Shown here piece after piece: positions 1 through 64,000 of a stretch of DNA of 64,000 nucleotides (position 1 is its first letter; each line of letters opens with the position of its first letter). The stretch spans positions 58,203,675-58,267,674 of the forward strand of contig OY997594.1 of assembly GCA_963921825.1 (NCBI GenBank), read 5' to 3'. The position numbers and the translations under genes were made by a program. A model generated the notes under the pieces. The model ran no database searches, was not told where the DNA came from, and saw only the letters and a program-made list of their open reading frames with translations. The stretch is from Erodium maritimum (taxonomy: Eukaryota > Streptophyta > Magnoliopsida > Geraniales > Geraniaceae).

Positions 1-436
1 ATGATTCATCAATAAAAACTCACCTATTAATCATTTCTTTAAGTACTTCATAAATCATATATCATAATAATATTGTGCAAAGTTTGCCGTTACGATGAGT
101 GTCATTTGTATAGTTATGAGTAAGAAGTTAATTTAGTGATCAAAAATATTTTTATACATCTCATTGTTTGCGTATCTAAACTCATAAGTCATAACATTTG
201 TTATTAACTATCATGTCTCATGCATTTTAAACTACGTCTATTTTTCAAATAATTTATCAAAAAACAACCTGTGAAGTAGTTATGTGCAAGCAAGTAAATG
301 CCCACCAGCCGCCACCGATATATAAAGTTTGGTATAATAATATAATAAGAAGCCAAGAAATATCAGTTCGAGATCATTTTGGACCAGTATCATCTGGGGA
401 CAGTTATGTATTGTAGTGGTAGGAAAAAGATGCAAC
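1..436. other. AT-rich intergenic DNA, nothing recognised
   Basis: No open reading frame with family resemblance, no repeat and no RNA gene is visible. The stretch ends at a Harbinger-type terminus. Confidence 0.5.
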
Positions 437-439
437 TAA

Positions 440-2482
440 GAGCATTCACATCAAGGGACAGAACCCTGGAAATAGAAATAAAAATTCATTAAAATAAAAT
501 GTAAATTAAAAAAAATACATAACTTAAAAAATACATAAAAAAGTTACATTATCAGTCTTCCCCATTCACGTTGTCGAGTTGTTTCTGAAGCTTTTTATTT
601 GATCCATCCATACACGCATTATTTCCAAATGTTGCTCCTTTTGTTCCGGGTCGAAATCGGACGTGTCCGCAGCCCTCATTTCTTTAAGTTCCTGCATATA
701 TTTATCAATTTTCTCGTCAATCTTCACGGCAAGCTTCGCCCTCTCACACCTCCCCTGATCCATTTGGATGACATACGATGCCCTGTCTGACAAACTCTCC
801 CCCTTCCTCTTCGCGGCCTTATTGCCAATTGGGCGTTCTCGTGGAGGCGGCATGCCTGTTGGGGAACTTGGAACCACGAGTGGGGATCGTGGACGTCGGG
901 TTGGGGAACTTGTACCTCCCAACGGGGAAGTTGAGCCTCCTGCTGGTTGCTCGTCACCACTTAAATGTGTGACATTATCATCGTCGGTGGGGAGTGAAGC
1001 GGGCGGGGTTGTGCTGCTATAACTGCCGGCCTCGTCCAATCGTCGTCGAACTACCCCGACTTCGCCGAGTTCCGCTACCCAGAACTTGTCGTCGTTTTCC
1101 AACGACTCTATCCAATGGTGGAGCTTGAAAACCTTCAGCTCGGCTTTGATTTTTTCGACGTGGATTCGATATTGTTCCATCACCCGCTCCCTAAACTTTT
1201 CTTCGCTCCAGCCGCTATGACCTAGCTCTTTCCTCTCCTTCTTCATGAGTGTGATATACCGCCTGACTCTTCCAGCATTTTTGTTGAAATGGCTCTTGAC
1301 GGCTTGGATCGTCCACTGATCGATTGGGAAATTCCCAGCTTTGCACAAGCGCCTCCTCACCGTGGTCCAAAACGTGTTCCCATCTTGAGAGGTTCCGTGT
1401 ATGGGGTCGTGCGTTGTGCGTTTCCAGGCGTTGATCAGGAGCAAATCCACTGCAGGGGGCCATTTGGTTCGCCTTTCTGCAGTTTCCCGGGTGCTCGGTC
1501 CCACTGAGGATGAAGTAGACGACAGTCGGGTTCCGGTGGTGGCCGGCATTTGCGAATTGTTGGTGGCCGAAATAGTTGACCCCCATGTTGAATTGGTCGA
1601 ACAGTGGGCGTATGAATACGCCAGTCACCGGTGGAAGATGACCAAGTGGATTGGACGATTGGGCCGGTTGGTAGGTCGGTTGTCCCGGTGGGTAAATCGA
1701 TTGTCCTATTCCACCTACGTTGACAATTATATTTTAATTCAAAGTACAAATGGATAATGCAAACTTTGATAATGGAATGATTAACATTGTATTTATTAAA
1801 ATGGATAAAATTATAATTACCTTGGCCGAAAACAGAGTTCATGTATTGGTTGAACATATTAAGGTTCCAACCACCGGTTGGAGTGAAACCGGTTTGCAAC
1901 ATATGTACGTAGTTCGCCCCGGGTTGATTGGTGGTCGCATCTTGTTGATTGGTGTTCGCCCCTTCTTGATCGGTGTTGTCCTCCTCGTCCGTATTGCAAA
2001 CTGGGTGTTCCGGCGGTTGAGTGAAATCGTCGTCTGACATTATCGATCGGATTTTGCAAAGACGTTATGAATTTGAGAGAGTGAAGTTTGAGAGAGTATG
2101 AAGTTTGTTGTGTGGATTTGGTGAAATGGGGTGAGGGGTATTTATAGTGTTGGAGAATTGAGTATTTTATTGTATTTTGTATTTAATTAAAAAAATGAAG
2201 TAGCCGTTTATAACCGTTGCTCAGCAACGGTTATTTTTTTTTTCCGTTTTGGACATGTGTCAGCGCCCAAATTGCGGAGAGAGAGGCAGAGGGGCAGCGA
2301 GGCAGAAACAGGCCTCGCGCCCCTCTGCCCCGAACCCCTCCTCTTCTCCCCCACGCCCCCGCCCCTCATTCCTCGCACCAAACCCCTTCTACACCCGTGC
2401 AAACCCCGAACCCTGAACCCCCCCCCCCCCTTCAGCTCCTGCCCCTGCCTCGCTCACAGGGTTCGCCTTGATGTGGATGCTC
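440..2482. mobile_element. PIF/Harbinger-type element carrying only ORF1
   Basis: The left end reads GAGCATTCACATCAAGGGAC. The right end, reverse-complemented, reads GAGCATCCACATCAAGGCG, and both continue into AACCCTG after a short gap, so the terminal inverted repeats are about 25 bp and strongly matched. The left end is preceded by TAA (437-439), the usual Harbinger target triplet; the right flank is AAA (2483-2485), probably a mutated copy. Inside is one gene on the minus strand, the ORF1-type DNA-binding protein. No transposase is inside these ends, so the copy would need ORF2 from elsewhere. A poly-C run sits near 2410-2420. Confidence 0.8.
566..2040 (-). pseudogene. Harbinger ORF1, trihelix/Myb-like DNA-binding protein, frameshifted
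   Basis: ORF1 proteins of plant Harbinger elements partner the transposase and bind DNA through a Myb/trihelix-like domain. Exon 1 runs 2040-1821 and starts MSDDDFTQPPEHPV; a GT-AG intron (1820-1715) follows; the frame continues from 1714 with a Pro/Gln/Tyr-rich stretch. The main conserved part (1549-566, 327 codons from an internal Met) is in a different frame: it has the trihelix-like block with WPPAVDLLLINAWKRTTHDP, then a Ser/Pro linker and a charged C-terminal helix (region annotated in databases as NAM-associated C-terminal). The frame change between about 1630 and 1550 means an indel or an unrecognised second intron. I favour a small indel, hence pseudogene. No second ORF is in the element. 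Confidence 0.7.
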
Positions 2483-3051
2483 AAAGCAAGTCTAATATTT
2501 TTTATCACCAAAATAAATTTAGATTAAAATCTTTATTTGAGGTGAAAGAAGAATACAAAGATTTAGCTATAGATCTAAAAACAAAAAAAACAGCGAAAAA
2601 AACAACCCGGCCAACTAAAAAAAGAAGGAGTTTCAACCAACAAGCAACAAACCCTAAAACAGGAAGAAGGGTCAAAAAAAATCCACAAGAAGAACCGACA
2701 ACAAAACACTATACAGTATCCACCCCAAAAAGAACCTTGAGCTAACCATTCAGCTTCCACAGCACCATCAAATCAAACATCCATGATGCAGAAATATACA
2801 ACAAATACTTGAATAACCCAAATGATAAACCTTTCATCCAAACTAAGTAGAAAAGCAATTTTAAAGAACCTAAGAGCAGCCACAGATAAAACAAGCACAA
2901 CACCCTCAGCAACAACACCCTCAGACCTAAGAAAGATACTACCCCCACACCACAACAAGAGCCCCTAAAAGAACAAGATAAAACAAAAATACTAACCACT
3001 CACACAAACATTTAACGTGCTCTATTTGTCCAACATGCATAGCATACATGC
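2483..3051. other. A-rich spacer between two Harbinger-type elements
   Basis: The segment is A-rich on the plus strand with many short AAC/ACA runs. The open frames in it resemble no family I know. It may be a worn retroposon, but no ends or duplications are visible. Confidence 0.35.
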
Positions 3052-4616
3052 TAAGAGCATTTTCAGTCAGAGTCGGTTCGCTGGTGGACAAATGTTGGTG
3101 GAGACGATACGATGGCGGATAGCTGACGTATCGGTGGCAGATAGGCGTTGGCGTGTGGGTGCGTCGATTACGTTATCGACAACACTATCCATCGACTCCA
3201 ACAAGTATAAGCCCTTTGACCCTTGAAAAAACAATATTTTGACCAATGGTTGTCCCTTGAAAATATACTTTTAGATTTTGAATTACGTATAATTAATTGT
3301 TAAATTGACCCAAATTTTGTATAAATTCATATGTTTAGAATAAAAAAAATTCACTTACCAACTCCTCCAAACATTCAAATTTTGTATTCTCTACTTTTTG
3401 TTTGAAATGACGAGCAACTTCGATGTAAGAAGAGAGATCCTTGCCAGCGAACGGAGGCTCGAGCAATTGTTGGAATATGAAATCAAAGATTACATGTTTG
3501 ATGAGGATGTTCAAAGGTTTTTAGACGAATGCATGGTCGCAGAACAACCACGAAAGAAGAAAAACTACATCAAGCGAGACCGGGTGCTGCCAACGAACGT
3601 TTAATGCATGACTATTTCAATAGGCACCCCGTGTACATTGAAGTGCAATTTCGTCGTCGTTTCAAAATGCCAAAGGATATGTTCACCCGTATTTTCCGTG
3701 CGTTGGAGGATAACGATGCGCACTTCAGCCAACGGTGGGACACTTTGGGTCAGGTATCATTATCTCCATATCAAAAATGTATTGTGGCCATTAGGCAATT
3801 GTGTTATGGAATTTCAGTCGATGGCCTGGATGAGTACCTAAAAATTGCGAACGCACGGATCTAGATTGCGTGGTAAAATTTTACAGGGGAGTTATTACTA
3901 TCTTCGTCCCGAAATATCAACGTAAGCCAACACAAGCTGATATGAATTACCTTTTATCGATGAATGAATCGCGTGGATTTCCCGGGATGCTGGGTATTCT
4001 TGACTGCATGAACTATGAGTGGAAGAATTGGCCAATGGCATTGAGAGGTTCGCATTTCAGGAGGGATCATGGTAACAGACCAATCGTTATTCTTGAGGCC
4101 GTTTCCATGCGAGACTTGTAGATTTCGCACTCGTTTTTTTGGCATGGAGAGTTCCAACAACGACTTAACTATGTTTAACCATTCCAGTTTGTTCTCGGAC
4201 GTCGTCAATTGTTGGTAACCAACGATCCAATACACGGTAAATGATCACCAATACAAACTTCCTTATTATCTTGTTGACCGTATTTATCCTTCTTGGCCGG
4301 TTTTTGTGAAAACAATTTCATTGGCTCAGCTTCCGAAACACAAGAAATTTGCTGAAGTCCACGAAGCTTGCAGGAAGGATGTGGAACGCGCATTTGGGGT
4401 CCTACAATCTCGGTTTCACATTATCACTCAATCGATTCGAATGTGGAAACCATCTTCCCTCGGCTTAGTCATGAATGCATGTATTATCATGCACAATATG
4501 ATTGTCGAGGCAGAACGTCATACATATGATGGTTACACTGAACAAATAGATGAGGGTGGGTCAAGCGAACCAATATTCATGTAAGGAAGCTTCGTCCCGT
4601 CCAATGTCATAGTAGC

Positions 4617-4621
4617 AAACA
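4617..4621. repeat. 5-bp target-site duplication, left copy (AAACA)
   Basis: AAACA directly precedes the TG of the LTR. The matching copy is at 7428-7432. Confidence 0.88.
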
Positions 4622-5100
4622 TGTCACGCCCCAATTTCAGTAAACCGAACTCGGGACGCGAACATTTAAAATCATAAAACACTTGAAACCTGTTTTGAAT
4701 AAATACTTTGAAATTACCATTTAGTTATCAAAAATAATATTTACAATACAAAAACGTCCCAACAAATGGACAAGGTACAAGTATCCGTCACTAGACTCAA
4801 AATATAAAGACCGGACTCCGCTCCTAGCTCCACAAGCTCCAAGAGCTCACCTAGTCCGTCCAGTGATCAGTACCTGTAGGAAAAGCAGCTAGGGGTGAGC
4901 GTTCGCTCACCACCACAGATAACAGACTGACTATGGCATAATTAGCAGACAAAGCCAGTAACACCAACACCAAACCCAACACCGGGACTACAAACCCCAA
5001 CTCAAGTACTCAACTGACCCATAACCCATTACCTTCCACAACAGACTCAACCTCAAACTCGTAAAGTAAACCCGACACAACCATTTATGACCTCCTCCAA

Positions 5101-5290
5101 AGACACGAACACGGATCAGGCTAGCCAAAGAATGCTCACAACCTTCCGAGACTCGAACACGGATCAGGTCAGCCAAAGAATGCTCGTAACCTGCCGAGAC
5201 CTGAAACGGATCAGGCTAGCCAAAGAATGCTCATAACCTGTCGAGACTCGAATTTGGTCAGGTCAGCCAAAGAATGCTCGTAACCTGCCA
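5101..5290. repeat. Tandem array inside the solo LTR, about 48-bp unit x4
   Basis: Four consecutive copies share CGGATCAGG followed by AGCCAAAGAATGCTC and then AACCT, with small differences. The spacing is close to 48 bp. Confidence 0.8.
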
Positions 5291-5399
5291 AAATCCACAC
5301 CACTCCCCGACACGAAGTCGGGTTACTAACCCCGGGCAAACACAATCACAATCACAATCACAAGCAAAGCTCAACAAACAGTAACGAGACCAGATCAAC

Positions 5400-5710
5400 A
5401 CTCCACAGGCACTCATGGCCACTCAAGACTCCAACGGTAAAGACTCGGGTTCAACAACCCCACGGGCCCTCATGGCCTCCCAAGACACACCAACTGTGAC
5501 TCACGGGCTCAACAACCCCACGGGCACTCCTGGCCTCCCAAGGCATCCCAACAGTAAAACACGGGCTCTCATGGCCACTCAAGACACCACAATTAAAACA
5601 CGGGCTCTCATGGCCACCCAAGACACCACAATTAAAACACGGGCTCTCATGGCCACCCAAGACACCACAATTAAAACACGGGCTCTCATGGCTACCCAAG
5701 ACATAAATTA
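5400..5710. repeat. Second tandem array inside the solo LTR, about 39-bp unit
   Basis: Near-identical copies of ACACGGGCTCTCATGGCCAC followed by CAAGACACCACAATT occur from about 5556 to 5710. More degenerate copies (CACGGGCCCTCATGGCC, CACGGGCACTCCTGGCC) lie upstream from about 5400. The open frames here (repeating ALMATQDT) are a by-product of the 39-bp period and not a gene. Confidence 0.8.
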
Positions 5711-7794
5711 AACAGTCAACCTCCGGGCATGGTCATATGCCTCCAGTAATTCTAATATCGCTAAGTTCTCTGTTCCTACAACACTACTAAGTGTCACAAG
5801 CTTTTCTCATAACGCTACGTTCCCGTATCATGCTTTTCTAATATTTAAATAAACCTACTCAACCCACGACACCCCGGTGTCACATGCAATTCTACTGTTA
5901 ACTTTCCCTAGTCAGGGCCGAGATCCGGCTACTTTTCCCTACCTCGTAAAAGTTCTCCAAAAGCCAACCAATGAGCTCCGGTGTGACCTCAGTCACTCAC
6001 CCAGCTTTCCCTTGCCTCGGTCCGCGGTACGATCTAAAAGAACACAATTTTTTAAAGCACTTTAAACTCGCAAGAAAAAAACTGGAATTTAATAAACTTA
6101 ACGCCCAAACGTAACCCCACCAATGTCGATCACTCCCAAACTTCCCAATTACTCGACATTGTCGATAAAAGACCCGTAAAGGCCCGATTCGCCCGACATG
6201 GCGAATCTGCCAGGGTTTTGTAAATGCCCTTCCGGGGCTCCAAAAATTCCCGTTTTCGTTTCTACGGTCTTAGAATAATTCAAGGATCCCAAAGCACTTG
6301 ACGGAATCGAATTTCGACTTCCGAGTCAATTAATTAACGTTTAAAGTTTCTAAAACCCGTTAATTACAACTTTTCCAATTTAATTCCAAATTTTGATTCG
6401 GTTATGGATAAATGGTCCGGGGAACGTTTTAAACCTCCCGAACACTAAACCCGAGCACGCGGGCCCCACCCGGCCCAACTTGGTCGTGGGCACTAGGGCT
6501 TAAATGGGCCCGGCCCACCATGGTGGTGGCCGGCCCTAGCTCCGGCCAGCCACCTCACATGGTGGCCGGCCACCCCCCTAAGGTGGCCAGAGCTCCTCCC
6601 GAGCTCCCGGTCGCCGGAAAACGTCCTCCTTCACCTCCAAACGCCTCCAAAATGTCTCTAACAAACCCCCCAACCTCAAAAAAAACCCTAACTACTCATT
6701 CTTAACCAAACCCTAACATGTGAAAATTATCAAATCAACGATCGGTTTGGTTCTTACCAAAAAGGAAGACGAGGGGAAGTCAATTCCTCCTAGCCTTGAG
6801 ACGATCCGATGGATGGATGACGTGAATAGTGACCAAACCCTACTCCAAGCTCTCTTCTTCTCCTTCTCCTTCTCTTTCTAACTTCTCTCTTCTTTTTCCT
6901 TTTTTTTTCTCTTTTGATTTGAGTTGGCCGAACACCCCCCTATATCTCTCTTCTTATTCCCCCCCCCCTAAAACTAACACCACCACTTGTTTGACAAGTG
7001 GCAAGGTGGGTCCCACACCTGTTGCAAAATATCTACTAGATATTTTCCAATCAGATTCGCGAAAATCGGAGGTTTCGGGCCCCGAACGGGCACTTTTCCC
7101 AAGAAATTACGAAACTTGTCGGATTACAGGGAAACGGCTCAACTAAGACCGCTGCGATGACGGCTAAGCTTTTTGGATCCAAATCGGTACTCGAATGGAC
7201 CAAAACGTCGCTCGGTTGACTTTTCCAGCGAAAAGTCAACTTTTCCCAAATTGATCAGAAAGTTGCCCTGAGTCTCCCGGAACTCACTTTGGTCGATAAC
7301 GGGATCAACTTAAGTCCGGTATGACACTCGGGGTCAATTTAGGTTAACTTGAGTGTCTGTTTTAAAATTTTTAAATTTTCCTGTTTTTCGCAGGTTTTAC
7401 TGGCGTTGACCGGAAGTGGTTATTACAAAACACCGCAATGATGCATGATAAACATGCTCCTAATGAATTAAAAAAGACCTCATCGAACACATTTGGAATA
7501 AACATGGCAACACATAACTAAGTTTCATTCTAGTTATTTCGATTATTATGTTAGGATTTAAATTATTTGCAACGAAAATGTCATTTCCATTTAATTTGTG
7601 TGCATTTAAATGTCATTTTATAATATTTATTTATGCTATCAGCCTGCGTTATCAGGTACCAGAAAAAACATGGAATGGAAATGAAATTCTATCAGCTTGA
7701 CTGATAGAGGAGAAAGAAACATATTTATTATTTTTTTATTCTATCAATCAGCACTATCAGCCAGCAACTTGGTTAATGACTAGAGATGCTCTAA

Positions 7795-8500
7795 GTCACG
7801 AGGGGTTCTTCTTGTTAGGTTTTCGGGTTCATATAAAAAAGCGAATAGAAAAATCATTTCTCAAGACTCAAATTCGAATCCATGTAATTTAACTAACTAA
7901 TATAGAAGAATAAATCAAAATCTATACCATTTGTAGTTTTACAACCTGGTTCGAGATAGAGACATTTGAAAGTTGCATTTACGTATTCCTTTCGGTGAAG
8001 ATGTCTTCAACAAAATATCTCCTCTCCAGGTATCCACACGAACGAGCGATCCCTAAGACAAGTAGTGTGCTAGCACCTTCTTATCGAATTTGAATTATCT
8101 CTCTCACTTATACAATGTTATGCTCCAAATTTTGAAAATCAGAAGACGTAGTGAAACTTTAATTGAAAAGGGTAGATTTATATGTACTGAAAAATGTGTT
8201 AAATAAAATTTAATTACTTTTATTTTCCTATTTCGATTCAAATTTGATTTCATTTTTAAACTTCAAAATATCTTCAAAATATTTTATTATAATATAACTA
8301 TCATATTAAAAAATAAATAAGATAAAAAAATATATAGTATATTATATCTAATATCTAAGGGCATTATCCATTGTAAACCAACCTTATACGATGGATTGAG
8401 GCAGTAAATATGACGTGTTACTTAGATTAACCGCTCTCATTCATCATTTATTGATTCCAAGATTCCTATATAAGTATGGTCTGATATCCTTTTAAATTAT
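7795..8500. other. AT-rich DNA between mobile elements, nothing recognised
   Basis: Only short AT-rich runs are seen; no coding or repeat signature could be supported. Confidence 0.4.
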
Positions 8501-9490
8501 TATAACTTCAAAGTATTTGGTTGTCAAGATTATTATCAAGTTAAACAAAATAAGATTGGAGTAAGGTCTAAAAAGAATACTTTTATGGGTTATCCTAATA
8601 AAATGAAACAGTACAAATTATGGCTCCGGAAATTCATAAGTTCATGATTAGTATGAGAGATACAAGGATAGTTCTCTTGTTTGGAGACGTGATAGTGAAG
8701 ATGAAGATAAATAAAATTGTCATCGGGTGGAGTTTTGAGCTCCCAGTTCTCCAACAAGTACTTCTCTAGAGATGGTATCAGATGAGATAGTTGTAGATGA
8801 TGATGTTCCTATTGATGGGAGCGAAGACCTTACACAACATGTTCAACAGATTGAGAAATTGTTTAAGCAAGGAGTATAAAATATAGGGTTAGACGAGCAT
8901 CCCAAAGATTCAACCATGTGGATGGCGCAATTTATACCTTTTCAGTTATTGATTATGACATTCCTACCACATACAAGAAGGTTTTTGTGGTGATCACAAA
9001 GATAAGTGGAAGATCGTTGTGGATGAGAGATGCAATCTCTTCATAAGAAAGAGGTCAATAGGGTGCAAGTGAATTTTTATAGTGAAAGACATGATTTCAA
9101 ATTCCAAAAACAATTGTACATGTATATGGTGCAAGACAAGATTGGTGGATAAAAGATGCATAACAAGAAGGTATGGACTATAATAATGTTTTCTCTATAG
9201 TGGTAAAGAACACTTCTATTTGAGTTAGCATTGGCAACATAGTCTGATTTAGAGCTCAGCAACATGATGTCAAGACTGTATTCTAGTATGTAGATTTGGA
9301 GGACGTATATATGTTGTAACCTGATGGTTATAGTTTTGTTGGTGAGGAAGAGAAAGTATACAAACTGAAGAATTCATTGTATGGAATGAAACATGCCTCA
9401 AGTTAGTGGTACAAAAAGTTTGATACTTTCATGATTGAGTATGGGTATGCAAAGAGCGAGTATGATCGTCATCCTTTAATCTTTTTTGAT
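8500..9490 (+). pseudogene. Ty1/Copia polyprotein remnant (integrase C-terminus to reverse transcriptase)
   Basis: Translated with many frame changes and stops, the plus strand shows in order: a GYP..MKQYKLW-like segment of the integrase/linker region (about 8590-8630); an acidic linker; a degraded start of reverse transcriptase; and the best block, VYKLKNSLYGMKHASS followed by WYKKFDTFMIEYGYAKSEYD (about 9355-9465). That last block matches the Copia RT motif usually seen as CKLKKSLYGLKQAPRQWY. No continuous frame survives, so the copy is inert and old. Confidence 0.75.
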
Positions 9491-9559
9491 GTCTCATGTT
9501 CTTTTGGAACTAGATATCGATAATAAAAGATAGATGTTTTGTGATTATCGATTTGTATT

Positions 9560-9800
9560 GAGAGATAGATAATTATATTTGTAATTCTCATAATGTTTCT
9601 TGGATCATACAAAGAAACTCTTCGTTGTGTCGTGGATATAGGCACATTACCGAACCACGTAATTTGGTGTTCCCTCTTTATTTTATGTGTTTTATTAATT
9701 GTTCGATATTCATCCGAATATTAGACATTTTCAATTATCAACTAGGTCCTAGTATTTTTGTGTGGATTATGAGGTTATCGATGTTCGTTGTGGATTGAAT
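9560..9800 (+). repeat. Possible 3' LTR remnant of the Copia element
   Basis: After the RT remnant comes GTGGATATAGGCACATTACC followed by GAACCACGTAA and a T-rich stretch, a composition I associate with Copia LTRs of this type. No termini or paired LTR are identifiable. Confidence 0.35.
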
Positions 9801-10129
9801 CACATTGTTTTTTTTAACGAATCTGGTTGGTTTTCTAAAGTTATCTTGTTATGTTCATAAGGTATTCTACAACTTGTTATGAGATGTTTTGAGAGTTGAA
9901 CCGGAGAAGTTTAATGACTCAAATATTTATATGGATGGATCGGGTTAACATGTTGCCCATACGAAAAAAATCGTATAATTTAATGTTAGAATAGATGATA
10001 CATAAGTTTCTTAAACGCAACCTGCTTAATGACATATGTATATTTATTACCGGATATGAACACCCCTATCTTTTTTTAGAATAATGTATGATATTTATTA
10101 AGACATTTTTGAAAACCTAAAAAATGAGC

Positions 10130-11060
10130 TTGCAACCAATATAAATAAACGAAAAGGGAAAGACAAAGTTCAATTGACATTCAGAACGCTGGTTCTGTAA
10201 TAGAAAACCCGACTATTCCAAGGGGCATTGTAGGGGTGGTTCCTTATTATCTCGGTGAGGGGAACATGTGATCCAGATGTCTCCCCATCTTGACTTGGTT
10301 AGGCTTGTGGTATCTCGACAATCAACCAAGGAGTATTCCAAGGAGAGGGTTAGGGGTCGAATAACATTCGATCCCTAGGGGTTGTGGTGTGGCTCCTTTG
10401 GGACACACCATGATGCCCTAGCGGTCTCATGAAGAATAGCGAGGCTGCTTTGCAAACCTCGCATCTGCCCCATCATGACCAAATTCCCTTCGAATGGGAG
10501 TGTGCATGAGTCCTCCTTCCTTAGCCAGAAGGTGACTAGCATTTCCTACAATCTCGGGAATGGGTTCGTACGTTAATCCTAGGTTCAGATTGCGGCCTAC
10601 AATGTGGCCGAAGCCCCTCCACCCTGACCTAGTACCGGTGCTGGTCACCCAAAGCTTGTCCTCGAGTCTCAGTTGACAGCAATAGGCTCGGAAGTATATC
10701 CACCATAATGCGGATCCGAAATAGCATAGTCCAGGTTCAAGGATCCCCTCTTTAGCCATCCGCATCCCGTCCCGCACTAACCTCATCCTCCACCACGAGT
10801 TCCTGGGTGTGGAGCGGCCTCCACAGATGTGCTTCGGGCAGAAGGGGTCGGCGGGCACGCACATGGTCTTCAGCAGCGACATGTCCCCATGGGATAGGAT
10901 CGTTACTGCACGCAACTCTCGGACAACGGCCTAGGAGATATTCCATCGACGATGTCCCCCGGGATTGGTGTAGCAGCGGATCAGTCGAGCGAAGACGCCA
11001 GATCAGGTGGTCACTACCCTACATGACCGCTACAATTCATTTGAGTGGAAAAAAAAAACC
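10130..11060 (-). other. GC-richer segment with a 162-codon minus-strand frame, unidentified
   Basis: This block is richer in GC than its neighbours. It holds an open frame at 10915-10427 (minus) with many Trp, Cys and Gly residues (for example CYFGSALWWIYFRAYCC) and a second open frame overlapping it at 10946-10752. I recognise no domain. It could be a retroelement fragment or a chance frame in GC-rich DNA. No splice structure, start context or neighbour supports a host gene. Confidence 0.25.
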
Positions 11061-11725
11061 CTAAAGACCGACCGTTTTTTTAATTATATTTTGTTAGATT
11101 TATTGAACATTCAGTTTAAACATCCCTATCAAACAAAGACAATCAAATTCATTTTGAACACCAATTAAAATAAAATTTGAATACCACACAAGAGAGAAAA
11201 AATTGGTAAGGCAGATCGCGAAGGAGGAGCGCGTGGGGTTAGAGAAACTTGACAAAGCTCCCCTCTTTATTAAGCACGCATTTGACTGCAAAAGAGACAG
11301 AGCACCTTAAACTCATAGCCGTATTAAAGAAGACAAGACTTGGCCTCCTCCTTCCTCTGACTGCTTTGGATTCCCAGACATATTCCAAGTCTCCATTGGT
11401 GTCCAAAACCCAGAAGCTCGACCTTGCTGTTGCTGAGAAGGACCTCCATTTCCACTTGCCTCTTCACCAAGCACAAAGCAGCTCCACATATATATGTAAC
11501 CCCTTTCTGTCTTAAAAGAATGAATTGGAGCTGTACCCATTAAGCATCCTTCTCTCTCTAAAAAGAAGACAAAGAGGAGCTCCACAAGAAAACCCAACCC
11601 CGAGAAAGTTAAAGGAGAGGAGAAGTAAAACCCACCTCTTTTGAGCCTTTTGAGCGTCTTGGGTTTGCTCTAAAATAGCCGAGCTTGAAAAGTTTGGCAG
11701 AAAGGTTGAAGCTTTAGCACAAGAA
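11061..11725 (+). promoter_or_regulatory. 5' region of the GT61 gene with a candidate TATA box
   Basis: A TATATAT run at about 11488-11495 lies roughly 235 bp before the ATG at 11726, followed by a pyrimidine- and AG-rich leader typical of a plant 5' UTR. The transcription start is not visible from sequence, so this is a candidate only. Confidence 0.35.
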
Positions 11726-13953
11726 ATGGTGCACAATCACAGGTACCAGCTACTGAGGAAGTACCAGGGGCTGAGGAAAGGTGAGAAGCTAGGTGGTGCT
11801 GAAGATGAGGAATGTGGCAACTCTAGATACTGCTGCAAGAGGTCCAGGCCTAAGCTCCTCTCTCTCCTTCTTCTCTCTGCTCTCTCTTGCTCCCTCATTT
11901 TAGCACCTCACTTGTTCAGCTCTCTTCTGGGTAACCTTTCTTTTTGAGTTTTTTTTTCCCTCTGTTTGATCTCCTCTTAATTTCTGTCCGTTGGGTCTGT
12001 CTTGACATGGGTTGTTTTTATGTTTGTTTATTTTTGTTTTTTGCAGATTCTTTTGGAGGAGAAAATGAAGACCATGTTGCTGGTTCTGATGTAAATGTTC
12101 CTATGTGTTCCTCAGCCTCTAATGGTATGTGTTTTTGTTGTTTTCTCCCTTGTCTTTTGTTTTTCACTTTTGATTGTTTTGGGTCAGAGGGAGCACCATC
12201 TTTATCTTCCCTAACTGCTTATTTTGATTTCCCTTTGATCCTTAAGTTTCAATCAAATAGTGTCTACATAGTGGATAATAGGTAGGTGAGTGATTGTGCA
12301 AGAATCTGGTAGCTGCCATAGGTGGAGATGAAATGAAATTGGAATTTTAGTTGGGGAATAAAAATGAATTTGTTGAGGTGATTGATTCAGTTAATGATGG
12401 ATGGAGATGGAGCTCCAGCTCCATAACACATTTGAAATTTGATTATTCAACTCTTATAAATACTGGGTATGATCAGAAACTACCAAACAGTAGGTTGATG
12501 TGTTCCCATCAGTCCCTTGTATAAGAATTTACCTTTTCTCTTGATTTCAAGTGTAAGAAGAATCTTGACTTTGCTCAAACTAATGAATCACTGTGTAATA
12601 GCACTGCTAATTGAGTAATTGACTGTAAATGTGATGTCAATTGCAGGAACTATATGTTGTGACAGAAGCAGTATCCGTTCTGATATCTGTTTCATGAAAG
12701 GGGATGTGAGTACACAATCCTCGTCCCACTCACTCTTCTTGCACATCCCTGGAAAAGAAAATGACTACATGAGCTATGGCCCGGGTATGGCCGAGGAAGT
12801 CAAAGGAGCCAATGAAGAGGAGCTCCAACATGAAAAGACTAGACCATATACCCGAAAATGGGAGACCAGTGTGATGGACACCATCACTGAATTGCACCTT
12901 GTCTCGAGGAACTACAAGTCTCCACGGTGTGATGTGAAGCATGATGTCCCAGCAGTGTTCTTCTCCACGGGAGGCTATACTGGTAATGTTTATCACGAGT
13001 TCAATGATGGGATTTTACCTTTGTACATTACTTCACAGCATCTCAAGAAGAAGGTTGTGTTTGTAATAGTTGAGTACCATGATTGGTGGGTTACAAAGTA
13101 TGGGGATATTCTTTCTCGTCTATCAGAACATCCCCCAATAGATTTCTATGGAGACAAGAGAACTCATTGCTTCCCCGAGGCCATTGTTGGTATGAGGATT
13201 CACGATGAGCTTACTGTGGACTCCTCGTTGATGGAGGGTAATGAAAGCATTGCTGATTTCAGGAATCTTCTTGATAAAGCCTATTGGCCAAGAATCAAAG
13301 GTTTGATGCAAGATGAGGCCAGAGAAAGGAAGGAAAGAGAGAAACTTTCCCACGCCCCAACATCAAATTCAAAACATGTGTTGAGAGTCAAAGCCCAAGA
13401 GCTGCACTCGCTGCACAAACCCAAGCTGGTTATCTTGTCAAGAAACGGGTCAAGAGCATTGTTAAATGAGGACTCATTGGTGAGATTGGCTGAGAAAATT
13501 GGGTTTAGAGTTGAAGTCTTGAGGCCTACCCCCACAACTGAATTGGCCAAAGTTTATCGGGTTCTCAATTCGAGCGATGTTATGGTTGGTGTTCATGGAG
13601 CTGCCATGACCCATTTTCTGTTTATGAAGCCTGGCTCTGTGTTCATCCAAGTTGTTCCTCTTGGAACTGTCTGGGCCGCGGAGACTTATTACGGGGAACC
13701 TGCAGTGAAGCTTGGTCTGAAGTATATAGGCTACAAGATTGTTCCAAGAGAGAGCAGTTTGTATGATGAGTATGATAAAGATGATCCCGTTCTTACAGAG
13801 CCGGAGAGTGTGGCCAAGAAGGGGTGGGAAGTCACCAAGAAGATCTATCTTGATAGGCAAAATGTGAGGCTAAACCTTGTAAGATTTCAGAAGCGGCTGG
13901 TTCGAGCTCATCACTACACCTCCAAAATGCACAAGAATGGTCATTCCCAATAA
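11726..13953 (+). CDS. Glycosyltransferase family 61 protein (Golgi type II membrane enzyme)
   Basis: Three exons, 11726-11930, 12047-12124 and 12647-13953, join in phase to give 529 codons. GT61 enzymes transfer sugars such as xylose or arabinose onto xylan, or act on N-glycans, in the Golgi. The protein has a basic N-terminus, one hydrophobic anchor (about residues 43-62, LLSLLLLSALSCSLILAP), a stem, then a catalytic domain beginning near ICCDRSSIRSDICFMKGDV. The GT61 hallmark is VGVHGAAMTHFLFMKPGS near residue 410. The start at 11726 is favoured because it supplies the membrane anchor and clean splice phases. The closest relatives I recall are of the AT2G41640 kind; substrate cannot be told. 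The gene converges on the kinesin gene, with only about 356 bp between stop codons. Confidence 0.92.
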
Positions 13954-14309
13954 ATGCAATCCCAATGTTTTGTGGCAGTTTCCAATTCTTTGATTGTTAA
14001 TTTGTGGGTTGTAGATTCTTAGAACCACAAATTGCAAATACTTGTTTGTACACAACTTTCTTTTTGGTAAATAATACTCCAAGATGTTGAATACTTATGT
14101 ACTGAAGCTTGGGCGCGAAGGAATCATAACAAAAATAGATTGGGACAACATCGACCTATACACAGAATACTACACAAAATGTAATAGGAGGAAAGTCAAA
14201 AAGAAAAATGTACCCCAAAAATCATGTATTAAATTGATATATTATTTACAATTTTGTTTCTTAAATATTAGGGGGCCTAAATCTATTTGAGTGCCAAAAC
14301 AGCTGTTTC
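13954..14309. other. Shared 3' region between convergent GT61 and kinesin genes
   Basis: The gap of about 356 bp must hold both 3' UTRs. It is AT-rich with several AATAAT/AATAGG-like words but no clear single polyadenylation signal. Confidence 0.5.
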
Positions 14310-17300
14310 CTACAGCCACCTCTTGGTTGTCTTGGTTGATGGAGGAGTCTTGGGAGGCTTGTTGCCAGTTGCATCTATAAGAAAAGAAAAAAACACAAGG
14401 AAATTCAGATCCCAACAATTTGGAAAATACAAGAAAGAATTACTTGGTTTACTCACAAACATCAGGTTGCTTTCCGCCAAGCGAAGATCTGCGAGTGCCT
14501 GTTAGTGATTGCCTCCTTTGTGCATTGGCTGAAACTGGTGACTTTATATCAGCCTTGGACTGCTGCTGGGCTTCTTCCATTATTTTCTGCTGGTTCCTGC
14601 AAAAAGCTTGAGATTGGACATTGTTCATTCGAATATGCATAAGCTAATTAGCATCATACCTCTTCTCAGAACCAGTAATCAATTTCCCAATGGTCCTCAG
14701 GGACTTCCTTATTTGAGATCCAACTATTCTATTTGTGCTGGCTGTCAAAATGGGCTCTGTAACCTGAACCTCATTTCTGGTACCTATATGTGGTTCAGGT
14801 GTTTTTGGAAGCTGAATAGAAGTAATCTGTGGTCTTCCATCTCTTTCTATCACTCGTCTTTTATAGGCTGAACTACACTGAGCCTTTCGTTGATACACAT
14901 TCACTGTGGCACTACCACTGATGGAACCCACTACCCAGACTTGTTCTGCAGTTGGCTCAGATGGGGTTTTCGGTCCTCTTCTGTTATCAAGATTCACAAC
15001 CTTCTCATTACTCTTCGTAGCACTTCGGTTTTCAATGCTTAACCTTCGGGCACGTGGAGGAGTTTTGACAATTACTGTACAAGCAGATCTTGGTTCCCTT
15101 GTTTTATTTAGGACCACACTCCTTCTCACTGTACTCTCACTCTTGCACCAATTCTCCGCACTTGATCTTTGGGTATGTGGTGGGGTTTGCTCATCAGCTT
15201 CCTTGCTTGCCAGTGCCTTTTTAAGGCTCTCAACCTACATTTTTTGGTCAAGGAAAAAAAACATTATGTCGATGTTTGGGACTAAAGTTTGCTTGTCCAA
15301 CTGGTCAAACACTTGAACTTAGGGTTTGGGACTTGGGTTCAAGTCCTGACGATACTACTTCACTCATTTATTTCTTCCCAACTTCCGTTCGGCTTCTCTC
15401 TATCCAGCCCTTTGGGCCTCTCTATCTCTATTCCTATTCAGCCCTTGTTGGGCCTCTATCAAGGTGGGATCACAAAAAAAAAAAAGAACTCTCTTGTACA
15501 TAAGCCCAAATGCTTTGAAACACCTGATTTAGTGGATGTAAAAACAACCCTGCAACTGACTATATATGCGTACCTGTTCCTGGAGTTGCACGACCTCGCT
15601 GCTCTGCTTGTTAGCACGTGCAGCACCGAGTTCAACAGTTGATACCCTTTGAGCAAACTGTAAGGTACTAACCGTCTCCCCAAAAGAATCTTCCTCTGGA
15701 CTTATATGAGCAATCATTAAGGTTTTAGCATGTCCCCCTAATGAGTCTTTGAGGAGGAGAGTGAGTTTACTGTTTCTGTAAGGGATGTGAGAACTCTTCT
15801 GGGCCAAAGCTGTAATGACATCTCCCAAACAAGATAGGGACTTGTTAATATACTGCGCCTCCTTGAGCCTATCTCCGGTCACTTCTGATTCGTCAACACC
15901 TTCGCTTCCTGCAAGGTCAACCAAATGAAGGCAACTCCTGCAAATGCTTCCAGACTCTTCTTTACAATTCACATGTACAGTCAGGACACTGCAATCAAGT
16001 AAAAGGGCCAGTTTAGTTTTAAGAAATAGCTTCATCTCTTAAGTTGTTTTAAAGATATTCACTTTTTGCAAATCGTATCCCTCCTTTTTGATAATGGCAA
16101 AAATAACTCTGAACTTATCTTTTTTTGTTTACACTTTGTATCGATTTGTTTCAAAATGAAGATTATAACTTTGGGTTTTTTAAGTAAAAAACAAAAAAAT
16201 CAAGAATTTTTCGCAGTACGGTAGAAGAGGAAGAAAATTAAGGGAGATGAAAACTTTAGATATTATGTTTTCTACTTATCATATTTTAAAAATTAAAAGT
16301 TCAATGATAAAATCATCATTTTAAAACAAATTGATACAAAGCAACAAAAAGACAAGTTCAGCTGTTCAGAGATTTTTTTGCCGTTATCAAAGAATAGGGC
16401 TACGATTTGCAAAAAGTGAATTACTCGGGTACCTTTTTGCGACCATCCCTTGATTCAATTCATTTGTCTAAAGACCATGATACCCTCTCCATAAAACTTA
16501 CCTGTGGGAACGGCTGCTCCGGTGATTGATTGCAGTGGAACTGACAGCACGATTCACCTCACCACGTTTCATTAGACTGAGAACATCCGCTGTGGACTTC
16601 ACAGAATGCATTGTAGCATCTGGAAGAGCCAAGCTGTTGTCACTAGTACAGCTCTGTATCTCTAATTTGTGGATGGTTAAGATTACAAGAAGCATATGAA
16701 TAATTCAAGAACAGTAACAAGTAAAGCACTCCTTCGCCTACACTTTGGACTGTGAAGATGAAACAAAACATAATATAAAAAGGATATTTGGTGGTCAATG
16801 AACCTTCTACGAGAAGGTCTCGGATCTGTTCATTATATATCTCAACCATTTGAACATGGATTTCAGAATTTACAATGTCTTTCCTTTGACAAGACATCTC
16901 AAACAGATTATTGAGCGCAAGATAATTAATCCCCATGTCCTTACTTGACCCATCTGAGGCTCCACTCTGTCACCATTAACAAATGTCAGTTCAAACTCTT
17001 AACATTAATTGGTGAATATTGAAATCCCACATGATTTGATCAACTTAAGAAGTTCAGCTAAAAGAGGCAAGAAAAGCTTACCATGGTATGGGTTTTACCG
17101 GATCCAGTTTGACCGTAGGCAAAAATGCATGCATTGTAACCGTCCATTACAGACCGTATCAATGGTCGAGTGTCATTGAATATCATATCTAGGATAAAAA
17201 GGTATTCAAAAAGAGGATTGGGTTAACCATTAAATAAGGGGATAATCTCACAAAAGTACAATAAACTTGTCACATTTCTCACCCAACTACATTAAACTTT

Positions 17301-20215
17301 CAAATTTTCTCATTTTACTCTATTTTGGAAATAAATGACAGAAATGCCATTCATTAATTTTCAAAAAAAAGGTTCTTATTACAGATAATTTGCCTGAATT
17401 CCCTAAATTGCTGCAAGGGCATTTTTGTCATTTGTTATCAAAATAGAATGAAATTTTGAAGTTTTAGTGTAGTTCAGAGAAAAAAATTTAAAAGCCAGTG
17501 TACTTGAGTGAAAAATGTGACAAATTTATTGTTCTTTAATGAGATTATCCCTAAAATAAAAGCTTCTAAAACAGTTGGGTGGAGGAACGATATCATACCT
17601 TGGGTGGCAGTAGGACCAAACACTCGATTAAACTGAAAAAGTTTCCTCCCATCTTTTCGGAGTTTTGAGGGATCCAAAATCATAAGAGAACCATCCTCGC
17701 CGACAAAGTCTATCACATATCTTGTGTCAGCGGTGAAGGAAGGCCTGATTCTGCAGTAAACTTGAATATTTCCTGCAAATGTTATTATAATAGATCAATA
17801 TATTTAACAAATGATGGAAAATATAATTAAATTTGGAAGAAAACTGACCTTTCAAATCTTGAACCATGTTGTACAAATTCCTATTCTCTTTCACTACCCT
17901 TTGATATCCAAGAGCAGCAGTAGACATCTCCTGTACCTGATTCCCTGAAGCTCCAAGAAAACTTAATCTTACTACAACGCTTAATTTATTGAACACGTGA
18001 CACAATGTTTATTGGTTGTGGCATACCCAAGTCTTTCAGATCTCTATCTAACTGGGACTGTAAATCTTTGAACTCCCTCTTTGTTCTTGACAACAAGTCC
18101 TTGAGGTCCTGAAAAATGAGTTAAATTACGATGTGATCTTGTCCAAAGTTTGTATTAAATAACATGTAAAACATAGAACGCACAACAAACTTTAGTAAGA
18201 GGAAAAGAAAAATGCTTACTACAAGTTCTTTTTCTTGCGTCTGAAATAGACGCCTGTGACTGCAGTTGTCCTTTCTTAAGCATGCCCTACAAGACTGTAA
18301 GATATATATGGTTAAATTAAATAACCAAACTAATCTCTGGAAAGGGTAAGGCTTTGGATATTTAATATGACTGCATATCGACTTTTGAACAGTCAAACTT
18401 TGAGAGAAGCTGGAATGTGTAAACCTTCAAAGGTTCACATTTGCACAATAAAAACACGAAAACTCTTTCTGTTGCTTACTTGTTCCATGTGTTTTATAGC
18501 ACAAAGAGAGGGATTTCAGAGTGAGGAAAAAAAATCTTGGCAATTGATATAATGACTATGAAGGCATGTACCTTAGAAGTTTTAACAGAAGTTAAATCCT
18601 CAAAAGGTGTGGACTTTTGAAGGGAAGGTGAGCTATTTCTTTCTTTCAAACAGCCTCCAAACTCTGGTTTCAACTGCTAGCAACCAAGAAAACATTAAGA
18701 AATTTATGTAACATTTACTTGATGAATTCAAACAAACTCACCTCAGCAAGCGTGTTTTGAATATGTTCCTCCAAACAGTTGGACATGATCTTGCTGAATA
18801 ACTTGACTGGATCCTTAACCAAAACCACAAATGTAAACTACATCTTTCAAATCTAGCTCTTTTGATATGCCAGTAGAAAAGAAAGTTCAAACAAAGTAGT
18901 ACCGTTTTTCCACTACGGATGAAGGCAAGAAGATTGTCGTCAATGTTTTCCTTTGAGTAAACCATACTCTCAACAAGTGCCTTGACAATTGCATCTAGAA
19001 AATCCGGCACAACATAGAGAATAGCATTAAATACATTTATTAAAGTTCTAACATCATTGGCTGCAAAAAAGTAAGCTATGATATGATTGAATTCTTGCTA
19101 ACTGACCTTCAAGCTGCTTCTTGTCACCTCCCACACTTGGCTGATTTTCACGGACAGCAGCTGCAGCTGATGTTTGTAAATGAACCTTATTGGCGAAATG
19201 GGTAATAATAGGAGACTTCACATTCTTATAATTTCCATTCCCACTGCTGCTCAGCTTCCACTCTTGGTATGATTTGAGGGATAATATGCAATCAACAACT
19301 TTAGCAGCTGATGCCGCCTCCACAGAGTCCTAACATAATTAAACCCTATTAGTTAATAATGATAAATAATTAAATAACACATTTTAGAATATACATATTG
19401 GGACACATGTTAATTTACCCTTTCAAGATCTGAAGCTACAAAAGCAGGAATCTTTAACTCTTCAACTGCCACTAGAAAGTTGCGAAGATTCTCAAAGTAC
19501 TGATAGGCAGGCAATGGCTGAGATTCCCAGGAAAGTGATTGGAGAGGTTGATGGATCTCCACAACCTTACCACAACATCGAAATGAATAAAAATTGGAGG
19601 AAATTAACGTTCCATAACTCATATGAACCTTAAACCCTAACTCTCTGTTTAATTGTTATTGAATTGGGAATAACATAGTTACATATCTTTTATTTTGACA
19701 AGGTTTCCTAGAGAAACATAAATAAATTACTTAAAACAAAGAAAATTAACCCGAAAACTCAGTTTCCCTCTTAACTTTCTCCTCAACCAAACAGGAACTA
19801 AAACATTGGAAATGTACTAGTACCTTTGGCACAGCTCCTGGTTTAATCTTGTTGATGGCATTGCATAGAACCAGACCATTTCTCAAGCAAGAAATGAACT
19901 CCATCTCTGATGGCTGCTCAGACATGCCCAATGGCCCCACGAGGCTAATGAGCCACTTGGCAGCTTGGGAGCGCCGACAAGCTACAAAATCAAAAGGCAA
20001 AAAAGTCGATCATTTCACAAGTTGTTGGATTTGTTTTCTTCTGAATATCATGATAGAATGACCCACCCACAATCAACATTACCCTAAACAACTTTCAATT
20101 TCATTTCCATTTTCTCACTAGCCAAACAGACTGACAAAAAAAACCCACCAGCTTCTTCAGCTTTTCTTGTGGCCAAATTGAAATCGTGCAACCCATTTCT
20201 CGGACCAACCTCCAT
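14310..20215 (-). CDS. Kinesin-14 motor with N-terminal calponin-homology domain
   Basis: Eighteen GT-AG exons close in phase to 970 codons: 20215-20149, 19981-19824, 19565-19419, 19329-19107, 18994-18903, 18813-18742, 18673-18572, 18294-18220, 18108-18027, 17944-17849, 17772-17599, 17188-17082, 16966-16804, 16661-16502, 15988-15574, 15234-14660, 14596-14457, 14374-14310. The start [22 protein letters not shown] leads into a CH domain (about residues 23-150), a coiled-coil neck, then the motor from [11 protein letters not shown] (about 372-700). The motor has the P-loop GQTGSGKT (exon 12), switch I NHRSSRSH (exon 14) and switch [11 protein letters not shown] (exon 15). The tail is basic, Ser/Thr-rich and ends KTTKRWL. 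Plant CH-kinesins (KCH/KP1 type) bind actin as well as microtubules and move toward minus ends. Which paralogue this is remains uncertain. Confidence 0.92.
16058..16420. mobile_element. Foldback MITE in a kinesin intron, about 363 bp
   Basis: The left arm TTCACTTTTTGCAAATCGTA at 16058 is matched on the opposite strand at the right edge (ending 16420), and similarity continues past 100 bp through GATAA.GGCAAAAA and CTCTGAAC. It lies wholly within the intron between 16502 and 15988 and does not touch the splice sites. No coding capacity. Confidence 0.8.
17238..17551. mobile_element. Second foldback MITE in a kinesin intron, about 314 bp
   Basis: The left arm GGGGATAATCTCACAAAAGT is matched on the opposite strand by the right arm (…ATGAGATTATCCC), with similarity over more than 100 bp, including TTGTCACATTT and TTCAAA-TTTTCATT blocks. 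The flanks TAAATAA and TAAAATAA look like a worn target duplication. It lies in the intron between 17599 and 17188. Confidence 0.78.
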
Positions 20216-21150
20216 GAAATGCGAATCTAGTCTGTTCAAGCACAAGAAGAAAACAAAAATGAATCAGAAACTCCATTTTTATACCCCAACTGATTGGGGA
20301 AAAGGACACAAAAGAACAATCTTTTTTCCTCCGGTGAGAGGCGGATTGAAGATCATACGGGTTCAGTTTCTGGGTTTATTTCTCGAAGCGAGCCAACGGA
20401 GAAGAAACCCAGAGAGCAGAGAGGGAGTGGGAGAGAGACTGTCAAGTCAAAGTCTTCACTTGGAAAGAGCCGCAATAGAATTGGCTCGAATTTGGGCTCG
20501 GCCCTCGGCTGCAGGCTACGAACCGTAACGTTCCTCTGGGTCTGGGCCTTGTTTTGAATTCAAATCGGTGGGGACACGTGCCTTGAGGTCGAAGACTGAC
20601 ACCCAAGTAATCCTAACCGACGGATAGGATCGAAACCCTAGGTTTGACTGTAGAAGATACAATCTCCGCACTTGTATGCACGAACTGCGTTCGATTGGTT
20701 GGTGTGCTTCAAACGCGAGTTCGGATGGATGTGTGACCGAGTCACTACCTTGGTCGTTCAGGGGTATAATGGTCATTTGAGGGGTGAATGTATGCTTGTG
20801 TCATATTCAGGATTATGCTGATTTTAGGGAAAATAATTAAGATTACCTAATTTAATTAATTGCCCTATTAAAATGGAGCTATATGATTTGGGACATTATG
20901 ATTCTTTTCCATTTATTTTATAAGCTTTAAATTCATTTGCAAGTGGATTTAAGGCTCCATTCATCCATAGTGGAATTACTACTTGATTAATTGGGAGTGT
21001 AATCATAAGTTTGCCAATCATTTTCTTATTTACATTGAGTTATCTCGAATATGTTACACATATAATCTCACGTATGAATTAATGGTCTTTAGAAAAAATC
21101 AATTACGAATAGTTGAAATAACTTGTACTACTTGATCCCAAAAGACTATA
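20216..21150. promoter_or_regulatory. Upstream region of the kinesin gene, then AT-rich DNA
   Basis: The region immediately 5' of the kinesin start (minus-strand gene, so higher coordinates) should contain its promoter and leader. CACGTG occurs near 20576 (G-box core), which is common and only suggestive. From about 20820 the DNA is AT-rich with nothing recognised. Confidence 0.35.
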
Positions 21151-21156
21151 TTACCA

Positions 21157-22998
21157 GTGGTGACGTATATCTGCTCTTACTCTTTCACGATGCTCTTAGG
21201 AGGGGTCCTAGTCAATCTCTCTGATATAGAGTTTATTTTTCCAGGTATCGTCTTGTTTGTCACTACAATCGTCGCAGTAGACTCTCTCATCTTCTCTGTT
21301 GCCTTCATCGTAATTTTTGGGTCTAATAGACTCAATCAAATAATGGTCATGGCTCTCTCAATAGTCGGCCCTAGCTCATCACAACGAAGTTGTCACTCAC
21401 CTTCAGCGGTACCATCCCATCCACCTACCGCTACTCCAGCACCACCTTCGGACCGGTCAGAGAAGGGATCTAAGGTGTTCCGTTCTCCCACCACCACTCG
21501 TGATCGAGCATCGTCGTCGCCTCTACCTCCTTCACTGCAAGCTTGTGGATCTACTAAGGTTCCAAGGGGTAGCCACCATAGTCGTCGCCTATGCCTCCTT
21601 CACCATGGGCTTCTGGGTCTACTAAGTCCTCTAATCATCTGAGTTCCTTGAAGGCCCGATCTGGGGTCCGATATCGGGATTGTGGCGCACATGATCACTC
21701 AGGGCCTCCGTGCAGGACCGCCCCAACCTCATCCGTTGAATCCGGGCACTAACAACTCGGAAGAGGCTAGACGCCCCTAGCCCGGAAAAGGAACCTACTA
21801 CTCCAGAGAACACCAAGGCGAGGTCTGCGAAGCAATCTCACCAGGGCCAATGAGTGGGGCATCAAGCAAAGATGTGGGGGGATGCGCGCCTTACCCTACT
21901 AAGGTTGGTGCAAGCCAGACATCTTGGCTCCCCCATTTCCTAGTGTTAGAGTTGTGGTGCCTCAATGCTCGCCGACCACGCTAAGGAGACCCCATGGGAT
22001 TAAGAACGCTAGTTACCCGAGGAGGCCTCTAAATGAAAGAGGAATTGGATCAAGGAGCAGGAAGTTCCTTCTCATATGTGTCCTGCGATCTACAATATTA
22101 GTATACCTTGCAAAACGGAGAGAAACAAAGAAAACCAAGCAGAAATAGTTGATCATAATGTCCCGAAATGGGAGAAAGATCGAGGAGGAGGCATCGGGCC
22201 AGATCACCGGAGAAGGATTGTTGGGCCATATCACCAGAGAGGAAGCGGTATCACGGATGCTAAAGAAGACTATGACGGCTAGGGCCGGTTCTTTCCATCT
22301 TTTCAAAAGAAAACATCGGTCAATAAAAGGCTTCTTTTATGCTTCATCTATTTTTAAAAAAGTATATAGAAAGTGTTTATTAGTCACAAAAAAGAGTCTC
22401 ATTCTCGCCTAAAACAAAGTGAAGGTATCAACATTTTTGTCAAACTTATATGAACTAATAATAAGTTTAAATAGTTTTTTACATCTTTTTGTTTTGGTCA
22501 CATATCTTTTTTTATATAAGATCGTTTTTTTATTAAAAAGATTTGTATTATCCAAAATCGAAAGGGTCTAAAGGTCAAAAAAGGACTAGGTCACAATTAT
22601 AAAGGAACTATAGTAGCATGAGCTAAAAGGATAAGCCTTGAAAACAAAGGAGGACAAGTCCGAACAAAAGGACAAATACTAAATCTTCATCCTCATACCA
22701 TTCTTCACCCTTTGAGGTCAAATTTGGGTCGTCGAAGGATTTCTCTTTGGCAACTAAGTGTTGAGCTTTTTGAGCATCGAGCGCAACCTTCTTCAACACG
22801 TCAACATGATTGACAACTCTTTCTCGACTCAAAAAATGAGTTTTTGATCTGGTATTATAAAAATACTGAGGGCCTGACAAACGAGGCACCAAGAGATGTT
22901 ATGGAGGTCGACCCCTACATTTCAGAGGTTTAATGAGGGCGTCCTTCTAAGGACTACCCAGTGCTACAATGCCCCTCTCACACCAGGCACCTCCTTCC
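21157..22998. other. Unassigned intergenic DNA with short non-conserved frames
   Basis: A plus-strand frame at 21157-21642 begins hydrophobic and then turns Ser/Pro-rich. It has no splice support and no family resemblance. Other frames up to 22900 are equally unremarkable. The mixed GC content suggests worn repeats. Confidence 0.35.
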
Positions 22999-23866
22999 TA
23001 GGGATGGCAAAACGCCTCGTCCCCGACAGGGATTCCCATCCCCGCCCGTGCGGGGCGGATTCGGGACGGGGATTTTTTAAGCGGGGCGGGGTACGGGGCA
23101 ATAAACGGGGATTTTGGCGAGGCGCGGGGCGGGGATGGGGCAAGCACTCCCCGCCCCACAGGGACCCCGCCTCGTACTCCGCGCTATTATTTCATAATAA
23201 AATATTATAATTTATATATACATAATAAAAACAATACACTTGTCTAAGAATATTTTCTCATGTTTAAACATTTGTTGTATGATCATGTTTGTAGGAATAA
23301 AATAATGTCATTTTATTCGTTTACACATCATGCTAATATAAATTTGTTCTTTTTTGATACCGTGATAGAGTTTATAGCTTTTGTTTATGAAATTGTATTC
23401 ACAACACTGTATATTTTCTCGTGATTTTATTTGTACTATTATGAAGTCAAGTTAGGAACTCTAAGTTTTATGTTATAAGACATTTCGTTAATACACTTTT
23501 TATTATATGTAAACTATTATGAGGCATGGATATCATTGTTATGTGATGTTTATTTTATATGTATGTTGTTTTAAAATTATGCGTTGACTATGCATGTTGT
23601 TTAAAATTATAAATTTAGAATTGTCATTTAAAATGTGCATTTTTTTCGGGTGATGAGAATGAGACGGGAACGGCGTAAGGAATATAATCCCCCGCGGGAC
23701 GAGAGTGGGACGGGGAATAAAATCCCCGCTACCTGCCCCATCCCCGCGGGGTCCCCGCGGGACGGGGTCAACACGAGGTCAACGCGAGGATGGGGCGAGT
23801 GGCAGGAACGTGGGACGGGGACGGGGGCTGGGGTCCCCTCCCCAACCCCGCCCCATTGTCATCCTT
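22999..23866. mobile_element. Non-autonomous hAT-like element with GC-rich ends
   Basis: The left end TAGGGATGGCAAAACG and the right end, reverse-complemented (AAGGATGACAATGGGGCGGGG), share the GGATG.CAA core. The first about 180 bp and last about 230 bp are extraordinarily GC-rich with repeated CGGGG/CCCCG words, while the middle (23190-23640) is AT-rich. This layout matches plant hAT-like MITEs starting TAGGGATGGCAA. No clean 8-bp duplication could be confirmed. The open frames in the GC-rich ends are compositional artefacts. Confidence 0.6.
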
Positions 23867-23896
23867 CATTTTCGCAATCACAACCTCCAAAACATT

Positions 23897-24280
23897 CTAT
23901 ACCGATGCCTGAATTGCCTTGCTCGAGCAACCTAACTTAACCGGATCCGTCAACTTCCTAGCAACCTCTAGAAAAACTGGACCTGGACTAGGGTTCATGA
24001 CCTGATAATCAGCGGTTGAACCAGACAAACAAACCAAACCCAAGCCCATTTGATCCTTCTTCACTAACAAATGGGCTTTAACACATTTGGATTCTATACA
24101 ACCCAGTTGCAATTCACTTGTTACGATACGCATAATATCATGCTCAATTTCCGGAATTTGATATTCAGTTAAAGCATCGCACATAGTTGAATCGCGAGTA
24201 TCACGTTCGCGAGCCTGATTTTCTGAAGCTACGATCTCTAACTTCGTACCCTGATTGACATCTTCAACCAATGTAAACAC
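23897..24280 (-). other. Unidentified 127-codon open frame next to a Copia LTR
   Basis: The frame starts MFTLVEDVNQG and reads as ordinary soluble protein without low-complexity runs, but I recognise no domain. It lies just outside the apparent Copia 3' LTR end. It could be a host gene scrap or a chance frame. Confidence 0.2.
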
Positions 24281-24287
24281 TGTGAAC

Positions 24288-24685
24288 TGTAAATAAAATC
24301 AGTGCCTTTCATTAATGTGTGGAGAGGTATATATACATGGTGAAGTATTGATAATGGAGAGATAATAGAGAGTGGATGCCTAATATATCTCCATTAGCAT
24401 GATTAACTAAGTTAATTCAATGGGTCTTGCCTGTTGATCAGACGTCGTAGGTAGCCCTCACAGGGTTATTTTTGGTGTTTTTGTCTGTTAGGTTGTTTCT
24501 CTTTATTTCGGTTGTTTGGTGTAACCTTTTGAGGTATTTTTTCAAGAATCCACTTTGGGTTCCTGTAGTAATAATAATTTCATCGCCTATCAAAATAAAA
24601 TAAAAAACTAAGTTAATTCAATGCCTAGAATATCTATGACCAAAGTCATGTTTAACTAAGAGACTATGACACGAAAGTCTTAACA
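24288..24685 (-). repeat. Copia 3' LTR, split by a small retroposon
   Basis: Reading the minus strand, the purine-rich tract TTGAGGGGAA is followed at 24685 by TGTTAAGACTTTCGTG, the expected junction of polypurine tract and 3' LTR. The LTR runs to about 24288 (…TTTATTTACA). Without the 183-bp insertion and one duplication it would be about 200 bp. The outer boundary is approximate. Confidence 0.6.
24423..24605 (+). mobile_element. Short LINE-like retroposon fragment with 18-bp target duplication
   Basis: AACTAAGTTAATTCAATG occurs at 24405-24422 and again at 24606-24623. The 183 bp between them are T/G-rich and end in an A-rich tail (CAAAATAAAATAAAA). That combination is a 5'-truncated target-primed retroposon; the lack of a tRNA-like head argues against a SINE. 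Confidence 0.8.
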
Positions 24686-27600
24686 TTCCCCTCAAGTTGA
24701 GGCCACGCATAACAAGGGTTAACTTGGATAGTATTTGGTCAAAACGAGGGCGGAGAAGCGGCTTTCTGAGCATGTCATCCAGTTGATCATCCGTAGAGAC
24801 ATATTTCACTCGAAGCGAGCCTTGACGAACTTGTTCTCGGAGAAAGTGATAAGTGGTGGCAATGTGCTTTATCCAGGAGTGAAAGATCGGGTTTGCGCTT
24901 AGAGAAGTGGCCCAGTGGTTGTCACATTAAACTACATGAGCGTGTGGACGCTTGTGGCCAAGTTCACCGAGGAGTGCCAAATCCACATGAGTTCAGCAGA
25001 TGTGTCAGCCAATGCCTTGTATTCAACTTCAGTTTAGGATCGAGCTACTGAATTTTATTTTTAAGAGCTTCAAGAAATAGGCGTGGAGCCCAAATAGATG
25101 GTGTAACCAGTAGTAAAGATGAAGTCATCATAATCACCGGCTCAATCCGCATCAAAGTAGCCATGTAGTTGGATAGGGGATGTAGAGGAGATTTTTAACA
25201 CTTAGTCCATAGTACCTGCAAGATACTGAAATAGGAGTTTCAAGGCTTGCCAATGATCCGTAGTTGGAGACTACATGAACTATGACAACTTGTTTACAGA
25301 AAAATCAATGTCAAGTCTCGTTAAGCTCAAGTATTGAAGGCTGCCAACTAACGTACGATATTCAAGAGGAACAAATATCGGAGAGACCCTATTGTGAAGG
25401 AGTGGTGCCGAGGAAGCCATTGGTGTTGAAACAGGTTTGCAATTTGTCATAACAACTTTACGCAACAAATCCTTAACATACTTCTTCTGGGACAAGAATG
25501 CGTCATCAGAGGTAAGAAACACCTCTACACCAAGAAAATAGGACAACGAACCAATGTCTTTTAGAGAGAACCTCTCCGCCAACTTACGAATTAGATCTCG
25601 GATCGAAGATGACGAGCTTCCTGTGACAATGATATCATATACACGAGAACATATATAGTAATGAGATTATTATGGTATGTAAACAGTGATACATCCAAAA
25701 TGGAGTTGGCAAATCTCAAGGAAATGAGATAGGTCTGGAGCTCATTATACCAAGCCCTTAAGGCTTGCTTCCAGCCATATATTTCCTTGTTCAGCTGACA
25801 TATGTGATCCGGGTAGGAGGGATTGACAAATCCTGGTGGTTGTTTCCTACAAACTTCCTCAACTAGAGAACCCTGTAAGAAGGCGTTGTTAACATCCAAT
25901 TGATTTAACAACCACCTGTGTATAATAGTAATAGTAAGAACAAGACAGACGTTCACAAGCTTAATAACTGGACTGAACGTCTTAGTATAATCCTAGCCTA
26001 AACGTTGATTAAATCCTTTAGCAACGAGATGGGATTTGAAGCAATCTAGAGTACCATCCGGATTTTCCTTAACTCAAAATAACTACTTGCAACCAACTAG
26101 ATTTAGATTAGAAGAAGTCGGGACCAATGTTCAAGTGACATTGGATTGAAGAACATCAAGCTCCCTCTGCATCGTCTTGCGCCGATCTGAATGTTCCAAT
26201 ACCTGAGTAATTGTCCTTGGTATGTCCGACAAGGAAGTAGAGGCAAGAAGGTTAAGTTTGGGGATCGGTTTGGACATATTGTTACGTGATCCATGATCAT
26301 TGAGAAAAGAGTTTAAAACATCATATTCACCGCCATTGTTATCAAACAAAATTTTGATTGAATTTGAAAAGAAATTCTCAACGAGGGCCTTGAACTTGAC
26401 AAAAACAGTGTGTGTATCAAACTTGCGTTTCAAAGGATATATCCAAACATATCGAGTAAAGTGATCAACAAAAACACAATAGTACTTCAAGCCATCATAA
26501 GAGAGGATCGGAGAGGTCCAAACATCACTGAATATAATCTCAAGAGGGTAAGAAGAAGAAATACTAGATGAATAAAAAGGAAGTTTGTAACTTCTAATTG
26601 TAAAACATGACGAACATAATGAATGTAAGTGTTCATTAGAGCATAAATTATGAACTTTATTGATCAAATTAAAAGTGACGTTGGATGGATGGCCCAACTT
26701 ATGGTGTCACAGGATAGAGGAAGAAACTTGGGCTTGATGAACGGAATGTGCAGAAGAAGGCCACATGTACATTCCATTAATACACGGGCCTTTAAGAAGT
26801 GTCCTCCCTGTATGAATGTCGTTCACAATTAATGGCGGATTCAGCTTTTCTAACGAGGGGGGCACCAATTGTTTTTCCCTAATGATTCTTATTTCTAATG
26901 ATTGGTCTCCCATTCGGTTTTTCAACCGAGTCTTAATGATATTCATAGTAGAAAATATGATCTCCATAGTTGTAGTAGCGACGGGTAAGATCAGTCTTGT
27001 TGGCACTACTTTATAATTTTTATCAGAAAGACCGGTATCTAATCTTGCTGATTTCTCCTTCTCGTCAGAATTGATGGACTCAGAATCATTTTTTGAAATA
27101 TTTCTTCATGATTGTAGTTAATTTTGTATAGAATAAAATTCAAAACTTAAATTGATGTAGTCTCCAATTTTAGATAATACCTTAAATACAAATAATTTTT
27201 TTCTAAACTAATTAGAATTGGGAAATTAAAATAAAAAAAATATAAGTACAAAAAATTGAAAAATATATTAAAAGAATACAAAAAAATGATGCACCTAATA
27301 CTAATCCACGGCTGAATTTCCTCAAAAAAAAATATGGTTGAATCTTATTTGTATTGAATAATTACGTTGAATAGTTATGCTTGTAATTATGAAATTAACA
27401 AAAAAGAAAAAGAAATACACGACTGAATTTTATTATTATTAAATAGTTATTTTGATCTTCTTTTAGACAATGATTGTTTTGATTAGTTATGTCTTTAATT
27501 AGAAAAAAGGGAAAGGATAGATGCTAAAATAACTGAAATTATTCTCACTTTCTCTATTTTCAGGGGCTCAAAGACACACGTAATTGAATTTTTTAAAAAT

Positions 27601-28010
27601 ATCAGTAACACAATTAGTTTTGGGAGAATTGAGGGGGGCATGTGCTCCCCTAGGTCCCATACAAATCTGTTCATGTTCACAATAAAGGAAGATGGTAAGA
27701 ATTCAATTGCAAAATGATTTTGTTTGGTAAATTATAAAAATTAGGATAATATTTTTAGTAAGAGACGGAACACAAAGAATATTTGAAGGGGGGAAATGGA
27801 GAAGTTTAAGAGTTCCAATATGTGTGATTACGTTACCCTTACCATCTCCAACAAACAATAAATCCGGGCCACACATATGGGTGATGGAGAGCCAAATTTT
27901 CCAAGTCCTATGTGACGTGGTGTGAAGCCCCGCTACCCACAATCCATTCTTAAGAAGAGGAGCTGGTGTTGACAACATAATGCTTTGGTTTTCGGAGAAG
28001 GGCATGAGGG
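24618..28010 (-). pseudogene. Ty1/Copia gag-pol remnant
   Basis: On the minus strand, from high to low coordinates: a protease-region segment with VGDGKGNVITHIGTLKL (about 28005-27703); an HKLGHPSN zinc-binding motif at the start of integrase and the integrase core with IIFSDVWTSPI and YVWIYPLK (26697-26131); reverse transcriptase with QLDVNNAFLQG, QPPGF and YGWKQALRAWY (25956-25591); an RT/RNase H section with LGVEVFLT and RTLVGSLQYLSLTR (25582-25280); and RNase H with STDDQLDDML (24809-24618). Stops and frame changes separate the blocks. No 5' LTR was found. An hAT-like insertion sits at about 26830-27674. Confidence 0.85.
26830..27674. mobile_element. hAT-like non-autonomous element inserted in the Copia remnant
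   Basis: GTTCACAAT occurs at 26821-26829 and again at 27675-27683. The inner left end reads AATGGCGGATTCAGC with a nearby GAGGGGGGCACC. The inner right end has GGGGGGCATGTGCTCCCCT and ACAAATCTGTT, corresponding to the CAGTGGCGGATtyyGG…GGGGGCAC ends common in plant hAT-like MITEs. The middle is AT-rich without a transposase. An 8-9 bp duplication fits hAT. Confidence 0.7.
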
Positions 28011-28600
28011 ATTGACAGTTTTGTTGCTATAATTCAACATCACTCCTTACACATTTGCAAGATGGTAAGGGATGTGCAACAAGATTGTGGATTTCGAGCA
28101 TGGAGTGAGGTTCCGGGCCAATATGCGGAGATTGAGTTATAACAACCTGGTATGTTATGTATGAGTATTTTCATATTGATGTAGAAAGGAACGTGTTAAC
28201 TAGGTCATATTAGCTGATGTAGGTTATAATATGGTACAGATTCAAGTGATATGGCTGATTCCTTGTGCGTCAAGGTAGTGAGTTGGGAGATGTTGAGGCC
28301 TTGTGTCCAAGACTTTGCCGGTTCTAGGTAGGTTCACTTGGGGTTTTCGTTGCCTCTTGTGTTTTTTTTCAAATGATTGTTTTTTCTTGTTCTAGTTTTT
28401 GGCTTTCTAGTCTTCGAATGATCCTGTTTAGAGTTGTATCCCCGTCTTTGTAATCCAAGGATATCAATAAGGAATCCATCTATAAAGAAAGTCAAGTGTT
28501 TGTATATGTATTGAGTCTTGTTGTTAACATGACTACTTTTGACTATGTATAACTTGTTTGACGAACGAGTCACTGCGAGCGGGGCTGTGGAAATAAAGGA
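28011..28600. other. Unassigned DNA between Copia and Harbinger remnants
   Basis: T-rich DNA. A segment near 28430-28480 (…CCCCGTCTTTGTAATCC…ATCAATAAGGAATCC) resembles the 3' end of a plant LINE, but no ends are visible. Confidence 0.3.
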
Positions 28601-28602
28601 AA

Positions 28603-29769
28603 TCATATCAGGGGTTTAACTGTGTGACCACTCTCTTGTTGATGTCGTTTTTTGGAGCATAGTGCTCCGAAAAAAGTGTGCCATATCCACAGGTCTTGGG
28701 ATGCAACGACTTCTAGCATGATTATGGGGACGTTTGTGTGCTCCCTGCTCGAGAATTGTGCAGCCCATACCATAGAACAATTCTTCCAATACCAGTGCAT
28801 GCAGTCAAGACTCCCTATCATCCCCGGGAAGTCGCATAGTTCGTTGATTTCCAACAGATGACGTGTATCCTCCTCGGTCGGGCGTCGTAGATATGTCCGC
28901 CCAAAAATCATGATGACGCCGATGCAAAACTTCTTGACGCATTCCAAAGTAGTGCTCTTCGCCATTCGCAAGTACTTATCAACGGTATCGACATGACCTC
29001 CATAGCATAAACGATGTGCTACCGTGTACTTCTGGTTTGGAGAGAATATGTGCTTCCCTGTAGCATCCTGTTGTTGACGGAATTACGCGTACCGGTCACT
29101 CAATACATTCATGATCTGTACGAAAGTCCCCTCGACATCCAGAAGCGTCGACAAAATTGTTGGTCGTTGTACACCTGATTAGGCGCAAAGTAGTCAGCAA
29201 TCAAGCGGTCGTTCCTTCAGCTTGATTACGCTCTATCACTCTCCGCTTTGGTGGTGCCGTCGAGGTTGAACCCTCGGCCTCATCTTCTGCCCTTGGATGT
29301 ATACTTCCCAAAAGCCGAATTTGAATTCGTAGCGTCGTTGCTATAGCCACCCTTGTCATCGTCTCATTGATTTCTTCAGGGTCATTTTCTCTAACTCTGA
29401 CAATGTTGGAAAACGATCCATCGTTAAAAAGAAAAAAAATCCGAGAACGAAGTTTGAGAGAAAAGAAAATGAAAGACGAATTGTAGTGTAGAAGAGAGGT
29501 GTGAAACTGAGGTAGGGTGATTGTGTATTTGTAGGAAAAATTTAGGGTTATTTTGAATTCAGTCGGCGCCATGTGTCAGCGTGGGACAAACCCGCCGACT
29601 AGCCGTTGGGCCAACGAAGGCTCGTCGCGCCGTGGTAGATTCTTGAGGCGACAATCTGCGACGGCACGCCAAACCACGGCTCCAACGACGGTGCGTCGTG
29701 ACAGCGAGCCGTGACAGGGCCTACGACAATACGCAAACGACGACACATCGACGACCGTTGAAACTGCTC
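28603..29769 (-). pseudogene. Harbinger transposase remnant with one intact terminus
   Basis: Minus-strand blocks follow the HARBI1-like order: a start region from ATG 29421; KRRVIERNQAEG (about 29240); YTVAHRLCYGGHVDTVDKYLR (about 29030-28970); then FPGMIGSLDCMHWYWKNCSM with the catalytic-type Asp, IIMLEVVASQDLWIWHTFFGA (28971-28640). Everything after the LWIWHTFFG block is missing, and frame changes are present. The upstream edge is a Harbinger-type terminus: GAGCAGTTTCAACGGTCG on the minus strand, ending at 29769, followed by TAA. The other terminus was not found, so the element is truncated. Confidence 0.8.
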
Positions 29770-29772
29770 TAA

Positions 29773-30788
29773 GAGCATGTACAATGGAAATGCCCTTATT
29801 AAGTCTCGAGTCCTGAGTCCTGTATGTTGACTGGACAAAATAGTGGGACTTGGGACTCAAAATAGTGGGTGTTTTGCAATGAGAGGCTTACTATGAGGCT
29901 CCTTATTGTTAGTGGATGCTGAGTGGTTACTTAATTGATATTTTGCTGTTTTATTTAATTCTTTATCAGAAACAGTTTAAATTATATAAAATATAAATAA
30001 TTGTGAAAAATAATTAACAATGATAATAAAAAAAATAAGAAATAAAGTAAACCGCTATTTACTTGTTGTAGATTAAAAGTGTATATATGGTGGTCTAAAA
30101 TGAAATGAAATGACTAGAAAAAATTCAAGCCTCCCTATTATCATTTAGCCATTTGCTCTCTCGGCCCTAACATACTAGCGGTTTTAATCAAGAGCATACA
30201 TAGACTCATTCACAACTCACACGATCGGGTGTTGTCATGCAATTACATTGTCTTAGGACTATGTGAATTGTAAACTCATCTAGTTCATTTACGAGTGATG
30301 AGCGTAAATTTGTCCTATCTAATTAGAACTTTTTTTCTCTATGTTTTTACCTTGTTTGTGCCTCGTTTTTATACTTTTACCGTTTTCTAATAAATTGAGC
30401 AAAACCCCGTTCTTAGTCGATATTTGTTAAGTGTTCAAAATATAGTCATGATTGGTCTTGTTATGTAGGCCTCTAAAAAATAAAATTATTGACGAAAGAA
30501 CGATCCAAATCTGATATCAACGGAGTAGATATAAACGAAATAGTGAAAAAAAATCATATTTAGTTAAATCTGATTTTTCGTATTTTAAAAAAAATAGGAC
30601 GCATGACAGCACGGGAGTGGCTGGCGGCGGGACGCAAGCCTCGGCCCGCAATAGTGGGACGTCGCGGGTTGAGGTTGGGCCCGCGTGTTTACGGGAAGCG
30701 GGACGCGTAAAAGCCGTCCCACAACGGGACGGCCCGCGTCCCGCAAAAACGTAAGCCGGGGACGTGGGACGTTGCGTTGTTCATGCTC
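29773..30788. mobile_element. Non-autonomous Harbinger-type element, about 1.0 kb
   Basis: The left end GAGCATGTACAATGG and the right end, reverse-complemented (GAGCATGAACAACGC), match at 12 of 15 positions. TAA flanks both sides (29770-29772 and 30789-30791). The left portion is AT-rich MITE-like DNA, while the right 190 bp are rich in GGGACG/CGTCCC words, so the two halves may derive from different relatives. No transposase inside. Confidence 0.75.
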
Positions 30789-30988
30789 TAAAGTGAACAT
30801 GATATATGTAAAGTAATTCACACATGCTTCTATCTCAAAAAAAGAAAATCACACGGGCTTAATATAGTCTAGTTTAGGCCCAATACCCTTTTTCATTTGA
30901 TTTCATCTTTTGAAGAGTTAGGTCTCCAGACTGAGACTGAGACAGATCGCCGTCGCCGTCGCCGAGGAGTGTGTTGTCAGTTGAAAGG
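30789..30988 (+). promoter_or_regulatory. Short 5' region of the GTPase gene
   Basis: Only about 200 bp separate the transposon edge from the ATG at 30989, so the proximal promoter must be very short or include transposon DNA. No TATA box stands out. Confidence 0.35.
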
Positions 30989-33900
30989 ATGGGAGGGTGG
31001 AAGAAAGCGATGGAGAAGGGATTGGGAGAGATGGCCTTCACCAGAGGCGGCGGGATCATCAACTGGTTTCCCGGCCACATGGCTGCCGCCACCCGCGCCA
31101 TCCGTGACCGCCTCAAGATCGCCGACCTCGTCGTCGAAGTCCGCGACTCTCGTGTCCGTACTCATCCTCTTCATCTATCTCTCTCAATCGCTATCTACTT
31201 CTCTGACTTCAATGTCAATTTGCTTACAGATTCCACTGTCCTCTGCGAACCAGGACCTTCAATCTCACCTCTCGCAGAAGAGGCGCGTCATTGCTCTCAA
31301 CAAGAAAGACCTAGCAAACCCCAATATTATGCATGTAATTTCCCTATTTTGCTACCCATTCTTAACATTATACCACAAATTAGTTCATTTGAAGATGATA
31401 CGATGCCATGGCATTTTTCTCACCAGTGTTTATTTTCTTATATATTATATACTCCTCCACGTCCAAAATAAAATGACGCTATAAAATAATTGTGGACTTT
31501 CCAAGGAGTGACTGAATTATACATGAATTAGTTATGCCACATAAATAGATTAGCAAGTGGAAGCACATGGAGCCATGAGAAAGTGTACTTTTAGTTTCAC
31601 TCCACTAATCTTTAGCTTTTGACAAACAAAAATGATACATATTTCGTAACAAAGTGAGTAAATCCTAACCATGTTGTTTAGTGTTATTGTTTTTTCTTTA
31701 CTGGGTATGACGCTTATATGGTTCAATTGAATTGTGTAGAAATGGGTTAATTATTTCAATTCCTCCAACCAAGATTGCCTTCCAATGAATGCACATAGCA
31801 AAAGCTCTGTTTCCAAGGTTAGTCGCTATAATCAAGGCACCCGCTACTTCAAAATTCAAATTATTTTTCTTGTGTAGATTTTACTTTCTACAGGCAGCTC
31901 TCTGTATGTTTGGTAAGAATTTTAGAAGGTTAATTTGGAAATTCAAAAGGAAAAAAACTGTAAGCTACTCTTTTTTTTTTCTGTCGAGGTTGTTGTTTTG
32001 CTTGTTCTGTGCATTGATGAACATATGCTGAAAGGTAACTGATATTTTTGTCATGAAAAGTTTACTGCATAGGTCTTTGGTTTCACAGCGCTGAAGTCAA
32101 GGAAGCTAAGCTTAATATTTAGTTTGGTCACGTGTTGTAGTTAAATATATACGGCAGTGGAGGGAACATTAAAATCTTGAAACTTTTTGTTACTATACAT
32201 TTGGTTCTCTGTGATCTATGGACTTAACACATTGTCATTGTATATGTGTATTGATTCTGTGGTGCTTGTCATAATATCTTTTCATGGTTTCATATATCAA
32301 AGCTACTCGAACTAGTGGAATTGAAGCTGAAGGAAGTGATTTCAAGGGAACCTACCCTCTTGGTTATGGTGGTTGGAGTTCCCAATGTTGGGAAGTCAGC
32401 TTTAATTAATTCAATTCATCAAATTGCATCATCCCGCTTTCCTGGTGAGGTTTTAACTCTGTCATCTATCATTGAAATGGTAGGATATTTCTTACGGTCA
32501 AGGTTCTAAAAAACGCTAGGCGTTAATCGGGCGGCTAGGGCCTTTCGGGATTAGTCGGGGACTAGTCGAGGAATATTCGGGCTTTTTTTCTTTCTATTTT
32601 TTCTATAATTTCTTAACAAATATTTTATTATATATTTGAACAAAATATGAATTGTATTATAAAAAAACAGTAACAGACATGTAGAATACAATATATATAT
32701 ATATTTGTTACATTTATATCCTCAAAAGACTAAAAGTTCAAATAAACAATGTTAATATCCTTATGAAAAAAATAAAAGGTGGCAATAAACTGTTGAAAAT
32801 TAATATGACAATCTCCTTAAATGATAAAAAAAAAGTGTCTACAAACAAATAAAAAACATTAACATTCACAAATCTTTAAATTGTTAGTATTTATAGCTTA
32901 CTTTAGAAATAAATATTACATATATTTAAGATATATTAGTAATAATTATTATAATGATAAATATTTAAGATAACAAAACTTAAAAATCGGATCAGCGGGG
33001 ATTTTTAGAACGCCGACCCGATTTTTCCTAATCCGCCTAAAGGCGCCCGATTTGTTAAAATCGCCTCGGTGTTTTAAATACCCCGGCCTAGGCCCAAATT
33101 TTAGAACATTGCTTACTGTCATAGCCATGTGTAACCAGTGAAGTTTAATGAAGTTAGCTGTGTATATTCTGTGAGGTAAAGGAGTTTAGCAATGATTTTT
33201 TTGGGGGTTTTCATAGTGCAGGTGAAAATGAAGCGAGCTAGAGTGGGCCCATTGCCTGGTGTCACTCAAGATATTGCAGGGTTCAAGGTCTTACCTTATG
33301 CTTCATTTGCCATCTGTTTTCTGAATAAATTAGAATGAGATTTGTCATATTCAAGTCACTGGTAGTAGCTTACCTGATCAGCTGCTACGTGGTAACAGTC
33401 CTGGTCTGCCTAAAGAGAGTAATATTGTTGTTCTGAACATAGACTTATATTGCATCTTTTCATTTTGTGATTTGTTGCTTTATTTTGTTGATTTCTATGT
33501 ACCAAATCTTTTCCATTTTTCTTGTTTTGCTAAATGCTGATCAAGTTCTTATTTTGTTTTAGAACTCCGTGTTATGCTTGTATACAAGCCAGGTGGTTTT
33601 ACTTGAACACCCTTTTCTAGTGCTTCCATATTTATCGTCGTTACTTCCTCTGAAAATTTTCATTAAGATAAATCCTTCACAATGTTGATTAGTTTGTTTA
33701 GAAGAGTTTATATTGAATTTGGACAACAAATGTACAGATTGCTCATCGGCCTAGCATATATGTTCTGGACACACCAGGAGTGTTGATCCCAAGCATCCCA
33801 GACATAGAGACAGGATTAAAGCTAGCTCTAACAGGTCTAGTTCTTATCAGTCTTCTTTTTGGATGGTCCCGGAATATTTCAACTTATACTTATGTTACAT

Positions 33901-34470
33901 AAGATTCCTTTTGTTAGCAATGTATGCTGAAACACGCTAGGGCGGGGAGGACTACCACATGTTATATGTGATTTTCTAGTTAGACTCATCTTGGCATCTG
34001 AGAAGCGTTTTTACCATTTGTTTTCTTTTGAAAGTTTCCATAATGAAAATACATGTTAAAATTCATGTGCAGGGTCTGTGAAAGACTCCGTGGTAGGTGA
34101 GGAGCGCATTGCTCAGTACTTACTGGCAGTTCTAAACATGAGAAACACTCCTTTTCACTGGAAGCACTTGAGTGAAAGAACAGAAGGGGTTCAATCTAAC
34201 TTGCATGATTGTGTCCAAGATGTTCAACTAGCATTGTACTCTACTCTTTCAGAATTCGATGGTGCTATGGAAGATGAAAATGACTTGGAGGGTCTTATAG
34301 AACAGCAGTTTGAGGCACTGCAGAAGGCGCTGAAGATCCCTCACAAGGCATCTGAATCCCGTCTGATGGTATCAAAGAAGTTTCTAACTTTGTTTCGGAC
34401 GGGTAAACTCGGTCCTTTCATCCTTGATGATGTCCCTGATGCGAACTCCTGCATCATGAAACCTTTTTGA
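30989..34470 (+). CDS. SIN2: Circularly permuted GTPase, DAR GTPase 2 / SIN2 type (mitochondrial ribosome assembly)
   Basis: Seven exons (30989-31153, 31230-31334, 31740-31817, 32303-32444, 33217-33287, 33738-33834, 34073-34470) close in phase to 351 codons. The protein starts MGGWKKAMEKG, then INWFPGHMAAATRAI and VVEVRDSRIPLSS as in YlqF/MTG1 proteins. The G motifs are in permuted order: NKKD (G4, residues 79-82), GVPNVGKS (G1, 141-148), DTPG (G3, 198-201). YlqF relatives act in large-subunit ribosome assembly; Arabidopsis SIN2, the relative I recall, is mitochondrial and affects ovule integuments. An upstream TTG/GTG extension is possible but ATG 30989 fits the family N-terminus. Intron 4 holds an hAT-like MITE (32499-33111). 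Confidence 0.92.
32499..33111. mobile_element. hAT-like MITE in intron 4 of the GTPase gene
   Basis: The left end is CAAGGTTCTAAAAAACGC and the right end, reverse-complemented, is CAATGTTCTAAAATTTGGG. The 8-bp flanks CTTACGGT (32491-32498) and CTTACTGT (33112-33119) match at 7 of 8 positions. The ends are GC-richer than the AT-rich core, as in the CAAGGTTCTAAAA family of plant MITEs. It starts about 54 bp downstream of the donor splice site (exon 4 ends 32444). Confidence 0.8.
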
Positions 34471-35949
34471 GAGTTTTTTTCCTAGATTTACACATGTAAA
34501 TGGTCCCCTTTATACAATTTCAGGATGGTATCATGTACTTTCAGACTTCATTGTTGTTGAAATCAATTGTATTTGTGATGCTAGGTATAGACAATACTTC
34601 CCATTTCCTTTTAACTTATAGGAGAGGCATTTGGAAATTAATGGATTTCTTCCAGTTTCTAATTAACTTTTTGCCTGCTGTGAAGGGTGTTGTTCTATGA
34701 GCAATTGAGCAAACTTGTGACAGGCATGCAATTCAGATTTGATTAGCCGGTTGCAATGTTGTTTATCTACTATATTTTCATATTTGCCTGATTTTTTTTA
34801 TTTGTCGCTCAAAGGACTAGAAATCAAACCATGCATGTATCAGGTTTGGAGGGAAGAGTCTAAGCGTTAGGTTAAGACTGCAAGTCTGTAACTTAAACTG
34901 CATGTCCTGTTTCTTGATGAACCAACAACTGGCCAAAACTGTCATTGGGCTAGCATCTCTCACCCAGATTTTTTGGCCTCTAATTATATATGAGTTTTGC
35001 AGATGGCTTTTGAGGCTTGCCATTTTCTGTAGAAGATATCAAGGTACACTTGGGAAGAGAGTGTGCTATTTCACTGTCAAGCTGATTTTACTAGTAACTA
35101 TGATGCTATAGAGATTAATTTCAGGCATTTTTTATCTGTGAAAGGTTCAGCATGTCATTGCGCCATAGAACTTGCTTTGGTTGTTGAGGAGTAAAGGTCA
35201 AGGGCCAAACTGTCCTTGACAACCATGGTAAGACTTCACCTGTTTATGTTCTTGTAATTAATATCTGATAGGCCATTGCCTTTTGATATATTGTTATCAG
35301 TTATAGTCACTGCAGTAGAAATAGTTGAGTGCAACAAAAGATATTGTCATGTACTACACATTTATAATTACTATTTACAGGACAGCTGAAATTTTCTTGA
35401 CTGCAATAAGAACTGAAGTACATAGTTTTTTTTAATAAACAAGGAGATTTTATTGATAACCAGGAGTCCACACAAAGACAACAAAAAAACACCAACCCGA
35501 AAGAGGGAAGAATACATAGGAAAATACAAGAATCATACCAGAGCAAGTGCATGACATTTGCTGATTTTGAATCCTCCCCAATGAGAAAATATCGAGGACT
35601 GGTATGACTGGAAGCGTGTAACATCACTTTCCTCTTAAATGATCTGAAAGCTATGAATTTGCAGTTATTAAGTTGACATTTTGAATTGAAAGAAATAAAT
35701 AGCACCCGGCTGTTCTTGTCTTTTCTCCACAACTAACTCAAGTGATGGAGCCTCATAACCTACCACAAATGAAGTTTATGCGGTTCTGTTTATGTCTGAA
35801 GTTGGTCTATGCAATAGCGCTTACGTGCACGTTTTAGAACGACAATATCATCCGACTCGTGCAGTATATGTATCAGTAGCAGTACTTGTAATAGCTCTAT
35901 AACAAAGTACTTGATTGTCGTACTAGTTGCTGCTTGAGTCTGCCTGAAA
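34471..35949. other. 3' region of the GTPase gene and intergenic DNA
   Basis: The first few hundred bases should contain the 3' UTR of the GTPase gene. Near 35428 a T run followed by AATAAACAAGGAGATTTTATTGATAACC looks like the reversed 3' end of a LINE-type retroposon, but no target duplication was found. The 141-codon minus frame at 35732-35307 is low-complexity and unsupported. Confidence 0.4.
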
Positions 35950-38771
35950 ATGGGATCATCAGAAGTTAGTGGAAGTATAGATGACAGGAACAAGTTGGGG
36001 AGAAAATTTAAAGAAATGTATCTGGTTTGGGAAGATGTGAATGTGGGGCTGAGGAATGATAGTGCAGATGGAACAAAGAAGTTGCTTATCAGTGAGTTGA
36101 GTGGTTATGCTGAAGCAGGAAGGATCGTGGCCATTATGGGTCCTTCTGGTTGTGGCAAGTCTACTTTGCTTGATGCTTTGGCTGGTAAGTAATTAATATA
36201 TCGTTTCCTCAGTCTCTCATGCTGTATAAATAATACCTAAATAATTTTAGAAGTATTTATGATAACTTGCTGATATTCAAACAGGAAGGACCTTGGGAAG
36301 TCTTGAGATGTCTGGAACTGTCCTGCTCAATGGCAAGAAGAGGAGTACTGGCTGCAGAGATGTTGTAAGTATAACTCTGAGAGTCGACTCAAAGTAGCTA
36401 TAGTTCTTGTGGGTATTGGTTAGGTGTCCTAAGTTGTTCTGAAATGCCTTTTTTTTATAAACATCTTGATCTTTCACAATGATTTCAAGTAGTTTCATAT
36501 TTGTATGTGTTTGCGGTGATATTTTAGGCATATGTTACACAAGAAGATGTCTTCATGGGGACTCTGACAGTCAGAGAAACCCTTTCATGCTCAGCTCACC
36601 TGAGGCTTCCAGCAAACACCAGCAAAGAAGAGATAAAAAATCTGGTAGATAAAACAATAGCAAAGTTGGGTCTCAGAGACTGTGCTGATAACAAGATTGG
36701 AAACTGGCTGATCCGAGGTCTCAGCAGTGGAGAAAAGAAGAGGCTCAGTATTGGTCTTGAAATGCTTTCACAACCCAGTGTCTTGTTTCTTGATGAACCC
36801 ACAAGCGGACTGGATGGTGCTTCGGCCTTTTTTGTGATTCAATCTCTCAGACACATTGCCCTCGAAGGAAAGATAGTGATTTGCTCCATTCATCAGCCAA
36901 GTAGTGATGTGTTTGGTTTCTTTGATGACCTGCTCCTCCTCTCAGGCGGAGAAACTGTTTATTTTGGAGAAGCTAAGGCAGCTGTAAAGGTGCACTATAT
37001 CTGTCTAAATGATAGGAAAAGTAGGAGTAAAACTTTAGTTCTATAATTATTTCAAAATCCAAACATGACAAAATTGTTTACTTTTCTTATGCAGTTCTTT
37101 GCTGACGCAGGATTCCCTTGTCCAACAAGAAAAAATCCTCCGGACCATTTCCTAAGGTGCATTACTTCAGATTTCGACAAAGTCTTCAAAACTTTGATTC
37201 AATCCCAAAGAAACAGTGTATGTATTAGTATCATTAATTAACATTTATTTTTTGGTCTCTCCCATTCATTGCAGTAACACCTAATTTTGTTGTCTCTTTA
37301 GGGAGTTTCAAGACTTTCTGAGATTCCAATGGATTTAACAACTGCTGAGATCAAAGAAGTACTTGTCAAGAAATACAAATCTTCTAAATATTCAAAAGGC
37401 ACGAGAAAAAGAATTCAAGAAATTGCACTCATTGTAACAATCATTTCGCTTATTTTACATCAAATCTTGCATATTTGTCAGCTAGATCAAGAAGCTTGGA
37501 TTGACTATACTGTTACAGGAAGAATTGGACACCAGATCAAACCTGAGCAGTCCAGGCTGGTGGAGGCAGTTATGCACAATGACCCGAAGATCGTCCCTGA
37601 ACATGTCTAGAGATATTGGGTACTACTGGTTGCGAATTGTGTTCTATATGGTAGTGTCATTGACCACAGGAACATTCTACCTCAAAGTCGGGACAAATGG
37701 CAGTGCACTCATGTCTAGAAGCAAGTGTGATGGATTTATCTATGGTCTCATGATTTGTCTCTCTATTGGAGGCTTGCCCTTTTTCATTGAGGAACTTAAG
37801 GTAAACATGAACCCAATATCAATTCTAATTATATCTTGTAATTCAGCTCCCACTATTTCTGATCAAAATTGAATCATCAGGTCTTTAAGAGAGAAAGGCT
37901 AAGTGGGCATTGTGGAGAAGCTGTGTATGTTGTGGCTAACTTGGTCTCATCATTGCCTTTTGTGATAATCATTTCTGTCACTTCAGGAACAATAATCTAT
38001 TACATGGTAGGGTTTCATCCTGGGATCACTCACCATGCCTATTTCTGCATAAACCTGTTTTGCTGCATTGCCATCACAGAAGTGTGTACTCAGGTTGTGG
38101 CGTCACTGGTTCCTGATCTCCTCATGGCCATGGGAACCACAGCTGGTGTTATTGTAAGCAACTAATCTCCCTAGTAATTTCTGATGTATATGACAACTGA
38201 AACTGATGGATATATGGTGTAATTACAATACCAACACAGGTGATCACAATGATGGCATCTGAACTGTTCCAAAGAACAGCTGATCTTCCCAAGTTCTTCT
38301 GGCGATACCCAATGTCCTACATCAGTTATGCAGCCTGGGGAGTGGAGGTATACACACACTGCACCTTACCCGTTATTTTATTTACCATTTTGCCACTGAC
38401 ATGTCACATGTCTCTGTGTTTAGGGTCTGTACAAGAATGACATGATAGGGCTTGAATTCGATCCCTTGGTACCTGGAAACCCAAAGCTAAAGGGAGAGGT
38501 CATCCTCCGGACAATGTTGGGGATCAACCCGGTTACTTCAAAATGGTGGAACATAGCTGCTTTAATCTGCATATTGCTATGTTACAGACTGCTCTTTTAC
38601 ATAATTCTCAAGTACAAAGTGAAGATGATGGCATGGCTACAAATGCTCTTTGCCAAGAGAAATGTAAAGCTCCAGACATTATCTGGCGCTTCATTCCAAA
38701 CCAAGAGACGACACCAACCTCCTGATGCACTTCCTTCTCTTGAGTATATCGGATCTCCTAATATCATTTAA
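35950..38771 (+). CDS. ABCG (WBC) half-transporter
   Basis: Nine exons (35950-36184, 36285-36364, 36528-36989, 37095-37217, 37302-37433, 37519-37800, 37881-38153, 38240-38347, 38424-38771) close in phase to 680 codons. The ATPase domain comes first: Walker A GPSGCGKS (residues 64-71), signature LSSGEKKRL (about 170-178), Walker B VLFLDEP, then the H-loop CSIHQPSS. The C-terminal half has the six-helix ABC2 membrane region ([19 protein letters not shown] onward, [11 protein letters not shown] near the end). Half-size ABCG proteins of the ABCG11/12/15 group export cuticular lipids from epidermal cells as dimers; the paralogue and substrate are uncertain. For exon 6 the acceptor at 37518/37519 keeps the conserved frame, while an upstream AG at about 37481 would not. 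Confidence 0.9.
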
Positions 38772-39241
38772 GCATTTATGGGTTTGATTGAAAACTATTT
38801 GTATTACAATTGTACTTGAGTTAAATATTTTTACTCCCCAAAAATTAATAATATTATTTTTGTAATATATTTTTTCCGTGTTTGAATTAAAGTGAACCAT
38901 TTGATGAGAAAGTGTTCCGATATTTCGTAATACAATTATGTCTAAGTTTGATGAATAGAGCCAGTTGCCGTCATAACCAACTTGAACCAAGATTCTTTGG
39001 GTAAGACTTGAAAATATCACATGCATTAAGGAGTGTCCAAAGTTTAGTCAAGATGTAACTTCAATAGACTCTACTTGATTTGGTCATTTTTCTGGGTTTA
39101 TTAGTTTTGATTTGGTCCGGTCCAAGACCAATATGGAAAAAATCTGATTTATTTTAAATGTTATTTTTTATTCTCATAACCCCGCGCGCACTCTTTTGTC
39201 TCCACTCTTTCGGACCTAAAACACTATTTATTTTCACATAT
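38772..39241. other. Intergenic DNA downstream of the ABCG gene
   Basis: AT-rich, expected to hold the ABCG 3' UTR. No other feature seen. Confidence 0.45.
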
Positions 39242-39257
39242 TAAAATAAAAATAATT

Positions 39258-40543
39258 AGCTTCCTCTCTCTAAACCCTTTTCTCTCCCTTCTCTCTAAAA
39301 CCGTCTCCCTCGAAGCTCCTGCCGTCGCTCGCGGCGGTGGTTTTGTGACTCCGGCCACGAGGCTATTGCCCTGCCTTCCTCTTCTTTCTCTCATTCCTCC
39401 TTCCCTTTCTCCCTTGTCTCTGTCTCCCGTTCACAAGCCCCTTTCGACGATTTTCTTCTCCCACCCTCGTTGTCCCGACCCAGATCTGGTCGTGGGACTA
39501 CCTTCCCTACCTCCCCTAGCAAGGATCGTTGTCGATCTGGGATAGATGACGAGGTGGTGGGGTCGATTTCGTCTTCTCGGTTTCACAGGTGTGGCTGGTT
39601 GTCTGAGCCTGTGGCTTCTCTTTCCTCAAGCGGTCGTGGGGACGTGTTTCCGACAAGGATCGTTGCGTTTTGGGAAGATCTTGCCGTTGTGGAGGTCGTC
39701 GGCTTGTGTTTGGTGTTCCATTTGTAGATCTGGCCCTCCGGGGTCAGATTTCTCCTCCTCTTCGCGGCTCCAGTGGAAGGTCGTTGTTGTTGAGGGAGCT
39801 TCTTCTCGGTGGTGTCGTCCGTAGTACTGAAGTTCGTCAGATCTGCGGCTTCTGTTTCGTCCTCTCTTGGTTTGAGGTATGGTCTTCATCCCTGCTCTGA
39901 TCGAGTTTGATTTTTCCCTCCTTTTCCTGTCCTTCTACTGGTTGATTGGTTTGCTCGAATTCCCGTCCACGGTGTGGATCAGGCTCACCGCCCTTCGGTG
40001 TTGGCCTACGGTTAGAATCAGGCTTTTATGCCTTCAAAAGCCTCTTGATCTTTGTAGATTGGACTAGTCGGTTCCGGTGGTTTTCACCGGAAAGTCTCTG
40101 CCGATTCATGGTGCTGGCCGGCGGCATTGAGCTGGGAGTGGAGTTTTCCAGCTTTGATTAGGGTTGAGGTGATTGGAAGTTGGAGACTACTGTATGTTCG
40201 TTGGCTTAATGGTAGTTAAATTTAGATATTATAGGCCTTTTTTCCTGTGCTTAATGGTGGACTAACCTAGATTGTAGATCTAATTTTTTGGTTGTTGCTG
40301 TTGTGTGTTCGGTATCTCCTCTGTAAGGTTGCTATGGTTTTTTCTCCCCTACGTGGGAGTGGTTGGTGTTGTTCTGGTGGTTGTTGTGATCGTTTCCTTG
40401 TTGTTTTCAGATTCTTTTTCGTGATTGGGGCGTTGGTGTTGGAGGTTCCTTCGAAAATGCTTGTAGGTTGTATCCTTTGTTTCATCCCGAGCTATTTACT
40501 TCAAGAAGCCCGGTAGTTTAAATATACTTTGTTGATTAAAAAA
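39258..40543 (+). mobile_element. RT-less retroposon 1, 1.29 kb, with 16-bp target duplication
   Basis: TAAAATAAAAATAATT (39242-39257) and TAAAATTAAAATAATT (40544-40559) differ at one position and bound the insertion. It begins AGCTTCCTCTCTCTAAACCC, has a GC-rich, coding-like 5' part, then a T/G-rich 3' part, and ends TTTGTTGATTAAAAAA. No reverse transcriptase or other known domain is inside; the open frames (for example 39470-39727) show no family resemblance. A GCTTAATGGTAGTTAAAT module near 40204, followed by a second GTGCTTAATGGTGG about 45 bp later, recurs in two other elements of this window. I infer a non-autonomous, LINE-mobilised retroposon. Confidence 0.75.
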
Positions 40544-40559
40544 TAAAATTAAAATAATT

Positions 40560-41161
40560 GTAGTACTTGACAGGTGTGATGCTAAACACTTGACATGCCT
40601 AAAAGAATGTCAATTGATATATATATGACATCTCATATAATTAATTAAACGATAATATAACTTATATTTTTCAAATATACTAATAAACATGAGTAGGAAA
40701 TGTATATTTTTCCGTTTGAAAGGATGTATCACTTGGTGTAATTAAGATACAGATTGTAGTCAATTTGACAATTCCAAAACCATGGGAGAATGGTAAATGG
40801 TTTTGGTTTTGGTTTTGGTTTGAGAGAGGAATGAAACTACTAAGCTCAAAAATGGAAAATAATATGTATTTGTATTTGTAGCTGTATTTATAGGTTAATG
40901 ATGGAATCCTAAAATCATGGGATTGGGAGCAAATGCAAATGGGAAAAGAAACTTGGAAATTTGGGTTGGTGAAGTTGTATAAGGACAAAAGTAATAAGAA
41001 AATAATTAAATTAGTCAAGAAAGCTCAGCTACCCAACCAAAATCAACTACTACACCTTTCCTTCCATTTCTCTTTTCTCATTCCACATTTTTCTACCCCA
41101 GATACCATGAACTTTGCACTTCCTTCGTACTACCGGGTCCCGCCCTCCTCACTCTAACAAT
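40560..41161. other. Intergenic DNA with a short (TTTTGG)n run
   Basis: AT-rich DNA with TGGTTTTGGTTTTGGTTTTG near 40796-40822. Nothing else supported. Confidence 0.4.
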
Positions 41162-41164
41162 TCA

Positions 41165-43527
41165 GAGCATCCCTAGTCTTTTTATCCGGCTAACCCAGTA
41201 AAATTAAAATAATAACAATTTTTTCATCTCCTCTTTTAGTCCGGCGGAAATAAATTCGTTTATAGTCTAGTAGACTAAAAGGTGAGGCTAATACAAAAAA
41301 TAGTAACAAAAATAACAAAAGATGACACTTTTTTATTGTTTTCTTTTATATCAGCTAAGAAATTTATAAACCTCATTTTCAAAGATTGAAAAGGAGAAAA
41401 ACATCAAACTTCTAGCTACAAAAGTTGAACCAAAGTACTACCGACCTGTGAATGAACAGACACACCACCAAATACCAAATGCAAACACGAGCACTGGTAT
41501 AAAAGCAGAGCCTCAATACAACCCCATTCTGGGAGGACAATGGTCTGAAAATCTAATATGACAATCAGTTCAGTACAAGACAAAACGGCTAAAAATTGAG
41601 TGTAGAACCTGGATTTAGCAACCATGAAGCACAAAGAAAATGAGGTCTATTACCCAGATTTGGCAACCATGAAGCGCAATTAAGCTAGCCGCCCTCCAAT
41701 GAAAACCCATTACTTTGCCCGAACTTGAGGAGAGTACTGTATCTCATCGGCACCCAAACTCAGCAAGTTGAGGGGCACCGACACGCCGACGACCAACATC
41801 GCTGATCGGCAGAGTAAATCCAGTGAAAAATCACTGAAACTCAAACCCCAAAGAAACATGACTCCTCGATTTCCAAGGCATGGAGACCCAGTAAAACTCG
41901 TCAAAGGCCAACACCTAAAGAATGACGGGTCCCTACCCATAAAGGCAAGGATACTAAGGAAACCGATACAAGCCTAAATCTAGAGATGGGAAGATTTCCA
42001 ATAAGCCACAGATAACACATAAGGAGATACAAGGATTACCCTCCGCGATAACGAGGGACAAGTCCAAACGCACAACGAATCCAAAAATAAAAACGCTTTC
42101 CACGGTAGATCTAGAACAACACACCTGATTGTCACCTCGAAAGGGTCTGGAGAACAACACAGCATCAGCACCACAACAAACCACCAGACCCACGACGATC
42201 AACACCCGAGTAAGTGAAGAAACGTGTCCCACGACCAGATCTGAAACAGAATGTCATGCAAGAAAACAAACCAACAGAAGCAACTAGCCCAGATCCGCAA
42301 CGATCAACACCCGAGAGGATGAAGAAACGCGTCCCACGACCCGAACTGAAACTGATCACCTCCGATGAAACGAGAGCGGCTTTACAGACACCACCGATCA
42401 GATCCACAACAAAGCCGGATAATCCAAAGGGAAACACCAAAAATGGACCGAGCTCCTTGAGTCTGACGTCACCACAACCACCACTCCCAAAAAAAGCAGC
42501 GATGAACAGCCGCCACTAAGGCAAGGGATGGAGATGACACGAGAAATCTCCAAAAGTTGGGATAAAAAAAACTTCCTAACTCGATCGAAAAGCCACTGAC
42601 TCAACCTCGATCTCAACCCGGAAGAGTTTGTGAGGGAGGCCGATCTTGGAAGCCACGATCTTGTGAAAATCCGTCCACGAACTCCGGCAACCCACCACAA
42701 ACAGACGCAGGCCAAGCCTGCAAGCCCGCAATCCGGGAACTTCCGACGACAAACTCCGGCAAGCCACCACAACTGATCGGGAGCAAATCTGAAGAGGAGG
42801 AGCAAGAAGGACAGCAACCACCATTACCTCCGGCGACTAGCTTCGTCCAACCATCCACGAAGGACGTCGAGAAGCCAGATATGGCCACCAACAGATCCAT
42901 CCTCCGGCGACCAAGCACGTAAACCGAGGTTGTCGAGCTAAGGTCCAATAGAATCGAGGTCCCCGAGAAACCGACAAAGAGCTCTAGCAACGATGTCCAT
43001 GAAGGACTAGGGATCCCGATTCTTCCGGAAAAAGAACCTCACGAAGCTAGAAAAGGCCGGAGTTGTAGATGGAGTCCACGAGTAGAGGTTCAAAACCCCA
43101 CCACAAAGGAGGCACGATGAACCTGCACTGAAACTGTCGGACGGGGACAAACATATCGACCGAAGCTAAGGAACGGATCTAAAGAAAGGAAGAGGGAAGG
43201 GAGATGAGGGAAGGAGGGGGAGAAGCCGCCGCCGGAGGCCACAGCCTCGCCGGCGGAAGCACAAGCGAGCGGCGGCTGAAGTTGCGTAGGGATAGGGTTT
43301 ACGAAACAGAGAGAGAGATTAGGTTTCGGTTTCTTACGTAACAAAAGGTGACGCTGAGTGGTTTCAGCCGACTGAAAAAAGCGGTGGTAACCTAGTCATC
43401 GCATGTTTCCGTTAACAGCTTCCAACCGTCTTTCCGTCGGCGTTTTCCACATATCAACCAACATTTTCTTTCCATTGACGCCTTTTAGCCATCTTTTAGC
43501 CGCCGACTGCTAGTACTTGAGCCTAAT
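41165..43527. mobile_element. Possible Harbinger-type MITE interrupted by retroposon 2
   Basis: The left end GAGCATCCCTAGTC, with GGCTAA about 10 bp further in, looks like a Harbinger-type terminus. Near 43500-43527 the right side, reverse-complemented, shows CTCAAGTACTAGCAGTCGGC and then GGCTAAAAG, a worn counterpart. Subtracting retroposon 2 leaves about 350 bp. Right boundary and target triplet are uncertain. Confidence 0.4.
41329..43338 (-). mobile_element. RT-less retroposon 2, 2.0 kb, minus strand, with 16-bp target duplication
   Basis: TAACAAAAGATGACAC (41313-41328) and TAACAAAAGGTGACGC (43339-43354) match at 14 of 16 positions. On the minus strand it starts near 43338 with ACGTAAGAAACCGAAACC, has a GC-rich 5' part, and ends in ATAAAAGAAAACAATAAAAA next to the lower duplication. 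The module GCTTCATGGTTGCCAAAT occurs twice near its 3' end (about 41605-41690 on the plus strand), as in retroposons 1 and 3. An internal duplication of about 103 bp carries ACGATCAACACCCGAG at about 42197 and 42299. No RT domain. Frames such as 42817-42398 are not recognisable proteins. Confidence 0.75.
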
Positions 43528-43672
43528 TTAAATTATATAAAAACTTATGTATTAAAGGATGAGGCTGAAAAGGGAAAAGATTAATAATTTTATAGGTATA
43601 TTTGTTTGTTTACTCAACGTGACATTAGTTTTAGCTATTTTTATATATAATATCAGATATCTACGATAAATC

Positions 43673-44897
43673 TTGCTTCCAGGCATGGTAGATGTCGGAG
43701 ATGTGTGTCCTCTGGCCACTCGATTGGCTTTCCTCTGGACGGGAGTGGGAGGTGTTTCGGGTTCCCATGTTCCCGATTCGCCCCCGCTATTCTCAGGTCC
43801 TTCAGTTGGTGGTTCCATAGCTAAGCTTCGCCGGAGCTCTTACTCTCCGGCCTCTACTTCGGTTCGCTTTACTCAGGACAAAAGTGGGAGATTTTTCGAG
43901 TTCACGATTTGTCCCCGTGCTGTGCTAGGCGCTCGGGTTCGGTACTGGTCCTCTTCGAAGTTGGGTGTTGGGTAGGGTCGTCGCCATTGTGCAGGACACC
44001 GGTCACCGAGCCTACTGTGGGCGTTGTTCATGGCTGGGCTTGTTGGGTATTTTCTGTTTATCTGTTAGTGATGTTGAGCTTAAGTTTTAAACTCTACTTG
44101 TTGTGCATTTTCTTAGGTTTTATTTTATAGCCTCGTCTCTTAGGTTCGCTTTTCTCGGCTCTGTCATGTATCTACTGTACTTGTAGAATCCCAAACTATT
44201 TCCCTTGATATGATTCCTGTATAGTCTTCTTTGTTACTCTATTATGTTGGTGGAGGCTCGTCGGTTATTAGGTGTTGGCCTCCGGGCCTTTGTTTGAAGA
44301 CTATCGATTACAGGTTCTAGGGTTATAGTGTTTCAGTAGTTTTTTTAGCTACATAATTATCTTTATCGATTCGGTGTTGGCTGTCGACGTTTCGGTGGCC
44401 ATTCAACTCTTTCACTTGGTGGCCTCGATGAGATAGGGTGCTCTTCACAAGTCTGGTTAAATCTTGGGTTGGTCTTGTACTTGTAGGTTTTTGCTGTGGT
44501 GTTGCTGATTTTGGAGGTTTACGGTTGTTTGAGGCTTTTTTTTATTGAGCTTAATGGTAGTTAAATATAGGTTTTAGACCGGTTTAGTTTTTTCTCGTGC
44601 TTCATGGTGGGTATATTTGGGTATTGTAGACCTTTTGTTGTTTCGTTTGCTCTCCTCTTGTAGGGTTTAGTTACAGTTCGGTTAGGTGTTCCCTTGTTGG
44701 CTTTGTTTGCTTCATGTTCGTTATATTTGGTTCTGAGACTTGTGTCTGATTTGTTTTCTTTTGTTGGGATTGTTCCGAGGTTGTGCATCTTTGCTAGTGC
44801 TCTTGTTTGTAATGAGGGTTGATTCGTCAGTTTCTTATCCTCTCCCTTCATTTCGAAGGATTGGATTATTATAAAAAATAACTTGTTGATAAAAAAA
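43673..44897 (+). mobile_element. RT-less retroposon 3, 1.2 kb, with perfect 18-bp target duplication
   Basis: AGATATCTACGATAAATC is present at 43655-43672 and 44898-44915 without mismatch. The insertion begins TTGCTTCCAGGCATGG, has a GC-rich 5' part, and ends ACTTGTTGATAAAAAAA, close to the end of retroposon 1 (TTTGTTGATTAAAAAA). The GCTTAATGGTAGTTAAAT module is at about 44549, and GTGCTTCATGGTGG follows about 50 bp later. No RT or known domain. The perfect duplication suggests this is the youngest of the set. Confidence 0.85.
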
Positions 44898-44915
44898 AGA
44901 TATCTACGATAAATC

Positions 44916-45840
44916 ATAATGAAATTTGATATTTACATATAAATCAAAGGTTCCAATGTAAATATGATAAACGGTTAGACAGATTATATATATATGGACA
45001 TAACATTTACCACATGGATCAAACCATCGTGTATCTTTTTATTTAAATTAAAATTCTAAACCCATAATAATAATTGAAGTTTTATTCTTATTTCTTTTGA
45101 GGTCAATATGTTCAACCCATCCATATCAATTCCCATGCGCACGCCTATTTGTCTCTTGCTTTTTACTACTATCTCCTCTGTTTTCAAACTAGTGTTTTTG
45201 TTCTTCTTTTTCATAGGTTGGAAGTGTATTACGTTTTCAAAATTTGTTAGTTAATCATCTCTCAGTGAGTTACCACATGACTAAACAATTAGGATATATA
45301 TGTGTGAACATCAAACAATGATTTAGTTCAATATCAAACAAAACATATGAACAAAGTCTAAAAATAAATAGTTATTATGCAATCCGATTGACCAAAGAAG
45401 ATTCTATTTTGAAAAACCACGATAAATAAATGACTTTGTAAGTTTAAATTTATTATTGACACTGTGAAATGTTATATTATTATACCTTCAAATTACTATA
45501 TTATCCACTAAACATTTTTTTTGTTTAAGTTAGACATTAAATTTTAATGCCATACATTTTCAAATAATTAAAATCGTAGTACGGATTATGATGGCTTACC
45601 AACCACAATGCATGCTTTTGCTAACCCCTATTTTAATTACTTTAGACAAAATGAAACGGCAAGAAAGTGAAAAAAGAAAAATTTACAATCTCTCCGAAGA
45701 AAGTAAAATATAATTATGAATTCATGATGGCTAATTGGAAGAAATCAACACAAACAGTTGGAAGAAGCGAAAATGACAGGTTAGAGAGTCAGACTGTGAC
45801 GTACCATTAAACAATCTAGAATAAGAAGAGCACGACTACA
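44916..45840. other. AT-rich intergenic DNA, nothing recognised
   Basis: No coding, repeat or RNA signature could be supported. Confidence 0.5.
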
Positions 45841-45867
45841 CTGCAATTATTATTATTATTATTATTA

Positions 45868-47422
45868 GAGGAAAAATCAAATAGAAACCACTCATTAACG
45901 TAAAAAACTGTGTGAACCAATCCAAGTCATTCATTTTAAGAATGGATGGATGAGATGCAATTGATTTGTTGACTTGTTGACTGCAAAAAAACAGCACTTT
46001 TTAGTAAGGGGTAAGGGCTTTTTAGTAAAACCATCATATTTTTTTTTTACCAATTCACTAATTTAATTTTTTCCGCTTCGTTTGAACTCCGATTGGCTTC
46101 AAACTTGCGCCATTAGTTTTGTTTTTTCAAGGGCTTTCTATCAAGATCAGTCATGAATATATTTTGAAGCACGAAAAAAAAAATTATTTTCAAGGTTGAT
46201 TTTTTAAAAAAAAGTTAAGTCTGGGTAATTTTTATCAACACTATACACTGGGTTTATCAACACTATACACTGGATTTATCAACACTATACACTGGATTTA
46301 TCACCTCATTTTCCAAAATCGAACATGATTTTTATCACATCATCACATGTTTTTTTATGAACACTAAGTAGTAGTTTTATCAACACTAAACACTATGTTT
46401 ATCATTAAATTACATGTGTTTTTATCATCCCATCACATGTTTTTTTTATCAACACTAAACTCTAGGTTATCACCCTTATTTCGGGGCTGATTTTAAAAAA
46501 AGTTAAGTCTGGGTAATTTTTATCAACACTATACACTGGGTTTATCAACACTATACACTGGGTTTATCAACACTGAACACTAGTTTTATCACCTCATTTT
46601 TCAAAATCGAACATGATTTTTATCACATCATCACATGTTTTTTATGAACACTAAGCACTAGTTTTATCAACACTAAACACTATGTTTATCATTAAATTAC
46701 ATGAGTTTTTATCATCCCATCACATGTTTTTTTTATCAACACTAAACTCTAGGTCATCACCCTTATTTCGGGGCTGATTTTAAAAAAAAGTTAAATCTGG
46801 ATAATTTTTATCAACACTATACACTGGGTTTATCAACACTATACACTGGGTTTATCAACACTATACACTGGATTTATCAACACTGAACACTAGTTTTATC
46901 ACCTCATTTTCTAAAATCGAACATGATTTTTATCACATCATCACATGTTTTTTATGAACACTAAGCACTAGTTTTATCAACACTAAACACTATTTAGCAC
47001 TAGTTTGATACCCCAATATAAAAAAATCATTAGTGAAGATTTATCAACACTAAACATTGTTTTTATCACCCCAATATAATTTTTTTATTTTCGTGCTTCA
47101 AAATATATTCATGATTGATCTTGATTTAAAGCCCTTGAAAAAAGAAAAATATTGGCGCAAGTTTGAAGCTAATCGGAGTTGAAACGAAGCGGGAATGATT
47201 AAATTAATGAATTGTTGAACAAAAAAAATGGACACTTGTCCACATGACACCATGCTATTACAATTATGCCCTTGCTTGTGTGAGAAAGTAAGAAAGTGGC
47301 GTGGGTTTTGGTTGAATTGGGGTGATGATGTGACATTATAGTGAATGTTGGATTTAAAGGGTGTGTGGCTAGGATTGGTTCACACAGTTTTTAGGATAAG
47401 AGGGGTTTCTATTAGATTTCTC

Positions 47423-47425
<3 letters not shown>
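45868..47425. mobile_element. Foldback (MULE-like) element with ~320-bp inverted ends
   Basis: The left arm starts GAGGAAAAATCAAATAGAAA and the right arm, reverse-complemented, starts GAGGAGAAATCTAATAGAAA. Both continue through AAAACTGTGTGAACCAATCC and, further in, CGCTTCGTTT.AACTCCGATT and CATGAATATATTTTGAAGC, giving arms of about 45868-46184 and 47086-47425. The flanks are (ATT)n on both sides, with ATTATTATTA abutting each end, consistent with a 9-11 bp duplication but not provable in a microsatellite. The centre is a tandem array (46214-47010). Long inverted ends point to a Mutator-like foldback element; there is no transposase. Confidence 0.8.
46214..47010. repeat. Tandem array inside the foldback element, about 288-bp unit, 2.8 copies
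   Basis: Units start GTTAAGTCTGGGTAATTTTT at about 46214 and 46502 and, with AAATCTGG, at about 46790. Each unit contains shorter repeats of TTTATCAACACTATACACTG (about 21 bp) and related ATCAACACTAAACACT words. No coding potential. Confidence 0.85.

Positions 47426-47497
<72 letters not shown>
47426..47497. repeat. (ATT)n microsatellite between foldback element and retroposon 4
   Basis: About 70 bp of ATT repeats with one ATC interruption. Matching ATT repeats flank the foldback element on its left (45846-45867) and retroposon 4 on its right. Confidence 0.9.
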
Positions 47498-48692
47498 TTC
47501 TCTCTCTGCTAGGGTTTGAGACCTCTCAACCCTAGCCTTTCTCTATGATGCCGACGTCTTTCTCTTTGAAGTCGTCGTCATGCTTTAGGCGCCACCAGGA
47601 GTTCAAGCATCCATTGCTCTTGTCCTGGAAGCTCTAGCCGGATCTCGAGTACCAATGACTGCATCACAATCCGTTGTTGTAGCAGTCGTCGTGCACCCTG
47701 CAAGCGAAGGAAAAGTTCTCCCTCGTGACACAAGTCTCGGTTCCGGACCTCTCTCTGCTAGGGTTTCGTCGTCGCCGCTCCCGGGTTTTTTCCGGCTCCC
47801 GTTCTCCCCCTCCCCGCGATTCGGCTAGTCCTCGATCGTTGTCCTGGCAGAAGCAACGCCGGCAAGGAGTCACATCCATGGCACAGGCGCCGCGCTGCCA
47901 CTTCTCCCGGCCAAAGTCTGGTCCCTCTCCGCCAAGGAAGCCGCCATCATTTTATCCGCCTCTGTGGCCACCACTGTGGGGTACGATGATCACCTAGTCG
48001 CCTGCTTCTCCAATTCGGATCCTCGCCCATGACCTTGCTCTGGGTTTCCTGCTGGGCAGCCCATTCCGGTGGTTGCCGTCTGCTTCTCCAACGCAGATCC
48101 TGCCGCGTCTACAACTGTCGGTGAAGCCGATATCTCGGATTCTGTCGTCTTGGCCTCCTCCGCGGCTTCTTCCTCGATCTCGGGTCGATTGGCCCTGATT
48201 TATTTCATCGTTTATGTTCTGGCTTGCAGAGTTAATGATCATTGAGCGATGATTCAAAGCTTTCTCCCAAGATATCAGGGACTTTTTCCGAGAGGAATCT
48301 CTGATTCACATCCACCATCGTCGCTCAGACATACAAAGGCTCGGTTTTATAACGAAAGAAACGTGTCCCCTTCAGGGGACCCAGCGGCTTACAGGTCCTA
48401 CCTTGAGAAATGTTCGTCATCACATCTCCCACCGTCACTCTAACGTCCACAAGCTCGGGTTTCCAACAGAAGAAACGTGTCGCCTTCAAGGGACCCAACT
48501 GTCTATAGGCCCTCCCTTGAGCAGTGTTCGTCAATTGGGTTTAATTTATGTCTTAGTTAGCCTTAATGACGCTCTGTTCGACAACGTTCCAGACGTTTAC
48601 ATAGTTAAAAGGGTTATTGTAGTTGTCCCGTCAAGGCCCTCAAATATGTACTAACTCTTTTTCAAGGAATGAAAGTTGCAATTACTCAAAAA
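47498..48692 (+). mobile_element. Retroposon 4, about 1.2 kb, inserted in an (ATT)n tract
   Basis: Starts TCTCTCTCTGCTAGGGTTTG, has a GC-rich coding-like 5' part, and ends with the LINE-like 3' sequence GGAATGAAAGTTGCAATTAC followed by TCAAAAA. Both sides are (ATT)n, so any target duplication is hidden in the microsatellite. It contains a direct repeat of about 115 bp (GAAACGTGTCCCCTTCAGGG at about 48357 and GAAACGTGTCGCCTTCAAGG at about 48472). The general plan resembles retroposons 1-3, but the shared GCTTAATGGT module was not seen. No RT domain. Confidence 0.6.

Positions 48693-48767
<75 letters not shown>
48693..48767. repeat. (ATT)n microsatellite
   Basis: About 75 bp of uninterrupted ATT repeats directly after retroposon 4. 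Confidence 0.9.
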
Positions 48768-48768
<1 letters not shown>

Positions 48769-48954
48769 AAAACTACTCTTAATTATACAGATTTTTCAAA
48801 TAGTTATACTTAAATTTAAGGTTTAAATACATTTGTAAGCTTTTTGTTTTGTCCACGAATCTTAAGATCTCATATGTTTCAAAGCAACCAATTTGCTACC
48901 CTTTTGTTTGGTCCACAAACTTTTTTTTAATTTGGGGTTAGAAAACTAACTGAG

Positions 48955-50240
48955 TATGGTTCTGGGGTATTTGAAAATCCTGCAATGCTAAGGTGTGACA
49001 AGGCATTACGCTTATTGGTCTCGGGGTCTCACGACAAACAACGAATTTCCTAATTTAGTAGGACCAAGCCACCATAATTGGTCGAGTCCACGACGTTCAG
49101 ATCCCAACCGACCAGATCCATCATCCCTAGGTTTCGTCTCCTCCCCCAACGAATTGTTTTGCGCTTAATGTTGACATGGAAATCTTCCAAGACTCCGACC
49201 AATTGGGTTACCGGATGTTGCAATAGGTCCAAGGTCGGCCACGATGATGCGTATGCATTTTGCACCCTTTTAAAGTGTTTTAGCTCCCTGCACCCAAATT
49301 CTAATAAGGTTTACTTCAGTTTTCCCTCGTTTTTGGCATTTTGCTTCTTGTTAAGTTTTTGTAGGAATTTGGAAAGAAAAAGGTCAAAACAGACGAAAAT
49401 AGAGCAAGAATGGCTGAGTAGCCGGCGACATACCTGACAAATCGGATTATCGGTTACGATGGCACTCGAAGAGCCATTCCTCAAGTATGTTCATCAGATA
49501 CGGTAGTACTCGACTAACCATTCATCAATTGTGTCGGTCGAATAGAGGCAACAACTACATGAAAATGTTCTACGACTTTCCAAAATGGTGGGAGCACGAT
49601 AATGAGAAGTGGTAAATCTAATTTCAACAGTTTAGGCTCACAGCTTCTTGTATAAATATCCACTCTAGCTTAGGATTAAGGAAGGCAGTTTGTAGAGAGA
49701 TCTAGAGTATAAGATTGAGATCTGAGAGGTGTAATTCGTGAGAAAAGTATAAGACCTCGAGATTGATGGGTCTCACTCGTTTTAAGGTCCCCTTTCCTTT
49801 GGAACGTTCTGTTTATGGCGTAGCCCCAGAGACGGCATGTCACATGTTCCTCTACTACTAGATGACGCAAGAAAACTGACCCATATTGGTAATTATACTT
49901 CATCCTCTCTGTCCATTTCCTTTTCGGACAAGTGGAACTTGTAACTTGACACCCTAGCCCCCAAGGCCCAAGAGTTGGTTGTCGTATGACTATGGGGTAT
50001 TTGAAAATCCCACAATGCTAAGGTGTGATAAGGCATTACGCTTATAGGTCTCGGGGTCGCACGACAAACAATGAATTTCCTAATTCAGTAGGCCTAAGCC
50101 ACCATAATTGGTCGAGTCCACAATGTTCAGATCCCAACCAACCTGATCCCTTAACCCTAGGTTTCTCTCCTCCCTCGACGGATTGTTTTGCACTTAATGT
50201 TGACATGAAAATATTCCAAGACTCTGACCAATCGGGTTGG
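48955..50240. repeat. Pair of ~255-bp direct repeats about 1.03 kb apart
   Basis: The segment 48955-49209 is repeated at 49985-50240 with scattered differences. Both begin near GGGGTATTTGAAAATCC, share GGCATTACGCTTAT.GGTCTC, and end near GACATG.AAAT.TTCCAAGACT. The DNA between them includes TATAAATATCCACTCTAGCT at about 49650, which resembles an LTR promoter and leader. This may be a degraded LTR-type element or a segmental duplication; no TG/CA termini or target duplication were found. Confidence 0.65.
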
Positions 50241-51134
50241 TGCTTCATTTGTGAGGATGCTTTAGGAGGCATATATGGCCCTTCGAAACAATACAGTTTA
50301 AGGTGTCCTTCGCCCTGACTTGGAAAAGGCCCCGAGCATTAAAGAATGCTTGAATTTGATTCAGTAGATGGGTTTATCAAAGGTGGTGACCTTAGCGATG
50401 CGTTAGTTCTCCAATCTGTCTCTGCTCGACGATATCATAGTTTATTGTCTTCATCTTCCTTTTGTTCTCGAAGATATAAAACTCAAGTTCGTAAAACGAT
50501 CAGTGAATAAGTTATCCCATTGGTTAACTAGGAAGTCTCGTTCTTAGTTTGTCAGTTCGTGGACAACTCCAGACACACTTGGATATATATTGAATTCAGA
50601 TATTTAATATTGACCACAAATATATTAATAACAATCCTACATGAGCATATGATATTGGAGGTGCGAAATATATATAGTGATATAGTAGACAGGGGATGAT
50701 ATCCAGTACAAACGGTGTTTATCGTGCAAACTAAGAACGTACGAGAGCCATAGGATGCGACCAAGATGACGTCATCATAGCGCACCAAATGCGTACACGC
50801 GGCCTTTTCGTATGCGACTTTGACCGCACAGTAACGCGTGTTGACACGCTCGCAGTCGCAAGGTACTAGCACCCCGCATTTGTAAGTTACTAGCACCATT
50901 GTATGCAAGGTATAATCATTATGCTATGTATAATACCAGTACCAGTACTTTGCATAATATCATCATTATGTATGTGGGTGTAAACCCTTTGTATATAGGT
51001 ATTAACACCGTGTTAAGCTAGATACCAGCACTTGGTGCGCGCTTCTACAATGGAACAACATGTGTCAGCATCTTACGAGTTATAATAATGTCAATGTGCA
51101 CATGTCCTATGATTCAGATTGGTATATATATATA
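50241..51134. other. AT-rich DNA with short GC-rich patches, nothing recognised
   Basis: No family could be supported. The segment ends at the 8-bp duplication of the hAT element. Confidence 0.4.
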
Positions 51135-51535
51135 GTTTATACTAGAGCTGGGCATAACACACCGAAACCACCGGAACCGCCCGTCCCCGGCCAGAACCGT
51201 CACCGGAGAAACCGGAACCGGGAAAATAACCGCCGGCGTCGGTGAGGAAAAGGGTGAACCGGCGAGTATAAAAACGGGGCCCGGTTTTCAGCATTGGGAA
51301 CCGGGGGTTAAACCAAACCGGCCGGCCCCAAGCGGGCTTCTCGGACCTGGGCCTTAGGCCCGTCTTCGTTGCTCGACACAGGAAGACGCGGCCCGTTTAC
51401 CTCGCCTCGGCCCGTTTACGCGCGAAGCGCAGTTCCCTCCTCAGTCAATCGTAGCCGTCCGATGTAGGTTTTGATTTACAGCCGTTGATTTATCTCTAAA
51501 CCCTCAGCCTCAACTTCTCTTCCCATTTCCTTTTC

Positions 51536-51608
51536 TCTCTCTACAGCCGCGTCTCTCTCTCTACAGCCGCGTCTCTCTCTCTACAACCGCGTCTCTCTCT
51601 CTCTCTCT
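51536..51608. repeat. CT-rich minisatellite in the hAT leader
   Basis: Three near-identical units of TCTCTCTCTCTACAGCCGCG, followed by a CT run. Confidence 0.85.
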
Positions 51609-52004
51609 ACTCAGTCTCGTCTTCTCGCATCGCATTGAATGCCCTCACCTAACCAGACCCGACCTCACCTCTCTCTCTACTTATTCTTCCCTCTCTCTCA
51701 GTCTCTCCTCTATCGTGTCCATCCGAAGCCTTCCTTTCTCTCTCGTCTCTACTCACCTCACCAAACCCTCTCAGATTCACTGTCAAAGGCATGGTCCTCT
51801 CACTCCCTCTCCTCCAACTCTCCGAATCCCTTGCTTCTCTGACACGACTTCATTTAATGCGGAGGAGGAAGAGGAGGAGGCGATGGGGCTATAAAAACCC
51901 GACCGGCTGAGCATTTATGATAAGCACCGAGTCCAATTTAGGGTTTCCGAAATCTGAGTGTCTGACTATCAATTGAGACTGAGTGAGGCTCTGAGAGAGG
52001 AAGG

Positions 52005-55000
52005 ATGGAGAAGGAACACGAGAAGGAGAAGAGGATTGCAAAGGGGAAGGTAATTTCTCAACTTTTCCGATTTAGGGTTCATGATAATTTAGGGGTTTTG
52101 TGTTTATTTAGGGTTTCATTCTGATTTAGGGTTCGATTGGTGATGTACATTGATTAATTCATGATTTTAGGTTTTCAAATCTGAATTTGGGTTTTTGTTG
52201 TATTATTTAGGGTTTCATTATAATTTAGGGTTCCAAATGTGATTTATGGTTCGATTATTGATTTACAGTAATGAAGTGTTGATTTTATGTTGTCCAAATA
52301 TCAGTTTATGTGATGTATTTGAATTTAATTAAGTGTTTGATTATTAGAATTTAGGGTTTTTGTTTTGGGTTAGGGTTTGAGTTTGATTTAAGGGGTTAAT
52401 AGTGATTCTAATCACTATTCAACCTCTAAATCAGAGTCAAACCCTAACTCAAAGCTAAACCCTTATTTTTTTTTGTGATGGCTTTTTTTTGCTTTAGTGT
52501 TTCTTTTTTTATGATTTATCAGGTTGCTTTTGTATTTATGGTTTCTGTTTTCATTGTTTAAGAGGTTTTGTTCTTTTTGCTTTATGGTTATAATTTTGAT
52601 GTATATGAATTTAATTATGGGTTTTGTTAGAATTTAGGGTTTTTGTTCGGGGTTAGGGTTTGAGTCTGATGTAGGGGTTTAATAGTGATTCTACTCACTA
52701 TTCAACCCCTTAATCAGACTCAAACCCTAACCCAAAACAAAACCCCTATTTCTGATAATGAAACCCTAATTTTTTGTATGTATATGAATCTGATTTAGGG
52801 TTTAGTTGTTGTTGCTTTTAGTGTTTTAACTCATGACTGTTTCTTTTAAAGGGTATCAAACCATGATTTATGGTTTTGTGTGTTAAGGCTTTTATTTTGC
52901 TTTAGTGTAAACTTTTTTTTATGCATATCAATCTGATTTAGGGTTTTGATGTATATGAATCTGATTTAGGGGTTTAATAGTGATTCTAATCACTATTCAA
53001 CCCCTTAATCAGACTCAAACCCTAACCCAAAACAAAACCCTATTTCTGATCATGAAACCCTAATTTTTTTATGTATATGAATCTGATTTAGGGTTTAGAT
53101 GTTGTTGCTTTTAGTGTTTTAACTCATGACTATTTCTTTTAAAGGGTATCAAACCCTGATTTATGGTTTTGTGTGTTAAGGCTTTTATTTTTCTTTAGTG
53201 TAAAGTTTTTTTTATGTATATCAATCTGCTTTAGGGTTTTGTATGTGTATGAATATGATTTAAGGTTTTAGTGTAGTTGCTTTTAATGTTTTTAACTCAT
53301 TACCCTTTCTTTTTAAGGGTATCAAACCCTGATTTAGGGTTTTAAAAATCAGATCTGATTTAAAAATCATATATGTTTTCAAAATTTGATATGTTTAAAT
53401 TTCTGATTTGTTTTAAAAATTGGTTAATGATAGTTTGTTGAACTTTATATGCAGGGGATATTCCAAAGTGGTTTAGTCACCCAACCTGGTCAAGGTTCTC
53501 GAGCTGGAGGCATAGTGATAGGAGAGAAAGGACGAGCACAATCAACTGCCTCCTCAGGCTCTAGGAGCGAGGGAGCAATAGTTGTGGGAAGTAAGAAGAC
53601 TGGGCAAGGTGGGAAGGATGCAGCAGCAGCAGCAGCTGCATCCTCATGTAAAAAAAACTCCCTTCAAAGCGCACTTCTACTGTATGGAAACACTTTGATT
53701 TGGTTGTAGATGGAAATGAGTCTAGGGCTTTTTGTAAGTATTGTCCTAAAAACTACCCTGCTGGTTAAAGTAAATATGGCACTAGTACTTTAAAATTGCA
53801 TATAGAGAAGTGCGATAAGAACCCTAACAAGATAGTAATTGATCTAAAGCAATCCAAATTAGGTTTTCACAAGGTGGGAAAGGGTAAGGGAAAAGAGGGG
53901 GGAATTAGTTGCTTGGCACTTTAATCAACAAGTATGTCGAAGTGCCTTGACCAAAATGATAGTCCTTGATGAATTGGCCTTTAGGTTTGTTGATGGGGAG
54001 GGGTTTCATCATTTTGTATCTGCTTGTTGTCCAATGTTTGTGATCCCCTCTAGATATACTATGATTAGGAATATATACAAGTTATATGAGGCGGAAAAAC
54101 TCAAGCTGTTTGAGTATTTACGAAACTCAAAATTTAGAGTCTCTTTCACAACGGATACTTGGACAAGTGTCCAACAAGTCAATTATATGTGCATAACTGC
54201 ACATTTCATTGATGATGCATGGGTTTTACACACAAAAAAATTAAATTTCTGCCCAATAACTTCTCATCGAGGGAAAGATATTGGGAGAGCTGTTGAAACC
54301 TGTTTGAATGCATGGGGGTTAGATAACATAATAGCAATAACAGTAGACAATGCATCCCCTAACAAAGACGCCATAGAATATTTGAGGGTACAACTTAATC
54401 AAAGAATGTTGTGCTCTAATTTATTTGATGGTAGATTTATGCATATGAGGTGTGTTGCACATATTTTGAACCTGATCGTTAATGATGGTCTTAAGGAAGT
54501 TGATAGGTCTGTAGAAAGGATAAGGGCTGCTGTGAGGTTCATTAGGCATTCTCCAATGAGGTTATCTAGGTTTAAAACTGCTTGTGTGCTGGCTGGTTAT
54601 AAAACCAAGCGGCTGCTGTCCGTTGATGTGTCCACAAGGTGGAACTCAACCTACCTTATGCTTCATTCAGCTTGTAGGTTAGAGAATGCATTCCATCAAT
54701 ATAACATGTTAGATCCTTGTTTGAATGCTGAGTTGGATTTTAAGGTTTGGAAAAAAAATTGGGTCCAATTTAGGGAGGTTGACTCAATCTGATTGGGTTG
54801 TAGTTAAATCCCTGATGAAGTTTTTGGAAACTTTTTTTTTGTGCAACAGTTAGAATATCAGGTTCCTCATATGCTACATCAAATGTGATACTGGATGAAA
54901 TATCAGACATTAATTTGCTTATAAAAGAGGGTTTAGAAAGTGATAATTTAAGCATGCAAAACATGTCCTCTAGGATGAATGAAAAATTCAACAAGTATTT

Positions 55001-55658
55001 TAGGGATTTAGGAATGTTGAACATGTTCACATTCCTAGCACCAATTTTTGATCCCCGAAAGAAGTTGAGTTATGTCAATTATCTTTTAGAGGACATGTAT
55101 CCTGCTGAAGTTTATGCTACTCTATCCCAATGTGTCAAAGTATCTCTTGATGATATGTTTGCACATTATAAAAATGAATTTGGTGTTGATGAGTCCGAAA
55201 CACAATCGGACTGTTCCGATAGTGTTGTTGACAAAGTATCAAAACACCGAAATTTTGAAAAATTTTAAAGGCTTTGTTCTTCACGTGTTGGTGCTCCTCA
55301 AAATGAGTTGGAAACATATTTAAATGAGCAGCGAGCAAGTGACAGTTCTAAATTCAAAGTGTTTTCATGGTGGGCAGATAATGCTCATCGATTCCCTATT
55401 CTTGTTAGGATGGCTAGAGATATTCTAGTTATTCCCATGACATCAGTTTCTAGTGAAAGTGCATTTAGTGCTGGCAGCAGAGTACTCGAAGCTTTTAGGA
55501 GTTCATTGAGTACACGAGTTATGCAAGCATTGATTTGCACACAAGATTGGTTGAAAGGTATTAATATAATTCAAAATTTAGAAAGTATGGAGAAGGATGA
55601 AGACTTGATTCAAGATGAGGAGGATGGTAATAACTCACCTTTTTCGTATCTGTTTTGA
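52005..55658 (+). pseudogene. hAT transposase (BED finger, RICESLEEPER-like), broken mainly at homopolymers
   Basis: Exon 1 (52005-52049, MEKEHEKEKRIAKGK) joins across a GT-AG intron to 53455 (GIFQSGLVTQPG). Then come a BED zinc finger (STVWKHFDLVVDG, CKYC, LKLHIEKC), the catalytic region with FTTDTWTSVQQVNYMCITAHF, ITVDNASPNKDA and MRCVAHILNLIVNDGL, then VDVSTRWNSTYLML, and the C-terminal dimerisation domain with FSWWADNAHRFPILVRMA and SSESAFSAGSRVL (to 55658). The frame shifts at A8 (53650-53657), G6 (53897-53902), A8 (54751-54758) and T9 (54832-54840), and in-frame TAA stops occur at about 53776 (inside the BED finger) and about 55266. Otherwise the family length and order are complete. 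Confidence 0.88.
52365..53035. repeat. Three copies of a palindromic, telomere-like repeat in the hAT leader intron
   Basis: At about 52367-52450 and 52660-52736, a left arm (GGGTTAGGGTTTGAGT then TTTAATAGTGATTCTA-type sequence) is followed by its near reverse complement (TCACTATTCAACCCCTTAAT then CAGACTCAAACCCTAACC), giving hairpins with arms of about 35-38 bp and a loop of about 6 bp. A third copy at about 52965-53035 has a full right arm and a shortened left arm. TTTAGGG/CCCTAAA words, the plant telomere heptamer, are frequent throughout 52070-53340. Confidence 0.8.
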
Positions 55659-56410
55659 TATGTTTTTTATATGAATTGGTTACAAATAATTATTTTTGCA
55701 TCTAATTTCCAGTAATTGATACCTTTGCCACCACAATTGGCGCTCCAATACTTGTGTGATCGAACTACCAAAAGTTGGTTAGTTACGAACTTATAAATAT
55801 CATACTTGCCTTCATTTCATTTTTTTTATTTGTTATTGTTAATGTTTTCCTTATTTCATTTTGTGATAGGTACTGTTCTTGTAAGGAAAGCAAATGAAAG
55901 CTTCCTTTTTGAGAGCAAATGAAAGCTCTTGTTGGAAGCAAATGAAAGCTTCCAACGTTTTGAAGGCAATGGAATCACTTATGTAAATTTGCTTTTGTCT
56001 TTTGTTTGCCACTTATGTAATTTTGTAATTTTGGTTGTATGTAAGAAGTAAGAACAAATATGTTGGTGTTCTGATCTGATGGATGGTTTTGTTTGGTTGG
56101 TAACCTGACTATGTAAGTTTGTATTGGAAATCAAGAAGTTGAATTTATAAGTTTAAATTTGAAATCAAGAAGTTTTTTTTTTATCAGTTGGGCTTCATTT
56201 TGGGCCTAAATAGTAATGGGCTTTAACTGGGCCGGTTGAACCGGTGAAATCACCGACCCACCCGACCCTTTACTCGGCCGATTATCACCACAATAGGTCG
56301 GTTTTGGGGTCGGCGCCGGTGTTGGTTTTGTCACACCGGCGAGGTCGGTTTCGGTGGCGCCATGGCTGGCCGGTGCCGGTTACCCGACCGTGCCCAGCCC
56401 TAGTTTATAC

Positions 56411-56742
56411 AATAAAATGAGGTTTATCTTTGATACCTATCTTAATAGACAAAATCAATAAATAAATATCTTATATCCCGTGGAAGAAGAAACCATAGTA
56501 AAATAATGGTGAGGTGTGCATGCACATATAATGATATTTAAATGTCTAGGTCATATATATATTATATATATAAAGAAGAAGTAGGGGGTAGGCATAGCGC
56601 GTACGTCTCAACAACCATTTGATCTTATTTGTGTTTGTAATAACACAAAGAAGAAATTAAGAGGGAGAAAAGAAAAGAAGATCGATCGAGGGAGAGTGCA
56701 ATATAGTGCAGAATTGCATGATCAGCTGACCTTGCAAATCTC
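56411..56742 (+). promoter_or_regulatory. Promoter and leader region of the HSFB gene, candidate TATA
   Basis: TATATATAAAG at about 56564-56574 is a candidate TATA box about 365 bp before the main ATG. A very short upstream ORF (ATG ATC AGC TGA, 56718-56729) precedes the larger upstream ORF. The hAT element ends only about 150 bp before the TATA candidate. Confidence 0.35.
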
Positions 56743-56865
56743 ATGAACTCTGGAGTCGTGTTGGGTTTCTATTGCTGGGGATGGGAGTTCTTAACTGCCC
56801 TTCTTCTCTTCTCTTCTAAATCTTCCTCTTCAATAACCTCCTTCTTCTTCTTCTCTACTTATTGA
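56743..56865 (+). CDS. Conserved-peptide upstream ORF of the HSFB gene, 40 codons
   Basis: ATG 56743 opens a 40-codon frame ending at TGA 56863-56865, 64 bp before the main start at 56930. It encodes GFYCWGWEFLTALLLFSS followed by a Ser/Phe-rich tail. From memory, the second upstream ORF of Arabidopsis TBF1/HSFB1 carries a FYCW.WEFLTALLLFS core, which represses translation of the main ORF until immune or starvation signals relieve it. The near-identical core here, in the leader of a class B HSF, indicates selection on the peptide. Function in this species is inferred. Confidence 0.8.
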   Translation: MNSGVVLGFYCWGWEFLTALLLFSSKSSSSITSFFFFSTY

Positions 56866-56929
56866 TTTATTTATTTATTAGGGTTTCGATTTCTTGTATT
56901 TTGTTTTAAGTATACATAGAGATATATAT

Positions 56930-58340
56930 ATGATGGAGGAAGAAGCAGCTGTTGTAAGTGTAACGATGGAGAAAAGCTTGTTGGAATATGTGAGGAAGTC
57001 CACACCGCCACCTTTCCTGATGAAAACGTACATGCTGGTGGAGGATCCTTCCACAAACGACGTCGTTTCATGGAACTCCGACGGCTCCGCTTTCGTCGTT
57101 TGGCAGCCGGCGGAGTTTTCACGGGATCTCCTCCCCACCCTCTTCAAGCACAGCAACTTCTCCAGCTTCGTCCGCCAGCTCAACACTTATGTATGTTTTA
57201 ATCATTCATTAATATTCCTTTTTTACTTTTATATTTCGATTCTTGGAACACTTTGACCCGGTTCGATTCATTATTCATACATGTATATTCACTTTCGGAT
57301 CGATCTCCAATATTTTTCTAGGTGTGACCAAATCTAGATTAAGTAAGGTGATAGATTGTTCATTTTAACCTAACTGTAGTTGACTAATTCGTTTGACTAT
57401 TATATTGGAGGAACGAAATAGATTCAATTGTTTATTTATATAGCTATTTTAATTACCAACATAAGAAAATTATATATACAAATAAATGTCACACTGATCC
57501 TATTAGTATTTTAGCGCGGACAAGCTAGTTTACGGATTTTGGAGGTGAATCATTAGAAAAAAAGAACTCAGTGAGAAGATAGTTAAAGGGCTGGTCCATT
57601 TTAGGGTAAATTTGTTAAATTGAGAAAAAATTAATTATTTTTGTAGAGAATGGGGTTTGAACCCGGGTTGATAAAGAATCAAGCTCTAATATCATAGTAG
57701 AGGACCAACACAATTGAAAGCTGAAGCCGATAGTTGAAGACTTAATTATAATTATATTTTAGCATTGTTTATGATTTGTGGAGTTGAGATTGAAATTGAT
57801 AAATTGTATATATGTAAGGGGTTTCGGAAAGTGGCAACAACAAGGTGGGAGTTTTGCAACGACATGTTCCGGAGAGGCAAGAGAGAACTGCTCTGTGAAA
57901 TCCGTCGGAGAAAGGCATGGACCAACAAGCTCCATCCTCGTCAAAACCAGACCTTAGTAGTAGCACCCAACGATAATGAATCCTTGGAGGAGGAAGAGCA
58001 AAGATCATCGTCAACATCATCGTCGTGCGGGTACAGTAGCCTCGTCGACGAGAACAAAAGGCTCAAGAAAGAGAATGGGGTGTTGAGCTCGGAGCTGATG
58101 AGCATGAAAATGAAGTGCAAGGAGCTTCTTCACCTTGTCGCCAAGCACCATAACAACCAGCCAGAGAAAGAAGATGATGATGATGATGATGATGATGATG
58201 AAGAAGAAGAAGGTATTGATAATGAGGGGCCAAAGTTGTTTGGGGTGAGGTTGGAAGTGCAAGGAGAGCTCAAGAGGAAGAGAGCTCGAGAGATGGGTGA
58301 AGGTGGGAGCAAACTCTTGCTATCTCAATCATGCAAATAA
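56930..58340 (+). CDS. HSFB3: Class B heat-stress transcription factor (HSFB3-like)
   Basis: Exons 56930-57190 and 57819-58340 join in phase 0 at the conserved position inside the DNA-binding domain (RQLNTY|GFRKV), giving 260 codons. The winged-helix DNA-binding domain spans about residues 23-118 ([46 protein letters not shown]) and recognises nGAAn heat-shock elements. A heptad region ([17 protein letters not shown]) follows, with class B spacing. An unusual acidic run of nine Asp plus Glu lies at about 205-218. The class B repressor motif KLFGVRLE (226-233) and a basic NLS (LKRKRAR) follow. Lack of an activation motif fits a repressor. B3 rather than B1 or B2 is suggested by neighbouring genes and is less certain. 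Confidence 0.9.
58168..58207. repeat. (GAT)n/(GAA)n coding microsatellite in the HSFB gene
   Basis: About nine GAT codons followed by GAA codons encode the Asp/Glu run. Such tracts vary in length between alleles. Confidence 0.85.
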
Positions 58341-60076
58341 ATATACATTATACATAGATATGTAGGTGTTACTACATTTCGATTGATCAAAGAGGATCAA
58401 TTATAATGAAATGCAATCCTTTTTACAAAAACGTATGTGTCCATTAATTAGTAGAATAAATACATCAACATTTATGTTTACCCCCATGACATGACACACT
58501 AGTAGTTCATGTAAAACTTTTGTTAATAACAAGTTCTCATTCATTTGAGTAAGTATCTGTCACTAACAAGTTTAAGTGTAGTTTTGTGTTTGATTAGTCA
58601 AGGTATACATCTGAAATTAACCATTTTATTTCCACATCAACGTATTTATCAAGATTGATGCAATTTTAAAACTTGAAGGACTAAAAGGTCATTTGAACTC
58701 CTACTTACGTGTTTATCCCGTAGAAATGCTTGTTTTGGGGATATGATTCAAGTTTCTCAAATTCTCTCGGAAACATCCTTAAAGGGAAGAAAATGTATTT
58801 GAATAGAAAGAGAAAGTCTTGGTCTCTTTTTTCTTGTTATTCTATTTAGAGTATCACATAAAAACTCTTCTTTTTCCACCAATATGTTCGTTTAATCATT
58901 TCATTTTCTTTTGACTTGTGCCGTGTTAGAATTTTTGTGCAGTCATTCAACGTAGCAATCAGTCTTATGTATTATACTTCTAGAACACAACTTCTTCATG
59001 TATCTACCGTCAACTATGTATCGATTCAACAAAATATTGTTCCGCTTCTAGACGAAAGGAACTAAATACTTGTTTTCAGTGTTCTTACTTTGTGTACGAA
59101 TTAATTCGAAAATAATATTCCCAGTTTGTTTCTCCAATATTACATGCAAAAATAACTGTTTGACTGTTGTTTGTAGTTCACGTGTTTTCAAATAAATTCC
59201 CAACTGTATTATCCTCATTATTTCTTTACAACGACTCAAATTTCAAACCGATGACCTAGAAGTGAGCTCCTTAGTCTTTATATCTTCACCCAACTTGTGT
59301 CTGTAATTGGTTACCATCTTTGATAATCCAAAGTTATGACACATTATAATAATAACAAACTACAATTTCACTAATCCTTCATCTATACATGATATCAAAT
59401 ATGGACGTTCAAATTTCAATTAGTGGAAAATATTATTTATTTATACATCTGGGGCGACTTTGGACAATTCTATCAGTGTCAATGAATTAACAAGGTCGTG
59501 ACAAAAGAATAAAGAAATGAAAAAAATTACTTGCTATTACTACAATCTTTCTTTCTTGAAATAGTAAACATGTCTTCTGGCAAAGATAAAACTTAATAAG
59601 CCCATACGGTTGACTCGGCAAGCACATACCATCGTTAATTATTTTGTAAGACTTAGTACACAATTGCATAAAGAATCTCTATATGTCAGACTCCAAAACA
59701 TACACAATGATATATAATCAGTAATTTAAGTACGTTCCGTACATAGAATTGAAGAAGTCACCCGATGATTTCATAGGGGGGTCAAAGAAAATAATATATA
59801 GAATACAATAACAAAGTATTTTCCTTTCAACCATCTTTTCCAGGGAGTTGGGTAGGAATTTCAGAATCAACAATTGATACATTATTTATGCAGATTATGA
59901 GATGAGACGGCAAGTTGTAGAAAAAACTAATTTACATTTATATATGCTAAAACTTTCAACATACAGTGTGTACCGTTTCGTGATATGCACAAATGGCTGT
60001 TGGGACAGATGGGGGATGGCTCTATCGTAATATCCCCTCCCCTCTTTAACAAACAATGGTGGAAAAAGAAATGAAA
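58341..60076. other. Intergenic DNA between convergent HSFB and ABCA1 genes
   Basis: AT-rich; should hold both 3' UTRs. No coding sequence or repeat with identifiable ends was seen. Confidence 0.5.
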
Positions 60077-63000
60077 TCATACCGAGTTTGCCGCAAAGTG
60101 GTTGAAAATAGTTTCCAGAGTTGACTGGCTAATGCTGTACTCTGCTATGCCAAGTTCACTTCTGAAGAAACGAAAACATAGATCAAGTTGACGACCAACC
60201 AAGTAAAGCAGAACAATGAAGGGAGAAGATATATATCTCAAACCTGTTATGTTCAAGGTGCCCAAATACATCAGCCAGTGAAAGGCCTTCTCCATATGGA
60301 AGCTGCAAAAACAAAAAGGTTTACTGGTTATGTTGAGCTCATGATGAGGGTTCACCAAAACAAACATGACTTTTACAAAGACACCAACAACACACTCATC
60401 TATATGCCAATACAAAAAAGTTCACATATCTATGCATTTCATGGACTCAGTGCATTTTTATGCATTTTTTTTAAGTTAAATAGTTCAGAACATCCGGATA
60501 ATTTTCTCTCAGTATGACCACAAATTTAGATGAACCATCAATTGTCTTTTAACCAAGAGACCGAGGGATCCATCTCTTTTCATATGCTATAAGCATCTTG
60601 CTATAGGCTATGCTTCCTGGTCTCTCCAGGAGCTTCTTACCACATGGTCCTACTCTTAATTTGGAAAGGGACATCTTTTGTTTCAAGGATATGCTTTGAC
60701 AACATGCTTTGCTGCAAAAAAAAAAATCAGCTCTACTTTTTTATCTGCCCTATAGAATACCGAACAGAGTTGGAATATGAATTACACCTTTACATCTGTA
60801 TATTCTTCTACACATCAACACTGAAAAACCTTAGTTTTCAAGGCATTTTTTAGAAAATTACAGAGAGTGAAGCTCAATATTGATTTACCTGATACTTAGC
60901 ACTCAATCCATTGCATCCTTGAAATGTTGTACCAGGAAATGAAGACAGGATAAACGAATCAATTGCTGAGAATTTTTCTTTGGCTAGCCACCACTCAGAA
61001 AATATTGGCAATGGGATACCACCTGCAAGAACTCAAACAGTAAGTTAAAAGTGAGAATAATATAATTAGATTAAAATAACAAGCGATTTATTATTTTCAT
61101 TTTGCAAGAGTTGACATGATCTCAGATGTATAAGCATTGTGCAAAGATGGTTGGGAAGAGTAGATATTTAGATGCGAAAATTATGTATCATACCATCTCG
61201 AACCAATTGCTCTGATAACTGTTCCCCGGAAACCCCATCAGAAACGGCAGTGGGGGATATTAGGGTCTTTATCCTTTCTTCATTGCCAAGCCAGCGCCCC
61301 ATTTTGATGATAATTTCTTTTGACAAGCTAATCTCTGCAACCGACACATTCTCGGATGTGATAGTATCAATGCCCCCAATGCAAATTTCAAGGTCATCGA
61401 GTAAGCTCCTTGAATTAGACGGAACATCTAACAGTTTTTCTTGAATAAGTCGAGAAAAGTTTTCTAGGTCTATAGAGCTGACTTCTGTTGGTTTGATCTG
61501 AAAACATAAAATCAGGAGTTACACAATTGAATGTGCCATATGAATTCACAAGTTGAGAACTACCTCTAGCTCAAGATGATTTCCAAATCTTGTTTTCAAG
61601 TGCTGAGGACTCCCTATGCATCTTAGTCGGCCTCCAACCTTCAGATGAAACCAAGGCACATGAGTGGTTTCTAAAAAATGTGTCATACAAGGAAGGGCCC
61701 AAGTTTATTAATACCATTATTCCCATGCGAGTGCAGAGCGCTTGAGCTTCATTCATGCTGTGGGTCGTCAGAATTACAGCTGTCTTTCCTCGCCGTGTGG
61801 ATAGGCGGGATATGACTTCCCACATAAACCGTTTTGCAATGGGATCCATACCTAAGAATAATTGCAATTTGTATAAGCTAACAAACTTATGGAGCTCTGC
61901 AAACACCGCTGATGGCAAACAGATGGGACTAAAGAAAGGTATAGGGCATGAAAATGAAAAGGAAATAATTTTTTACTCCCTTATAAAAATATTAGGGATA
62001 TATGTCATTTTCACTCCGATTGCTACAGCATAAATCCAAATCTGTATGTACTGGTTACAGTAACTGTAGCGGTGCTGGAAACGTTAGTTGTAATTACTTT
62101 CCAAGCTTAAAGCAATTTCTACTGAACTGGAGAATACTTTTTTACTTTGCCCTGACCCCACTTAGGGGGGAGCCTTGTACACTGGGCCATCCTTATTTGA
62201 TTTTCCTATGCAAAAGCTATGTGTAGATTAATATTGAATAGAGAACTTCCACAAGATAAATAATCTCAGAACAGTAATAATCAGAAATAGGAATTATTCA
62301 TCACACTAGCTTCAGAATAAAAAGGTGAAAACCTGTGGATGGCTCATCAAGAATGACAATAGGAGGATCTCCAATCATTGCAATTGCAACAGACAATTTA
62401 CGCTTATTTCCTCCACTCAGGGAAAACGACGGTTTATTAGCATGCTTCAACAGATCAAACTCTACTAGCTTCTCCATAACAACCTGCCAATTCAGCTATT
62501 CACATTAAAGCTGTACCACTTGACTAGCATTACATTTCACTGAATTTTAGAATCCACAATATAATCAATGCCTCGAAGTTCAAACCATGCAAAACTCCAA
62601 ATACAGATGGTAACTACCCAAGATATAAATATGAACAAATGGTAACAGTAAGATGTACGGCTATGAACATACATTGTGTATCCGGTAATCTGGAACTCCT
62701 TTTATCCTCGCGTAAAGCTCAAGATGCTCTTGAGCTGTCAGATACTCTAATAAAGCATCAAATTGAGGGCAGTAACCAATCTACAAAAAACAAAAATCAC
62801 AAAACAAGTCATTCAGTTTAGCTTTTCAAATAAACAGTTATACACACCTAAACCATAGTATTAATACGCACATGGCGACGGGCAGCCTTGGGATTTGAAC
62901 AAATATCTTTGTCAAAGATGGAAGCAGTTCCATCTGTTGGACATTCTTCTCCTGCACATGGAAGTTCAACTCAAAACAAAAAACAGGAAAGGAAAAAATA

Positions 63001-64000
63001 TTTCCAGATAATATAAAATATATAAATATGTTGATTCAGATGAAGCACACTAGGTTAGTACTGGTATGGTATCCTGCAACACTTATGTTCTCACAAAGTT
63101 CCCAAACGTTGAGGTAATTCAAATTATTCAACCCAACAAAAATTCATAAACATTCTAGAATCTGCATTCAATGGTTATATCGAGCACAATAGAAGTTTAG
63201 TCATCATTCCTTGGAAGTTGCACTTTGCAGATAACCTTGAAATACCGGCTTCGCAAGGAGTTAAAAGCATTGCGTGTTTTCACAGTAGAAGTTTAGCCAT
63301 CATTTTTGCAAGTTGCACTTTACGGATAATCTAAAAATAATAGCTTCACAATGAGTTAAAAGCAATGTATGTTTCAAGATTAAGATGCCTCCCATATTGC
63401 TACCCAGGTGTGGTATCATGACATACCTGTCAACATTGACAAAGTTGTGGTCTTCCCTGCTCCATTTGTTCCTAGAAAGCCAAAACATTCTCCTTGCTGA
63501 ACTGAAAAGGTCAAGGAATGCACTGCAACTTTTGGATCGTGGTGCTTTCCTCCAGGATACACCTAAAATTAATCATGAAATAACTTAATGAAAGCCGTCA
63601 GTAGCATTCAATAAAGACTGAAAACAAACAAACAAGAGAATACCTTCCGCAAATTACGCAAGTACATGATTGCATTATCAACGGAACCAGAAAGCACTCT
63701 TTGCCTTTCTGTTTGCACATCTAGGTCTTCATCAAAGTCAAGGGTAACAACTTCTCTGGAAGGTTTTAGAAATGGTTCTAAATAGCTAGAAGCCTCACGC
63801 CTGTGTTTTTGAATATTTCTCCACCAGTCCTTTATTGCAACTAGATTTAACTTGTGAGAAGGCAGGTACTCAATTCCAAGCGTTAGAAGGAAGAAACAAA
63901 TACTCTGTCATAGCAAACAAACTAAATTGGTCAAGAGTACAGCATATGTTAAACTTGAACCAAATACATAAAAAGAATATAAGAAAAAACATAACATGCC
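60077..64000 (-). CDS. ABCA1: ABCA1-type full-size ABC transporter, C-terminal half (gene continues past 64000)
   Basis: Eleven exons in this window (63904-63644, 63562-63427, 62951-62872, 62780-62673, 62483-62333, 61851-61715, 61638-61564, 61497-61194, 61022-60889, 60302-60244, 60161-60077) join in phase to 509 codons ending HFAANSV. They encode the end of the second membrane domain ([15 protein letters not shown]) and the whole second ATPase domain: [14 protein letters not shown], Walker [11 protein letters not shown]-loop [14 protein letters not shown], signature [10 protein letters not shown], Walker [11 protein letters not shown] and H-loop TTHSM. The tail has [14 protein letters not shown], as I recall for Arabidopsis ABCA1, the only full-size ABCA there. 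ABCA proteins move lipids; the plant substrate is unknown. The missing 5' part lies beyond the window. Confidence 0.93.

Follow-up and report, generated by a model that had tools for sequence, protein, structure and literature searches.

Which gene stands behind a conserved-peptide upstream open reading frame (CPuORF) in the leader of a class B HSF gene of Erodium maritimum, how did this uORF come to be there, and what would it do? The question is raised by a window of 64,000 nucleotides, the whole stretch of DNA analysed, on contig C7 of a 763-Mb assembly. A preliminary description had pointed out in it a 40-codon frame upstream of an HSFB start, had taken the encoded peptide for the core of the second uORF of TBF1/HSFB1, and had offered two explanations for a gene whose neighbours seemed to suggest HSFB3: either the uORF is ancestral to several class B HSFs, or the gene is a different class B member than synteny suggests. 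It had further predicted translational control by stress.

The group to which the HSFB1 uORF belongs, HG18, has been listed for At4g36990 (HSFB1) and rice LOC_Os09g28350/28354, with Gosra and Nicbe as EST sources (Hayden and Jorgensen 2007, PMC2075485), and was recovered in the ESUCA survey, the gene table of which is contained in a supplement (PMC7106846). In TBF1, the CPuORF is the second uORF and has four Phe and a conserved segment of 22 residues, a conservation that the authors leave unexplained (Jorgensen and Dorantes-Acosta 2012, PMC3426882); the same article describes a block that is relieved by pathogen challenge or Phe starvation. According to reviews, uORF2 of AtHSFB1 exerts a translational repression that heat relieves (PMC4746267), the HSFB1 CPuORF is repressive and heat-relieved (PMC12303099), and galactinol has been linked to it (PMC11062462); effects of galactinol, pathogen and heat are treated together with GA-rich R-motifs (PMC11062462, PMC12303099). 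For HSFB3, no uORF was found in print in the literature searched, supplementary gene tables lying outside the search. As far as the sources were available, HSFB3 has a single mention, in a table, in the uORF review, the HSFB1 papers examined contain no statement on an HSFB3 uORF, and the early CPuORF survey gave no hit for the term HSF; the letters of the core peptide were not found in the paper texts.

The downstream gene, in the following HSFB3a, can be named from its own protein. Exon 1 (56930..57190, forward strand, as for all exons, short frames and identical blocks given below) contains the start of the main ORF, with a further in-frame AUG at 56933, and exon 2 (57819..58340) contains the end of the DNA-binding domain and the LFGV motif. 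Joined at the usual HSF intron after LNTY (57190/57819), which splits the HSF DNA-binding domain (PF00447, E 1.5e-30), they encode 260 aa, including the class B repressor tetrapeptide LFGV in a tail reading LFGVRLE. Among the best 120 of 5,055 protein matches (E <= 1e-20), many of which are without a subclass name, all subclass names are B-3, B3 or HsfB3a, and none is B-1, B-2 or B-4. In a tree of 20 rows (13 from the Erodium maritimum genome and seven from the database, with four class A rows included), the window gene, a second copy from the same genome and five named B-3 proteins—from Vitis, Pistacia, Theobroma, Punica and Chenopodium—form one 7-row clade with 100/100 support, apart from the B1-, B2- and B4-type rows and class A. 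Judged by its protein sequence, the window gene is an HSFB3.

The notion of a different class B member consequently fails, and it is extremely improbable that the gene is really HSFB1 (TBF1) and the uORF simply the known one. The core does match HSFB1-linked uORFs; however, the main ORF stands outside the HSFB1 clade and within the B3 clade, its tail is LFGVRLE versus LFGVW in the HSFB1-type genes, and a separate HSFB1-type gene is present on another contig, C5. As for the neighbours, the HSFB3 identity holds on account of the protein itself, while synteny with HSFB3 loci is not established, because the Pfam matches of 30 window ORFs are to a GT61 glycosyltransferase (12619-13950), ABC transporter pieces (36528-38162) and transposon proteins, among the latter an integrase core (26134-26706) and a Plant_tran protein (28606-29082).

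Does the peptide occur elsewhere in the genome? A six-frame search of the assembly with the uORF peptide gave five matches: the query itself, one on C4 (E 4.6e-9), one on C5 (E 3.3e-6) and two weak ones on C3 and C1 (E 0.76 and 2.5), which are dismissed as chance since no HSF-domain place, of 34 in the genome, is close to either. The three confident matches lie in the leaders of HSFB3a, of the second copy HSFB3b on C4, and of the HSFB1-type gene on C5. The C4 match opens a 33-codon uORF, MNCGAVSGFYCWGWEFLTALLLFSSLSSIFFSF, 189 nt 5' of HSFB3b exon 1, and the C5 match lies within a 37-codon uORF, MEACDNPVHSRFFLSGFYCWDWEFLTALLLFSCSSST, 194 nt 5' of the HSFB1-type gene. With 187 nt in HSFB3a, the distance to the main AUG is near-equal in all three leaders, in each of which the uORF AUG and the open frame are kept. 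HSFB3b (L006/L009, C4:8443391-8456625) has an intron of about 12.3 kb and an open exon 2 frame, the HSFB3a intron measuring 628 bp.

In the C5 leader, an earlier 17-codon uORF overlaps the 37-codon uORF, which makes the CPuORF the second uORF of this leader, in keeping with the description of TBF1. The HSFB1 label of this gene, and of two further genes from Psophocarpus and Colocasia discussed below, was assigned via tail and clade and not via a named B-1 protein: all three have the tail LFGVW, which we take to be that of HSFB1, and fall into one clade (95/95). For the C5 gene, an additional basis is that the other class B genes recognised in the genome are already assigned, four as B2-type, two as B4-type and two as B3. 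Moreover, HSFB3 being absent from rice and maize according to the potato HSF paper (PMC4836240), one would not expect the gene of the monocot Colocasia to be an HSFB3.

The uORF of the window itself (56743..56865) comprises 40 codons followed by TGA and encodes MNSGVVLGFYCWGWEFLTALLLFSSKSSSSITSFFFFSTY before the stop; the frame, its coordinates, the TGA and the core FYCWGWEFLTALLLFS that had been reported beforehand are all borne out by translation. It is out of frame with the main ORF, and its stop is separated from the main AUG by 64 nt. The 18-codon core GFYCWGWEFLTALLLFSS (56764..56817) is identical in HSFB3b and agrees at 16 of 18 residues with the HSFB1-type uORF. In an alignment of ten uORF peptides, each piece hand-cut at its first likely M, the core has 15 invariant columns, and the G of CWGW is replaced by D in two of the ten rows.

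Upstream of the core, the two subclasses differ. Eudicot HSFB1-type peptides start with M(E/D).., followed by N.-.-S-.-F-F/I-L-S up to the core; the HSFB3a and HSFB3b leaders have (A/P)DLANL in frame before the AUG and then MN(S/C)G.V.GFYCW. The 17 nt directly 5' of the uAUG (56726..56742), identical in HSFB3a and HSFB3b, still encode DLANL in the uORF frame, resembling the N-terminal half of HSFB1-type uORFs (..TNLVHSR..). Both HSFB3 genes have the start context CTC-AUG-A, and HSFB1 has GTG-AUG-G. As a general rule, the former is a weak and the latter a strong context, by which the HSFB3a uAUG would rate as weak. In the simplest reading of these sequences, HSFB3 would have lost the original uORF start and would use an inner AUG.

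Further small features accompany the uORF. A minimal uORF of three codons (MIS and a stop; 56718..56729) and an out-of-frame AUG nested within the uORF, opening 12 codons (56781..56819), are both lacking at the corresponding places of HSFB3b. About 125 nt 5' of the uAUG, a 17-nt block (56602..56618) is identical in HSFB3a and HSFB3b and may possibly lie near the transcription start. A GA-rich stretch (56650-56696) 5' of the uORF is mostly missing from the aligned HSFB3b leader. A hAT transposon of 5.26 kb (51143-56402) reaches into the promoter region of HSFB3a, its end lying 340 nt before the uORF AUG. It is flanked by an 8-bp target duplication, GTTTATAC (51135-51142 and 56403-56410), has the end repeats TAGAGCTGGGCA/TAGGGCTGGGCA and transposase domains PF14372 and PF05699, and includes, at 52090-53040, clustered imperfect inverted repeats with TAGGGTTT motifs.

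Relatives of the peptide were also recovered from other plants. With the 40-aa query, 5.77 billion proteins yielded two short matches, from Pistacia integerrima (E 8.7e-5) and Manihot esculenta (E 4.1e-4), both having the core in common with the query and an N-terminus of the HSFB1 kind; the cassava locus number was not found in the papers. A length-shifted search for longer uORF-bearing proteins returned five of seven scored candidates. In the gene models from Psophocarpus (P0125) and Colocasia (P0128), all or most of the uORF is joined to an HSFB1-type protein, and in that from Bauhinia (P0124) the fusion partner is a DUF1685 protein. P0126 runs on into an HSF exon in another frame, which is nearest to HSFB1 (58%, as compared to 44-47% for the HSFB3 copies). 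P0127 reads MNCGVVLGFYCWGWEFLTALLLFSSS, which is almost the HSFB3 N-terminus, followed in frame +1 by an HSFB3-like exon 1 (59% to HSFB3a, 54% to HSFB3b and 43% to HSFB1). Unlike in the window gene, the P0127 uORF frame continues into exon 1; since it also runs past the LNTY position into intron-like sequence, the contig may be genomic. Taken by themselves, the E-values are weak (P0127 5.1e-3, P0128 3.6e-2); judged by its exon 1, P0127 would place an HSFB3 version of the uORF in at least one other sequence source. The earlier identification of the core with the second uORF of TBF1/HSFB1 is upheld by the second-uORF position on C5 and by the fused Psophocarpus and Colocasia models, the HG18 match being judged against the HSFB1-type uORF of the same genome and not against printed HG18 or Arabidopsis letters.

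The distribution among HSF genes of the genome was surveyed via PF00447, which marked 34 places; the 30 with loci were scanned over 1.5 kb upstream of the domain (four without loci were left out, and L052, L054 and L061 gave no LNTY-ended exon 1). The best upstream windows score 95-102 in HSFB3a, HSFB3b and the C5 gene, as compared to 8-37 in the remaining 27 loci, where no uORF of this kind was found within the 1.5 kb. The score of 37 comes from an HSFA-like locus (L037, upstream of C6:1536345), in which GFKLWGFEGFLTCL is followed by an internal stop and FS, and is probably due to chance. In a shuffle control of nine leaders (100 mononucleotide shuffles each, BLOSUM62), shuffled leaders score at most 30 versus 95-102 for the three real ones; together with the protein-database E-values and the two additional genome loci, this excludes a chance match. 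Six further class B leaders, four of them HSFB2-type and two HSFB4-type (755 nt scanned for one and 1,000 nt for the rest), do not rise above chance for the core, with scores of 11-16 and shuffle maxima of 22-30. The uORF is thus carried by three of the nine class B genes recognised in the genome and is not general to class B. The search of class B leaders that the preliminary description had called for, run here within one genome, places the core before the HSFB1-type gene and both HSFB3 genes and not before the HSFB2-type genes, and to this extent its idea of a uORF shared by several class B HSFs holds.

That the core matters as a peptide follows from the comparison between subclasses. Between HSFB3a and HSFB1, 14 of the 54 core nucleotides and two of the 18 residues differ, with eight changed codons being synonymous and two altering the amino acid. 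When 14 random changes were placed on the 18-codon core in a neutral simulation, with transitions twice as likely, two or fewer amino-acid changes occurred in 0 of 200,000 runs, the least being three. Given this mostly synonymous change, the core is under purifying selection as a peptide; its synonymous sites are saturated between HSFB1 and HSFB3, and NG86 gave no dS. The 18-codon cores of HSFB3a and HSFB3b differ by a single synonymous change, with 18/18 residues kept, as compared to dS 0.78, dN 0.13 and 23% differing residues in the main ORF. Over uORF codons 1-24, dN is 0.055 and dS 0.067, so that this pair alone is no proof of peptide selection, the case resting on the HSFB1 comparison; in the dN/dS check proposed beforehand, the HSFB3 pair by itself is uninformative. 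All three amino-acid changes of the pair fall within the first seven uORF codons, which indicates that the uORF N-terminus is free to change.

The HSFB3 uORFs are unusually alike also at the nucleotide level: one of ten four-fold sites differs in uORF codons 1-24, versus 35 of 77 main-ORF sites (Fisher p 0.041). This gives a hint of an extra nucleotide-level constraint in HSFB3, and no more than a hint in view of the small numbers and of gene conversion as another possible cause. Could conservation then act on the DNA or RNA—as a promoter element, an RNA structure or a small-RNA site—instead of on a translated peptide? The near-identity of HSFB3a and HSFB3b, including the 17 nt before the AUG, would fit, as would a leader fold somewhat better than that of shuffled sequences (z -1.93, with 4 of 100 shuffles equally good). 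However, a nucleotide element would not require that eight of ten changed codons between HSFB1 and HSFB3 be synonymous, nor does it sit well with the AUG and open frame retained in all three leaders, and we consider this explanation very unlikely.

Regarding origin, the core probably predates the split between HSFB1 and HSFB3 and was kept in both, and a single gain before the split is the simplest reading of the sequences. In the best tree, B1 and B3 are sisters (80/37); the groupings B1+B2 (p-AU 0.155) and B2+B3 (p-AU 0.151) are not rejected, and B3+B4 and B1+B4 have p-AU values of 0.034 and 0.028, respectively. HSFB3 has been suggested to have arisen after the parting of monocots and dicots (PMC4836240). 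In our 20-row tree, the monocot Colocasia gene falls inside the HSFB1 clade, which would imply an earlier B1/B3 split than in that paper, with loss of HSFB3 in monocots. Under either date, an HSFB1-like, uORF-bearing ancestor would pass the uORF on.

The low support for the sisterhood of HSFB1 and HSFB3 speaks against this common descent and leaves room for a later capture, in which an HSFB1 promoter or leader was copied to the HSFB3 ancestor, or transferred by gene conversion, after the subclasses had separated. Conversion could also account for the likeness of the two HSFB3 uORFs at four-fold sites, and exon 1 of HSFB3a and HSFB3b contains a 50-nt identical block. Yet the saturated synonymous sites of the HSFB1 and HSFB3 cores mean that any leader transfer would be old, and the agreement in spacing to the main AUG among HSFB1, HSFB3a and HSFB3b likewise disfavours capture, which we regard as unlikely, though clearly less so than conservation as DNA or RNA.

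Taking the evidence together, we favour, with a probability of roughly 0.77, an HSFB1-type (HG18-type) CPuORF in the HSFB3 leader that would act by nascent-peptide repression relieved by stress, this being, by analogy with HSFB1, the likely mechanism. Ribosomes initiating at 56743 would make the core peptide, as deduced from the work on HSFB1, and the peptide would act from within the ribosome, with fewer initiations at the HSFB3 AUG as the outcome. Ribosomes leaking past the weak uAUG would translate HSFB3 and provide a basal level, and the block would be lifted under stress, be it by heat, an immune response, uncharged tRNA-Phe or a change in a metabolite. Since HSFB3 lacks an AUG for the N-terminal half of the HSFB1-type peptide, the core should suffice. 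The two HSFs would thus probably share an old translation-restraining switch.

Two further observations count against this proposal for HSFB3. After the 18-residue core, the tail up to the stop is longer in HSFB3a (15 residues) and HSFB3b (8) than in HSFB1 (4), and the review on uORFs, in the part available, does not place AtHSFB3 among the seven of 21 Arabidopsis HSFs with uORFs (PMC4746267), so a uORF is not universal in HSFB3. A related alternative is that ribosomes largely bypass the conserved uORF of HSFB3 because of its weak uAUG, so that it would persist as a relic hardly affecting translation of the main ORF. The apparent loss of the original start and the contrast between the weak context in both HSFB3 genes and the strong one in HSFB1, as judged by the general rule, are in its favour, and HSFB2b provides a precedent of uORFs without effect on the main ORF (Zhu et al., via PMC4746267). 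A relic would hardly be expected to keep 18 of 18 core residues between paralogues with main ORFs 23% different, although local gene conversion could achieve the same; there is a small chance that this alternative is correct.

Going one step beyond nascent-peptide repression in HSFB3, we put forward tentatively, and at somewhat less than even odds, that the core is an autonomous nascent-chain switch with one origin in the HSFB1/HSFB3 ancestor, kept through loss of the upstream half and relocation of the start, which would bring two repressors under a shared peptide-sensing control, HSFB3 being leakier by its weak uAUG and under an extra nucleotide constraint. HSFB3 is of interest as a natural paralogue with the core but without the N-terminal half, with the start moved and the tail longer, and may show which part matters. 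The HSFB1, HSFB3a and HSFB3b leaders of one plant offer a ready comparison for peptide sensing and start-codon strength. Furthermore, HSFB3 would likely be under a translational control that RNA-level stress surveys would miss.

How does the HSFB3 uORF compare with known systems? Within class B, the leader of Arabidopsis HSFB2b also contains uORFs, which according to the review do not regulate the main ORF (PMC4746267); unlike HSFB3, the HSFB2-type leaders of Erodium maritimum are without the core. The HSF papers examined, as far as available, give no subclass tail motifs, LFGV being named in some as a class B motif. The GA-rich stretch of the HSFB3a leader recalls the R-motifs of TBF1, which, however, sit on or after the uORFs (PMC11062462). 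The CPuORFs of bZIP11 and SAC51 are likewise peptide-conserved uORFs before a regulatory transcription factor and are metabolite-regulated (PMC3426882, PMC11062462), a likeness by analogy only, without sequence comparison. The closest correspondence is with HG18, with which the uORF of the window has in common a short AUG-started frame that precedes the main ORF of a class B HSF and is read in a different frame from it, and a conserved peptide with several Phe, the core of which is 16/18 identical to that of the HSFB1-type uORF of the same genome. It differs from HG18 in starting at an inner AUG of weak context, with the N-terminal half not read from an AUG, and in the main ORF, HSFB1 being the only subclass named for HG18 in the sources as available. 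As the main ORF is HSFB3, we regard the uORF as a homologue of HG18 type that belongs to a paralogous gene, outside the group as published.
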